A stretch of DNA of 49,497 nucleotides from Nitrososphaerota archaeon (GTDB lineage: Archaea; Thermoproteota; Nitrososphaeria; Nitrososphaerales; Nitrosopumilaceae), in the NCBI GenBank assembly GCA_021323705.1, contig JAJPKL010000009.1, forward strand, positions 1-49,497, written 5' to 3'. Both the position numbers and the translations under genes were made by a program. Shown here one piece after another: positions 1-49,497 of this stretch. Each line of letters begins with the position of its first letter. The first letter of the stretch is position 1. The notes below the pieces were generated by a model. It was not told the DNA's origin and searched no databases. It saw only the letters and a program-made list of their open reading frames with translations.

Positions 1-363
1 ATGTTTCAATCCTACGATAGTTCGATTCAAACTCTATTCATACCATCGAGTCTAGCGTTTGCATCGACGTTTCAATCCTACGATAGTTCGATTCAAACAT
101 CACTTCTAAATTTATTTGTGCCGGCGCTAAAGCTGTTTCAATCCTACGATAGTTCGATTCAAACCTAGCTAACCAAAGAACAGGACCGATTTATGTAGTA
201 GGTTTCAATCCTACGATAGTTCGATTCAAACTCTATGACAAACGGGATAGACTCCTATCATAGCTGTGTTTCAATCCTACGATAGTTCGATTCAAACTGG
301 ATTTTCTTTGGTAATATTATGGGGAATAGAGCTGTTTCAATCCTACGATAGTTCGATTCAAAC
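1..363 (-). CRISPR. CRISPR array, leader-proximal end, 6 repeats visible
   Basis: Six identical 30-nt repeats lie at 3-32, 69-98, 135-164, 202-231, 268-297 and 334-363, separated by five unique spacers of 36, 36, 37, 36 and 36 nt. On the plus strand each repeat begins GTTTCAATCC and ends TTCGATTCAAAC. Its reverse complement ends in ATTGAAAC, the usual 8-nt 5' handle of type I crRNAs, so the array is most likely transcribed leftward from the leader at 364-547, and the newest spacer is the one at 298-333. No repeat degeneracy is visible, and the array continues beyond the left edge. By eye no spacer matches another part of the window, including the integrated element. Confidence 0.98.
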
Positions 364-547
364 CCCATTTTTTCAACGGATTTACGCATACTTTAATCGT
401 CAAGCTCTTTTAGTTTTTCGTCAACCTATGATAGTGCATTTTACTTATAAAAGCGACATTTTTTTGCGTATAATGTACCATAGTTAATAATCTTGTCAGC
501 AATTTGTCACCCACCATTCTATAATTTTTTTATGGCATGTTATAGAA
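364..547 (-). promoter_or_regulatory. CRISPR leader and divergent cas promoter
   Basis: This AT-rich 184-nt stretch separates the last repeat from cas4. On the minus strand the segment 444-453 reads CTTTTATAAG, a good archaeal TATA box that would start leftward transcription near 418-420, about 55 nt before the first repeat. On the plus strand TATAATTTTTTTA at 520-532 lies just ahead of the TTG start of cas4, giving a leaderless cas mRNA. At 425-437 CCTATGATAGTGC matches 11 of 13 bases of the repeat core CCTACGATAGTTC. The leader assignment is inferred from position and repeat polarity. Confidence 0.75.
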
Positions 548-1057
548 TTGGAAGCGTTAACAGACGCAGACCTGACCCATACCGGCTCCCAGATTAACTA
601 TTATTTTGTATGCAAAAGAAAACTCTGGCTTTTTTCTCATAACATAGAGTTAGAATCAGACTCTGATCTTGTTCTTCAAGGCAAACTCTTGCACGAACAC
701 AGCTACAAAAGAAAACTAAAAGAAATAGCAATTGACAAGATAAAGATCGATTTCATCGAGAAAACAAATGAAGTTCATGAAATAAAGCGTTCAAGAAAAG
801 TAGAAGACGCACATGTTTACCAGCTATTATACTATCTGTACTATCTGAAAAAACATGCGGGCCTTGATACTAAAGGAGTACTCAACTATCCTCTGCTCAA
901 AAAGACTGTAAAGGTGACATTAACCCCGCAAAAAGAAAGAGAACTGCAAGAGATAATTCAGAAAATAAACCAAATAAAAGAACTGGTAAAGCCTCCCGAT
1001 GCAAAATGGGTACCTTTCTGCAAAAGTTGCGCGTATAGCGAGATGTGCTGGGGATGA
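548..1057 (+). CDS. cas4: CRISPR-associated exonuclease Cas4
   Basis: A RecB/Dna2-type nuclease with an iron-sulfur cluster that, in known systems, trims and orients new spacers before Cas1-Cas2 integrates them. The 169 aa show a first cluster cysteine at C22 (YFVCKRK) and three more at the C-terminus (C158, C161, C167). They also show the nuclease residues H49, an aspartate near 63-68, the E78-I-K80 pair and the Q92-centred QLLYY motif. The TTG start is the only in-frame start that fits the TATA-like box at 520-532. The gene overlaps cas1 by 4 nt (ATGA), so the three adaptation genes are translationally coupled. Confidence 0.95.
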   Translation: MEALTDADLTHTGSQINYYFVCKRKLWLFSHNIELESDSDLVLQGKLLHEHSYKRKLKEIAIDKIKIDFIEKTNEVHEIKRSRKVEDAHVYQLLYYLYYLKKHAGLDTKGVLNYPLLKKTVKVTLTPQKERELQEIIQKINQIKELVKPPDAKWVPFCKSCAYSEMCWG

Positions 1058-2040
1058 AAGATTACTATGTATTTCAAAGTGGAAGATTGCGAAGAAGCGA
1101 GAACACTATCAAACTAGAATCATCAAGAGGTGAGAAAAAATCCATCCCCATACATGATATCTATTGTATACATCTGTTTGGCGAGACCGATCTGAACACA
1201 AAAGTAATTGTATTTTTAAACCAGCATGGAATTCCACTACACTTTTACAATTATTATGGATACTATTCAGGCAGCTTTTATCCACGTGAGAAATTACTTT
1301 CAGGATTTCTTATTGTAAAACAAGTACAACATTATCTTGATTCATACAAGAGACTTGCAATTGCAAAAGAGTTTGTAAGGACATCGATACACAACATTCT
1401 CTCTAACCTACAACAATACAGCAAGCGAGGAAAAGATATGAGCCAATTCATCTCAAAGATTAAAGATGAATCTAATACAATTGAACAGGTAACCAATATT
1501 GCAGAACTGATGGGAGTCGAAGGCAGATCTAGGCAAACATACTTTTCCTCATTTGATTCATTTTTAAGAAAGGGATTCGAGTTCGAAAAGAGAACCAAGC
1601 TTCCCCCCCAAAACATGCTTAACAGTCTAATATCATTTGGAAATTCTTTGCTTTATGCTACTGTTCTTACAGAGATCTACCATACGCAGCTTACACCGAC
1701 TGTAAGTTACCTTCATGAACCAGGAGAGAGAAGGTATTCTCTTTCACTTGATATAAGTGAAGTGTTCAAGCCTGTCATAGTAGACAGAGTCATCTTCAAC
1801 CTTGTCAACAACAGAATCATAAAACCAGAGCACTTTGACAACAAACTAAACGCCAGTTTTCTAAACGAGCAAGGAAGAAAGATCTTTGTATCCGAATACA
1901 AGAAAAAGCTTGAAACTACAATTCATAATAACACCTTGAAGAGAAACATCAGCTATCAACGGCTGATAAGAATAGAGTGTTTCAAGCTAGTCAAACACAT
2001 ACTTGGCGAGAAAATCTACAAGGGTCTTAGGAGCAAATGA
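1054..2040 (+). CDS. cas1: CRISPR-associated endonuclease/integrase Cas1
   Basis: Cas1 is the metal-dependent integrase of spacer acquisition. The 328-aa protein carries the catalytic triad: E156 in MGVEGRSRQTYF, H221 in YLHEPGERRY, and the acidic pair D233/E236 in SLDISEVFKPVIVDR. I chose the ATG at 1054, which overlaps the cas4 stop (ATGA), over a GTG nine bases upstream. The length and the cas4-cas1-cas2 order are typical of type I-A/I-B loci. No cas3, cas5, cas7 or cas8 gene occurs in the window, so the subtype cannot be fixed from here. The stop codon abuts the ATG of cas2. Confidence 0.97.
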   Translation: MKDYYVFQSGRLRRSENTIKLESSRGEKKSIPIHDIYCIHLFGETDLNTKVIVFLNQHGIPLHFYNYYGYYSGSFYPREKLLSGFLIVKQVQHYLDSYKRLAIAKEFVRTSIHNILSNLQQYSKRGKDMSQFISKIKDESNTIEQVTNIAELMGVEGRSRQTYFSSFDSFLRKGFEFEKRTKLPPQNMLNSLISFGNSLLYATVLTEIYHTQLTPTVSYLHEPGERRYSLSLDISEVFKPVIVDRVIFNLVNNRIIKPEHFDNKLNASFLNEQGRKIFVSEYKKKLETTIHNNTLKRNISYQRLIRIECFKLVKHILGEKIYKGLRSK

Positions 2041-2304
2041 ATGTTCGTCATTGTTGTTTATGATATTGAAGTAGAAAGAATTGACCCGGTTAGGACTCTC
2101 TTAAAACAATATCTTACTTGGATCCAAAACTCTGCTTTTGAAGGAGAGATTACAGAAGGACATCTTGAAGAATTACGCCTCAAGTTGCTTGAAATCATAG
2201 AAAAAGAAAAGGATTCCATAATTGTTTATTCAATAAATAATCCGTCGTGGATAAACAAAAGAATATGGGGAAAAGAAAGGAATACAACTGGAAATATTTT
2301 GTAG
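2041..2304 (+). CDS. cas2: CRISPR-associated protein Cas2
   Basis: A small ferredoxin-fold protein of 87 aa that forms the core of the Cas1-Cas2 integration complex. The start MFVIVVYDIEVERIDPVR carries the conserved first strand ending in YD. It is followed by the family-typical YLTWIQNSAFEGEIT segment and a C-terminal strand (SIIVYSINN). It begins on the base after the cas1 stop, so it is the third gene of the cas operon. The C-terminus (WGKERNTTGNIL) resembles archaeal type I-B Cas2. Confidence 0.95.
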   Translation: MFVIVVYDIEVERIDPVRTLLKQYLTWIQNSAFEGEITEGHLEELRLKLLEIIEKEKDSIIVYSINNPSWINKRIWGKERNTTGNIL

Positions 2305-2334
2305 ATTGTGAATCTACAGCAGTTATTCATAACA

Positions 2335-2345
2335 AGGATTGAAAC
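2335..2345 (+). repeat. Isolated CRISPR repeat-end fragment
   Basis: The 11 bases AGGATTGAAAC, 30 nt after cas2, equal the last 11 bases of the CRISPR repeat in crRNA orientation. The upstream 19 positions do not match the repeat. It is either a decayed orphan repeat or chance, since the GATTGAAAC end is short. Confidence 0.4.
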
Positions 2346-2389
2346 TGCTTATCGTGGCAGTTGTATGTGATGGTAGTCAGATTATCTAA

Positions 2390-2998
2390 TCAGAAACTTC
2401 TATGTGTCCTGTCTTCTTTTATTATTTTCTCGATTCTCTCATGTGCTTTTTCTGAGACAGATAATCTATCAAATATCTTGATATATCGTACGTCTTTCTT
2501 GTTATCTTTCATCCACTGGTTTAATCTCTCAGTTGAATGATCCCACATTCTTTTTTCAGACTCTACCAGTTTGTTATATGTATGTAAAATCTTACAATCA
2601 ATTTCGTATATCAAACGCTCTAATGCTAACTTTTCTTGAAATAATTTTACCTTGTCTAACTGTTCACGTAGTCTACTTCGTTGAACCTCTAGTCGCTCTA
2701 AATTGATAATTATTGCACCCTCTGGATTGAAGATGTTGGTATTTTTATAAATTTTTGAATACCAATAATTAATGTCTCCATTTATGGTATTTCGATTCAC
2801 CTTCATTAGTTCCGAAATTTTTCTTGCAGAATAGCCATACTCAAAATGCAGTTTGTATACTTCCTGCATTCTTTTGTCGCGTTCAGACTTGGAATAAGGT
2901 CCACCTTCTCTTTTGGCATCCTTGAAACTTTTCTTCTCTTGCTCAATAAATTCGGTATCAACATTAAGTGGCGGTTTCAAAGATTCCTCGACTGTCAA
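2390..2998 (-). CDS. HTH and coiled-coil protein, function unknown
   Basis: The 202-aa protein has a basic N-terminus and a helix-turn-helix at about residues 53-78 (YGYSARKISELMKVNRNTINGD) that resembles resolvase/terminase-type HTHs. A long charged helical region follows at about residues 95-200, probably a coiled coil used for dimerisation. No catalytic motif is visible. It stands alone, divergent from the aspartokinase gene and 92 nt from the 3' end of cas2. A perfect 15-nt palindrome 34-48 nt upstream of its start could be its own operator. Whether it belongs to the CRISPR locus, to a mobile element, or is a host regulator cannot be told from the sequence. Confidence 0.7.
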   Translation of the reverse strand: MTVEESLKPPLNVDTEFIEQEKKSFKDAKREGGPYSKSERDKRMQEVYKLHFEYGYSARKISELMKVNRNTINGDINYWYSKIYKNTNIFNPEGAIIINLERLEVQRSRLREQLDKVKLFQEKLALERLIYEIDCKILHTYNKLVESEKRMWDHSTERLNQWMKDNKKDVRYIKIFDRLSVSEKAHERIEKIIKEDRTHRSF

Positions 2999-3031
2999 TG
3001 GTTTCTTTGCACGCTAATTGCTAATAAGCTT

Positions 3032-3046
3032 ATGGTATTATACCAT
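3032..3046. promoter_or_regulatory. 15-nt palindrome, candidate operator
   Basis: ATGGTATTATACCAT is a perfect palindrome (7-bp arms, 1-nt centre) in the 284-nt divergent spacer between the HTH gene and the aspartokinase gene. It lies 34 nt upstream of the HTH gene start. Around 3105-3121 a TGGCATAGT word occurs twice in tandem. An autoregulatory site for the HTH protein is an inference from position only. Confidence 0.45.
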
Positions 3047-3251
3047 GGAATTACCGTATTATACTTTTATCGAATTGATGTGCGGCTAATTCTATACAAC
3101 AAAATGGCATAGTTTGGCATAGTCATATATGCAAGCATACTAACAATTGAGAAACTTTTCTCACAACAACTATACGTCATAGTTGCGTTATTTGAAAAAC
3201 CACATTTCATAAAACAACCTGATTATTTCAGAAACAGTCTCGCTAAAAGCA

Positions 3252-3257
3252 TTTAAA
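3252..3257 (+). promoter_or_regulatory. TATA box of the aspartokinase gene
   Basis: TTTAAA lies 26-31 nt before the TTG start at 3283. This spacing puts the transcription start at or next to the start codon, so the mRNA is probably leaderless, and it supports the TTG as the true start. Confidence 0.6.
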
Positions 3258-3282
3258 GACATTTACGGCAGGTATTACTGAT

Positions 3283-4686
3283 TTGAAGTTAGTTCTAAAA
3301 TTTGGTGGAACATCAATTACCTCTGCTGTCAACATCAAAAATGTGGCCAACTTGATAAAATCACTTTCAAAAGAGCACAAGATAATACCTGTCTTCTCAG
3401 CCTTAAGTGGCGTTACCGATGATCTGATTAGAATAACAACTCACATCAAAGACAAAAACGCAGAGGCTGCAAACTCCCTTGCAAAAAAAATCATCAAAAT
3501 ACATATGGATCTTTCCAACCAATGCATCCGAAATCCAAAGATTCGAAAAGAATTGGTAAATAAGATGAGATCTGATCTTAATGAATTTGAAGAGTTACTG
3601 AAAGGAATGCTCCTAATTGGAGAAGTAACACCACGATCATCTGACTACCTGATTTCCTTTGGAGAGAGATTATCCATCAATCTTGTTGCTTTTGCATTAA
3701 ATGACATAGGTATCAAGGCAGTGCCACTCACAGGGAAAGACATTGGAATTGTCACCGATGCAAACTTTGGTGAAGCAAAACCATTGATGGACACTACAAG
3801 GTTGCATGTATCTCATAAAATTGACAGTCTTTTGCAGAAAAAGATCATGCCGGTAATAGGAGGCTTTGCTGGTGCCGACCAACATGGCAACATCACCACC
3901 TTTGGCAGAGGAGGTTCTGATTATACTGCTACAATAATTGCCTCAAGTGTAAAGGCCGATGAGGTATGGCTGATGAGCGACGTAGATGGATTGATGACAA
4001 CGGATCCAAAGATTGTAAAAAATGCCAAACTCATCAAAGAAGTTTCATATATTGAAGCAATGGAAATGGCCCTTTTTGGCGCAAAGCAAATCCATCCGCG
4101 AGCACTAGAACCACTGGTAACAAAAAAAATTCCTCTTCGTATACGAAATACGTTTAATCTGAAAAATCCCGGTACCCTTGTAACAGCAGATCCTTCTCCT
4201 GATACCCAAAAGACAGTCAAATGCGTAAGTGCGATAAAGCATACAGGACTAATCGATGTGAGGGGCGGAAGCATGGTAGGAGCTCCAGGTACTGCTGCTA
4301 CGATATTTTCTACTCTTGCAAAGGCCGGCGTTAACGTAATGATGATTTCTCAGAGTCCATCGGAGTCAAGCATCTCAATTATTGTAAAAAAGAATGACTT
4401 GGACAAGGCTGTAAACGCACTTGAAATGAATCTTCTTGGCAAAATAATAAAAAAAGTAGACATTACTGTAGACGTTTCTATTATTGCATTGATTGGTTCT
4501 GGAATGAGGGGCATAGTCGGAGTTGCTTCTAAGGTATTTACTGCCGTTGGAAAAAAAGGCGTTAACGTGATCATGATTGCGCAAGGGTCATCAGAGCTTA
4601 ACATTGCCTTTGTAGTAAAAGACTCGGACTGTAATGCCGCAGTGCAAGCGTTGCATGATGAGTTTGAACTTGCTAAAAGTAGCTAA
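3283..4686 (+). CDS. lysC: Aspartate kinase
   Basis: Phosphorylates aspartate in the first step of the lysine/threonine/methionine branch. The 467 aa begin with the kinase signature LKFGGTSIT. They contain FGRGGSDYTA near 208-217 and DVDGLMTTDPK near 231-241, and end in two ACT domains (about residues 315-465, with RGGSMVGAPGTAATIF and SGMRGIVGVASKVF). Paired ACT domains usually mediate feedback inhibition by lysine or threonine. The length is normal. It is a single-gene unit with a TATA box placed for a leaderless TTG start. Confidence 0.95.
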   Translation: MKLVLKFGGTSITSAVNIKNVANLIKSLSKEHKIIPVFSALSGVTDDLIRITTHIKDKNAEAANSLAKKIIKIHMDLSNQCIRNPKIRKELVNKMRSDLNEFEELLKGMLLIGEVTPRSSDYLISFGERLSINLVAFALNDIGIKAVPLTGKDIGIVTDANFGEAKPLMDTTRLHVSHKIDSLLQKKIMPVIGGFAGADQHGNITTFGRGGSDYTATIIASSVKADEVWLMSDVDGLMTTDPKIVKNAKLIKEVSYIEAMEMALFGAKQIHPRALEPLVTKKIPLRIRNTFNLKNPGTLVTADPSPDTQKTVKCVSAIKHTGLIDVRGGSMVGAPGTAATIFSTLAKAGVNVMMISQSPSESSISIIVKKNDLDKAVNALEMNLLGKIIKKVDITVDVSIIALIGSGMRGIVGVASKVFTAVGKKGVNVIMIAQGSSELNIAFVVKDSDCNAAVQALHDEFELAKSS

Positions 4687-4731
4687 TAATTTCACTAAAA
4701 GATATTTATGCTAATCAAATACTCTTAGTAT

Positions 4732-6195
4732 ATGAATCGGCTCCTTGTTGCGGCAATCGTTGCAGCTGTTGCAGGAGTCATATTTTCAATTCCTTTGCTG
4801 TCTGATCATCTAGCTAGTGCGGGAACAGTTAAAAAAATACAATTTACTCAAACTCTAACATCTTCCGAAGATCCTGGCTTGGGCCATAGCAATGAACAAC
4901 TCGCGATGATATTGGCTCCAAATAACGGAACTCTTTATGACGGGATACTGACCTACACAGCAAGCGAGCCTGTTGAAATTGTAGTGTTGCATAAAATCGA
5001 TAAAAGTGACTCAAAAGGCCAGCCTGTGTGGACGGTCGATAACAGTACAATATATGCCCGAACCATACTTAATTCAGGTTCGACTGGTGGAACACTTGAT
5101 TTTGCAGGCTCGGCCATAGGAATTCATTCAACGAATTCTTCACAATTTACAGCAACAATCAGCGTTGATGGGTGGATAAGAGGTGCCATGCCAGAACTCT
5201 TTCAAAATGCTACCAAGATGATTTCAGTAAACAATCTAAAGTTGTCTAGGGCAGAAATTCCTGTAAAGATACCGCTTCATGAAGGATTCTATAATGGAAA
5301 ACAAGTTTACTACATTATAACCGATTCAAGCAATAGCGATGCGGCCAACCAAATATCAAGCAAACAGAACTGGAAGGTTGAGGTGGCTCCCCTCCTAGCA
5401 AAATCCCCACAAAAATTGCTAAGCAAGGTGTATGTATTCACAAATGGAATATCCGGCAATGGAACAGAAGGATATCAAAATGATGTATTCTCAGATACGC
5501 CGTCAAACAAGAACTATACTCCAATCAATGTGGTAGTGCATGTCAAGTGGGGTGTTGGAAGAACTGCTCAAGTCCTAAACTCTACACAAGATATTCTTGC
5601 TGCAAATGCAACTGGTAAGCTAACACTAAGTGCTACCGATACCATTATGAACATGCCGCAGATAATTTGGCCGGATGGACAACTGAGTGTAAGAAATAAC
5701 ATGGAACTATCTGATCAAACCTCTTACATTGGAGGCCAGATACTTGACATTGACAATGCCATACACAAGTATGTCACATTTGTAGCACATAGGGGATGGG
5801 GGCCTGATGGCAAAACAATTTACTATATAGTCACAAGCGGAACACCTGAAGGCCCTGCAAAAATGATGGGGTTGATGAATACTCCAGCACTTGCATTGTT
5901 TTCATCAACAGCAAGAGATCTCTATCATTTCTCCAACGGTATTAGCGGTGGTGGGCCATTTGGTTTTCAGGAAGGAATTTCTGGTTCGCAGCTTGGTGAT
6001 TCCTCATATTCTCCAATTTGTAAAATTTCGCTAGTAACATGGGGTGACAGTAAAAGTGCAACACTCCTAGAAAACATAGACGACATTAACTTTGAAAAAT
6101 CCCAAGGAAGAATTACTGTACAGCCTGCCCTTGTATACAGTAACAACTACATCATTGATTGCCCCATCATTGAAATTCCTAAAAGCAATTCATGA
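4732..6195 (+). CDS. Secreted protein with internal domain duplication
   Basis: The 487-aa protein has an N-terminal signal/membrane segment (residues about 3-30) and no C-terminal anchor. Two regions repeat the same pattern. Residues about 185-330 contain GKQVYYIITDSS, VYVFTNGISGNGTEGYQNDVF and VVVHVKWG. Residues about 355-485 contain GKTIYYIVTSGT, LYHFSNGISGGGPFGFQEGIS and ISLVTWGD. An upstream domain (about 35-175) resembles carbohydrate/adhesion-type beta folds with several N-X-S/T sequons. I recognise it only as a thaumarchaeal-type extracellular protein. A TATA-like GATATTTATG about 28 nt upstream suggests a leaderless ATG. The function is unknown, and a surface or binding role is an inference. 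Confidence 0.8.
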   Translation: MNRLLVAAIVAAVAGVIFSIPLLSDHLASAGTVKKIQFTQTLTSSEDPGLGHSNEQLAMILAPNNGTLYDGILTYTASEPVEIVVLHKIDKSDSKGQPVWTVDNSTIYARTILNSGSTGGTLDFAGSAIGIHSTNSSQFTATISVDGWIRGAMPELFQNATKMISVNNLKLSRAEIPVKIPLHEGFYNGKQVYYIITDSSNSDAANQISSKQNWKVEVAPLLAKSPQKLLSKVYVFTNGISGNGTEGYQNDVFSDTPSNKNYTPINVVVHVKWGVGRTAQVLNSTQDILAANATGKLTLSATDTIMNMPQIIWPDGQLSVRNNMELSDQTSYIGGQILDIDNAIHKYVTFVAHRGWGPDGKTIYYIVTSGTPEGPAKMMGLMNTPALALFSSTARDLYHFSNGISGGGPFGFQEGISGSQLGDSSYSPICKISLVTWGDSKSATLLENIDDINFEKSQGRITVQPALVYSNNYIIDCPIIEIPKSNS

Positions 6196-6226
6196 AAAGG
6201 GATAAATTTACTCTAAAAAGTTCTTA

Positions 6227-7024
6227 ATGATAATGGCAGGCAAGTTGTACATTGTTGGCGTTGGGCCAGGACATCACGATCACATGACTTTTCGAGCTAA
6301 ACAAGTAATTGAAGAGAGTGATACCATTGTGGGATATGAGACGTATGTAAATTTGGTAGAAGATCTCATAGAAGGAAAAGAAGTTCACCGATATGCCATG
6401 ACACAGGAAGTGGAGCGCGCTCATCAGTGCATCGAGCTTGCAAAAGCAGGCAAGATAGTTTCTCTTGTATCAAGTGGAGATCCGGGCATCTATGGAATGG
6501 CCGGCTTGATATATGAAATTCTTGCCGAAGAAGGGTGGGACAGAAAAGAAGGTCTTTACGTTGAGATTGTTCCCGGAGTATCTTCTCTTAACTCATGTGC
6601 TGCATTGGTTGGCTCACCGCTGATGACCGATTTTGCCGTAGTTAGCATGAGCGACCTGCTTGTTCCATGGGAGATCATAACAAAGAGAGTTGAAGCTGCT
6701 GCGCAAGGAGACTTTGTAATTGTAATATACAATCCTGCAAGCAAGAAAAGAATACACCAACTACAAGACACAAGAAAAATTTTGTTAAAATACCGCGCTC
6801 CTAATACACCTGTAGCCATAGTCAAAGGGGCATACCGAGAATCGCAAGAGGTTGTTCTCACTGATCTTGAAAACATGGAAGAACACCAAGACAAGTTGGG
6901 CATGATAACTACCGTAATAGTAGGAAATTCTTCTACCTACCAGTACAAAGACATGATGATAAATCCCCGTGGATACACATCAAAATACAATATAGTAGAA
7001 CCACAGAAAAGCCCAAACAAATGA
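6227..7024 (+). CDS. cobJ: Precorrin-3B/cobalt-precorrin-3 C17-methyltransferase
   Basis: A SAM-dependent tetrapyrrole methylase that methylates C17 and contracts the corrin ring in cobamide synthesis. The 265 aa start with GKLYIVGVGPGHHDHMTFRA, the family's P-loop-like glycine motif. SSGDPGIYGMAG follows at about residues 82-93 and IVPGVSSLNSCAA at about 112-124, both diagnostic of the CbiH/CobJ branch. The true start may be the second ATG two codons downstream. It overlaps the following flavin-dependent oxidoreductase by 4 nt (ATGA), so the pair is co-transcribed. With bluB at 17,063 it marks the organism as a cobamide producer. Confidence 0.9.
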   Translation: MIMAGKLYIVGVGPGHHDHMTFRAKQVIEESDTIVGYETYVNLVEDLIEGKEVHRYAMTQEVERAHQCIELAKAGKIVSLVSSGDPGIYGMAGLIYEILAEEGWDRKEGLYVEIVPGVSSLNSCAALVGSPLMTDFAVVSMSDLLVPWEIITKRVEAAAQGDFVIVIYNPASKKRIHQLQDTRKILLKYRAPNTPVAIVKGAYRESQEVVLTDLENMEEHQDKLGMITTVIVGNSSTYQYKDMMINPRGYTSKYNIVEPQKSPNK

Positions 7025-8001
7025 AGTCGGTTCAGGTAGGACTTACCTTACCTCAAGGATGGCTAGACGAATTTACTTCAAACAATCCAAATGAACAATT
7101 CCTTTTCTCAAAAAACGTTGCACTAAAGGCAGAAAAACTTGGCTATGATGCTGGCTATGTCTACGATCATTTCATTCCGTACTATGGAAACAACTCTAAT
7201 GGGCCATTTTTTGAAGCCTATACTTTACTTTCTGCAATTGCATCAGCCACATCAAAGCTCAGGATAGGCCAAGTGGTGACATGCAACTCTTACAGACATC
7301 CATCCCTTTTGGCTAAAGTAACATCTACCCTTGATGCAATCAGCAATGGAAGACTTGAGTTTGGAATCGGAGCAGGGTGGTTTGAAGAAGAATACATCTC
7401 ATATGGCTATAAATTTGAAAACGCCGCCTCTAGAATAGAACAACTGGATGAATCACTCACAATAATCAAGAAAATGTGGAAAAACGAAAAATCAAGCTTC
7501 AAGGGCAAGCACTATTCTATTAAGAATGCAATCTGTAATCCAAAGCCCATGCAGCATCCTCATCCGCCCATAATGGTAGGTGGTGCCGGCAGCAAGCTGA
7601 TGGAGGTTGTAGCAAGGCATGCAACTAGATACAACCACCCCTTTGGCAGCCCAAAAACATTGGAAGAAAAGATCAATCTGCTCAAAATAAAATGCAAGAC
7701 GATAAAACGGGATCACACGGAAATTGAAAATTCGGTTCTTTTGCGGGTTCTTGTCGGAAAAGACAGAGATGACGTAAAGAAAATCATTTCGGGCTTGAAG
7801 AGAAAAAATGAATCAATAACAGATTTCATCTTACGTTCAAGTGATAGCATTGCTTTGGGCACAGCGGATGAGGTGGCTGATTACCTAGAACGCTACCAGC
7901 AAATTGGCATAAGTTACTTTATAGTGAATTTTGTAGGCCTATCAAGATCGCTTGATATGCTAGAGACATTTTCAAGAAAAGTAATTCCACTTCTTAGGTA
8001 G
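7021..8001 (+). CDS. LLM-class F420/flavin-dependent oxidoreductase
   Basis: A luciferase-like monooxygenase-fold protein of 326 aa, in archaea mostly F420-dependent. Visible family features are the N-terminal VGLTLPQGW, YDAGYVYDHFIPYY near residues 41-54, ATSKLRIGQVVTCNSYRHPSLLAK near 76-99, and RLEFGIGAGWFEEEY near 111-125. The substrate is not predictable. It is translationally coupled to cobJ through an ATGA overlap. Its 3' end overlaps the convergent tyrS by 8 nt. Confidence 0.88.
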   Translation: MKSVQVGLTLPQGWLDEFTSNNPNEQFLFSKNVALKAEKLGYDAGYVYDHFIPYYGNNSNGPFFEAYTLLSAIASATSKLRIGQVVTCNSYRHPSLLAKVTSTLDAISNGRLEFGIGAGWFEEEYISYGYKFENAASRIEQLDESLTIIKKMWKNEKSSFKGKHYSIKNAICNPKPMQHPHPPIMVGGAGSKLMEVVARHATRYNHPFGSPKTLEEKINLLKIKCKTIKRDHTEIENSVLLRVLVGKDRDDVKKIISGLKRKNESITDFILRSSDSIALGTADEVADYLERYQQIGISYFIVNFVGLSRSLDMLETFSRKVIPLLR

Positions 8002-9049
8002 TGGCTTTAATTGACTCGTAAAGATCTTTGGATAAAACTAACTTCTCTCTTATTGGTCTGATTATATCTGATACATATTTTCCTGCAGCGGTTTTTAGAT
8101 CGGAAGGATGTAACTTTTTTTCTGCAAAGTCTTTTTCCAGTTGTTGATATCCAGTATAACTTACATTTCCGCCAAATTTCTCCGGCCTTTCAATAGTTAT
8201 TTCGTTGAATTGATGGAATACAACATATCTGAAAATTTCAAGTATGGGATTTTTCTCTACAATTCCTTCAGGACACCAAGCTTTTTTGAATTTTGACTTG
8301 ATTTCTTCATCGGTATCGTGAATAAATACTCCAGACGCTGCCTTTGACTTGCTCATCTTGCTTGAGATAACCTGTGAATCCGCATCAGAGCTAACCTCTG
8401 GTTCGCCCAAACCTGCAAGTATGTGGTGATGAACTGCTACAGGAACCTTCCACTTCATTTTTGGAAAAATTTCGCGAACTAACATGTGTATCTTCCTCTG
8501 ATCCATTCCTGCATGTACAATGTCCAAATCCATGGAATGAATATCTACAGCTTGCATTGGTGGATAGAAGAGCTGACCAAGCTCAATTTTGTCTTTATTG
8601 GCGCTTCTTCCCATTATTGTAAGTGCGCGCATGGTTCTGTCAAGCGACATGTATTTTGAAAATTTGATAAGGTCCATCCAGTATCCCTTCCGCGATTCAT
8701 AGAGATTAGAGCCTTCGATAATTTCTACACCTGGACAGAACAACCTGAAGGCGTCAGCGTAATACTTTGAGACCATGCGAATCTTATCCCAATCTCCTCC
8801 CAACTTGTTATTGATGTAAGTATGCCAGTCTGCCAAAAATACCGTGCACTTTACTCCAGCTTTTATGAAATCATTTATCTTAAAACCTGTAACTATTAGG
8901 CTGCCAAGATGCAAAAATCCAGAAATTTCTAATCCAATGTAATGTTTGGGGTGTGAATTTGTGTTAAAGAGATTTACCAGTTCTTCTTGCGTAACTACTT
9001 CCTCAGTAGGATCTCTTGTGACAAGATTGATTTTTTCTGTAACGTCCAC
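7994..9049 (-). CDS. tyrS: Tyrosyl-tRNA synthetase, archaeal type
   Basis: Class I aminoacyl-tRNA synthetase that charges tRNA-Tyr in the cytoplasm. The 351 aa contain the HIGH-equivalent HLGS at 47-50, ADWHTYINNK near 73-82, the tyrosine-pocket segment PPMQAVDIHSMDLDIVHAGMDQRKIH, and a canonical KMSKS loop in SSKMSKSKAASG. The compact length without an S4 domain is the archaeal/eukaryotic form. It is convergent with the upstream flavin oxidoreductase and is probably transcribed from its own promoter near 9,075. Confidence 0.93.
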   Translation of the reverse strand: MDVTEKINLVTRDPTEEVVTQEELVNLFNTNSHPKHYIGLEISGFLHLGSLIVTGFKINDFIKAGVKCTVFLADWHTYINNKLGGDWDKIRMVSKYYADAFRLFCPGVEIIEGSNLYESRKGYWMDLIKFSKYMSLDRTMRALTIMGRSANKDKIELGQLFYPPMQAVDIHSMDLDIVHAGMDQRKIHMLVREIFPKMKWKVPVAVHHHILAGLGEPEVSSDADSQVISSKMSKSKAASGVFIHDTDEEIKSKFKKAWCPEGIVEKNPILEIFRYVVFHQFNEITIERPEKFGGNVSYTGYQQLEKDFAEKKLHPSDLKTAAGKYVSDIIRPIREKLVLSKDLYESIKATT

Positions 9050-9090
9050 TGCAAGTCAAGTCTTTTTTTGTGACCCTATAAAGTTACGCG

Positions 9091-9705
9091 TCAAAGTTCG
9101 TCATCTAGTTTCTTTCTTGGTCGTGTACTGAGGTATAGTGCATGCGAACTTATGACAAAGCCTGCAAGGAACATTTTTGTAGCAAAGTTGAGATTCCATG
9201 GCCTTGTAGGGTCTGGGTAAGCCACTGTCAAAGAGTCAATGTCTGGTACCTTTCCATTTACTATTCCTGCAGTAATTTGTGCGTCAAGAACAACAAAGTT
9301 GTAAATTACTTCGTAGAGAGTTATTGCTGCAAGTCCTGCTAACATTAGCTGCACCAACGTAAGCTGCCAAGAAGGAACCTGCACAGTCCTCTTCCACCCA
9401 ATTCTCGTAACGCAGTACCATCCAATTATTGTAGAAAAAAACAACCACGACGTTAGCTTGGCAAAGTGTGTGGTAGGAAATTCGGTCTTTTCTAATATCT
9501 CGCCCATTACATAGGTGCCATTTTTCTGCCATTCTTCAGACATGCCGTAAATTCCATAAACAGTTATGGATAGCATTATGAATGCACATGTGTAGAAAAT
9601 ATACAGAAATATCTTGTATCCTGACTGATCTTCATGTAGGTGAACTTTCACTGAATTACAACTGTTCCCACCTGAAATATAAAAATTGGTTTTAATTTCA
9701 TTCAT
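9091..9705 (-). CDS. Conserved four-helix membrane protein, unknown function
   Basis: 204 aa with four predicted membrane helices at about residues 31-52, 82-101, 112-133 and 178-196. The loop between helices 3 and 4 is extracytoplasmic-looking and rich in acidic residues (PDIDSLTVAYPDPTRPW). I compared it mentally with AmoC and other ammonia-oxidation membrane subunits and saw no match. It reads toward tyrS with a 41-nt gap and is divergent from the DegT aminotransferase gene, with 37 nt between starts. The start is uncertain; a GTG 18 codons downstream would remove a non-membrane tail. Confidence 0.75.
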   Translation of the reverse strand: MNEIKTNFYISGGNSCNSVKVHLHEDQSGYKIFLYIFYTCAFIMLSITVYGIYGMSEEWQKNGTYVMGEILEKTEFPTTHFAKLTSWLFFSTIIGWYCVTRIGWKRTVQVPSWQLTLVQLMLAGLAAITLYEVIYNFVVLDAQITAGIVNGKVPDIDSLTVAYPDPTRPWNLNFATKMFLAGFVISSHALYLSTRPRKKLDDEL

Positions 9706-9742
9706 GACGTTTAATTATAGTATGAGAGTTGGTAACGAGTAA

Positions 9743-10831
9743 TTGAAAATACCCATAAACACTCCAGTGGTAGGAAGGGAAGAAGTCAACGAAGTAAGGT
9801 CCGTTCTATTAGAAAAATCGTTAACAACTGCAGCAAATGCAGGAGGAAAACGAGTTCAAGAGTTTGAAAAATTACTTGCTGACTATACGGGGTCAAGATA
9901 CGCAATAGCAGTAAATTCGGGAACTGCTGCACTGCAAGCAGCTCTTTATTCTCTTGATATAAAAAGTGGCGACGAAGTACTGCTTCCGTCATTTACCTTT
10001 GTAGCAACTGCAAATGCGGTTGTATCAGTTGGGGCAAAACCAGTGTTTGTAGATATAGTTTCAAATAATTATACAATGGATCCTGATGATCTGAGAAGAA
10101 AGATTACAAAAAAATCAAAGGCAGTAATACCGGTACATTTGTATGGAAATTTTGCATACATGAATGAGATTTCTGAAATAGCAAACAAACGCGGCCTTGA
10201 TGTAATTGAGGATGCTGCGCAGTCATTAGGAACCACATACAAAAATAAACAATCAGGAACATTTTCACGACTTGGTTGTTTCAGCATGTATGCTGCAAAA
10301 GTAGTAACAGCAGGAGAGGGGGGCGCAATCATTACAAACGAAAAAGGACTATACGAAAAACTACGCAAAATAAGAAACCATGGAATGCTTCATGGCTACG
10401 ACACTCGAATTCTTGGGCTGAATCTAAGACTCCCTGAAGTCTCAGCCGCAATAGCCAAAATCCAAATGAAAAAACTTCCACAACTACTAAAAAAAAGGGA
10501 GAAAAATGCTAGGGTTTTAACCGAACTCTTAGACGACTTGAATATCATACTCCCAATTGAAAGAACTGGTGTTAAGGTGAACTGGTATCTCTACACCATT
10601 TCTACAAAGAATCGTGACAAGTTAGCAAAACAGCTAAATGAAAAAGGAATAGGTGCAACGGCTTACTATTCAATTCCGGCACATAAAACTCCGTTTTACA
10701 ATGGCAAAACAAAGCTTCCAATTACCGAGTGGGCCGCTTCGACTGTTCTTAGCATACCTGTGCATCCACTTGTAACCGAAGACAATCTTCATTACATTTC
10801 AAAAATTATGCACCAAGCAGTCAGAAAATGA
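9743..10831 (+). CDS. DegT/DnrJ/EryC1/StrS-family aminotransferase
   Basis: PLP-dependent sugar aminotransferase family of 362 aa, usually making amino sugars on nucleotide-activated intermediates for glycans. NSGTAALQAALYSL (about 58-71) binds the PLP phosphate, IEDAAQSLGTTY contains the conserved aspartate, and the PLP lysine sits in FSMYAAKVVTAGEGGAI near residue 194. The TTG start lies 37 nt from the divergent membrane-protein gene. It overlaps the MtrA-like gene by 4 nt (ATGA). The acceptor is unknown. S-layer or membrane glycan synthesis is an inference. Confidence 0.9.
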   Translation: MKIPINTPVVGREEVNEVRSVLLEKSLTTAANAGGKRVQEFEKLLADYTGSRYAIAVNSGTAALQAALYSLDIKSGDEVLLPSFTFVATANAVVSVGAKPVFVDIVSNNYTMDPDDLRRKITKKSKAVIPVHLYGNFAYMNEISEIANKRGLDVIEDAAQSLGTTYKNKQSGTFSRLGCFSMYAAKVVTAGEGGAIITNEKGLYEKLRKIRNHGMLHGYDTRILGLNLRLPEVSAAIAKIQMKKLPQLLKKREKNARVLTELLDDLNIILPIERTGVKVNWYLYTISTKNRDKLAKQLNEKGIGATAYYSIPAHKTPFYNGKTKLPITEWAASTVLSIPVHPLVTEDNLHYISKIMHQAVRK

Positions 10832-11310
10832 ATTTAATCGAAGAGATTGCAGGAGAGATATGCAAAATTCTACTCCCAATTGAGGATAAGGTTTACTTTG
10901 GAAATTCAATGTCTGAGGTAGCAGTATGTACTCTGTCCAGCATGAAACTTCTTGATGAGATCACAAACTCTTCACTGATGTCAAAAATTAACATTGCGGG
11001 CAGGCTACTTTCAGAAAATAAAGGAATTGAAACACTTGTTAGGCATGTGATTTCAAATGAAAAAATTCATGTCATCATACTGTGCGGGAAAGACGCAGCT
11101 GGACACAAGGCTGGACATTCTTTACTTTGTTTGCATCAAAATGGAATGGATAAAGATGGAAGAATAATTGGCTCGCAAAGCCCAGACCCTGTCTTATCTC
11201 TAACAAACAACGAAGTAACAAGATTTCAAAATCAGATAAGAATTGTAGATAAAATAGGAGAAACCAATATTTCAAACCTAAAACTGGAAATCACAAACCA
11301 AATTCAGTAA
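10828..11310 (+). CDS. Orphan MtrA-like corrinoid protein
   Basis: The 160 aa align well by eye with the cytoplasmic domain of tetrahydromethanopterin S-methyltransferase subunit A. Shared stretches are GRLLSENKGIETLVRHVISN, ILCGKDAAGHKAGHSLL, LHQNGMDKDGRIIGS and RFQNQIRIVDKIGE. The histidine in CGKDAAGH (H93) sits where MtrA places its corrinoid-cobalt ligand. Unlike methanogen MtrA, there is no C-terminal membrane helix and no other mtr subunit nearby, so it is presumably soluble and works outside methanogenesis. It is translationally coupled to the DegT aminotransferase. A cobamide-dependent methyl-transfer role is an inference. Confidence 0.82.
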   Translation: MNLIEEIAGEICKILLPIEDKVYFGNSMSEVAVCTLSSMKLLDEITNSSLMSKINIAGRLLSENKGIETLVRHVISNEKIHVIILCGKDAAGHKAGHSLLCLHQNGMDKDGRIIGSQSPDPVLSLTNNEVTRFQNQIRIVDKIGETNISNLKLEITNQIQ

Positions 11311-11636
11311 CCGTCAATCTGTCTTTGTTTATTGATCTTATGCTTTTTCTGATATTCTTTTAGTATTTCTTCTGCAGACATGTTAAGTTCAAGCGAGGCC
11401 TGAACCACAAAGTGCCATATGTCGATAAGTTCTTCTTTTGCTGCAGCCTCATCAAACTCTGTTGGTTTCTTCCACCACTTCCAATTCGTTACTCGTTGCA
11501 GCTCTACAGCCTCGTGAATTATGGCAGTGCACAGTGAAGAAATTTTTCCTTGCGTATCCTTTGGGTAACGTTCTAGATTCATCATTTTTTCTAAATTTTT
11601 TTGGAGGGCAAAAATTGTATCTAGTTTGTCGTCCAT
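11304..11636 (-). CDS. MazG-like/dUTPase_2-type all-alpha NTP pyrophosphatase
   Basis: A short all-helical nucleotide pyrophosphatase of 110 aa. The metal-binding pattern is visible as HEAVELQR (E-x3-E-type helix, about residues 40-47) and EELIDIWHFVVQASLEL (E/D pair, about 69-85). The tryptophan-rich NWKWWKKP lies between them, as in dimeric dUTPase-like proteins. The likely job is clearing dUTP or other non-canonical nucleotides. It converges on the MtrA-like gene with a 7-nt overlap. Confidence 0.8.
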   Translation of the reverse strand: MDDKLDTIFALQKNLEKMMNLERYPKDTQGKISSLCTAIIHEAVELQRVTNWKWWKKPTEFDEAAAKEELIDIWHFVVQASLELNMSAEEILKEYQKKHKINKQRQIDGY

Positions 11637-11670
11637 GAGTTCATTTTTCTATTGATATCTATAACCTTTG

Positions 11671-12564
11671 TCAGAAGTGAACCATTTTTTTGTAATATCT
11701 AAATCTGCCATGTATGCGTGATCTGTTCAAGCTAACAAGCCCATCTATACCATATTTTTCTACTGCAAAGGAACCCATCACGTTTCCGTAAATGGCAGCT
11801 TCTCGTATTGTTGATAGGTTTGTGCAATTTTTACTAGCTAGGTATCCAATCATGCCACCTGCAAAAGAATCTCCAGCTCCTGTTGGGTCTACTATGTTTT
11901 CAAGCGAAAAGGCAGGCGAGGGAAATACAATGTCATCATAAAATAGCAAGGAACCATGTTCCCCCTTCTTTATTATTACAAACCTTGTTCCCCATTCCAT
12001 AATTTTTTTTGCAGCTTTAATCAAATTGTGGGTCTTTGTGAGAAGTCTTGCCTCTTCATCATTTATGACAACAGAATCTACTACACCCATCATCTTTATG
12101 ACATCATTTCTTTTTGTCGAAATCCAGAAATCAATTGTGTCACACATTGAAAACTTTACCCTGTCAAATTCCTTGATTATCTTTGTGTTTTGGGCAGGAT
12201 CATTGTTTGCAAGGTAAACAAATTCCGATCTTCTATATTCTTCAGGAACTATGGGCCTGAAATCTTTTAGTACGTTAAGTTCGGTCTTATTGGTTGTCCT
12301 TGAGCTTAGTGTCTGGTCATAACTTCCATCATACCGAAAAGTTCGCCCCTTTGAGTGTACCACGCCCTTTGCGTCCACAAATTTCTCAAGTATGCTTTGA
12401 AACTTTTTTGGAAAGTCGTTGCCTACTACTGCAATCAGACCTGGCTTTTGAAAGAAGCTTGAAGAAATTGCAGCATAGGTAGCTGCTCCGCCTAGGGCAT
12501 TTTTGATGACCCTGGAGGGAGTCCTAATGGTATCGATAGCGACAGATCCAAAAACAGTCAGCAT
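11671..12564 (-). CDS. PfkB-family sugar/nucleoside kinase
   Basis: Ribokinase-fold kinase of 297 aa. Features are the N-terminal FGSVAIDTI, the substrate-binding NALGGAATYAA near residues 22-32, VINDEEARLL near 164-173, and the C-terminal anion-hole/catalytic signature DPTGAGDSFAGG near 226-237. The substrate cannot be named from motifs alone. It is followed after 12 nt by the 3' side of the LEA14-like gene, which is transcribed in the same direction, so the two may form an operon. Confidence 0.88.
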   Translation of the reverse strand: MLTVFGSVAIDTIRTPSRVIKNALGGAATYAAISSSFFQKPGLIAVVGNDFPKKFQSILEKFVDAKGVVHSKGRTFRYDGSYDQTLSSRTTNKTELNVLKDFRPIVPEEYRRSEFVYLANNDPAQNTKIIKEFDRVKFSMCDTIDFWISTKRNDVIKMMGVVDSVVINDEEARLLTKTHNLIKAAKKIMEWGTRFVIIKKGEHGSLLFYDDIVFPSPAFSLENIVDPTGAGDSFAGGMIGYLASKNCTNLSTIREAAIYGNVMGSFAVEKYGIDGLVSLNRSRIHGRFRYYKKMVHF

Positions 12565-12576
12565 ACTTTGCTGGTT

Positions 12577-13047
12577 CTAGGCACCGTCTATAAATTCTCT
12601 AGCTTCGTCTTGGGTTGGATAGTACGTAAAGGGGACACTTACCTTCGTAAAGAGAACGTCATACTGACTTGTTCCTGTCAATTTTAGATTTGGAACATTA
12701 TCATTTTTGTGGTACTTGTCCAATACGGAGTTGTCGGCAAGGAATGGGGTCTGAGAAACTGTCTTTCCCATGGCGGGAATTACTGATGGAGGTAACACTC
12801 CAGTGCCAAGGTTCTCGCCGTTTGCCGATACCATAAAGTCAGTCTTTCCAACATTTAGAATCAACAATGAAGGGTTGTTGAATTGTAGTTGTAAATTGTA
12901 CAGTGTTCCTTGGCCGGTCCTTTGCACTACTTTACTTTGAACAATAGAGACATGAAGATGAGACACTGATAGATACTGAACATAACCAAATATGCCTACC
13001 GCGGCAACTATTATGCTTATAACTACAATCTTGGTTCTTTTTTCCAT
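12577..13047 (-). CDS. LEA14-like membrane-anchored protein
   Basis: 156 aa with one N-terminal membrane helix (residues about 7-25), then a beta-rich domain (about 32-145) of the LEA type 2/WHy kind. Typical features are LYNLQLQFNNPSLLILNVGKTDFMVSANGENLGTG. The domain would sit outside the membrane. A second, diverged relative lies at 30,001-30,498. It precedes the PfkB kinase gene on the same strand. Stress protection is the usual suggestion for the family, with no specific evidence here. Confidence 0.75.
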   Translation of the reverse strand: MEKRTKIVVISIIVAAVGIFGYVQYLSVSHLHVSIVQSKVVQRTGQGTLYNLQLQFNNPSLLILNVGKTDFMVSANGENLGTGVLPPSVIPAMGKTVSQTPFLADNSVLDKYHKNDNVPNLKLTGTSQYDVLFTKVSVPFTYYPTQDEAREFIDGA

Positions 13048-13185
13048 ACGTCTTGAGATGATAAAATTTCCTTTTAGCCCAAACAGAAAAAAAAATCCAA
13101 ATAACTTGTGTAAACTTTTTGATCTGTTTTTAAAGCTACTTAGAGCTAACAGAATAAATCAAAACGGGAAGATTGAATCTCACAA

Positions 13186-13659
13186 ATGGCCAAAATTAGA
13201 ATTAGGTATGGGCAAAATGAGATTGAGATAGAGTCAAAGGACTTCTATATAGACAATCAGAGTGTAGATGAGATAATAAACAATCTTTCAGTACATGTCA
13301 AAGATCATAGTGCAAATGCACTACAGTATGATTATTCCTATAGCCAGCCTCCTAAAGGTTCTGAGGTGCTGGGAATGCTTGAGGACGCAGAGATCCATGA
13401 ACCGGAATTTGTAAGGCCTGCCTTCCTTGATAAGAAGCAGATAAAGTCAAAGGTCAGAATGCTCACTGAGGACGCATTTTTTGACCAGCCGCGAACAGTT
13501 TCTGAAGTGGTTGCTCAACTGCATGAGTACGGGTGGTCTGCAGTTCCGCTGGACGTCTCTAAGGTCTTGACAGAAATGGCCTTCAGCAACGAACTTCAAA
13601 AGGACCTGCGTGAGAAGCGCAGTTACTATTCCATTGCTAAGATAGTAGAGCTCAACTAG
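13186..13659 (+). CDS. Conserved hypothetical protein
   Basis: The 157-aa soluble protein has a short beta-rich N-terminus (AKIRIRYGQNEIEIESKDFYI). A linker follows, then a C-terminal helical domain (about 85-150) that could be a winged helix (TVSEVVAQLHEYGWSAVPLDVSKVLTEM). I do not recognise a family with confidence. A TATA-like TTTTTAAAG near 13,125-13,135 would leave a short untranslated leader. Its stop codon region overlaps the convergent zinc-ribbon gene by 4 nt. Confidence 0.7.
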   Translation: MAKIRIRYGQNEIEIESKDFYIDNQSVDEIINNLSVHVKDHSANALQYDYSYSQPPKGSEVLGMLEDAEIHEPEFVRPAFLDKKQIKSKVRMLTEDAFFDQPRTVSEVVAQLHEYGWSAVPLDVSKVLTEMAFSNELQKDLREKRSYYSIAKIVELN

Positions 13660-13838
13660 GCCTTATAACCACACTTGCCGCAGGAGTCAAAGACATCCCC
13701 TTCTAGATGATCAAAATGGGTGTTGCACTTTAGGCACGTATGGTGCATGTCAAAATACCCGTCGCTTTCAATCTCTCCCACACGATTAGACTCTAACTGT
13801 GTACTCCCACATTTTATACAATGACAACCGCATTGCAT
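13656..13838 (-). CDS. Small zinc-ribbon protein
   Basis: 60 aa with three CxxC-type knuckles: C-H-C-I-K-C near residues 5-10, C-L-K-C near 35-38 and C-G-K-C near 53-56. The spacing suggests one or two zinc ribbons and no other domain. Such proteins in archaea are often nucleic-acid or transcription accessory factors, but no partner is evident. It converges on the hypothetical gene at 13,186. Confidence 0.75.
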   Translation of the reverse strand: MQCGCHCIKCGSTQLESNRVGEIESDGYFDMHHTCLKCNTHFDHLEGDVFDSCGKCGYKA

Positions 13839-13868
13839 GAAATGATGTAAATTTATTCTATTAATAAT

Positions 13869-14792
13869 CTAGTTGAAATTTAATCTGCTTGCAAATCTCA
13901 GGGCAACAACTGCAGAGATTGCAATTGCTAATGGTACAAACATAGGAAATTCTGGAATTGCAGTTGTTCCTGTGATCTGCAACGTTCCATTCTGAAGAGG
14001 CATGATACCTATCCAACTATAGGTGCCATTATCATGAAATCCGTTAGTAAGAGTTGCGTTTGTGTTTATTTTAGCTTGATATGGACCCCATAGGAGAGCC
14101 TTGGGCATTATCACAGTTACAAAAGATTTTGGTTTGTCAATAGTAAATGCATACCCCTTGGCTGCTTGATCAAAGGCAGGAGGTCCAACATTTGCTAGAG
14201 TTCTTATTCCAACATCAAATGTCTGGTTCTGCCAAGTTACATTTTGAATAACCTCTGGCTCATTTATGATGTATGCAAGATGCATTCCATTTCCAACTTG
14301 TCTGAGACCTTTATCTGCAAGATAGACTGGTCTTGCTTTGGTCTTGTCATCGGATAATATCCACACCATGTCTACCCCTTTCGGAAAATGAAAATCCGTG
14401 TATACGGCATCACTTGGTGCAAAGTAATCCCACTTCCATATCCCATTATCATTAGATACCGCATTTGGTATGTCATACTTGATGAGTGTCATATTCCTTT
14501 GAGTAGGCAATAATAGAATTGACATGGGACTTTGACCAACAGTAGAATATTGTACGGCATTGCCTCCTTGATCAGTCACTGCAAAGTTTTCAAGGTTGCC
14601 AGAAATCATTTCGACGTGAACTGCACTGGTAGCATTTCCTGCCACTTCGTGAACCACATGAGCAGTTCCATTTCCATCAATTGTGACCTTGATATCCTCT
14701 TCTGGGGGGGCTCCCATTGATATCTGGCCAAACGCTGATGCAGTCGAGAAAACTGTTATGGCTATGGCAAAAATTATGAAAAGTTTCAGCAT
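13869..14792 (-). CDS. Secreted surface protein with PEF-type C-terminal anchor
   Basis: 307 aa with a signal peptide (residues about 1-22, cleaved near ASAFG) and an extracellular beta-rich domain holding several N-X-S/T sequons. The C-terminal tail is a PEFP motif followed by one membrane helix and a basic end (RFASRLNFN). That tripartite tail resembles the PEFG-CTERM sorting signal of thaumarchaea, also present on PstS in this window. The binding function is unknown. It sits 6 nt downstream of the cyclophilin gene on the same strand, a likely operon. Confidence 0.75.
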   Translation of the reverse strand: MLKLFIIFAIAITVFSTASAFGQISMGAPPEEDIKVTIDGNGTAHVVHEVAGNATSAVHVEMISGNLENFAVTDQGGNAVQYSTVGQSPMSILLLPTQRNMTLIKYDIPNAVSNDNGIWKWDYFAPSDAVYTDFHFPKGVDMVWILSDDKTKARPVYLADKGLRQVGNGMHLAYIINEPEVIQNVTWQNQTFDVGIRTLANVGPPAFDQAAKGYAFTIDKPKSFVTVIMPKALLWGPYQAKINTNATLTNGFHDNGTYSWIGIMPLQNGTLQITGTTAIPEFPMFVPLAIAISAVVALRFASRLNFN

Positions 14793-14798
14793 GCAGAC

Positions 14799-15287
14799 TT
14801 ACTCCGAAATGGTAACACGTAGAATCTTTGCTTCCTGATTAGGACAATCGTTTCTGTCTCGCGGTAAATTCACTATCTTGTCAGCAATGTCCATTCCATT
14901 TTTTACTTCGCCAAATACTGTATACTGTTTATCAAGAAAGGTACTGTCTGTAGTAACTATGAAAAACTGTGAACCTGCACTATTGGGATCTGACGCTCTT
15001 GCCATGGAAACAATCCCCCTTAGATGGGACTTGGAATTAAACTCCGCTTTTATTGTGTAGCCTGGCCCTCCCATGCCCCATTTGCTCTTGTCTGGTTTCT
15101 TGGTATTGGGGTCTCCACCTTGAACCATAAAGCCGGGTATTACTCTATGAAATAGAGTTCCATCATAAAAATTGCTTTTTGCAAGCTTGATAAAATTACG
15201 TACTGTTTCAGGAGCATAGTTTGGCAATAATTCGAAGACAATGTTTCCAAAATTGGTCTCTACTGTTGCCTGCGCCACCTTTGTCAA
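14799..15287 (-). CDS. Cyclophilin-type peptidyl-prolyl isomerase
   Basis: Single-domain cyclophilin of 162 aa that catalyses proline isomerisation. Active-site segments are complete: FHRVIPGFMVQGGDP (catalytic R and F-M-Q), MARASDPNSAGSQFFI, and LDKQYTVFGEVKNGMDIAD, where the usual tryptophan/histidine drug-pocket position is not conserved. There is no signal peptide, so it is cytoplasmic. The start is TTG. Confidence 0.93.
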   Translation of the reverse strand: MTKVAQATVETNFGNIVFELLPNYAPETVRNFIKLAKSNFYDGTLFHRVIPGFMVQGGDPNTKKPDKSKWGMGGPGYTIKAEFNSKSHLRGIVSMARASDPNSAGSQFFIVTTDSTFLDKQYTVFGEVKNGMDIADKIVNLPRDRNDCPNQEAKILRVTISE

Positions 15288-15548
15288 CTCGCCATTTTAT
15301 CATAAGAACCTTTCTACTTTTTCAGTAAGGCTCTCCTTTTGATTATTCTATTGTAACCAATCAAGTAAGATAAAAACATTTTAGCTAAATCAAAATCAAT
15401 TAGAAAAACTTTGGAAAGTTTAGAAAATTATGATACAAACATACGATTCCAATACTTTGTCAAACATTAAACCAAAATTCGCAACTGGGAATGCTGCTAC
15501 CAAAAATATAGTAACAGTCTTATATAGAAGATCTGAAAACTAAAAAAC

Positions 15549-15791
15549 GTGAATCGTACTACCCAAAGCACAAATATCAAACAAGCAATCAACAATCTGC
15601 TTGACAAAGGTTTAACAGATAAACAAGATATCTACACCAAAGTTGTAGAAGAACTTGGAGTCCCAAGACCAACAGTAAGGCGGGTTGCAAGAGATCTTAG
15701 AAACGAACTTTTACAAAAAATTAAGATTTTGCAGTCTGAGGTTCCCGAAGTAGAGGGTAATTCAAAAGAAACCGTAGGAAGCAGCGACTAG
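15549..15791 (+). CDS. Small HTH DNA-binding protein
   Basis: 80 aa with a helix-turn-helix at about residues 20-52 (LTDKQDIYTKVVEELGVPRPTVRRVARDLRNELLQK) and a short polar tail. It is conserved-looking for thaumarchaea, though I know no assigned role. The GTG start is supported by the TATA box CTTATATAG at 15,519-15,527, 22-30 nt upstream. The 261 nt between it and the cyclophilin gene otherwise show no feature I can name. Confidence 0.75.
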   Translation: MNRTTQSTNIKQAINNLLDKGLTDKQDIYTKVVEELGVPRPTVRRVARDLRNELLQKIKILQSEVPEVEGNSKETVGSSD

Positions 15792-15875
15792 CAAAATTCT
15801 TCTATTTTTATAACCACATTTTCCAATCTGGAAATTTCCATTACTATTATATTCTACCATTCTAAGGGTAGATTT

Positions 15876-16334
15876 ATGGGCCATATTCCTACGATCGTAA
15901 CAGCTTGTTTGGCAGTGGCTTTGACCGTAGTGTATTTCATGGTTGCAGCGGAAGGAAAATTTACCTTCTTAATTCTAGCTGCTGCTGCATGGTTTCTGGT
16001 AATCATATGCTGGTTAGCTCAGAAGAGTGCAGACTATATGCATAGACTTGAGAGCCAAGGCCATGCTACACATGATGAAAAAAAAAAGCTAGCTAATTAT
16101 GGTCAGAGACAACACACAGTACAGCTAAGCTCAAGCGACCTTAGTCACGCAAAGGCAGAACTCAGTGCTGACTTGGAAGAATTACAAAGCTCGTTAAAAA
16201 ATAAAGATACTGAGATTGAGAACCTCAAGGCTGAGATTGCAAGTCTTCAAACACTCGTTGAGATAGAGAAACTAAGGGCAGAACTGGCGAACCTCAAAGC
16301 ACTTGCAGCAAAAGAAAGAGCCAAAAAGAAATAA
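15876..16334 (+). CDS. Two-helix membrane protein with cytoplasmic coiled coil
   Basis: 152 aa with two membrane helices (residues about 5-25 and 29-47), a linker, and a C-terminal coiled coil from about 85 to 150 with clear heptads (LSADLEELQSSLKNKDTEIENLKAEIASLQTL). The final segment nearly repeats itself (EIEKLRAELANLKALAAKERAKKK). A TATA box ATTATATTC at 15,846-15,854 supports the ATG. Function unknown. Confidence 0.75.
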   Translation: MGHIPTIVTACLAVALTVVYFMVAAEGKFTFLILAAAAWFLVIICWLAQKSADYMHRLESQGHATHDEKKKLANYGQRQHTVQLSSSDLSHAKAELSADLEELQSSLKNKDTEIENLKAEIASLQTLVEIEKLRAELANLKALAAKERAKKK

Positions 16335-16338
16335 ACTC

Positions 16339-16476
16339 TTACTTGCAGTGTGAGCAAGTATGTTTTCCATGATTTTCTTTGCATGAAGGACAGCTTATGG
16401 CTCCTCCATAATGGCAATCACACTTGCAGCCATCGTTTAGCTTTTCTTCTGTTATCAAGTAGCTAATGGGAATCAT
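16339..16476 (-). CDS. Unannotated 45-aa double-knuckle zinc protein
   Basis: A 45-codon reading frame with ATG at 16,476 and stop at 16,339 encodes a cysteine/histidine-rich peptide. Its first half is MIPISYLITEEKLNDG. Its second half contains CKCDCH, CPSC and CSHC, with further histidines, ending in a lysine. The three Cys pairs fit one or two zinc sites. An AT-rich TATA-like TTAAATATTAAG lies about 16-27 nt upstream on the minus strand, shared with the divergent secreted-protein gene. The regular Cys spacing argues for a real gene despite the length. Confidence 0.65.
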   Translation of the reverse strand: MIPISYLITEEKLNDGCKCDCHYGGAISCPSCKENHGKHTCSHCK

Positions 16477-16514
16477 ACGTCATCTTAATATTTAACGATG
16501 TAAAATTATCGGCT

Positions 16515-16928
16515 GTGAAGTATATGGTATTGTCAGTGCTGGCAATGACAGTACTTTTAGTTCCAAGCTTGATGTTGCCTGCTTCGCAGGCAATGGTGCC
16601 TACAAACCTAGTTCCTGAAAGCGAAGTTGTCATGCAAAAAGTTGTAATTCCCATGCACATTCCATCAAATCCAAAGTTGCCTTTTGGTTGTGTGTGGGGG
16701 ACAGTACAAAACGCTGCACATGGATACCCAGTTGAAATAGAAATTTACAAAAACGGCAAGCCAGTTTACTTTGCACAAGCTAATGTAACCTCGGATGGCT
16801 CATATCAAAAATACTTTCGTGTTGCAAATACTGTTAATGGACACGAGACCAACATTTTTGAGGGAGACTATACCGTTGAAATTTTCAAATATGTTGTAAA
16901 TTCTACATCTAGTGCTACTAAAATATAA
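16515..16928 (+). CDS. Small secreted protein
   Basis: 137 aa with a signal peptide (residues about 1-26, cleaved after PASQA) and a single beta-rich domain (WGTVQNAAHGYPVEIEIYKNGKPVYFAQANVTSDGSYQKYFRV) that looks like a carboxypeptidase-regulatory/Ig-like fold. The annotated GTG start could be replaced by the ATG three codons later. There is no C-terminal anchor. It is divergent from the small zinc protein and upstream of tRNA-Arg. Function unknown. Confidence 0.7.
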   Translation: MKYMVLSVLAMTVLLVPSLMLPASQAMVPTNLVPESEVVMQKVVIPMHIPSNPKLPFGCVWGTVQNAAHGYPVEIEIYKNGKPVYFAQANVTSDGSYQKYFRVANTVNGHETNIFEGDYTVEIFKYVVNSTSSATKI

Positions 16929-16939
16929 AATAATAAAGA

Positions 16940-17032
16940 CGGGCTCGGAGGGCTTCGATCCCTCGACCTGTAACTTAGGAGGCTACCGCGCTATCCATGT
17001 TTCGCGTCAATAAGACTCTGCGCCACGAGCCC
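16940..17032 (-). tRNA. tRNA-Arg(CCT) with a probable intron in the D-loop
   Basis: The minus strand folds into a cloverleaf with acceptor GGGCTCG/CGAGCCC, anticodon arm GTAGC-CTCCTAA-GTTAC (anticodon CCT) and T-arm GAGGG/CCCTC. Between the two halves of the GCGC D-stem the loop is 28 nt instead of 8-10. Removing 20 nt (from AGTCTTATTG to GAAACA) leaves AGTGGATA, a standard D-loop with A14, G15, G18-G19 and A21. A bulge-helix-bulge can be drawn with GTCT pairing to GGAT through wobbles. The exact splice points are an inference. Confidence 0.9.
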
Positions 17033-17062
17033 AGAAAAAATCAAACTTGGTATTAATTTAAG

Positions 17063-17767
17063 CTAATCTAAATTAGAAATTATCATTTCTTGGATTTGTT
17101 GCCAGTTAGGATCATTGGCATTATTCCATCTCTCATAATATATGACATCTTTCAAAGAAAGCCTGCTTAGCCATCCTGCAGACTCTAAATCTGGTTTATC
17201 AGCAAAATTCGTTACATGTCCAAGGCAAAGGTATGCAACAGGAACTACGTGCTCAGGGATGCCAAGAATTTTTTTGAGATCGTCGTTGGAAAGTATGCTT
17301 ACCCAGCCAACTCCAATACCTTCGGCTCTTGCTGCAAGCCAGAGATTCTGTATGGCGCAGCAAACGCTGTATAGCCCTGTCTCAGGTATGCTGGATCTTC
17401 CTATTACAAAAGGTCCAAACTTTGAAGGGTCGTAGGTAACACACAGATTCAGCGCAGAATCCAAAATCCCTTCAAGTCTCAATGAAAGATACTTTGATCT
17501 TTTAGGATCCTCGATTAGATTGGAGGAACGTTCCCTTTCTTTATTAAAAGAATCTTTTACTTTATTTCTCGTCTCCTTATCTTTGATTAGAATAAAGTTC
17601 CACGGCTGTGAAAAGCCCACCGAGGGTGCATGGTGAGCTGCGTTTAGTATCTTGGACAAAACTCTGTCATCTATAGACTCTGAAGTAAAATGAGATCTTA
17701 CGTCGCGTCTTGAAAAGACTGCTTTGTAAAAGCCATCTTTTTCTTCTGGTGAGAAATCACCATTCAT
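17063..17767 (-). CDS. bluB: 5,6-dimethylbenzimidazole synthase BluB
   Basis: Flavin-destroying oxidase of the nitroreductase fold that converts FMNH2 to 5,6-dimethylbenzimidazole, the lower ligand of B12. The 234 aa carry the BluB-specific SRRDVRSHF with the catalytic-type aspartate D22. They also carry HHAPSVGFSQPWNF (about 45-58), LNLCVTYDPSKFGPFVIGR, ETGLYSVCCAIQNLWLAARAEGIGVGWVSI with the conserved serine, and a C-terminal YERW. The fit is across the whole length, well beyond a generic nitroreductase. With cobJ it indicates synthesis of cobalamin itself. Confidence 0.92.
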   Translation of the reverse strand: MNGDFSPEEKDGFYKAVFSRRDVRSHFTSESIDDRVLSKILNAAHHAPSVGFSQPWNFILIKDKETRNKVKDSFNKERERSSNLIEDPKRSKYLSLRLEGILDSALNLCVTYDPSKFGPFVIGRSSIPETGLYSVCCAIQNLWLAARAEGIGVGWVSILSNDDLKKILGIPEHVVPVAYLCLGHVTNFADKPDLESAGWLSRLSLKDVIYYERWNNANDPNWQQIQEMIISNLD

Positions 17768-17841
17768 AATCTATTCATTTAGTAGCATCGAATATTACTC
17801 TTGTTTTTGGTTAAGGCCAGTTTACCGGTGTGTGTTGTAAA

Positions 17842-17854
17842 ACGTTAATAACGT
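17842..17854. promoter_or_regulatory. Palindromic promoter element of tRNA-Val
   Basis: ACGTTAATAACGT is a perfect 13-nt palindrome 24-36 nt upstream of the tRNA-Val 5' end. Its AT centre sits where the archaeal TATA box is expected, so it is most likely the tRNA promoter; the symmetry may be coincidental. Confidence 0.45.
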
Positions 17855-17877
17855 GTGCAAGAAGGTCGTATTTTATC

Positions 17878-17951
17878 GGGCCGATCGTCTAGTTGGTTAG
17901 GATACCGCCCTGACACGGCGGTGGTCGAGAGTTCGAATCTCTCTCGGCCCA
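17878..17951 (+). tRNA. tRNA-Val(GAC), integration target
   Basis: A 74-nt cloverleaf without intron or encoded CCA: acceptor GGGCCGA/TCGGCCC, anticodon arm CCGCC-CTGACAC-GGCGG with anticodon GAC, and T-arm GAGAG-TTCGAAT-CTCTC, then discriminator A. Its 3' end overlaps the 19-bp attachment repeat shared with 29,559-29,577, so the integrated element restores an intact tRNA on this side. Confidence 0.97.
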
Positions 17952-17957
17952 TTTTCT
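17939..17957 (+). repeat. Attachment site attL inside tRNA-Val
   Basis: CTCTCTCGGCCCATTTTCT covers the 3' T-stem strand, the acceptor strand, the discriminator and 6 nt beyond. It is repeated exactly at 29,559-29,577. On the element side CTGTCTTT follows directly (17,958-17,965), and the same word occurs at 29,545-29,552 next to the other copy. Confidence 0.85.
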
Positions 17958-18092
17958 CTGTCTTTACGGGTATCGTTGCGATTTGAACAGCCAGTCTTTC
18001 TTGACTGCTTTCTGCCCAAACTCACTAGTTTGATGGACAAATTTTTGTAACCCTTTTTTGTTTTGCATTTGCTGGCCTTGTTTTGTTGTTGT

Positions 18093-19481
18093 CTAACCAA
18101 TCTTTGACTTGATGGCAGAAGCCAGTATGTTGAGCATCTCTTGCAACATTTCTGGAGTGGCATTTGTAACAACATTTTGAAAGTCGTCTTTTTGTTTTGG
18201 CTGCGGTGGAGATCTTACTGACAATTCCAGGTCTAGTAATTCCTCACTGCGCTTGAAAGATTCCTGCATTTCCTTTAACAGCTCTTCTGGCAAGACTCCC
18301 TTGTTTGTCGTGTACTTGGCCTCAATTGATCCCTTGTGTCCCATGAAATAGACACGAAAGTCATGTGCAATCTTTCCTCTTGCTTCTGCAAGTAGGAGCT
18401 GTGTGTCAAAGTATGCACGAAGTACATAGGGTCTCCACATGAATCGTGGCCGAAATGTTTCTCTGACCATGTTTGAGATGCGGACGGTAATAAGGAACTT
18501 GTTTCCCTCCTTTCCCTGTCTTCCATACTTGTATTCCCTGTTTGGACTGATCACGGCAGAGTCTGGTGTTATCACCTCGCCTCTTGCCAGCCTGTCGTTG
18601 AGATATACAAGCAACCTTCCCGATCCTCCATCTGTCAGAAAAGTAAAGTACTGGTGTCTTGCCTTTGAGAGAGTTCTTCGTACGATTATCTTTGCAGGTC
18701 TTTGTCGTAGCGTTGCAATTCCGTTGGCTATTTCCAAGCCAGGCATGTCCTTTATCATCAGGCCGTCGGTTCCGTTATGGTTTCCAAGAACCTCTGGTCT
18801 GAGTCCTGCCTTTGCCATCAACGATATCACGACAGCTTCGCGAAGTGGAGCTCTGGTGAATACTTCGGCCAACTCTGCGCCGTTTGGCACTCGTTCGTTT
18901 TCTAGAGTCGGAGTGCTTTCCGAGTCCGTTATCTTTAGCTTGCGAACTATCTGGATGTCAAAGTGCCTCAACCATGACTTGAGAGCTGTCATTGTTGCCT
19001 CGATGTATTGTGGGGCATAATTTTTCTGCTCCATCTCCGTTATGTGGTCTTGTAGCAGATCGGTTACAGCCCTCAGATCTTTCATGCCAAGCTCGGCAAG
19101 CTCCATAGGTGTCATTTTATGTTGTTCACAGAAGCTAACTAGCCTGCGCGCTCGAGATTCTGCTGTTGTAGGGCTACCCCTGGCAACGTTGTCAAACCAT
19201 CTCTTTACGTCTGGATTTGCAAGAAGTTTTCGTACTTTGTTTGTTCGTTTCTTTTTGGCAGTTGTTGTAGTTGTGATGTTTGTTTTGTTTCCCATATCAG
19301 ACTGCCCGCTTGCTTCATGCAAGCAGTCCTCATCAGGTAAAGGGGGAGAACTTATGGTATTTACTTTTTCGATTTGATTTGAAGCATTTTCATTTGTTGC
19401 TTCAGATCGTTCATCATCATTACAATGTAACATAGGACTTACATGCATCAAAGACCGACCATGATGCCCATCTGAATTCAT
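18093..19481 (-). CDS. Tyrosine recombinase/integrase of the element
   Basis: The 462-aa site-specific recombinase has a polar N-terminal tail (about 1-80), a SAM-like core-binding domain (about 85-185) and a catalytic domain (about 200-395). Visible active-site residues are R228 (AKAGLRPEV), K273 (LSKARHQYF), R355 in PYVLRAYF, where the usual HxxR histidine is a tyrosine, H382 (MGHKG) and the nucleophile Y390 (EAKY). That H-to-Y pattern is common in archaeal integrases. A C-terminal extension (about 400-462) is helical. A minus-strand GAATATAC box about 25 nt upstream supports the ATG. The gene reads toward tRNA-Val and attL, as expected. Confidence 0.92.
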   Translation of the reverse strand: MNSDGHHGRSLMHVSPMLHCNDDERSEATNENASNQIEKVNTISSPPLPDEDCLHEASGQSDMGNKTNITTTTTAKKKRTNKVRKLLANPDVKRWFDNVARGSPTTAESRARRLVSFCEQHKMTPMELAELGMKDLRAVTDLLQDHITEMEQKNYAPQYIEATMTALKSWLRHFDIQIVRKLKITDSESTPTLENERVPNGAELAEVFTRAPLREAVVISLMAKAGLRPEVLGNHNGTDGLMIKDMPGLEIANGIATLRQRPAKIIVRRTLSKARHQYFTFLTDGGSGRLLVYLNDRLARGEVITPDSAVISPNREYKYGRQGKEGNKFLITVRISNMVRETFRPRFMWRPYVLRAYFDTQLLLAEARGKIAHDFRVYFMGHKGSIEAKYTTNKGVLPEELLKEMQESFKRSEELLDLELSVRSPPQPKQKDDFQNVVTNATPEMLQEMLNILASAIKSKIG

Positions 19482-19842
19482 CGGTTAGTCTTTGATACCG
19501 CTAGTATATTCGGACATTGGTGCCAAAGGTTGTGCCTAACCATTGGGGACCTGATGCACACAGGTCTAATTTTTCCAGTTTTTCCGCAAAATAAGAGATT
19601 CAGACCCTACAAGGTTTGGACTCGCGGGTGTCTCAACTCGCAGATGGCTGAAACAGGTCGCTTTCCGCGCCGTAAAATCATAAGGTGATTAGGGTGAACC
19701 TAACACTTTCCCAATTTTTTATTTTAATTTTTAGGATCTGAATCAAAAAATATTCTCATAAGTGTCTTAGAACTCACAAGGTTCAAATGCTATGTCCTAC
19801 TCATTTTTACAATTTTAGAGAATGTAACTTATGCAAAATTGC
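19482..19842. other. 361-nt gap inside the element
   Basis: No gene is visible between the integrase promoter and the end of the HEPN operon. The middle (about 19,600-19,700) is richer in G+C than its surroundings. It contains small dyads AATCA/TGATT and TTAGG/CCTAA near 19,676-19,704. The stretch 19,602-19,629 resembles one at 22,194-22,221 (18 of 28 positions, most differences transitions). A small RNA or decayed sequence is possible, with nothing firm. Confidence 0.4.
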
Positions 19843-20622
19843 TCAAATCAGTATACAATATTTCTGATGCTCTTCAAGGATCTCTTTTATGAATACTTTT
19901 AAAATATGTGACAATAGTTTTACTTCTTCAGGATTTATTCGTGAACTCGCTAAATGACCCACATGATCAACATTGTTTCTTTGCTCTCGATAATTTTTGA
20001 TTATTGATAATGTAGAGGATCTTAAAGGAAAACCTTTCTTTCTTGCTTCTTCCTGAATCTTGTCATGTAATCTACTATTCTTCTCTTCCCATTTCATTTT
20101 CTTTACATCTTCTTCAGAATACCCATGATCCATGAGGAATTTTGTTGTTAACGTCTCAACAAAATTAAGAATTACTAGTGAATCAAGCCAATTTTGATCT
20201 ATGTTTTCTATTTGATATTTCTGCCCAATCTCAATAATTTTATTCACTATCTTTGATGAACTAGGAGTGGTATTTTTTTCATTTTTTATCGCTGGATTGG
20301 AAACTTCTTGCCTTTGCAATTTTTGTTTGCCATTTTTCAAATATGATTTAAGATTTAAACCGAATAATTCTGGGGTCTTTTGATAAATTATTGCTTTACC
20401 GCGTTTGTTTGATTCTATTAGTATACCTTTACTTGCAAGAAATGCTAATTTTAAAGAAACATTGGATGGTTCCTTGTTAAGAATTTTTGCTATTTCAGGT
20501 GCGGTCAACTTGCCGTTTGTGGTCTCAAACACTTTCCATTTTAGAGAGTCAGGTTTACCGAGAAATAGTAAAGCGTTATTGATAGAATCTGCAATATTAG
20601 CAAGCCTAGACATTTGATCCAC
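19843..20622 (-). CDS. Winged-HTH plus HEPN-like domain protein
   Basis: The 259-aa protein has two domains. Residues about 25-95 form a winged helix (LKWKVFETTNGKLTAPEIAKILNKEPSNVSLKLAFLASKGIL with wing GKAIIYQKT). Residues about 125-255 are helical and end in YREQRNNVDHVGH, which holds the Rx4-6H motif of HEPN ribonucleases (R215-N-N-V-D-H220). HEPN domains are typical of toxins and antiviral effectors. It is the last gene of a five-gene operon and overlaps the preceding mini-HTH gene by 17 nt. The HEPN assignment rests on that motif and the helical pattern, and catalytic activity is an inference. Confidence 0.7.
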   Translation of the reverse strand: MDQMSRLANIADSINNALLFLGKPDSLKWKVFETTNGKLTAPEIAKILNKEPSNVSLKLAFLASKGILIESNKRGKAIIYQKTPELFGLNLKSYLKNGKQKLQRQEVSNPAIKNEKNTTPSSSKIVNKIIEIGQKYQIENIDQNWLDSLVILNFVETLTTKFLMDHGYSEEDVKKMKWEEKNSRLHDKIQEEARKKGFPLRSSTLSIIKNYREQRNNVDHVGHLASSRINPEEVKLLSHILKVFIKEILEEHQKYCILI

Positions 20623-20839
20623 CCATGATTGTAGATTTCTTTTTCAAACGATGTAGTGAAATACTTACTGCATTTGGAGTTATTCCTAAAATTGTACCTA
20701 TAATCTTTGGTTGTAATCCCATATCAGAAAGAATCTCAATTTTTGTATTCTGATCAATTTCTTTTGGCAAACTTAAGGTTAGTAATCTGGCAATTACATC
20801 CATTCTTCTCATTAATTCTTCATACTGGTTGTTGTCCAT
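20606..20839 (-). CDS. Mini-HTH protein, fourth of four paralogues
   Basis: 77 aa: an N-terminal helix (YEELMRRMDVIARLLTLSL) followed by a sigma-70-region-4-like HTH (IEILSDMGLQPKIIGTILGITPNAVSISLHRLKKK, about 34-68). It has the same plan as the three genes upstream and is closest to the one at 21,089-21,346 in the GITPNAV/GKTPNNI recognition helix. It overlaps its upstream neighbour by 20 nt and the wHTH-HEPN gene by 17 nt. Confidence 0.7.
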   Translation of the reverse strand: MDNNQYEELMRRMDVIARLLTLSLPKEIDQNTKIEILSDMGLQPKIIGTILGITPNAVSISLHRLKKKSTIMGGSNV

Positions 20840-21092
20840 TTCTCTTCACTTCTCTATCTTTTTTCTTTTTATTTTTCGTCTTTTCATACATGGTAATTGT
20901 AGCTCCTACATCCTTTGCTTCTCTATCGACAATTCTTCCTATCTCAGTAGGTGTCAACCCTGCATCATGTAACGATTTGTATATCTGACCTACTCCCATT
21001 TTGTTTTGAGAAATAATATCTGCAATCATTAAGCCAAGTATTGCATCTAATCTCCTCGTTGAATCACTAATAGAATTCTCTTCTTTGCTCAT
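20820..21092 (-). CDS. Mini-HTH protein, third of four paralogues
   Basis: 90 aa with the shared plan: an N-terminal helix (STRRLDAILGLMIADIISQ), then an HTH (QIYKSLHDAGLTPTEIGRIVDREAKDVGATITMYEK, about 36-71) and a strongly basic tail (KNKKKKDREVKRNG). The recognition helix differs from the other copies, so the four probably do not bind identical DNA. It overlaps the previous gene by 4 nt (ATGA) and the next by 20 nt. Confidence 0.7.
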   Translation of the reverse strand: MSKEENSISDSTRRLDAILGLMIADIISQNKMGVGQIYKSLHDAGLTPTEIGRIVDREAKDVGATITMYEKTKNKKKKDREVKRNGQQPV

Positions 21093-21346
21093 GCATTTTC
21101 ACCATCGTCTGTAACCGATTTCCCTTTTGCCTTTGATTTTTTTACTAAATGTAGTTGTACTCGTATATTGTTAGGAGTTTTACCTAATGCAGCGGCTATT
21201 TCGCTAGGTGTCATCCCTGCACTACTAAGTAACTCAACTTGTTCTTGTAACGGTCTTCCTTTGACTGCTTCCAATGCTATCAATCTTATGACTATTGTAA
21301 GTTTACTATCAATAGAGTTGAGAATCTCTTCATTCATGTTTTTCAC
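21089..21346 (-). CDS. Mini-HTH protein, second of four paralogues
   Basis: 85 aa: N-terminal helix (NSIDSKLTIVIRLIALEAVKG), then the clearest HTH of the set (QVELLSSAGMTPSEIAAALGKTPNNIRVQLHLVKKSK, about 36-72), closely resembling sigma-70 region 4 or Trp-repressor-type HTHs. No other domain fits in this length. It overlaps the first gene of the operon by 17 nt. Confidence 0.72.
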   Translation of the reverse strand: MKNMNEEILNSIDSKLTIVIRLIALEAVKGRPLQEQVELLSSAGMTPSEIAAALGKTPNNIRVQLHLVKKSKAKGKSVTDDGENA

Positions 21347-21566
21347 TCTTTTTAAGAAGCGATCTCTCTTTAGCTACTAATCCTAGTGAAGTATCCAGAA
21401 TTTTGCTAATTGCACCGTTATCAAATTTTAATCTCACTAGGAATGCAATTTTTTGTTTTGTAGTGGCTTCTTGTAGGGACGTGGGATTCAGCAGTATGGC
21501 AATTAAAGTATCTAGACGTGTTTTAATGTCGTCATTATCATTATCTTTGGTAATCATATCTACCAT
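21330..21566 (-). CDS. Mini-HTH protein, first of four paralogues
   Basis: 78 aa: N-terminal helix (DDIKTRLDTLIAILLNPTS) and an HTH-like segment (KIAFLVRLKFDNGAISKILDTSLGLVAKERSLLKKS, about 38-73). It is the most diverged copy. It opens the five-gene operon. Given the TATA box at 21,584-21,590, the ATG at 21,557 (codon 4) would suit a leaderless start better than the one at 21,566. Confidence 0.65.
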   Translation of the reverse strand: MVDMITKDNDNDDIKTRLDTLIAILLNPTSLQEATTKQKIAFLVRLKFDNGAISKILDTSLGLVAKERSLLKKSEKHE

Positions 21567-21583
21567 AAGATAGAAATAAGAGA

Positions 21584-21590
21584 TATATAA
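21584..21590 (-). promoter_or_regulatory. TATA box of the mini-HTH/HEPN operon
   Basis: The minus strand reads CTTATATATCTC here, a strong archaeal TATA box 27-33 nt before the ATG at 21,557. The left arm of the 97-bp inverted repeat begins 87 nt further upstream, so the iterons are placed to control this promoter. Confidence 0.6.
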
Positions 21591-21676
21591 GTTTAACTAT
21601 TAATTTACTTACGATAATGACGTTTGTTCTACCAGCATTATAATAATCAGGCGTAGTTCTAATGGTTTATCTAATG

Positions 21677-21773
21677 TTGAACATTTACAACCGTTGAATT
21701 TTCATTTACAACCATTGAATTTGCCTTTACAACCAATAATTTTGGATATTCTGTCCATCTCTTACTCTAAGAA
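21677..21773 (+). repeat. 97-bp inverted repeat, left arm with 3 iterons
   Basis: This arm is the exact reverse complement of 21,891-21,987, with 117 nt between arms. It contains the 9-mer TTTACAACC at 21,684, 21,705 and 21,726, spaced exactly 21 bp, or two helical turns. Each lies in a longer unit of the form CATTTACAACCRTTGAATTT, except the third, which diverges. Iterons at this spacing are typical of replication origins or operators bound by multimeric HTH proteins. Confidence 0.92.
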
Positions 21774-22326
21774 TACCTAATCATTAGATATGACCAGATG
21801 TGAATTGCTGAAATTGACGACAAATTAGGAAGGAAAATACTCAAAATCCATCTAAATTTGACTTTCAGGGAGCTTTTCTTTGATTAAGCGTTCTTAGAGT
21901 AAGAGATGGACAGAATATCCAAAATTATTGGTTGTAAAGGCAAATTCAATGGTTGTAAATGAAAATTCAACGGTTGTAAATGTTCAAATAAAAATTGCAT
22001 TATAAACATCCTCTAAAGTTACTTATGATGCACTGTAATTTCTATAATATTTGTTCAGCTTTTTTCTTTAATGGGACCATTTTATTATTTGCGTAATTGG
22101 ACACTGGTTCCGTAATTCCGATACAATAATCGCCTAATTTTATTCTCAAAAGTGATAAATTACTATCAACAAAAAATACCGTTTAGACCTTCATAGATTC
22201 GAATCCTCACAGGTCCGAATCCTGAGAATTGTACGAGTTCCTTGAGTTTTTAATAAGTATGATCTTATTGGATTTTGTCAACTTAAGAGCACATTCCTTG
22301 ATTTGTTCTCTCTGTCAACTGTCGGC
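21774..22326. other. Gene-free stretch around the inverted repeat
   Basis: The whole 760 nt from 21,567 to 22,326 lack a convincing gene. Apart from the inverted repeat, the 117-nt spacer (21,774-21,890) is plain AT-rich sequence. The part 21,988-22,326 contains CGAATCCT twice, 17 nt apart (22,200-22,224), in an imperfect direct repeat. Nothing else stands out. Confidence 0.5.
21891..21987 (-). repeat. 97-bp inverted repeat, right arm with 3 iterons
   Basis: Exact reverse complement of 21,677-21,773. The three iterons read GGTTGTAAA here, ending at 21,938, 21,959 and 21,980. Perfect identity over 97 bp implies recent duplication, gene conversion, or strong functional constraint on both arms. 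Confidence 0.92.
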
Positions 22327-22857
22327 TCATTCCTTACTACCCATATCAAAATGCACGTGTGGAATGAAGCCAATCAAATCAATCTGAATTCTCCACTTGA
22401 CATTTTTTGTTATGTGATCTGAAATCTTTTGCCATATGCCTTTGCTCTTAGTTTGTTGATAGAGTTCGGCTAATTGCTTGTTAATAAGATCAACATTTTG
22501 TTTATCATTAATCGCTTGAATAATTTGGGTAATGACTTTCATTTCATTCATTGTAATCACCCCTTCATTTTCGAGGTCACCTTCAATTTTTACATCAGTA
22601 TCTTCTAATCTCATTTCTCCCTTATTTCTCACATTTCCAGTTACACTCAGTTTCGCATTATCGCTTTTCATAATGCCTTCTTTGCTAATTTCCATACCGC
22701 CACCAGATACACTGAAACCAGACTTTTTCATGCTTTGCTCTATCAATGGAATGTTGTGAGTAGGGCAAAAAATTTGAGAGCCTTGTTGACCTATGAGTAC
22801 ACCGATAAATTCGTTATAGTGACATTCGTTGAATTTTGGACATACAAATAAAGGCAT
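22327..22857 (-). CDS. Zinc-finger protein with short beta-repeat region
   Basis: I chose the ATG at 22,857, two bases after the upstream stop codon, rather than a longer frame, giving 176 aa. Residues 1-40 hold a putative zinc site (FVCPKFNECHYNEF and IFCPTHN). Residues about 52-100 run in short alternating strands (SKEGIMKSDNAKLSVTGNVRNKGEMRLEDTDVKIEGDLENEGVI), reminiscent of bactofilin-like beta-solenoids. The rest is helical with a hydrophobic end. It is coupled to the HEPN gene upstream. I know no family with this combination; a toxin partner or structural role is speculative. Confidence 0.6.
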   Translation of the reverse strand: MPLFVCPKFNECHYNEFIGVLIGQQGSQIFCPTHNIPLIEQSMKKSGFSVSGGGMEISKEGIMKSDNAKLSVTGNVRNKGEMRLEDTDVKIEGDLENEGVITMNEMKVITQIIQAINDKQNVDLINKQLAELYQQTKSKGIWQKISDHITKNVKWRIQIDLIGFIPHVHFDMGSKE

Positions 22858-22858
22858 A

Positions 22859-23413
22859 TTATTTCCTCTTTTTATTTTTCTTATCTTTGGGTTTGTGTAA
22901 AACGTTTTGCCACTCAATTTCTAATACTCTCATAGCATTGATGATACGCATTCCATTTCTATTAAATTCCTCACGATATTTAGCTATGCCATTTCTGAAA
23001 TCTCGATAATACTCTTGTAGATTAAAATTGAGAGTGCCATCTACAATTTCAATTCCAAAAGTATCTTTTTGTGGAGATTTTCTTATCCAAATAATATACG
23101 AAGGTCTTGGAGAAAGTTCATGCACTAACTTGTTTCTCACAATTCCATATAGGTCGTATTTTTCATGTAAATTGACATAATGCTCACCTAAATACGGAAG
23201 GAAAGCCTCATAATTTGTCCTCATTGAATGAGGATCTTTCAACTTTCCCGTTACAAATCCGCCCAATACTTCCGTGTATGTAGAGAGCAATAAAGCACAA
23301 GCCTGAGAAGAATCCTTTTTCATTGTAGATTCTATGCCAGCATACATCCATGATAGTTGCCTTCCTAGATTCTCATCAAAAAATATCCCGCCGACATCAT
23401 AATTAGGTTTCAT
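22859..23413 (-). CDS. HEPN-like protein
   Basis: 184 aa, largely helical, with the segment YGIVRNKLVHELSP carrying R93-N-K-L-V-H98, the RN-x3-H form of the HEPN ribonuclease motif. An N-terminal helix-rich part (about 15-60, GRQLSWMYAGIESTMKKDSSQACALLLSTYTEVLGGF) fits the rest of the four-helix fold. The C-terminal tail is very basic (KPKDKKNKKRK). It is the first gene of a two-gene operon with the zinc-finger protein, 1 nt apart. A toxin or RNA-targeting role is suggested by the motif only. Confidence 0.68.
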   Translation of the reverse strand: MKPNYDVGGIFFDENLGRQLSWMYAGIESTMKKDSSQACALLLSTYTEVLGGFVTGKLKDPHSMRTNYEAFLPYLGEHYVNLHEKYDLYGIVRNKLVHELSPRPSYIIWIRKSPQKDTFGIEIVDGTLNFNLQEYYRDFRNGIAKYREEFNRNGMRIINAMRVLEIEWQNVLHKPKDKKNKKRK

Positions 23414-23622
23414 TTTAAACTATTTTACTTGCATTTTGAATTAAGGTTATCCATTTGTTATATGTCTTGAATTCTTACAGATTTGGATCCATATAGTATT
23501 CAGACCTGTTGAGATTTGAACTCAGAGATTCTGTTTACGTAATTCTGATTATAATAAGTGCTGAAAACATAGAAGAAACATGCGTCAGTTTTTTAAACTA
23601 TGCTTATACCGTCCAAATCAGG

Positions 23623-26340
23623 ATGAAAACTCTGCTATTATCAATTGTTGCAATGATTGGATTATCTTTTATTCTTTCAACAAATACTGTATACGCCCAA
23701 AGTAACCAATACGCACACGGGATTGGAAGTAACTCTAGTGCGCTAGTAAACTCTATTGGCCTCACATATCAACAATGCCAAAATAAAATATCAGGCGAGC
23801 TGCAAAAAATTATAGATTCACTTGACAGAGGCAAAGCAGTAGCACTTGCACTTGATTCAAAAGACTTACAGGCAAAGATAGCAGGACACAAGTATGAGTT
23901 GACTGGTATATCCACCAATGATACGTGGGACAATTCACTTTGCGGAAATGTCAAGAGAACTGCGGTAGGAGTAGGCTTCAGTCTACTTGACACACCTGAC
24001 ACGTACCTAGAATCTGTAAATGTCGCAGAAGATGCAAATATGACAACGATAATCCGAGTTGGCACTGAGATTACTCCAATTTGTACCAACAACTGCCCGC
24101 TTGCATCGCCTCCACCAATAGGAAATAGTTTTATTCCAAACATAGAATCAGATTTACATCTTACAGGAATGATGGTACCAAACGGCACAATGCCTGTAAG
24201 TGTAGATGTTACAAACCAAGGAAATTTCACACTATACAACGTTCATGTTGCATTTGTAGACTCTCCACTTTTGCAAAATTTCAAGACAGGTTATGGAAAC
24301 TTTACCCTCCAAGTAGGACAGGAAAAGACGATCCTTGGAACAATGTACACACCATCTGAAATACCAAATATCCCAAGTTCAGTTAACTGGATGATATTCG
24401 CAAGCAGTCAAGACAACACACTGGGATCCAAAGAGTTCCACAAAACAATAAACTTGGCAGACAAATCGACATGGACAGACAATTCTGTATCTTTTAGAAC
24501 AATATTGCCTCCGCTAAAGCAGCAAGTGTCAGTTGACCAGGTTCAGTGTAGGCCCGGCCTTAATCTGATCATAAAACTAGAGGACTATGCTCCTGCATGT
24601 GTTACTCCACACACTAATCAGACACTAGTTGATAGAGGCTGGGGAGTGACGTTATCAAGTCTACTTGAGCCACTAACCATAAAAAAAATCGAGATAGCAG
24701 GTTTGCAACAAAGTTACACACCAGGTCAGCCAATCAACGCAACTGTTAGATTTACAGGATATGAACCTGGAGGAGTTTATCCTGATGTGACAATCATCGA
24801 TTCTAACGGTACACATGTCTGGAACAACTGTTGCATAGTGCATTTTGAAGATCCCCAGTTTTCTTTTTCTACTTTTACCTATATTGTGGCAGGACCTGCG
24901 GGAAGTCCAGTTATTAACAAGACTGGCTCCTTTACAATGATAGTTTCACTTGACAACAAGACAGCGCAAACTATGTTTTCAGTCATAGGTGAAAATAACA
25001 AAAATCCATCCCCGCTCAAACTCTCACTTTCTACTGATGAACAAATAATGCAATCAGGAAAAGGGTTGGTAATATCCATCTCAGTCAACAACACGCTTCC
25101 TATACAAGAAAAGATCAAAGATGTGGATGAATGGCCTCTGCATGACTTGAGTCTTGATCCATGTATTCCAAGACCATTTGGAATTGCAATCTTTGACGGA
25201 TATTATACAGAACAAAACATGACAGATGGAAAACCATTGCCAATATTCAATCTTGATGCACTATGTCCTGTAATTAACGCAACACAGAGCTATGTGTTTG
25301 AGCCGCAAAGCACGCATGCAACTGTTAGTACCTGTTCAGATAGCAATCTTCCATATTGTTCGTATACACAAGACATGGAAGACAAGGTCACAATTGGAGG
25401 AACGTGGTATGAAGGAAATCTCATTCCGTTCAAGCCCGGAGTGTATACATTGGTTGGAGGAGACGAGTGGGGAGATGTTGCAATACAATATTTTACCGTT
25501 ACCAGCTCAAATGACACCAAGGGCCTGAATCAGCTAGAAAAGATTGCATTATCAAACTACCAGGTCAAGCAGATTCTAGGGGATAAACAGTATTCAATTC
25601 TTGGAATAGGATACAAGAGAGACTCGATCGAATTTCAGGCAAAATGGAATCCTGTTGTCTCAATAAATGTGGCAAACACTACGGAGGTATCCGTAACTAT
25701 TGACGGTAATACACTTTCGGTGGAAAACGTATCTTCTGAACCGCTGACGCGCGTTGGAGCGCCTGCCTGGTGGAATGAAACTTTACTTTCATGTAATGGA
25801 ACAACAGTTCCTTCACCAAACTACAGAAATGCGGTTTATCCTGTTCTTCTGATGCATCCAGACTCTACTTCGTGTGTCAAGCTTACTTATACCGTCAGCG
25901 GACATTATTATGAAAAGAATTCAACCATGGTAAGCTGGCCTAGGATAGAGACATTTCCGCTCAAAATAGACGATTGGCACTATTACAATTACGGCGACGG
26001 CTTTGGCACGACAGATGGAAAGGACTACACCCATTCCTTCAACATTATGACAGTTCCCGGAGACATTGATCTTGCAAATCATCCAATAGGCTCTAACTTT
26101 ACAGTGACATACATGATCAAACCCCTTCCAAACGCAACAGGATTTTATGACGAGTCAGTACCAATGCCTCCCTGCACCCGTTATCCGCTGGCAGTCGGAT
26201 ATAGGGCAGACCAAGTAAACTCGTCTGATTTTTCTGGAGGGATGATAACCATGATGAACCACTCTTGTATTGTTGGCCAGGAAGAACTCAGAGCAGTTGA
26301 GATATCAGGCATGAACTATACTGAGATGAAGCTGCCATAA
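23623..26340 (+). CDS. Large secreted multi-domain protein (island cargo)
   Basis: I start at the ATG at 23,623, which begins a clean signal peptide (MKTLLLSIVAMIGLSFILSTNTVYAQ) and lies 26-32 nt after TTTTAAA at 23,591-23,597, giving 905 aa. Residues about 305-345 carry QCRPGLNLIIKLEDYAPACV and RGWG, a Cys-bracketed motif also present in the gene at 26,574. Residues about 351-455 form an Ig-like domain shared with the gene at 27,654. Many N-X-S/T sequons suggest N-glycosylation. There is no visible anchor or catalytic motif. It leads a four-gene run of secreted proteins. Confidence 0.82.
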   Translation: MKTLLLSIVAMIGLSFILSTNTVYAQSNQYAHGIGSNSSALVNSIGLTYQQCQNKISGELQKIIDSLDRGKAVALALDSKDLQAKIAGHKYELTGISTNDTWDNSLCGNVKRTAVGVGFSLLDTPDTYLESVNVAEDANMTTIIRVGTEITPICTNNCPLASPPPIGNSFIPNIESDLHLTGMMVPNGTMPVSVDVTNQGNFTLYNVHVAFVDSPLLQNFKTGYGNFTLQVGQEKTILGTMYTPSEIPNIPSSVNWMIFASSQDNTLGSKEFHKTINLADKSTWTDNSVSFRTILPPLKQQVSVDQVQCRPGLNLIIKLEDYAPACVTPHTNQTLVDRGWGVTLSSLLEPLTIKKIEIAGLQQSYTPGQPINATVRFTGYEPGGVYPDVTIIDSNGTHVWNNCCIVHFEDPQFSFSTFTYIVAGPAGSPVINKTGSFTMIVSLDNKTAQTMFSVIGENNKNPSPLKLSLSTDEQIMQSGKGLVISISVNNTLPIQEKIKDVDEWPLHDLSLDPCIPRPFGIAIFDGYYTEQNMTDGKPLPIFNLDALCPVINATQSYVFEPQSTHATVSTCSDSNLPYCSYTQDMEDKVTIGGTWYEGNLIPFKPGVYTLVGGDEWGDVAIQYFTVTSSNDTKGLNQLEKIALSNYQVKQILGDKQYSILGIGYKRDSIEFQAKWNPVVSINVANTTEVSVTIDGNTLSVENVSSEPLTRVGAPAWWNETLLSCNGTTVPSPNYRNAVYPVLLMHPDSTSCVKLTYTVSGHYYEKNSTMVSWPRIETFPLKIDDWHYYNYGDGFGTTDGKDYTHSFNIMTVPGDIDLANHPIGSNFTVTYMIKPLPNATGFYDESVPMPPCTRYPLAVGYRADQVNSSDFSGGMITMMNHSCIVGQEELRAVEISGMNYTEMKLP

Positions 26341-26351
26341 TAATTTGAAAT

Positions 26352-26570
26352 ATGAAAACTATACATCTTGCAATTTTCTCAATCTCTTTTTCTCTGGCCC
26401 TTATTGTAAAATCTGCTTATGGCTGCGGTGGCGGATTTTGCATGGGCGTTAATTGTCCTTCAGAACCCCCATGCCTTCCCCCTACGGAAAGCATTGTAAT
26501 AGACATACTTGTCGCATCTGCAGTAATAGGCTGCTGCTACTTTTTGTTTCGCCGTTACAAGGAAAAATAG
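26352..26570 (+). CDS. Small Cys-rich membrane protein (island cargo)
   Basis: 72 aa: signal peptide MKTIHLAIFSISFSLALIVKSAYG, a short extracellular segment with CGGGFCMGVNC and CLPP, and a C-terminal membrane helix (about 47-66) with a basic end (RRYKEK). The four or five cysteines outside could bind metal or form disulfides. Its first seven residues match those of the next protein (MKTIHLA/MKTLHLA). It starts 11 nt after the large secreted gene and ends 3 nt before the next. Confidence 0.7.
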   Translation: MKTIHLAIFSISFSLALIVKSAYGCGGGFCMGVNCPSEPPCLPPTESIVIDILVASAVIGCCYFLFRRYKEK

Positions 26571-26573
26571 AAA

Positions 26574-27650
26574 ATGAAAACGCTGCACCTTGCAACAATC
26601 GCAATAACTACAATTGTTTTTTGTACTGGCAGTATTGCATATGCAGAACAGCCTCCAGTCATAATAACTCAAGTGGAATTGTGGGGACCGGTTTCATTTT
26701 ACACTGACGGTGTAAGACTGTGCGAATACGGAGAAGGATCGCTTGGACCATGGGCCATAGGATGGATGGAACTCTACAACACAAAAAATGAAACATTACT
26801 AATAGATGATTTTACTGCTGCCGCAGGAGGTGGACAGGGAGAGTACTTGCCAATAACACTTGGCCCTCACCAGTACTGCTATATTCAAGATACAAACAGG
26901 GTCAGTACACGCATTGGAGTTGGTGGTTCACTTGGCAATGGTTTGCCACCCCATGACAACACTACTACAACTATTTGGTATTCAATCCAGCCTTTTGCGG
27001 GAAAAGTAATTCAAAACTATTCAACGCCAAAGTTGAGTGACGATTTTGGAGACACGAGAACTTGGCAGCTGGTCAATGGAAGCTGGATGTTCAAAGAGGC
27101 AAGCATCAAGCATGATTTCCCAGTCAAGAAAACTCTCTTGTCGCCATCAAGACAAATACAATGGGGAATCAGCATAAAGGACCTAAAATGTGCAGAAGGG
27201 TATGTTATAGTAGTAAAAAAATCCGACCCTACAAACGAGTATTTGCAGGGTAATCCTGCTTGTGTTTCACCCTCTTCTGCCTCTGTACTTGTCATGAGAG
27301 GCTGGGGCGTACCAGAACAAACAATGATGATACCAAGTACAAATTCTACGCTTGCCTATTATGTTGAGGGAAGCAAGCTTGACCAAGTCGTACCTGATCT
27401 GGCATCTCATGGATTAATACTTGATTTGAAGACTACAAGCAATAGCAAGATGATGGTATTTCTACCACGAAGTTTTGTTGATAGCCCCCAAATAGGAGAT
27501 TATGCTTCATTTAACGTAACGGCTGATGGAAAGAAAATAGATTATCGCGAACACCTCACACCTACTGACAGAATGTTTCTTCTCTCGTTTCCAAACGGGA
27601 CAAAAACCATAACGATAATTCCAAAGCCAAATACTGAAAATCAAGGATAG
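26574..27650 (+). CDS. Secreted protein with lamin-tail-like domain (island cargo)
   Basis: 358 aa with a signal peptide cleaved near SIAYA. Residues about 30-130 look like a lamin-tail domain (VIITQVELWGPVSFYTDGVRLC, IGWMELYNTKNETLLIDDFTA, ITLGPHQYCYI). Residues about 205-250 carry IKDLKCAEGYVIVVKKSDP, NPACVSPSSA and MRGWG, the same Cys-bracketed motif as in the 905-aa neighbour. There is no C-terminal anchor. It is 3 nt from the genes on both sides, so it is co-transcribed. Binding to cell-surface or extracellular polymers is an inference. Confidence 0.75.
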   Translation: MKTLHLATIAITTIVFCTGSIAYAEQPPVIITQVELWGPVSFYTDGVRLCEYGEGSLGPWAIGWMELYNTKNETLLIDDFTAAAGGGQGEYLPITLGPHQYCYIQDTNRVSTRIGVGGSLGNGLPPHDNTTTTIWYSIQPFAGKVIQNYSTPKLSDDFGDTRTWQLVNGSWMFKEASIKHDFPVKKTLLSPSRQIQWGISIKDLKCAEGYVIVVKKSDPTNEYLQGNPACVSPSSASVLVMRGWGVPEQTMMIPSTNSTLAYYVEGSKLDQVVPDLASHGLILDLKTTSNSKMMVFLPRSFVDSPQIGDYASFNVTADGKKIDYREHLTPTDRMFLLSFPNGTKTITIIPKPNTENQG

Positions 27651-27653
27651 AAA

Positions 27654-29066
27654 ATGAAATCTCTATCTATTTCAATAATTGTGGGAGTAACTGCTGTTGC
27701 AATAATCATAGGTGCATTCTTGTTTGAATCCAATCAAAAAAGTCCTATTACAACCATGCAAACAAACCAAACTAGTATGATTCCAACCGTTTCCCACATT
27801 ATAATTCCACCAGGAGCTGAAGATCCAAGCTCAGGAAAAAATTACGAACCCAGATATCTTGTAGTTGTATTGGGTGTAAATAATACCGTTCAATGGACAA
27901 ATGAATCCCCCAGTGCTGCACATACCATAGTGGCTGATAACCACGATGATCTACTCTTCTGGAATGCAACTCACTCTGCAAACGGAGCAATATTACTACC
28001 TGACAAGTCATTTAATTTCACATTTACAAAGGTGGGTGAATTTCAATACGATACAGAACCACACCCATGGATGTATGGTTGGGTCTTGGTTCTTCCACAA
28101 CCCACCAAAGATGCAATTCAAACAGTCACATTAAATGCAAGCAGCGGCATACCTGACCCATGTGAAACTTTTAGGATACCATGCCCGTTTCATCCAAACA
28201 ATTACAACTATACTGTGCAAAAATTTGGCTCTGACACTTACATCGAAAAAGTCACAGGAAATGGAGTTGATCATTATGCTATTATAAAACCAGACACGAT
28301 ATGTTACTACCCTACAACTATTAGCAACTCTTGCACAAATCCTGACGACCTTGCCATACTTCGATTGGTTGGAGTGAATACATCGATACCGCAAGAAAAT
28401 CTACATATAGCGATAACAGGTCTTGCACCATCCTATCTTGCTGGCGAACCAATTAACTTTGGAATTTCCATCAAAGGCTATGGCCATTGTGACATCCCGT
28501 CAGTTCTTGTATCTCATGAAGGATACATAGATTGGCAAAGCAGTATCTCATGGCTTGCTAGGGTAGATGCATGTGATACAGGCATGCAACCTATTGATAA
28601 AAAATACAGCCTAAGATATGTTGGAGGGCCGTTCTACCTCAACCAGTCAGGAACTTATCTTGTACATGTAGGATATAGCTCAAACATGACTGAGGAAAAA
28701 TTCAACGTTACATCGCAAGAGGGTCAAGGTACAGCGGCAATAGTCTATTCAAATGGAACCTACACAGGATTTTTGACTGATTTTAACATCACAGGCAACA
28801 ATAAACTGCTTTTGGTCACGCTAGACAAATCAGGAGCCATAATTCTATCAACATACACAACAGAGAATGGCAACCTCACCTTGACTCTAAGTCCAGACCT
28901 TGCCAATCTTGTAAAACATGGTAAAAACCAAAGCCCGCTTATGGTATTAACTGACGGACAGATAACACCTTACAGACAAGAAACAGTAAACCAAATCGTG
29001 ATAATGACATTTCCAATTCATAATAAGGCAAAAACGATAGAAATTGTCATGCCTGAACCAGTATGA
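27654..29066 (+). CDS. Secreted cupredoxin-fold protein lacking the copper cysteine
   Basis: 470 aa with an N-terminal membrane/signal segment (about 5-25) and a plastocyanin-like domain (about 46-149): NNTVQWTNESPSAAHTIVADN with H90, then FTFTKVGEFQYDTEPHPWMYGWVLV with H137 and M140. Where blue-copper proteins have cysteine, this one has threonine (T134), so a normal type 1 site cannot form. Residues about 248-355 form an Ig-like domain shared with the 905-aa protein (ITGLAPSYLAGEPINFGISIKGYG). It is the last cargo gene. Metal binding is open. Confidence 0.8.
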   Translation: MKSLSISIIVGVTAVAIIIGAFLFESNQKSPITTMQTNQTSMIPTVSHIIIPPGAEDPSSGKNYEPRYLVVVLGVNNTVQWTNESPSAAHTIVADNHDDLLFWNATHSANGAILLPDKSFNFTFTKVGEFQYDTEPHPWMYGWVLVLPQPTKDAIQTVTLNASSGIPDPCETFRIPCPFHPNNYNYTVQKFGSDTYIEKVTGNGVDHYAIIKPDTICYYPTTISNSCTNPDDLAILRLVGVNTSIPQENLHIAITGLAPSYLAGEPINFGISIKGYGHCDIPSVLVSHEGYIDWQSSISWLARVDACDTGMQPIDKKYSLRYVGGPFYLNQSGTYLVHVGYSSNMTEEKFNVTSQEGQGTAAIVYSNGTYTGFLTDFNITGNNKLLLVTLDKSGAIILSTYTTENGNLTLTLSPDLANLVKHGKNQSPLMVLTDGQITPYRQETVNQIVIMTFPIHNKAKTIEIVMPEPV

Positions 29067-29558
29067 TCGATGAGGTTCGAACCATCTTAGAAATTAACTG
29101 TCTTTTCAATATGTTTTGAGCTCTGCTTTTGACAAAATTTGTTTTTTTTACGCACGAATTTAGAAAGTTCAACAGGCACGAACTTGGTTAAACTTGTAAG
29201 TTTTAACCCAGAATTTAGAAGTTCTGACGCAAATTCTGGCGGTTTTAACCAAGTTCGTAAAAAATTCGTGCCTAAACTTTGGGTTCGAAAAAACTTTACG
29301 AATTTGATTTTAAATTCTGCCAAAGTTTAAACAAATTCTAATATTCATGCCTGAAAAAATTCCAGAATTACTTTGTAATCCAAAGTAAGTTTAGGCACGA
29401 ATTTGTTTTGTGTTTTAGGCACGAACTTGCAGAAATCTCTAATTCTGAAAAAAATTTGTTGGTAGGGACTATGTAACCGTCCCAATAGGTCGCTGCCCTG
29501 CTTGAACTCTCTGTCTTTGTTAGTCGCAGCCATGCCTGCAAAGTCTGTCTTTGCCCAC
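29067..29558. repeat. Repeat-rich right end of the element
   Basis: The last 500 nt of the element carry no gene but many copies of GGCACGAAYTTG. They lie at 29,152 (partial), 29,174-29,187, 29,391-29,405 and 29,415-29,429 on the plus strand and 29,262-29,273 inverted. ACGAACTTGGTTAAA near 29,179 is repeated inverted near 29,243-29,257. Such clusters near an att core suggest binding sites for the integrase or an accessory factor. GGTTCGAACC at about 29,073 is a small palindrome after the last gene. Confidence 0.7.
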
Positions 29559-29577
29559 CTCTCTCGGCCCATTTTCT
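29559..29577 (+). repeat. Attachment site attR
   Basis: Exact 19-nt copy of the tRNA-Val 3' end and its 6 following bases (CTCTCTCGGCCCATTTTCT). Nothing of the rest of the tRNA is present upstream, as expected for the distal end of an element that integrated into a tRNA 3' end. The following TTTTATC serves as TATA box of the next gene. Confidence 0.85.
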
Positions 29578-29605
29578 TTTTATCTTCATGTGTTTAACAC
29601 AAAAT

Positions 29606-30004
29606 ATGGTAAAATTCACTCCAAAAGAGATCAAGTTTCTAAAAGAAAACGAGGGATGCAGAGTTGCTACAAGCTCAGGTGATGTTCCGCATATAGCTCC
29701 TGTAACATGCTATTTTGAAGACGGCTGCTTTTATTTTGCAACCGATTATGATACAAGAAAATACGCAAATTTAAAGAAGAACAAAAAAATTGCGATATCT
29801 GTAGACATTTACAATCCAGGCAAACACAAGGGAGTAGTGGTCCAAGGCTCTGCAACCTTTATTGAGAGAGGAAGCGAGTTCAAGAGGCTCTATGATATAT
29901 TTTACAAAAACTATGCATGGGTGAGGGCAATGCCATGGAAGGAAGGCGAAGCTCCATTTGTTAAAATTATTCCTAAAAAGAAAGTAAGCTGGGGTATTGG
30001 TTAA
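29606..30004 (+). CDS. Pyridoxamine-5'-phosphate-oxidase-fold FMN-binding protein
   Basis: 132 aa from the ATG at 29,606, preferred over an ATG at 29,588 because TTTTATC at 29,578-29,584 is spaced for a leaderless start there. The split-barrel flavin fold shows in NEGCRVATSSGDVPHIAPVTCYFEDGCFYFATDYDTRKYANLKKNKKIAISVD and in VVVQGSATFIERGSEF. These enzymes bind FMN or F420, with varied and here unknown substrates. The element integrated just upstream, so its promoter begins within a few bases of attR. Confidence 0.85.
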   Translation: MVKFTPKEIKFLKENEGCRVATSSGDVPHIAPVTCYFEDGCFYFATDYDTRKYANLKKNKKIAISVDIYNPGKHKGVVVQGSATFIERGSEFKRLYDIFYKNYAWVRAMPWKEGEAPFVKIIPKKKVSWGIG

Positions 30005-30498
30005 CCAAGACTGGCGTCAAAGTCTTTTGTGATAAGGGTAAGTGTTGACTCTATTGTTACTTGCCCCTTTGCCTCATACTTGACTGGTTCTCCATTAATT
30101 ATTGAATTGTATATGCTAGATATGTTAGGTGAATTTACAAGCTCAAACTTGTCTGTTACAGTCATGTTGCTATTGGGGAACAAGGCAGGTCTTCCAGCCA
30201 TAGGTATGTCCTCTACGCTGTAGTGCCCTTGACCTATATCTTGTCCATTTGCATACAATTCATAATTAATTGTTGAAATGGTGGAAGTAATGGTAGTAGG
30301 ATTGTTGAGAATATAGTCAACTTCAACATCTGCACGATTATTGATCTTGTCTACATCAAGCACCTTGACAGTTTGAAGATCAATAGTTACCTGCTGCAGC
30401 TGTGGTTGGTATGAATTTGCATAGAGGTAGAAGAAAAGCATGAGACCTCCTAAACCAACAAAAGCCGCAACTAGTACTGCTTTTCCTTTGCTAACCAA
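30001..30498 (-). CDS. LEA14-like membrane-anchored protein
   Basis: 165 aa with an N-terminal membrane helix (about 7-26) and an extracytoplasmic LEA type 2/WHy domain (about 38-155; VDKINNRADVEVDYILNNPTTITSTISTINYELYANGQDIGQG). It has the same architecture as the protein at 12,577-13,047, with low identity. It converges on the FMN-binding protein gene with a 4-nt overlap. Role unknown. Confidence 0.72.
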   Translation of the reverse strand: MVSKGKAVLVAAFVGLGGLMLFFYLYANSYQPQLQQVTIDLQTVKVLDVDKINNRADVEVDYILNNPTTITSTISTINYELYANGQDIGQGHYSVEDIPMAGRPALFPNSNMTVTDKFELVNSPNISSIYNSIINGEPVKYEAKGQVTIESTLTLITKDFDASLG

Positions 30499-30595
30499 TC
30501 TAAGCTTAACGGGTTTTATTGATTTAAAAAAGGTTCTGTCAAATTCTCATTTTAACATGACAATAGATATTATGAGTTGACTGTGGTATAGAGTC

Positions 30596-31090
30596 ATGCC
30601 ACTCTCTGATGCGTTGATTATGTGGGCGCATCTTGTTGCTGCTTCAATATGGGTTGGGGGGTCGATATTCATAGGAATAGTACTTGCGCCACTTCTCAAG
30701 ACAATATCGGATTCTGTAGAGGGAAGACTATCAATTATGATTCGTGTGGGTAGGAAATTCAACAAAATTGCCGTCCCTTCGTTAATAGTGCTTATTGTAA
30801 CTGGAATATACAACTCTAGTAATTTATTGAACAAACCATCGTTGATACTTACTACAACTTATGGGCAGGTTCTTGTAATCAAGGTAATTCTTGTAATTAT
30901 TTTATTGATAACATTTGCAATTCACGTAAGGCTAATACGAACTGAAATAGAAAAGAAGATCGAATCAAGGCAAATATCAGAAGAACTCGTACAAAACATA
31001 CGCTCAAAAATAATTGCCCTTGGAAGAATCACTGTCATAGTTTCTGTGGCCATACTTCTTATGGCCGCACTACTGCGCTCGGGAGTCTGA
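30596..31090 (+). CDS. CopD-family membrane protein
   Basis: 164 aa with four membrane helices (about 6-28, 56-76, 88-110, 140-160). The first carries WAHLVAASIWVGGSIFIGIVLAP, the CopD-domain signature, whose histidine can take part in heme or copper binding. The TYGQVLVIKVILVIILL helix is also typical. Members import or handle copper. A copper role would suit an ammonia oxidiser that depends on copper enzymes, but this is inference. It overlaps the convergent rtcA gene by 21 nt. Confidence 0.8.
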   Translation: MPLSDALIMWAHLVAASIWVGGSIFIGIVLAPLLKTISDSVEGRLSIMIRVGRKFNKIAVPSLIVLIVTGIYNSSNLLNKPSLILTTTYGQVLVIKVILVIILLITFAIHVRLIRTEIEKKIESRQISEELVQNIRSKIIALGRITVIVSVAILLMAALLRSGV

Positions 31091-32101
31091 GCTACCGCTT
31101 ATTCGCACTTCAAAACCATCGTCCAACTTTCCTATCCCATATTTGCAGTTAGTTATCTTTGATGCAACAAAGAGGTTTGTCTCAAGATGTTTTGTAATGT
31201 GATTTACTCGAAAGATCGAAGTTTCAGGAATCAGCGACAACGGAGTAACAAGCATATCTGAAAGAGAGGCATCTACTCCTAGGTTTGATTCAACGAATTT
31301 ATCTGCAACCAGTCTTCCCATTCCTTCCATATTTTTTTGGTAAATGACATCAGAACCAATTACAGATGTATCGTCACTTGAAAATATCAGAATAGAACAT
31401 CCCTTGTCTAATGCCGTCTCTTCTTTGATTGAATATTCTACGTTGAAATCATGTACTTCAAGAGTTCTTTTTGCATCGTTGATCTCATTTTCTATGGCAT
31501 TACGTGACATCTTGTGATAAGAGCAGAGCATCTTTGCAGACTTGGTGGTACGCTTGGTAAATGAAACAGGTTTCAAAGTCTTGCACGGCACAATTTCCGT
31601 CTCTACCAGTCCGCCGCCCTTTGGATAATATCCGCGTTTTTTGATATCAAGTGAGAAATCAATTCCAATGGTAGAAAATGCCTTGCCCAACACAAATTTT
31701 GTATAATCTGCAGTAGGACTCCACGGAACATCTGTACCCCCCGTGATGGAAATCTTTAATCTTTTTTTAACAAGTGAAACTGCGGGAATCAAAACCTGTA
31801 AAATCAACGGTATGCTTCCAGCAGTTCCTACATCTTCTCTTAATTCCATATCAATTCCACTTGATGGAACAAACTTTAGGCTAGTAGAGTTAACATGCAA
31901 ACCTTCTACCTTGGCTTGACAAATCTTTGCAAGAATTTTTACTCCCAACATGTGCTGAGGTCGCAGTCCAGGAACCTTTCGATTCTTACGAATGTTTTCA
32001 ATTTCAACGGGTCTTCCTGTTATTGCAGATAATGTCACTGCACTCCGAATTATCTGTCCGCCACCTTCCCCAAAAGATCCGTCTATTTTTATTGGCTCCA
32101 T
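31070..32101 (-). CDS. rtcA: RNA 3'-terminal phosphate cyclase
   Basis: Converts RNA 3'-phosphates to 2',3'-cyclic phosphates with ATP. The 343 aa start with IDGSFGEGGGQIIRSAVTLSAITGRPVEI and RPQHMLGVKIL, the hallmark N-terminus. GGTDVPWSPTADY near 120-132 and RGYYPKGGG near 160-168 follow, and the catalytic-histidine region FRVNHITKHLETNLF is near 306-320. The C-terminal DASLSDMLVTPLSL is also typical. The length is normal for archaea. Confidence 0.93.
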   Translation of the reverse strand: MEPIKIDGSFGEGGGQIIRSAVTLSAITGRPVEIENIRKNRKVPGLRPQHMLGVKILAKICQAKVEGLHVNSTSLKFVPSSGIDMELREDVGTAGSIPLILQVLIPAVSLVKKRLKISITGGTDVPWSPTADYTKFVLGKAFSTIGIDFSLDIKKRGYYPKGGGLVETEIVPCKTLKPVSFTKRTTKSAKMLCSYHKMSRNAIENEINDAKRTLEVHDFNVEYSIKEETALDKGCSILIFSSDDTSVIGSDVIYQKNMEGMGRLVADKFVESNLGVDASLSDMLVTPLSLIPETSIFRVNHITKHLETNLFVASKITNCKYGIGKLDDGFEVRISGSSDSRAQ

Positions 32102-32140
32102 GCAGTGTTTGGCGGTAATCTGAATTTAATTAATGATGCC

Positions 32141-32326
32141 CTACTCTACGACTTCGTCTCTTATGGCAGATTTTATCTTTAACAATAGTTCATTTGGAAT
32201 CTCAAAATAACCATGTACTTTTGCATGGTTTTCTACCATCACCATAAGCTCTCCCTCTGTTTTTGCTGCTGCGTACCAATCACAATCTATCCCAACATCA
32301 GAACAGCTAATGCTTTTTACCATCAA
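32141..32326 (-). CDS. DUF1059-type small protein
   Basis: 61 aa matching the DUF1059 pattern: VKSISCSDVGIDCDWYAAAKTEGELMVMVENHAKVHG. Two cysteines (C8, C15) and the histidines H34 and H38 could form a metal site. Function is unknown in all organisms I know of. It sits 39 nt from rtcA on the same strand. Confidence 0.8.
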   Translation of the reverse strand: MMVKSISCSDVGIDCDWYAAAKTEGELMVMVENHAKVHGYFEIPNELLLKIKSAIRDEVVE

Positions 32327-32517
32327 AATAATTGAATCAGGGTTGAATTTGTTCTTGTGGCAAATAGATTATGTAAAAATAATACACATATGGAAAAAAT
32401 TTCGACGAAATACTGCCTTCTATAACTATAGAGAATCATGCAAATTGATTGTAAAAATATGATGGAACCGTAAAAACTATTGGTAATTTTTACATTGTTC
32501 AAGTAGATAAGACCGTC

Positions 32518-32826
32518 ATGCAAGAATTATCACAAATAAATCAAGCACACAAGCTAGCAACAGCTCATCTCGTTTTAAAATGCAGGAGTGGCGCTGAAAA
32601 TGACATTATTGAACAGTTAAAAAACATTGAAGGTATAAAAGATATACAAAGAACAATTGGCGAATTTGATATTCTAGTAAAAATAGAATCTGATGACTCT
32701 GATTCATTAAAACGGCTGATCAAATGGAAAGTTATGAAAAATGACAAAATACAATCAGTCGTCACCTTAATGTGTATGAGAAAATCATTATGCACCGTTG
32801 TTGATGAACCAAATTCGACTAGCTAA
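32518..32826 (+). CDS. Stand-alone Lrp/AsnC ligand-binding (RAM) domain protein
   Basis: 102 aa with no HTH. LATAHLVLKCRSGAENDIIEQLKNIEGIKDIQRTIGEFDILVKIESDDSDSLKRLIKWKVMKNDKIQSVVTLMCM is a complete effector-binding domain of the Lrp/AsnC family. Such single-domain proteins form oligomers that bind amino acids or modulate partner regulators. It converges on the roadblock-like gene with an 8-nt overlap. Confidence 0.85.
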   Translation: MQELSQINQAHKLATAHLVLKCRSGAENDIIEQLKNIEGIKDIQRTIGEFDILVKIESDDSDSLKRLIKWKVMKNDKIQSVVTLMCMRKSLCTVVDEPNSTS

Positions 32827-33184
32827 ATCTGTGTATGATGTGAGCAATTTTTGTAGCCAGCGTTATAGGACTTATATTTTTCGTCGTAGTTACAACAACA
32901 AAATTTTGTCTGAAAGGAAAGATAAATGAGGCAAAATTACCTTCTGAAAAATTATATTGTATTGGGCCATAGAGGTCGTCTAGTTCCTCACCCAAAGATA
33001 TGTCAAAAAGGCAACGGCCTAAATTCTTTTTTATCTCATCATCTACTCTTACGGATCTGTAAATAAATTTCTCAAGCATCAATCCCTCACTGTTTGTAAT
33101 CTCAACTGACTGGATATTATTATCAGAATTAACAATTGTTTTACAAAGCTTGATAAAACTGAATGATTTTGTGGTATACTGCAA
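32819..33184 (-). CDS. Roadblock-like thaumarchaeal protein (DUF6659-type), copy 1
   Basis: 121 aa, alternating strands and helices: IQSVEITNSEGLMLEKFIYR, ISLGEELDDLYGPIQYNFSEGNFASFIFPFRQNFVVVTT. It shares the plan of the genes at 33,495 and 36,684: an opening strand pair with a GLMLE/GRVVE-type turn, a central helix, a DxxxG(P/K) strand, an REK-like turn, and a strand ending VVVTT. I relate it to the thaumarchaeal DUF6659 family from memory. Roadblock-like folds bind small GTPases or regulate kinases; the role here is unknown. Confidence 0.65.
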   Translation of the reverse strand: MQYTTKSFSFIKLCKTIVNSDNNIQSVEITNSEGLMLEKFIYRSVRVDDEIKKNLGRCLFDISLGEELDDLYGPIQYNFSEGNFASFIFPFRQNFVVVTTTKNISPITLATKIAHIIHRFS

Positions 33185-33494
33185 ACAACTTCTCTCCCTA
33201 TTTCACCTCTAAAAAGATGATCATTGATTTTAAATATGACGAGTAAAGGAAATCCGAAGTGCTATTACAAATCTATGGATCGTTTGATTGTGTCGCTGTG
33301 AATTATGCGGGGAGTAGGTCTACCTGATCATGTCAAGATAAAGTGATCACGGTAGACCATGTAATCATTTCATATCAAAATTATCTAAGGCTATGCTATA
33401 GTTTTTTGTATTCTTCATAGATATATGTAACTGCTATAGATGAAATGCATTCTATACGGTCAATGCTTTTCATAACCAAAATCTATTCCATGGT
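33185..33494. other. 310-nt gap holding one copy of the 67-bp repeat
   Basis: No gene is visible. It contains the first copy of the hairpin repeat (33,301-33,367), preceded by the word TATGGATC at 33,274-33,281, and an AT-rich stretch that should include the promoter of the gene at 33,495. Confidence 0.6.
33301..33367 (+). repeat. 67-bp hairpin repeat, copy 1
   Basis: A perfect inverted copy lies at 35,806-35,872. Internally, GGTCTACC-TGATCA (33,317-33,330) pairs with TGATCA-C-GGTAGACC (33,344-33,358) around a 13-nt loop, a 14-bp stem with one bulged base. The repeat extends beyond the hairpin on both sides (AATTATGCGGGGAGTA on one side, ATGTAATCA on the other). Confidence 0.95.
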
Positions 33495-33884
33495 GTGGCT
33501 ACAGAAGCTCTTGAACATCAGCCGTCATTGGATAGTCTGTGTAAACAAGTTTCAACTATAGACGATCACATTGAATTAGTAGCAATCTTGAATCGCAAGG
33601 GCCGTGTAGTGGAAATGATTGCTCGTGATGATGGAGTAAATAGAGATTTGACAGCGCATAAAAGGGAAATGCTATTCATGGAATTTGTACTCCAAGCATC
33701 GATGAACCAAGAATATGACGATGAATTCGGCAAGGTCAAAGGTCTGATTTTACAGCGAGAAAAAATCTCAGCATTTTCATTTCAGATCTATGATCACGTT
33801 TTGGTTGTTATAACCAAACCTTTATTCGAGCCTACATTTTTGCAACAAAGAATCAAAGAATTAATTTTCGATCAAATCAACTAA
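33495..33884 (+). CDS. Roadblock-like thaumarchaeal protein (DUF6659-type), copy 2
   Basis: 129 aa from a GTG start: IELVAILNRKGRVVEMIARDD, EMLFMEFVLQASMNQEYDDEFGKVKGLILQREKISAFSFQIYDHVLVVITKP, and a closing helix. It is the clearest member of the three-copy family in this region. It lies between the two 67-bp repeats together with the phosphoesterase gene, with which it is convergent. Confidence 0.7.
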   Translation: MATEALEHQPSLDSLCKQVSTIDDHIELVAILNRKGRVVEMIARDDGVNRDLTAHKREMLFMEFVLQASMNQEYDDEFGKVKGLILQREKISAFSFQIYDHVLVVITKPLFEPTFLQQRIKELIFDQIN

Positions 33885-34095
33885 CAATGCTAAAAAATTG
33901 TTAGTAGAACCGATGACTCTTAAAAACATAAACAAGGCTATAGCTATTAGCACAATACCATTAGCATCTCTAACCTACCAGCACCAATAAAACCAATAGT
34001 AAGACCAACACACCTGAGAATCATCAATACGGGAAAATCAGTCAATGGTAAATATGCTCTTTTTGCTGAATTTAAAAATAAAGGGGGAAGAGTTT

Positions 34096-35628
34096 TCAAG
34101 AATTTACTGTTGGACACGAACCACTAATTGGTGGGACCACTTGACCTGTAGCATTCAAACACACTTTTGGAGTGCTACCGTGGTTTCCAAAGTCAAACAT
34201 ATCCTCCAAATTGTAGGCCCTGTCATCAAATGATTTTTGGCCTAGCGTATCAGGAATACTTCCAGTGTGCCAGTTTTCCTCAATGAATTTGAGTACTGAT
34301 GTCTGGTCTGATACATGATGGGAGATGAAGTCTGATTTTGCATACGGTGATACCACCATGAGAGGCTGTCTCATTCCATAGCCACATCTGTCATCAGCAC
34401 CTCCCAAACCTGCTTTCTTGCCTTCACATATTGCAGCATCATTGAGGGGATCATTTGAGTGGTTAATGATCGGTGGCACAACATGGTCATACCAACCATC
34501 AGAGTCATCATATAGTATGAACTCGGCTGTGTTTGACCAATAGGGACTGTTCTCAAGTGTGTTAGTGACATTAGCGATGAATAACTGCTCATCGAGTGGA
34601 TCGGAGTATCCTGGATGGCCATCCTGAGCCTTGGGTGCCTTTAGGTAGGTTACCTGCGGTAGGTTACCATTTTTAACTGCTGCCCAGAAAAGGCTAAGGT
34701 CATACTGGTGATTTGCTTGACCATTGTGTCCTATCTCAGCTAGCGATGCTGGTGGTAAGTGGTGAGGATTTGCTGTAGAGTTATAGTATTGGAATGATTC
34801 GTGATGTGGACTATATGCAGTTACAAGAGCATTATCGGTCTGTGTTCTTGCAGTCTTTGTATTACATACAGCCTTGTGTCCTGCAACCCCATCCCATGGC
34901 ATGCTTGGTGCAAAACCTCCTTGGAACCAACCCCAAGTGATACCTTTATCATTTAACAGATCTCCAATGTTTTTTCCACTCATAGCCAATGTTGGAAATG
35001 AAGTGGAAGAACAGTCATCATATGTTGGATCTGTATCAGATATGTCAGCACCACCTCCTACTGCGTCCTCCGTTGCACCAAATGTCTGGCCTGAAACTAG
35101 GTTAATTGCACCTGGTGTTGAGGGTCCAAACGTAGTACTAAAGGAGTTGTCACTCATTGCAAAGTTTTGAGCAAGATTCCACAATCCAGTCACAGTATTT
35201 CCATCGTAATAACCCATTACAGAGCTCCCATCTGGGTTACAACCAGACCCTGTGCTGGTGGTAAACTGGACAAACTTGTCAGCCAATCCTCCATCAAAAG
35301 CTTCTTGTTCAGCCTTGTATTCATGATTCATATCACACGTTAATGCTGTAGGTAGAAGGAATGGATTAAACAAATTTGGATTATGTGTTAGGAGATCCGG
35401 GTGAGAGACGAAGTTATTAGATGAAGGAGTATTTGGTTTTGCAGTAAATCCTGGAGCATTGGGATAAGTACCAAAGTAGTGGTCATAAGATACGTTTTCT
35501 TGAAATATTATAACCACGTGTTTGATTGGCGTCTTTGTACTGTCATCTGCCCAAGCCCCCATTGAACCACCGAGGATCATTGATGTTATAAGAAGTCCTA
35601 CGATTGTTGTTGTTAGAATTTTCGTCAT
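34096..35628 (-). CDS. Secreted phospholipase C/acid-phosphatase-type phosphoesterase
   Basis: 510 aa with a signal peptide (about 1-27, cleaved near GAWAD). It belongs to the phosphoesterase family that includes phospholipase C and AcpA. IKHVVIIFQENVSYDHYFGTYP (about 35-56) holds the metal-binding E-N pair. FSTTFGPSTPGAINLVSG holds the conserved TPG motif and catalytic-type residues. ILYDDSDGWYDHVVPP and PLMVVSPYAK complete the core. It would release phosphate outside the cell, which fits the phosphate-uptake cluster downstream. It is flanked by inverted 67-bp repeats. Confidence 0.9.
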   Translation of the reverse strand: MTKILTTTIVGLLITSMILGGSMGAWADDSTKTPIKHVVIIFQENVSYDHYFGTYPNAPGFTAKPNTPSSNNFVSHPDLLTHNPNLFNPFLLPTALTCDMNHEYKAEQEAFDGGLADKFVQFTTSTGSGCNPDGSSVMGYYDGNTVTGLWNLAQNFAMSDNSFSTTFGPSTPGAINLVSGQTFGATEDAVGGGADISDTDPTYDDCSSTSFPTLAMSGKNIGDLLNDKGITWGWFQGGFAPSMPWDGVAGHKAVCNTKTARTQTDNALVTAYSPHHESFQYYNSTANPHHLPPASLAEIGHNGQANHQYDLSLFWAAVKNGNLPQVTYLKAPKAQDGHPGYSDPLDEQLFIANVTNTLENSPYWSNTAEFILYDDSDGWYDHVVPPIINHSNDPLNDAAICEGKKAGLGGADDRCGYGMRQPLMVVSPYAKSDFISHHVSDQTSVLKFIEENWHTGSIPDTLGQKSFDDRAYNLEDMFDFGNHGSTPKVCLNATGQVVPPISGSCPTVNS

Positions 35629-35805
35629 TAGAAACTAAATCTATCATTCATCAATATGTCAATTCTGCAAATAGATTTCATGCACCTACTTACAAAATAT
35701 CTTTGTATGAAAAATTTTTATTTCTTATGTATGTTATTTAATTTTCCTAGTAAACACAATTACCATGTTATCAATATAGAACATCTTTAGATGGAAAAAA
35801 GAATG

Positions 35806-35872
35806 TGATTACATGGTCTACCGTGATCACTTTATCTTGACATGATCAGGTAGACCTACTCCCCGCATAATT
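35806..35872 (-). repeat. 67-bp hairpin repeat, copy 2
   Basis: Exact reverse complement of 33,301-33,367, with its own hairpin at 35,815-35,856. The two copies face each other across 2,438 nt holding one roadblock-like gene and the secreted phosphoesterase. Confidence 0.95.
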
Positions 35873-36148
35873 TTATGGATCATTTTTAGTTGACTATATT
35901 GAAAAAAGATTTAATTTGTTTGAAAAGATTATCACAAAATTACCAAAAGAATCGCAAACACATTTTCAAGATAAATTTCTGCATTACACATATTGAAAGC
36001 AGTCTACCAAAAATGACTAGTTACTGCGCCCTTGCAATAATACAAGGTGATAGACCGCATACTAGGTATGATTCAATCCCATCTAAAGATTTTCTATGGC
36101 TTTTCAATATGTAATCATTGATGTTTATATTTTATGAAATCAATATAG

Positions 36149-36235
36149 ATGAAAGATAAACTTTCACGCTCATACCAACATTATGATAAAAAAAGTTTTG
36201 AAGAGCATTCAGAAAAGAAAAAAGAAAGAAGATAA
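36149..36235 (+). CDS. Possible 28-aa lysine-rich peptide
   Basis: An ATG-initiated 28-codon frame encodes a very basic peptide (MKDKLSRSYQHYDKK, then SFEEHSEKKKERR). A TATA-like TTATATTTTA lies about 22-26 nt upstream (36,124-36,133). Length and low complexity leave it doubtful; it could be a small regulatory peptide or chance. Confidence 0.25.
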   Translation: MKDKLSRSYQHYDKKSFEEHSEKKKERR

Positions 36236-36330
36236 AGAAAAATTGGAATGACCGTAAGTATTGCAAGTATGCATCAGCTCGATCATGTTTTTATTTATCA
36301 CTGCCACATCTTTTGTAGGTTAAAAGTAAT

Positions 36331-36693
36331 TTGGAAGTAGCCATAACAAAGATAGCAAGGTACAGAGTTAAGAAGAAGAAACTAGCTAAGGTAAAAAAAA
36401 TCCTTGAAGAATTTGTTGAGGATATGAAAAGAAACGAGCCAAGGATTCTACATTATGAAATATTTCAGGAAAAAAATGATTCTGCTGCCTTCGTGCACAT
36501 AATTACATTCAAAGATAAAGCTACAGAAAGAAACCATGCAAAAAGCTTGCATGTACAAAAACTGAAAAAAACACTCTATCCTATTTGCAAAGAGGAACCA
36601 GAATTCACATATTTGAAAATGGTTAAATCCTTCAATGACTCAAAAAATGAGTCAGCCCAAGATATCAGAGAATCACAACAGTCTCAGCAATAA
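36331..36693 (+). CDS. Antibiotic-biosynthesis-monooxygenase (ABM) domain protein
   Basis: 120 aa; ferredoxin-like ABM fold seen in ITKIARYRVKKKKLAKVKKILEEFVEDMKRNEPRILHYEIFQEKNDSAAFVHIITFKDKATERNHAKSLHVQKLKKTLYP. Related proteins are quinol monooxygenases or heme-degrading enzymes. The conserved His-containing segment (NHAKSLHV) is present. The C-terminus is polar and Gln/Ser-rich. Start is TTG. It overlaps the convergent roadblock-like gene by 10 nt. Confidence 0.8.
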   Translation: MEVAITKIARYRVKKKKLAKVKKILEEFVEDMKRNEPRILHYEIFQEKNDSAAFVHIITFKDKATERNHAKSLHVQKLKKTLYPICKEEPEFTYLKMVKSFNDSKNESAQDIRESQQSQQ

Positions 36694-37058
36694 GTGTGAA
36701 TTATCTTGATAATTTTTTGTGCTGTCTCATCTATATCTACATTGACCTCTGTAGTCACAAGTAGTATTCTTTTGCCTAATGGAAAGCTTATCATAACAAC
36801 TTTTTCTCTTCTAGAGGCCGAATACAATACTGGACCCAAGCTATAATCAAAATCCTTTCTCAACGATGCACGTAAAATTACATCTAGGTACATCTTCCTC
36901 CTCTCTGCTTCATCTTCTGATGGCAGAATTCCATGCTTGAAGCCTCCAGCAACTAGGTTTCCCATCTGATCGATTAATCCTGCAAATATTATATCAGGCT
37001 CTCCAAGTAATCTCACACATTTTAGATCATATAAGAAGAGTTCCTGATTACGTTCCAT
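36684..37058 (-). CDS. Roadblock-like thaumarchaeal protein (DUF6659-type), copy 3
   Basis: 124 aa: IIFAGLIDQMGNLVAGGFKHG, RKMYLDVILRASLRKDFDYSLGPVLYSASRREKVVMISFPLGKRILLVTTEVNVD. It has the same strand-helix-strand order as the copies at 32,819 and 33,495, with the REK turn intact. It lies outside the 67-bp repeat pair. Three diverged paralogues within 4.3 kb suggest local expansion. Confidence 0.7.
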   Translation of the reverse strand: MERNQELFLYDLKCVRLLGEPDIIFAGLIDQMGNLVAGGFKHGILPSEDEAERRKMYLDVILRASLRKDFDYSLGPVLYSASRREKVVMISFPLGKRILLVTTEVNVDIDETAQKIIKIIHTYC

Positions 37059-37176
37059 TATTGTTTATAGGTTATACTCTATTGATAAATTTAGAATCAA
37101 TATTTTATGAATCCTATGTAAACCATATATCCAGAATTGTCTGTATGAATGGTAATAAAAAATTTGTTTCTTATTA

Positions 37177-37902
37177 CTAACGCATTACTTTGTTCAAGTA
37201 TTGATCTATTCTGTTTTGCAGATCTGAATTAATCTCTGCTATAGTTCTGTTTCCATTAACAGGTATTAGGCCATATCTTTTTTGCATTAACTGGAACTCC
37301 CGCCTAATCTGATTCTGATAAATAAGAAATGATTCATACATGTCATTTGAAAGTCCTATGTCTGCACCAGACTCATAATGATCAAGAGATAAATTCTTTT
37401 GAAACACTCTATGAATCAGAACAGATGGTTCTACTTCCAGATAAAATACCAAATCAGGCTTTATAGCAAAACCATAAAGATTATGGCACCACCTTCTATC
37501 CAACCCACGTACTACATTTCTTGCTATCAAGGTGTAGATGTATCGGTCGGCAAGCACAATGTAGCCCGCCTGTAATGCGGGTATTATCTTGTATTCAAAT
37601 TGGTCTGCAAAGTCTGCGGCATAAAACAAAGCCAACGTCTTTCTACCAAGGTCATAATGCTGTTTTGCCTCCAGAATGCCCTTGCTCACAAGTTCTGATC
37701 TTTTCAGTCCTGTATTCAAGACAGCGTGACCATTTGCTTCAAGCCTTGTTGTAATTTTTTCAATTTGCGTGCTTCTACCAGAAGCATCAGGGCCTTCAAT
37801 TACGATCAGCCTTCCTTTGATTTCTATATCTTGAAGATGTTTTATTCCATGTCCATAAAATTCAACAGTTCTATCGCGTAATTCTTTTTGCTTTAGTTTC
37901 AT
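37177..37902 (-). CDS. Thymidylate-kinase-like P-loop protein with altered Walker A
   Basis: 241 aa of the thymidylate kinase fold with an extra N-terminal helix. The P-loop reads EGPDASGRSTQ (residues 36-46), with arginine (R43) where the catalytic lysine normally stands. ADRYIYTLIARNVVRG corresponds to the DR motif of thymidylate kinases, and KPDLVFYLEVEP to the strand before the lid. It follows the intact paralogue after a 3-nt gap, so the two may form a heterodimer with one weak or non-catalytic subunit. The location by ppx and CHAD genes hints at phosphate/polyphosphate metabolism. Confidence 0.8.
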   Translation of the reverse strand: MKLKQKELRDRTVEFYGHGIKHLQDIEIKGRLIVIEGPDASGRSTQIEKITTRLEANGHAVLNTGLKRSELVSKGILEAKQHYDLGRKTLALFYAADFADQFEYKIIPALQAGYIVLADRYIYTLIARNVVRGLDRRWCHNLYGFAIKPDLVFYLEVEPSVLIHRVFQKNLSLDHYESGADIGLSNDMYESFLIYQNQIRREFQLMQKRYGLIPVNGNRTIAEINSDLQNRIDQYLNKVMR

Positions 37903-37905
37903 CTC

Positions 37906-38583
37906 TTATTTCCTGGATGATATCATATGAGGAAGTAATGGCATGATCATTTTTCTCACGGTTCTTTGTTGTTCTTCGATGCTTAATGTTCCGTCTATAA
38001 CGGTAAAGCTCTCCGGTACCGCCATTGAATCATACTGATCGATTATTCTTCCTTGAAAAATTCTGTAGCTTTCATAAGGGTCATTACTCAAATTCAGATC
38101 CATTCCCGCTTCATAGTACTTTAGCTTGGGTCTACCCACCAATATCCTGTCAACTGCAATATCTACTGGAACTTTAAAGTAAAATACCAAATCAGGTTTT
38201 ATTGCAAAATCATAAACCTTTCTTACCCAGTCGGGGTTGCAACCTCTTACGATATCTCTCACAAATGCAGTGAAAACATATCTGTCTGCCAGCACAAAAT
38301 ATCCTGCACGAAGAAGAGGTAGTATGTTCCTTTCATATCTATCTGCAAAATCTGTTGCGTGTAAAAGACTAAAAGTAGTAGGGGTGAGTAACCCTTTCTT
38401 TTTCCCTTTGGAAGTTATTTCTTTTACCATTTCGGAAGAATTCCATTCTGACTTGAAAACGCTGATGCCTTTGTAATTCAACCACTTCTCTAACAAATGA
38501 ATTTGCGTTGATTTGCCAGACCCGTCTATCCCCTCCACAACAATGAGCTTACCTTCCATTTTAGGCGACCTGCTAGTTCTCAA
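37906..38583 (-). CDS. Thymidylate-kinase-like P-loop protein
   Basis: 225 aa with an intact P-loop (EGIDGSGKSTQ, about residues 18-28), ADRYVFTAFVRDIVRG and KPDLVFYFKVP. It is a paralogue of the downstream gene, with conserved FADRYERNILPLLRAGYFVLADRY versus FADQFEYKIIPALQAGYIVLADRY. The start is TTG at 38,583 or ATG at 38,559; an A/T-rich box about 25 nt upstream favours the TTG. dTMP kinase is the plain reading. A role in polyphosphate use is suggested only by neighbours. Confidence 0.82.
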   Translation of the reverse strand: MRTSRSPKMEGKLIVVEGIDGSGKSTQIHLLEKWLNYKGISVFKSEWNSSEMVKEITSKGKKKGLLTPTTFSLLHATDFADRYERNILPLLRAGYFVLADRYVFTAFVRDIVRGCNPDWVRKVYDFAIKPDLVFYFKVPVDIAVDRILVGRPKLKYYEAGMDLNLSNDPYESYRIFQGRIIDQYDSMAVPESFTVIDGTLSIEEQQRTVRKMIMPLLPHMISSRK

Positions 38584-38830
38584 GGCGATCTATGGAACCT
38601 CCTCTGTTTTTAGGTCCTGCATCATTCCTGTAATTCTTGATATGAACAATTCCATGATAACATAAATTATGTTTAATAACACAATTATGACTTTGATCTA
38701 TATAGTCTTCATAGGCATATGAAAGATAAGAAATCATGGTCATATGCTAGATATTTCACTAGCTATTATTTGCCCCTATGGATGAGGCATCTTTTCCAAG
38801 TCCTAAATGTGATAAGGAACCAAGCGGCCA

Positions 38831-39325
38831 ATGGATTTATTTATCTTAAGACACGGGGAAGCAGGTAGGAGTTCTGCTACTATTAGGGATGATTCAAAAA
38901 GAGCTCTTACCTTAGAAGGGGAAAAAGAGATTAAGGATATCTCAAAAGGAATAAAAAATTTAGGAATAGAATTTGATTATATTTTTACTAGTCCCCTCTT
39001 GCGAGCAAAGCAGACCGCAGAAGCATTCTCAAAAATTGCAACATCTAAAAGTCAAATTAAAGAACTAGATGAGCTAAAACCTGAAGGAAATAAATCACAA
39101 CTATACAATAAACTTTCTCGGCTGAAACAAGATTCTACAGTACTCATTGTGGGACATGAACCATATCTAAGTGAATTGATAGCAGATACAGTTTCAAATG
39201 GACAATGCAGAATAGACCTAAAAAAGGGGGGATTAGCTCGTATAAGAGTGACAACTATTCTACCAAAGCTCAAGGGAGAACTAAGATGGTTGCTTACTCC
39301 AAAACATTTGAAGAGAATAACATGA
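38831..39325 (+). CDS. sixA: SixA-type phosphohistidine phosphatase
   Basis: Histidine phosphatase superfamily protein of 164 aa: LRHGEAGRSS with R7-H8-G9, FTSPLLRAKQTAEAF, and the second catalytic histidine in VLIVGHEPYLSEL. The short length places it in the SixA group, which removes phosphate from histidine on signalling or phosphocarrier proteins. It is divergent from the thymidylate-kinase-like pair and precedes ppx on the same strand. Confidence 0.87.
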   Translation: MDLFILRHGEAGRSSATIRDDSKRALTLEGEKEIKDISKGIKNLGIEFDYIFTSPLLRAKQTAEAFSKIATSKSQIKELDELKPEGNKSQLYNKLSRLKQDSTVLIVGHEPYLSELIADTVSNGQCRIDLKKGGLARIRVTTILPKLKGELRWLLTPKHLKRIT

Positions 39326-39417
39326 TTTATGTATTCTATGTTTTTCACTTGGTAAAAAAATGTAAATCCAATCTAGATTAATAGCTACATGCTTATATCG
39401 AAACGAGGTTATGTTAG

Positions 39418-40926
39418 TTGAAAATATCAGTAATTGATCTGGGATACAATTCTGCCAAACTAGTTACATACAATGTAAAGGATGATGATTCGTTTGACAT
39501 TTTTCAACAAGAGGGAATTAAAGTAAAACTTGGTGAAGGGTTAGATGAAAAAGGAAAACTGAGCAAAAAACCAATGCTTCGTGCAATTGATACCCTAAGG
39601 TTATTTCGAGACATAATCCAATCACAGCCGATAAAATCTGTTCTACCCATAGCTACCAGTGCAGTAAGAGAGGCAAGTAACAAGGATGAATTTCTTGATG
39701 AGGTCTATAAGGAAACAGGTTTTCGATTCAAAGTGCTTTCTGAAAAAGAGGAAGCAGTGTATTCTTATGTGGGTGCTATCAAATCCCTCCAACTTCCTAA
39801 TGCATTATTTTTTGACATAGGCGGGGGAAGCCTTGAAATTGTACATGCGGAGGATTTCAAGATACGAAAGGTGATATCATTACCACTTGGTGCCTTGAGA
39901 TTAACACAGCAATTTAATGGCAGAGTCGAACGGTTTGGCGAGAAAAATTACAAGAACATGAGACATTTCATTTCCAGTCTTCTTCCAGAAAAGAAGGAGA
40001 TGGATATAGGAAAAGAGACAAAACTTGTTGGAGTGGGGGGAGTTTTAAGGGCATTAGCAAGATATGATCAAAAGATCTCAAAATATCCTCTTGATAAGAT
40101 ACACAATTACAGAATGAATTCTAAATTTGTAAAAGCTGCTGCTAAGCAGCTTTACAAATTGAGATACGAAGATGTAGCAAAGATTTCTGTCATTGGCTCA
40201 AGCCGTGGTGAGACAATAGTAGCTGGTTCTTGTGTGGTGGATACAATAATGGAGAAATTTGGCTTTAACAATCTATGCATTAGTAATCACGGAGTAAGAG
40301 AAGGAGCCCTTTCTATATTTCTAGAAAACCCGAAGACATACCACTCAAAAAATATTACAGCAGAACAGATTCGTCAGACAATAGGCTCAAAAATTTCATT
40401 TCAACCATTTTTGCACACAAAGAACTTTGTTACAAACTTGCTAGCTACAAAACTTTTGAACAAGCGAGAATTAGAGATTCTTTCTTATGCAGAAAAGGAA
40501 GCCTCAGAAAAATTATCGTTTAACAATCCTCAAAATCTTTTCTATTCTGTAATGGATGAAGACATGTCACTTTCTCATTCTAACCAATTAATTTTAGCAT
40601 TGTCTTTAGTTCATACCAGACACGTAAAAACTTCAGATTGGCTATTTGCAAGATACAAGCCAATTTTATCTCAGCAGGACAAAAGTACGATAAGAAAAAC
40701 TTCATCACTAATCACCCTTCTGAGAGTTCTGGAACAAACAAAATCAAAAATCGAATTAAAACGATATACAGATGGTATACTGGAACTACATATCATACAA
40801 GCAAAATCATTGCCAAAACTATTGCTCAGAAATGCTTTGAATAAATTTGAAAATGCATTTGATACACATGTAATTTGCATGTTGCGCGATAATCAAAACA
40901 TGCAGAGCTCAGTTCTAGAACTGTAA
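39418..40926 (+). CDS. ppx: Exopolyphosphatase (Ppx/GppA family)
   Basis: Actin-fold phosphatase that releases phosphate from polyphosphate or pppGpp. The 502 aa show the phosphate-1 loop VIDLGYNSAKLV, the PIATSAVREASN segment near 82-93, FDIGGGSLEIV (phosphate-2) near 138-148, and a C-terminal HD-like helical domain from about 320. The length and C-terminal domain match archaeal/bacterial Ppx. Start is TTG. Its 3' end overlaps the convergent CHAD gene by 12 nt. Confidence 0.9.
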   Translation: MKISVIDLGYNSAKLVTYNVKDDDSFDIFQQEGIKVKLGEGLDEKGKLSKKPMLRAIDTLRLFRDIIQSQPIKSVLPIATSAVREASNKDEFLDEVYKETGFRFKVLSEKEEAVYSYVGAIKSLQLPNALFFDIGGGSLEIVHAEDFKIRKVISLPLGALRLTQQFNGRVERFGEKNYKNMRHFISSLLPEKKEMDIGKETKLVGVGGVLRALARYDQKISKYPLDKIHNYRMNSKFVKAAAKQLYKLRYEDVAKISVIGSSRGETIVAGSCVVDTIMEKFGFNNLCISNHGVREGALSIFLENPKTYHSKNITAEQIRQTIGSKISFQPFLHTKNFVTNLLATKLLNKRELEILSYAEKEASEKLSFNNPQNLFYSVMDEDMSLSHSNQLILALSLVHTRHVKTSDWLFARYKPILSQQDKSTIRKTSSLITLLRVLEQTKSKIELKRYTDGILELHIIQAKSLPKLLLRNALNKFENAFDTHVICMLRDNQNMQSSVLEL

Positions 40927-41730
40927 TACTAATTTAGCAGGATCAATTTTTTCATCTCTGAAAAGTTGGACAAACTTTTGATATCTCTCCCTCCTCTCAA
41001 GTATTTCTTCTCTTATTGTTTCTGATAATTCATGTGGACCTTCTTTGTCTCTTAGATAATCTAGAAATATGTCACTGTCATGTATCATACCCAATTCGTC
41101 TTGAATTTTTTTTAAGCTTTTAATAGGTTTTAGAGAATTTATCTTATCCGTAGTTAATTCAATCAAATAACGCAGTTTTTTGAAATCCTTTCTCAATTTG
41201 TGGAGCTCTCCAATTTTCTTGTCATCAGTTAAAACTATGGGGATGTTATGATTTATTTCCGTAATTAACTCAAGTATGATTTTTTGAAACCTTTTCTGTA
41301 GCCTAGATTCACTGACGTCTTTTTCTTTTAACCTTGGGGGCGAATCATCCTTTAATTTTAAGGCCAATCTGTGCCCTGTATTCAACTGACGTTTGCGGTT
41401 ATTGTTAATGGAATCAATAATTTGAATAAAATGCGTAGAATGTCTTTTTTCTAATTTATCACGAATGATGTCAAAATCTCTTATCTGAGTATTTATCTTA
41501 AATAGTAATTTTGCCTGCTTTACATAATTTTGTAGGTGTTCACTTTTTCTATTCTTTTTGGGCAAAATTCTATAGGCAGCTTCCATTCTCCTAATTGCTA
41601 TTCTTATATCATGTATGTTATCCTCCTTTGGATCGTCTATATAATCATCTAATTTTTCAACAAACGTTTTGATGATCTTTTTAAATTTACTTGTTAAAAA
41701 TTTCTTATTGGGAGATATTTGCTCTACCAT
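40915..41730 (-). CDS. CHAD-domain protein
   Basis: 271 aa made of two helical CHAD repeats. Basic signature helices IHDIRIAIRRMEAAYRIL (about 39-56) and LHKLRKDFKKLRYLIEL (about 177-193) line the positively charged channel that binds polyphosphate. CHAD proteins associate with polyphosphate granules and often neighbour ppx, as here. There is no CYTH domain. It is convergent with ppx and reads in the same direction as the AbrB-PhoU gene upstream. Confidence 0.88.
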   Translation of the reverse strand: MVEQISPNKKFLTSKFKKIIKTFVEKLDDYIDDPKEDNIHDIRIAIRRMEAAYRILPKKNRKSEHLQNYVKQAKLLFKINTQIRDFDIIRDKLEKRHSTHFIQIIDSINNNRKRQLNTGHRLALKLKDDSPPRLKEKDVSESRLQKRFQKIILELITEINHNIPIVLTDDKKIGELHKLRKDFKKLRYLIELTTDKINSLKPIKSLKKIQDELGMIHDSDIFLDYLRDKEGPHELSETIREEILERRERYQKFVQLFRDEKIDPAKLVLQF

Positions 41731-41814
41731 AACTTCATCATTAGATATTAGTTTGTATCTTGATAATTTCTGTTGTGAGACAACATTTTCATTATAATCT
41801 ATTTGTCAAATTTG

Positions 41815-42864
41815 TCATGAACCATTTTCAGAGATGACATCCTGGACAGTTTCATTAATTACTGCTTCTGCGATATCGCTAGAATATTCAGCAGTCCTGC
41901 GGATGTCTTCCAATACAAATTTAACTACACTTGTATACTTTTTTGATTCTTCCAAACTATCGGTAAATTCTTTTTCTTTTCCAGCAATTCTGCGCGCAGT
42001 TGATGCAACCATATCAGCTAATGCGTAATCCCTCTTATTGAGTGCAGAAATAGAATCTTCGAAGACTTTGAGGGACTCTTCACTGAGTTTTGTAACTTTT
42101 TGCAAAAGTACTGGCTCAAGCGTAGATTTGAGAAATTTTATCCTGCTTGCTATAGAGACTGCATGGTCTGCAACTCTTTCTATTGATTTTACCACTATTC
42201 TGTAACTTATACAATCAGAGGGCTTTTTCAATCCTATATCACGTAAGATTCTCTCATGTTCTACTGCAAGTGTAAGATTTCTTAATATATACAGACTAAA
42301 ACGATCAACTTCATCATCCAAATGAGTAATTTCTTCTCCAAGCTCAGCATCCATTTCCTTCAATGCATCAATGGCTTGTCTATGCATTGTGGTTGTAAGC
42401 AAAAACATGCGCTTTAGTGCATCATTTATGGAAAGCTCAGGTAGACTAGTTAGAATCTGAATTGTTATGGATTCTGGGGTGGATTCGACAATTTCTGTAC
42501 CTATCATGTTTTTTCTTACCAGATCTCTTATTGCTTGTTTATGTTCCAGCTGTATTCTTCCTCCTTTGGAGTGGATTTCAAGTATTTGATATCCAGATAG
42601 ATACATGGCTATCACTTTACGCTGTATTGACTCCACTGGTTCTTTTTGACTGATGATTGTTTTTGATTTTATTATTTTTGGCGTTTGAGATGTTCCCGTT
42701 GGTAAAATTGAGAGTGAACGATTAACATTTTTTACAATGGATACCGGATCTCCAGTTTTGAGATTCAGTTCATCAATCCATTTCTTAGGAAGAGAAAGAA
42801 CGTAGGTAGATCCACCAACAAGCTGTAACTTTCGTACCTCCTTCTCATTTAATAGCTCTGCCAA
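41815..42864 (-). CDS. AbrB-PhoU phosphate uptake regulator
   Basis: 349 aa combining a swapped-hairpin AbrB/SpoVT DNA-binding domain (about 8-55, VRKLQLVGGSTYVLSLPKKWIDELNLKTGDPVSIV) with two PhoU repeats (about 125-340, metal-binding-like EEITHLDDEVDRF and ADMVASTARRIAGKEKEF). This fusion is the archaeal form of a phosphate-responsive regulator. It is divergent from pstC with a 144-nt shared promoter region rich in dyads, which it may bind. Confidence 0.9.
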   Translation of the reverse strand: MAELLNEKEVRKLQLVGGSTYVLSLPKKWIDELNLKTGDPVSIVKNVNRSLSILPTGTSQTPKIIKSKTIISQKEPVESIQRKVIAMYLSGYQILEIHSKGGRIQLEHKQAIRDLVRKNMIGTEIVESTPESITIQILTSLPELSINDALKRMFLLTTTMHRQAIDALKEMDAELGEEITHLDDEVDRFSLYILRNLTLAVEHERILRDIGLKKPSDCISYRIVVKSIERVADHAVSIASRIKFLKSTLEPVLLQKVTKLSEESLKVFEDSISALNKRDYALADMVASTARRIAGKEKEFTDSLEESKKYTSVVKFVLEDIRRTAEYSSDIAEAVINETVQDVISENGS

Positions 42865-43008
42865 TGTCTATTTCTATATCGAATATAATTAAAGCGGTTG
42901 TGACTACGTTCTATGTAGTACTATATAGATCTATATTCGAATATGAAACTTAAGAAATTATGGTCGAACCTCTGATATCTTCATCACAAATGATATCAAT
43001 TGTACTTG
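42865..43008. promoter_or_regulatory. Divergent phosphate-regulon promoter with dyads
   Basis: Between AbrB-PhoU and pstC lie two perfect palindromes, ATATAGATCTATAT (42,923-42,936) and ATATTCGAATAT (42,933-42,944), plus the related TATATCGAATATA near 42,884-42,891. The minus-strand AATTATATTC near 42,885-42,893 is a good TATA box for AbrB-PhoU. CTATATAG at 42,921-42,928 also occurs upstream of pstS (46,359-46,366) and sixA (38,698-38,705). A Pho-type operator is a reasonable inference. Confidence 0.6.
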
Positions 43009-43977
43009 ATGGAAACTGTGAAGCTAAAGGGAGGTTCTCCTGTTTACGATAAGGTCTTCAAGATAGCATCTGCAATAGCTGCCACTTACATACTAGCTAT
43101 TATCGTTTTGATAGTCTTCCAGCTAAGTAGCGGGTCCTATCTAATTTGGGCTCACGAAGGAATTTCATTTCTTACTGGATCAGATTGGAATGCAGTAGAA
43201 GGTAGCGAATCATACGGAGCAGCACCATACATAACAGGCACTTTTGTGACTGCCGGACTTGCCATGATAATAGGAGTGCCAATAAGCATTGGCATTGCAA
43301 TGTTTCTTTCAGAACTTGCGCCCAAGTTTCTACGTTCAGCACTCTCTTTCGTTATTGAGCTCTTAGCAGCTGTTCCAAGTGTAATCTACGGCCTGTGGGG
43401 AATGTTCGTATTTCGAGATTATCTGAGAGACTGGATTGAAACACCACTCAACAATGCTTTTGGCAACAATGTCTGGTTTTTCTCAGGAACCCCCTTTGGG
43501 TTAGACATCTTTACTGCAAGCGTGGTACTTGCAATCATGATAATTCCAACAATAGCTTCCATCTCAAGAGAAATTATGATTGCTGTCCCAAACAGCCAAA
43601 GAGAGGCAGCATACATGTTGGGAGCCACAAAATGGGAGGTCTTTAAGATGGCAGTAATTCCATATTCAAAGTCAGGTCTAGTTGGAGCCTCAATACTTGG
43701 ACTAGGACGGGCTGTTGGAGAAACTATGGCAGTTACAATGTTAATCGGTAACGCAACAGGTCCACAGGCATTTCCAACATCATTGTTTGGACCTGGTCAA
43801 ACAATGTCAAGTATAATTGCAAATGAATTTGCGGAAGCCTCACAAGGCAGCCTTCACATGGCAGCACTAATTGGAGTTGGCCTGATACTTTTCATCGTTG
43901 CAATTGCAATCAACATTGTTGCACAGCTTTTGGTTTCAAGAGTAATAAAGGCACACCAAGGAGCGGTTCTGGCATGA
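43009..43977 (+). CDS. pstC: Phosphate ABC transporter permease PstC
   Basis: Inner-membrane permease of the high-affinity phosphate importer. 322 aa from the ATG at 43,009, preferred over a TTG three codons upstream. About six membrane helices are visible. The permease-to-ATPase coupling loop is REIMIAVPNSQREAAYMLGATKWEVFKMAVIPYSKSGLVGASILGLGRAVGETMAV (about 185-240), with the EAA-type glycine. It starts the operon pstC-pstA-pstB-phoU and overlaps pstA by 4 nt. Confidence 0.95.
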   Translation: METVKLKGGSPVYDKVFKIASAIAATYILAIIVLIVFQLSSGSYLIWAHEGISFLTGSDWNAVEGSESYGAAPYITGTFVTAGLAMIIGVPISIGIAMFLSELAPKFLRSALSFVIELLAAVPSVIYGLWGMFVFRDYLRDWIETPLNNAFGNNVWFFSGTPFGLDIFTASVVLAIMIIPTIASISREIMIAVPNSQREAAYMLGATKWEVFKMAVIPYSKSGLVGASILGLGRAVGETMAVTMLIGNATGPQAFPTSLFGPGQTMSSIIANEFAEASQGSLHMAALIGVGLILFIVAIAINIVAQLLVSRVIKAHQGAVLA

Positions 43978-44888
43978 TCACAATAGAACAAAGGGCAGAG
44001 TTTAGGAAACATTTTAGAAATAATATACAAAGTAGACTAGTTACTGATAGAATCATAAAGGGAATAGTATTTGGTTGTGTCGCACTAGCTATTATTCCCC
44101 TTGGAAGTATACTTCTCGAAGTAATAAGAAATGGAGCCCCTGTACTGAGTATAGATTTCTTAACACAACCGCCGGGAGCAGTAGGATCAGATCAACCTGG
44201 TGGAATTGGTCCTGCTATTCAAGGAACTTTATTGCTGATTGGTATGTCAAGCCTCGTTGGAGTGCCAATTGGTGTCTTGGGCGGAATCTTTCTCTCTGAA
44301 TATGGCAACAATAGATTTGGTCATGCTATAAGATTCTTTAACGATGTTTTAGCAGAATTTCCAACTATTGTAATAGGACTTTTTGCATTTGTTGTAATAG
44401 TACTAACACTTGGTTACTTTTCAATTATTGCAGGAATGTTCGCACTCTCAATTATCATGCTGCCAATTATAACAAGAACAACTGAAGAATCGCTAAAACT
44501 TGTACCTGTAACTTACAGAGAAGCGGGATATGCGCTCGGAATAAAAAGATGGACGGTGATATTCCGAATTCTACTAACAAGCGCTAAAAGTGGTTTGATT
44601 ACAGGAATCATGCTATCGGTAGCAAGAATAGGAGGGGAGACGGCTCCTTTAATTTTTACAATACTTGGTAGCAGTGACTTTTTCACAGGCTTTGATCAAC
44701 CAATGGATGCCTTACCGCTTAGAATATGGCGACTCTCATTACTACCATATGATACTGCAACAGCCCAAGGGTGGGGTGCAGCTCTTATTCTGATACTGAT
44801 AGTTCTTAGCCTTAACATTGGCATGAGATACTTGTTCTTGCGAAAACGTGGTGGAGGTGGAAGATTTAGAATCACAACAGGTGGATAG
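43974..44888 (+). CDS. pstA: Phosphate ABC transporter permease PstA
   Basis: Second permease subunit, 304 aa, about six membrane helices. The PstA signature [24 protein letters not shown] (about 62-85) and the coupling loop [33 protein letters not shown] (about 170-202), followed by [13 protein letters not shown], are intact. The C-terminus is basic and glycine-rich. ATGA overlap with pstC; the stop is one base from the pstB start. Confidence 0.95.
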
Positions 44889-44889
44889 A

Positions 44890-45696
44890 ATGGAAACATT
44901 AACAAAAACTCCAATCTCATACAAATCTGCCGAAGAGCCGAGATACAAACTAATCGCAGAAAATATTGTTGCTACTTACAATGGAATTGAAGCCGTAAAG
45001 AACGTAAGCATGAAATTCAGGGAAAGAGCAGTAACTGCGTTAATCGGGCCATCGGGATGTGGGAAAACTACGTTTCTTCGTTGCCTCAATAGAATGCATG
45101 AGCTTTCAAAAGGAGCAAAAGTAGTAGGAAAAGTTTTGCTGGATGGTCAGGATCTCTATTCAAGTCGTGAGGACGCTATCATTCACAGAAGAAAAATAGG
45201 TATGGTCTTCCAAAAACCAAACCCATTTCCTACAATGTCAATTTATGATAACGTAGCTGCAGGACTAAAGCTAAACGGAGTACGAGATAAAAAAATTATA
45301 GATCAAATAGTTCAAGGATGCCTTGAGATGGTATACCTCTGGGACGAGGTAAAACATGATCTGAAAAAGCCCGGCATGAGTCTTTCAGGTGGACAACAAC
45401 AACGTCTCTGCATTGCCAGAGCTCTTGCCATACAACCAGAGGTCCTTTTAATGGACGAGCCCGCATCTGCACTTGATCCCATTGCCACTCAAAAGATTGA
45501 AGAAATGATAAACGAATTGAAAAAAGAATATACTATAATCATAGTAACCCATAACATGCAACAGGCTGTGAGAATATCTGACTACACTGGCTTTATGTAC
45601 CTTGGAGATTTGGTTGAGTTTGGGGAGACCAAGCAAATCTTTGAGAATCCAAGAAATGAGATCACAGCAAAGTATGTTCAGGGGCAATTTGGTTAG
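44890..45696 (+). CDS. pstB: Phosphate ABC transporter ATPase PstB
   Basis: ATP-binding subunit energising phosphate import. I start at the ATG at 44,890, one base after the pstA stop, giving 268 aa; a frame beginning inside pstA is less likely. Walker A is GPSGCGKTT, the signature is LSGGQQQR, Walker B is [12 protein letters not shown], and the switch histidine is in THNM. PstB-typical [10 protein letters not shown] and [19 protein letters not shown] are present. phoU begins on the next base. Confidence 0.97.
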
Positions 45697-46323
45697 TTGA
45701 CACGTCTAATAGATCCCCCCCTGCAGAAGCTCTCATCTCTGATGGAGAAGATGGGTTCACTATCTCTTCAATCCATAAACTTGGCTTTGGACTCTTATCT
45801 TGAAGGAAAAAATGTTCGTCATGAGGCACATAAGCTATCTCAAGAAATAATGAGCCTGTACGATGAAGTGGGTGATCTTACATTTGATATGATGTTACGA
45901 TATCAGCCAGTTGCAAGCGATTTTCGATTAATCAGGTCATGTATCGAGGTGTCCTACGGTTTTACAAGATTTGGGCGCTATGCGTATGATATTACTGCAG
46001 TAAGAGACATGTTTGGAGATCTCTCAGAATGCAAAAACGAGGTAATCTATACACTTTCAGGAGAGATAAAACACATGATAAACTTGGCTATACAATGCTT
46101 TGCAACATTAGATTTGGAAAAAGCAAAACAGCTTAGAACTGATGAAGACTTGGTAGACAAGTATTACAACAAACACCTCCCAATGTTGATCAACTCAATA
46201 AACATAAAATGCGCTCTTGCAGACGCACTAGTTCTTCGATACCTGGAACGAATTGCTGATCATGCTGCCTTTATGGGGGAATCAGTAAACTACATAGTCA
46301 CAGGACAAAGACGTTTTCACTAA
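45697..46323 (+). CDS. phoU: Phosphate transport regulator PhoU
   Basis: 208 aa with two three-helix PhoU repeats. The metal-cluster motifs are only partly kept (ECKNEVIYTLSGEIKHM near 108-122, YLERIADHAAFMGESVNYIVTG near 180-201). PhoU restrains Pst transport when phosphate is plentiful. The TTG start directly abuts the pstB stop, so it is the last gene of the transporter operon. It is distinct from the AbrB-PhoU fusion across the divergent promoter. Confidence 0.92.
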   Translation: MTRLIDPPLQKLSSLMEKMGSLSLQSINLALDSYLEGKNVRHEAHKLSQEIMSLYDEVGDLTFDMMLRYQPVASDFRLIRSCIEVSYGFTRFGRYAYDITAVRDMFGDLSECKNEVIYTLSGEIKHMINLAIQCFATLDLEKAKQLRTDEDLVDKYYNKHLPMLINSINIKCALADALVLRYLERIADHAAFMGESVNYIVTGQRRFH

Positions 46324-46440
46324 AGCCTTCTATTCAATTTCTTTCAATTGGTTCCTTTCTATATAGTTACCATAGCTTACAATTGATTACATAAACTATT
46401 CCGGTCATACGTAAATAACTTTACTAGGTCGGTATTATCG

Positions 46441-47622
46441 ATGAAAAAGATGTTCTTGGCAATAGCTTTCATGTTATTGCTAATAGTACCATCAACAATA
46501 CTGTATGCAAGTGCTCAAAGTAGCCAGTCATATACCATTACAGGAGCTGGATCGACCTTTATCTTCCCACTGATGGATACGTGGAGAGTGCAATACAATA
46601 ACCTGCATCCCAACATAAAACTAAACTATCAATCCATCGGAAGTGGAGCAGGCATCAAGCTTCTGACACAAAAGACTGTAGACTTTGGAGCCTCAGATGC
46701 ACCTTTAGCACCATCTGAACAAGCGGCGGCACCTGGAACGGTGACTATTGCGGATTCAATTGGAGGAATTACAATATCCTACAACCTTCCTGGAATTGAC
46801 AAAGGTATGAAACTGACAGGTCCTGTGATCGCCCAGATCTTTATGGGCAAAATCACCATGTGGAATGATCCGGCTATCACAAATCTGAACCCGGGAATGA
46901 ATCTACCTGCTCAGAAGATCTTAATAGCTCACCGTGCAGACGGATCTGGAACAACATATGCATTTACAGATTATCTGTCCAACGTCTCTCCTGATTGGAA
47001 GGCAACAGTAGGTCAAGGTAAGACAGTTCCATGGCCTGTTGGGACAGGTGCGCAAGGAAATGCTGGCGTAGCAGGCATAGTGAAAAGCACTACCTATGCA
47101 GTAGGATATGTAGAACTTGCCTATGCATATCAGAACAATATGACATATGCATTTGTCCAAAATGCTGATGGAAATGTGTTTGTTGAACCAACAATAGCGT
47201 CAGTGGCTGCCGATGCAGCTGCTGGAGGGACAAGCCTTCCGGCACCAGACGGGGATTGGAGCAAGGTATCGATTGTAAATGAGCCAGGAAGCAACTCCTA
47301 CCCAATATCTACCTTGACGTATATCATGGTATACAAAGATCTGAGTCAAATAAGTGGAGAAACACAGGACAAAACACAGGAAGTAAAAAACTTTCTTAAC
47401 TGGATAATCCACGATGGACAACAATATGCATCTCCTCTACTGTACGTTCCGCTGCCTGATGCGATAGTCAAGGCAAACGAAAAGGCAATTTCAGAAATAC
47501 AGTTTGGTGGTAGCGCAGTTCCAGAGTTTGGACCTGTCACAGCCCTAGTACTTGCAGCTGCAATTGTATCTATAATTGCGTTTTCTGCAAAGACCGGACT
47601 AAGAATAGCTCCAAAAATCTAA
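46441..47622 (+). CDS. pstS: Phosphate-binding protein PstS with PEFG-CTERM tail
   Basis: 393 aa. Signal peptide 1-26 (cleaved after YASAQ) without a lipobox cysteine. The binding domain contains the phosphate loops TITGAGSTFIFPLMD, QSIGSGAGIKLLTQKTVDFGASDAPL and AHRADGSGTTYAFTDYL. The C-terminus is PEFG followed by one membrane helix and a basic end (FSAKTGLRIAPKI), the thaumarchaeal PEFG-CTERM sorting signal. It has its own promoter region 117 nt after phoU. Surface anchoring by an archaeosortase-like enzyme is inferred from the tail. Confidence 0.95.
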   Translation: MKKMFLAIAFMLLLIVPSTILYASAQSSQSYTITGAGSTFIFPLMDTWRVQYNNLHPNIKLNYQSIGSGAGIKLLTQKTVDFGASDAPLAPSEQAAAPGTVTIADSIGGITISYNLPGIDKGMKLTGPVIAQIFMGKITMWNDPAITNLNPGMNLPAQKILIAHRADGSGTTYAFTDYLSNVSPDWKATVGQGKTVPWPVGTGAQGNAGVAGIVKSTTYAVGYVELAYAYQNNMTYAFVQNADGNVFVEPTIASVAADAAAGGTSLPAPDGDWSKVSIVNEPGSNSYPISTLTYIMVYKDLSQISGETQDKTQEVKNFLNWIIHDGQQYASPLLYVPLPDAIVKANEKAISEIQFGGSAVPEFGPVTALVLAAAIVSIIAFSAKTGLRIAPKI

Positions 47623-47628
47623 CTCTCT

Positions 47629-47645
47629 ACTTTTTTATTTTTTAA
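47629..47645 (+). terminator. T-rich terminator after pstS
   Basis: CTTTTTTATTTTTTAAAT starting a few bases after the pstS stop is a typical archaeal oligo-T termination signal without a required hairpin. Confidence 0.55.
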
Positions 47646-47983
47646 ATTCCATCTGTCCGAAATTCTGAATTTTAACAAGGTAAGACTCTGATTTTTAACA
47701 ATTATTTCCTAATAGTAGATAGCACAGTTCTAGAAATCAAAATCTCTTTGTACTGATAAAAGAATTTTCGACGTTTAGAGGAATGCTCCCCAAATCTAAT
47801 ATTCTTCTCTTGAAAAAATTTCACAGGAGGAGATAATTATAGTTGTTGTACATAGTTATACTACGATTATCTCTTCCTGTTAAAACCAACCAAAGATTAA
47901 TCCCGACGTCAAATATGCAGTACTATGAAAAAATTATGTAAAAAATGCTGTGATTACAAATTAATTTATGGAACAGACAAAGT
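47646..47983. other. Intergenic stretch with a long imperfect dyad
   Basis: No gene. It contains ACAGGAGGAGATAAT (47,823-47,837) and its near-perfect complement ATTATCTCTTCCTGT (47,866-47,880), 14 of 15 pairs, with a 28-nt loop. It lies about 100 nt before the hypothetical gene at 47,984. It could be an RNA hairpin, an operator, or a small RNA. Confidence 0.5.
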
Positions 47984-48370
47984 ATGAAATTGCTAGTAGA
48001 AAAAATATTATCAAACATAAACAGGATTCTAACTGGCTACGAGAAATTACACCACTACGAAGAACATGGATGCACGTATGCGGAAATAAAAAAAGAATTG
48101 GTTCAATTGAAGAACACAAGTGAGGAACTAACGCCACTAATGAAAAGTCTGTTCAAGGATAATCCGACTCGCATTCAAGGTATAACAACACTATCTAATA
48201 TATTCAAAGTCACGTTCTTGCCCACATTAAAGGTGCATCTACTTTATCTGAAACAAACTGAAGGTCTAAATGATAGCCATCTCAAAATTCAGGCCCGTTT
48301 GGCAATTACCTATCTAAATGTAGATGGTTGTATTGATAATCTGAGAATAATTCGTTCCTATTTGAAATGA
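47984..48370 (+). CDS. Hypothetical helical protein
   Basis: 128 aa, almost entirely helical and rich in Lys, Leu and Ile (LLVEKILSNINRILTGYEKLHHYEEHGCTYAEIKKELVQLKNTSEELTPLMKSL). It may form a four-helix bundle. No motif or family is recognised. It ends 12 nt before the convergent regulator gene. The AT-rich leader gives only weak promoter evidence. Confidence 0.55.
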   Translation: MKLLVEKILSNINRILTGYEKLHHYEEHGCTYAEIKKELVQLKNTSEELTPLMKSLFKDNPTRIQGITTLSNIFKVTFLPTLKVHLLYLKQTEGLNDSHLKIQARLAITYLNVDGCIDNLRIIRSYLK

Positions 48371-48382
48371 TAAAAAATTCTA

Positions 48383-48967
48383 TCATGCTTCACTTGAAAG
48401 AGAAAGATATCTGTTTACTAGTTTGTTTGACCAGATATTCCATTCATTAGTGTAGTAGTCTTTGAGAAATTTCACAACAATATCTGTATTAACTGAGATA
48501 TGGTATCTTCTATATCTGCCGTCTCTAAATTCAAATACCACTCCAAGATCGGATAAACGGTCGACATGCCACCGAACAGAAGCATAGGATATCTCAATAT
48601 TTTTGACTATATCTTTTAGAGTAGGGTTTTTTCTTTCCATTATAAACATCAATATCTTACGCGTATTTTTGTGGTACAATGCCTTTAACACATTCTTCTC
48701 GTAATCACTGTATTTCGAAATCAAGAAGAAGTACCTGAACGACTCGTTCTTTTCAGAGGCTATTTTGCCCCGTTTTTCTAAAGAATGTAGATGATATCTC
48801 AAAGTACCCAACGCCAATCCCAAGTCAGTTCTCATCTTGCGTAGGTGGCTACCAGGATTTCTTTCAAGATACACCAAAATCTTTGATTGATTTTCTATCA
48901 AGTCAGTCTCTTGTGATAATTTAGACATCATCATACCATAGCTCACATAAGTGGAAATTTTCATCAC
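48383..48967 (-). CDS. Double winged-helix transcription regulator
   Basis: 194 aa with two winged helices. The first (about 25-85) is KILVYLERNPGSHLRKMRTDLGLALGTLRYHLHSLEKRGKIASEKNESFRYFF. The second (about 92-160) is LKALYHKNTRKILMFIMERKNPTLKDIVKNIEISYASVRWHVDRLSDLGVVFEFRDGRYRRYHIS. The pattern matches archaeal ArsR-like tandem-wHTH regulators. No ligand domain. It is divergent from the S-layer gene, with 267 nt between, so it could act there, though this is only positional. Confidence 0.8.
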   Translation of the reverse strand: MMKISTYVSYGMMMSKLSQETDLIENQSKILVYLERNPGSHLRKMRTDLGLALGTLRYHLHSLEKRGKIASEKNESFRYFFLISKYSDYEKNVLKALYHKNTRKILMFIMERKNPTLKDIVKNIEISYASVRWHVDRLSDLGVVFEFRDGRYRRYHISVNTDIVVKFLKDYYTNEWNIWSNKLVNRYLSLSSEA

Positions 48968-49234
48968 CGATTTTTGAAATTAAGTACAACCCATATTTTA
49001 TCTCGTTGACCTTTTCATAATTATGATCTATATTGATTCAATAGTCTATGTGTGGTTCATAGAATAGTATTGTACAGTATTGAGTCTCAATATCACAAAA
49101 AACTAGCACAATTCTATTAATGAAACTGTTAGAAGGATAAAAAATCAACCCAAAAAATTGTAATTAATTTTTTTTATTTTCAAAAATGTGTCATATTTCT
49201 TATTAACAAAAAAATTACCGTGCATAGCAATAAC

Positions 49235-49497
49235 ATGAGTAACAACACATTACGAAAAGTAACTAGTCTATCACTATTAACGATCCTACTAGCGAGCAGT
49301 GCTGTTATCGGACTGCCAAGCGCAATCCCATCAGTACATGCTCAAGTAGCTTCGCATCCAAACTTGTTTGTCTCTGCAGAAAACTCTCAATACAACAACT
49401 ACTTTGCCGGCCCACAAGTGGTCCAAGTCGTAGTATCTGATCCAAACATAAACAGATTGGACCAGAAGTACGGTGAACCAGTTGTAACCGTCAACGG
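49235..49497 (+). CDS. S-layer protein, 5' end only
   Basis: The frame is open from ATG at 49,235 to the window edge (88 codons). It encodes a signal peptide (LSLLTILLASSAVIG..., cleaved after VHAQ), then HPNLFVSAENSQYNNYFAGPQVVQVVVSDPNINRLDQKYGEPVVTVNG in two overlapping stretches. This is the N-terminal pattern of the abundant thaumarchaeal S-layer protein. The rest is outside the window. The upstream region is very A+T rich with several TATA-like runs. Confidence 0.85.
   Translation, partial: MSNNTLRKVTSLSLLTILLASSAVIGLPSAIPSVHAQVASHPNLFVSAENSQYNNYFAGPQVVQVVVSDPNINRLDQKYGEPVVTVN

Follow-up and report, generated by a model that had tools for sequence, protein, structure and literature searches.

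Inverted repeats at a phosphate locus of Candidatus Nitrosotalea as probable copies of a small non-coding RNA gene

Introduction

A 49,497-nucleotide stretch of DNA (hereafter the window) from the 1.84-Mb genome of a Candidatus Nitrosotalea, an ammonia-oxidizing archaeon of acid soils, carries two identical sequences that face each other across a pair of genes, and the question raised by this locus is what such a perfect inverted pair encodes or controls. A first-pass annotation offered three readings: a REP- or MITE-like element in two copies, a phosphate-responsive regulatory element placed on both sides of the enclosed genes, or the ends of an invertible or mobilizable cassette. Absent from these options was an RNA transcribed away from the adjoining genes. 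Regulatory RNAs of ammonia-oxidizing archaea are little studied, and our survey of the open-access literature found none for Nitrosotalea. Here, we compare the repeats with their relatives across the genus and the order and ask which reading best accounts for their conservation.

Results

An exact inverted pair beside phosphate genes

The two arms, at positions 33,301-33,367 and 35,806-35,872, are 67 nt long, 100% complementary and separated by 2,438 nt, as first annotated. The conserved feature is real. The stem within each arm folds at -22.8 kcal/mol (z = -3.9), and the other strand at -20.5 kcal/mol (z = -4.1). A genome-wide copy search had been proposed with the annotation; BLAST against the whole genome returned only two copies of the 67-nt arm, both exact and both at the phosphate locus. 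Near the arms, no second inverted pair of like quality was found, the runner-up being 30 nt at 70%.

Several details were revised on closer inspection. The sequence TATGGATC had been placed just outside both arms. On the left it starts roughly 26 nt before the arm and on the right within a few nucleotides after it, and the two occurrences lie in direct, not inverted, orientation. The right-hand TATGGATC is part of the tail of the right copy and is conserved in other species. A third, diverged copy of the repeat at 35,999-36,058 had been overlooked, and the enclosed gene described as roadblock-like (33,495-33,884, plus strand) matches DUF6659 (PF20364) in Pfam. The other enclosed gene (34,096-35,628, minus strand) encodes a 510-aa PF04185 phosphoesterase with an N terminus that resembles a signal peptide by eye, and the gene next to the third copy (36,331-36,693, plus strand) has a Pfam-matched ABM domain (PF03992). 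Small DUF6659-type or related proteins cluster here, at 33,495-33,884, 36,684-37,058 and 32,819-33,184 (the last without a Pfam match), and DUF6659 seems to have expanded in these archaea.

The repeats keep their positions across the genus

Other species of Nitrosotalea carry relatives of the arm at 77-89% identity. Candidatus Nitrosotalea sp. TS has copy L, on contig NZ_RCMB01000018.1. The larger loci share a common gene order, namely rtcA, DUF6659, phosphoesterase, ABM, tmk, SixA, Ppx, CHAD, PhoU-AbrB and pst. Comparison of related genomes, a second check proposed at the outset, placed the orthologues at unchanged positions with or without the enclosed phosphoesterase gene; this synteny is shown by the comparison itself. 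Some genomes have a lone copy 5' of DUF6659, and others keep a copy where the phosphoesterase gene has been lost, with copies retained in three genomes (G001, G014 and G018) in which no phosphoesterase was detected. The 5' regions of diverged phosphoesterase genes (54-66% identity) carry a second class of the element, GGGGAGGGTCTACA...TGTAGACC.

We searched the genome with the composite pattern TAGACC-N22..26-ATCTAA-N7-CTAT, which has exactly three sites. The third, at 36,051, lies 5' of the ABM gene and is conserved in three relatives (G031, G035 and G013); we therefore recognize three predicted paralogues, L (adjoining DUF6659), R (adjoining the phosphoesterase gene) and A (adjoining ABM). 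A covariance model, R3, likewise gave three matches in this genome; of 37 Nitrosotalea genomes, 23 matched it at E <= 0.5, the weakest of which (G029) is doubtful. Among 400 genomes of the order, matches outside Nitrosotalea were confined to a single sister genus (G234, G235 and G237). In two of these genomes, G237 and G235, which were outside the training set, the hairpins fit the model, are divergent from a phosphoesterase gene and have UUCCCC tails. A search of the 30-39 kb region with Rfam 15 covariance models gave no match up to E = 1. Two candidate matches were set aside: a 20-nt match inside an ORF in G004 (C1), taken as chance, and a weak R3 match in G013 (C25, E 0.018), which has the wrong orientation relative to its gene and was not counted.

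Individual loci vary around the element. One copy in G020 (L082, G020:C22:2548-2692) has a longer loop, measuring 91 nt from arm to arm, and keeps the outer stem and a TTAGATA box; a second copy in that genome adjoins a truncated DUF6659 gene. In G026 (L044, G026:C272), the RNA copy sits beside type I restriction-modification genes, where the DUF6659 leader is kept without a DUF6659 ORF, a local replacement. In G004 (L024, G004:C9:51367-52866), a phosphoesterase homologue has two in-frame stops (TAG and TAA) in the aligned stretch, and the adjoining small RNA copy is intact. Several relatives (L051:6390-7471, L045:6729-7831 and similar), though not the window, have genes for a low-molecular-weight phosphatase/ArsC-like protein and an aquaporin (MIP) inserted between rtcA and the small RNA; by analogy, these may be an arsenate-detoxification pair.

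This distribution bears on the two readings that invoke mobile DNA. Like REP elements and MITEs, the repeat is short and palindromic and occurs in more than one copy, in inverted orientation. However, it is neither dispersed nor mobile: there are two exact copies per genome with none elsewhere, the orthologues are syntenic across species, no equal-distance duplication accompanies them, and the strand-specific G.U pattern described below sets them apart. Searches of plasmids, phages and viral contigs gave no match to the repeat. Nor was a target-site duplication found at the arms, TATGGATC lying at unequal distances. We consider a dispersed repeat of this kind highly improbable.

The arms might instead be the ends of an invertible or mobilizable cassette carrying the DUF6659 and phosphoesterase genes. 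Identical inverted arms could recombine, and the identity of L and R here, together with the near identity of the pair in G013, implies past exchange. Yet an intact pair is present in three genomes (the window, G031 and G013), and the segment that it encloses points the same way in each; the arms occur singly in other genomes, and positions are kept across species. No recombinase was found among the neighboring proteins that were Pfam-scanned, which represent part of the ORFs of the window. The chance that the arms delimit such a cassette thus appears very small. Exchange between the copies themselves is likely, given that L equals R here and that the two G013 copies share species-specific bases, and we infer gene conversion as the source of this identity in both genomes.

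The hairpin is constrained on the strand opposite to the neighboring gene

Sequence comparison reveals a constraint on the hairpin as RNA, acting on one strand, the strand opposite to the neighboring gene (hereafter the RNA strand). On the gene strand, many stems hold A.C mismatches that become G.U pairs on the opposite strand. Folding of 33 copies gave a mean of -18.1 kcal/mol for the RNA strand versus -15.3 kcal/mol for the gene strand, with the RNA strand better in 24 of the 33, and the class-2 helix is continuous over about 15 bp only on the RNA strand. Under a pairing scheme neutral to G.U versus A.C, the RNA strand was favored by 66 to 21.

These patterns were quantified in an alignment of 25 sequences (A3) with an outer helix of 8 bp. 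On the RNA strand, 198 of 199 outer-helix cells are paired, and sliding-partner controls reduce pairing to 32-43%. Double changes in the helix number 13, compared with 3.3 in shuffles, and the covariation score is 0.223 versus 0.095. Ten cells depart from Watson-Crick pairing, and every one of them is G.U when read on the RNA strand and A.C when read on the gene strand. By our count these represent about eight independent events, and a U.G pair on the RNA strand of the held-out G237/G235 hairpins brings the tally to nine of nine in one direction. Because the outer stem (7-8 bp) is nearly invariant in sequence, with drift confined to the inner stem and loop, the covariation signal comes from a small number of columns, chiefly a single pair with five types, and from some eight to nine independent events. 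One loop-proximal pair in class 1 runs contrary to the trend, in that it is the gene strand that has a G.T there. Overall, RNA structure is conserved on one strand, with compensatory changes, and the held-out hairpins agree. The predicted RNA is supported mainly by this one-way G.U pattern, which does not depend on the promoter argument below. Our first model (R1) was built on the gene strand and gave weak covariation; a bias toward class 1 hid the class-2 and A copies, which was resolved by switching strands.

A structured 5' leader of the protein mRNAs, such as a riboswitch or attenuator that begins at GCGGGGAG, roughly 24 nt downstream of a TATA-like CTAAAAA box, would place the structure on the gene strand. 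In both classes, the R-type copies do keep CTAAAAA at an unvarying distance ahead of GCGGGGAG, and in R-type copies a mutually exclusive second hairpin is also possible on the gene strand. We considered a gene-strand riboswitch for these alternative hairpins and rejected it on the A.C mismatches, which interrupt gene-strand stems in many species and go with poorer folding. Furthermore, the second hairpin is missing from L-type copies, and on the other strand CTAAAAA can be read as a UUUUUAG terminator. A leader of this kind is therefore improbable, though less so than either form of mobile DNA.

A promoter-like box at fixed spacing, a C-rich tail and predicted ends

In all 33 copies, a TATA-like TTTAGATA or close variant lies 21-26 nt before the hairpin (GGTCTAC on the RNA strand). 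The comparison shows that this spacing is fixed while the arm-to-arm distance ranges from 29 to 91 nt. Such a spacing would be expected between a TATA element and a start site, and we predict a promoter role for TTTAGATA. In these loci, TAGATA-like words are among those weakly enriched ahead of genes, around position -36.

Copy L is predicted at 33,309-33,358 on the minus strand, divergent from the DUF6659 gene. Its 5'-GGUCUACC hairpin runs from 33,358 down to 33,317 and is followed by UA and a CUCCCC tail; it is an exact copy of R, and its R3 match spans 33,303-33,392 on the minus strand. The promoter-like element of L, CTATAG-N7-TTAGATA, occupies 33,382-33,401 (minus strand), and the TTAGAT box ends 24 nt before GGTCTACC. 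Copy R is predicted at 35,815-35,887 on the plus strand, divergent from the phosphoesterase gene, with the same 5' hairpin (35,815-35,856), a CUACUCCCCGCAUAAUU tail and a U5 run at 35,883-35,887; its promoter-like element, TATAG-N7-TTTAGATG, lies at 35,775-35,793 (plus strand). The diverged copy A is predicted on the minus strand, divergent from the ABM gene, as a GCGGUCUAUC...GGUAGACUGC hairpin with an 11-bp outer stem that includes G.U pairs (z = -4.1). Its R3 match spans 35,987-36,090 on the minus strand (E 0.0018), and its promoter-like element, CATAG-N7-TTTAGATG, is at 36,080-36,098 (minus strand).

In copies of the L and R types, the hairpin is followed by a CUCCCC tail; the tail of copy A differs and lacks this motif. 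T5 runs occur within 60 nt of the hairpin in 18 of 33 copies, against 4.5 expected, mostly in R-type copies, where they fall nearly always at +24 to +27; many L-type copies are without one. Both the 5' and 3' ends are therefore predictions. Our literature search found no paper on start sites in Nitrosotalea.

The same spacing can be read as DNA. A module of operator and promoter sites for the adjoining genes, in which GGTCTACC/GGTAGACC are regulator sites at a fixed distance from an ATCTAA-N7-CTATAG promoter driving DUF6659, phosphoesterase and ABM, ranks second after the small-RNA family. It would account for a hairpin that is always 5' of a gene in the same relative orientation, for composite sites at exactly three adjacent genes, and for the fixed spacing from the 3' arm to the box. 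It would also fit the palindromes around the proposed start in R-type copies. The ATCTAA/TTTAGAT box is found without a hairpin at the G029 phosphoesterase gene (at a contig end) and near tmk2 in G004, and may therefore serve the protein gene instead. In contrast, a DNA module leaves the preference for G.U over A.C on one strand unexplained, the arm-to-arm distance takes almost any value (29-49 and 91 nt) with no helical phasing, and the element is retained where the phosphoesterase gene has been lost. On balance, we regard this module as unlikely but as deserving more weight than a leader. As for the palindromes themselves, R-type copies of both classes (e.g. L018 and L051) have one of 22-27 bp centered on the predicted start, which is absent in L-type copies and is possibly an operator.

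A box shared with the pst promoters

The repeats sit in a phosphate cluster comprising pstC, pstA, pstB, phoU, pstS, a PhoU-AbrB protein, Ppx, CHAD and the secreted-type PF04185 phosphoesterase. Between 38,831 and 47,622 the cluster is complete, with SixA-like, Ppx/GppA, CHAD, a PhoU-AbrB/MazE fusion, pstC, pstA, pstB, phoU and pstS; pst, phoU and CHAD were named from sequence and gene order, and only part of the set was Pfam-scanned. Four intergenic regions of the window contain a CTATATAG-CATAG-like box, compared with 0.11 in first-order simulations. The first separates the DUF6659 gene from copy L (33,396-33,420, plus strand); it has the form CTATAG...CATAG and resembles the pst-promoter boxes. 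The others are CTATATAG...CATAG boxes in the tmk2/SixA intergenic region (38,698-38,715, plus strand), between the PhoU-AbrB gene and pstC (42,910-42,928, minus strand), and upstream of pstS (46,359-46,375, plus strand). The box recurs at corresponding places in several relatives. Its pattern was chosen after inspection, so the enrichment is only suggestive, and we put forward CTATATAG-N-CATAG as a candidate phosphate box of this genus.

A purine-rich GGGGGAAGAG stretch lies at 34,071-34,100, right after the DUF6659 gene, with similar stretches in relatives (GAGAGGGGAA); it is partly complementary to the CUCCCC tail.

Discussion

The comparison as a whole makes it probable that one small non-coding RNA gene is present here in two identical versions, L and R, which together with the diverged paralogue A would form a new phosphate-linked small-RNA family. 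Of the three original options, the phosphate-responsive element on both sides is the nearest and survives in part: the copies do lie 5' of phosphate-cluster genes, and a motif that they carry recurs in pst promoters. What is conserved, however, behaves like an RNA whose transcription would lead away from these genes. The dispersed-repeat and mobile-cassette options did not hold up. Strand-specific use of G.U in related genomes can thus tell an RNA gene from a DNA palindrome.

In the mechanism that we propose, each RNA would be transcribed away from its adjoining protein gene, L on the minus strand from about 33,358, R on the plus strand from about 35,815 and A on the minus strand from about 36,056. 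Promoter function would fall to the TATA-like TTTAGATA box that precedes the hairpin by 21-26 nt, and the RNA would start at or just before GGUCUACC. A hairpin would follow, then a single-stranded CUCCCC tail in L and R, with a U5 run some 25 nt further on as the putative terminator in R-type copies. The RNAs may be made when phosphate is limiting and may use CUCCCC to contact, in trans, the mRNAs of phosphate or membrane genes. Transcription, exact ends and targets are all predicted here; phosphate control and trans action are proposed because the RNAs adjoin pst/pho genes and share a box with pst promoters, and because sRNA132 offers a precedent.

C-rich-motif bacterial sRNAs such as RsaE carry a single-stranded C-rich stretch. 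By analogy only, the CUCCCC/UCCC stretch could cover ribosome sites of the GGGGAG/GGAG type; unlike our family, RsaE is bacterial, and copy A has no C-rich motif. Closer in setting is sRNA132 of Haloferax volcanii, an archaeal small RNA shown experimentally to act in phosphate starvation (PMC6560208). Both are intergenic archaeal sRNAs tied to phosphate limitation and pst-type transporters. However, no sequence relation is expected, and the Nitrosotalea family has at most three linked copies per genome and is known from sequence alone; we propose that its RNAs may work like sRNA132 and are not members of its family. In Sulfolobus solfataricus, sRNA257 acts on the 3'-UTR of one phosphate transporter mRNA (PMC6560208). 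It too is an archaeal sRNA linked to a phosphate transporter mRNA; its described site of action sets it apart from the family predicted here.

Our open-access literature search yielded no previous account of an RNA family of this kind. More tentatively, and with somewhat less than even confidence, we suggest a hitherto undescribed family of linked small RNAs, at most three per genome, that undergo gene conversion and are each divergent from a phosphate-associated gene; they would control phosphorus acquisition post-transcriptionally in acidophilic ammonia-oxidizing archaea. If transcribed, the family would be compact and defined by computation, combining a promoter and a hairpin with a conserved tail; phosphate would be its likely trigger. 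If this proposal is true, the family would be the first system of phosphate-linked regulatory sRNAs that we know of in this phylum.
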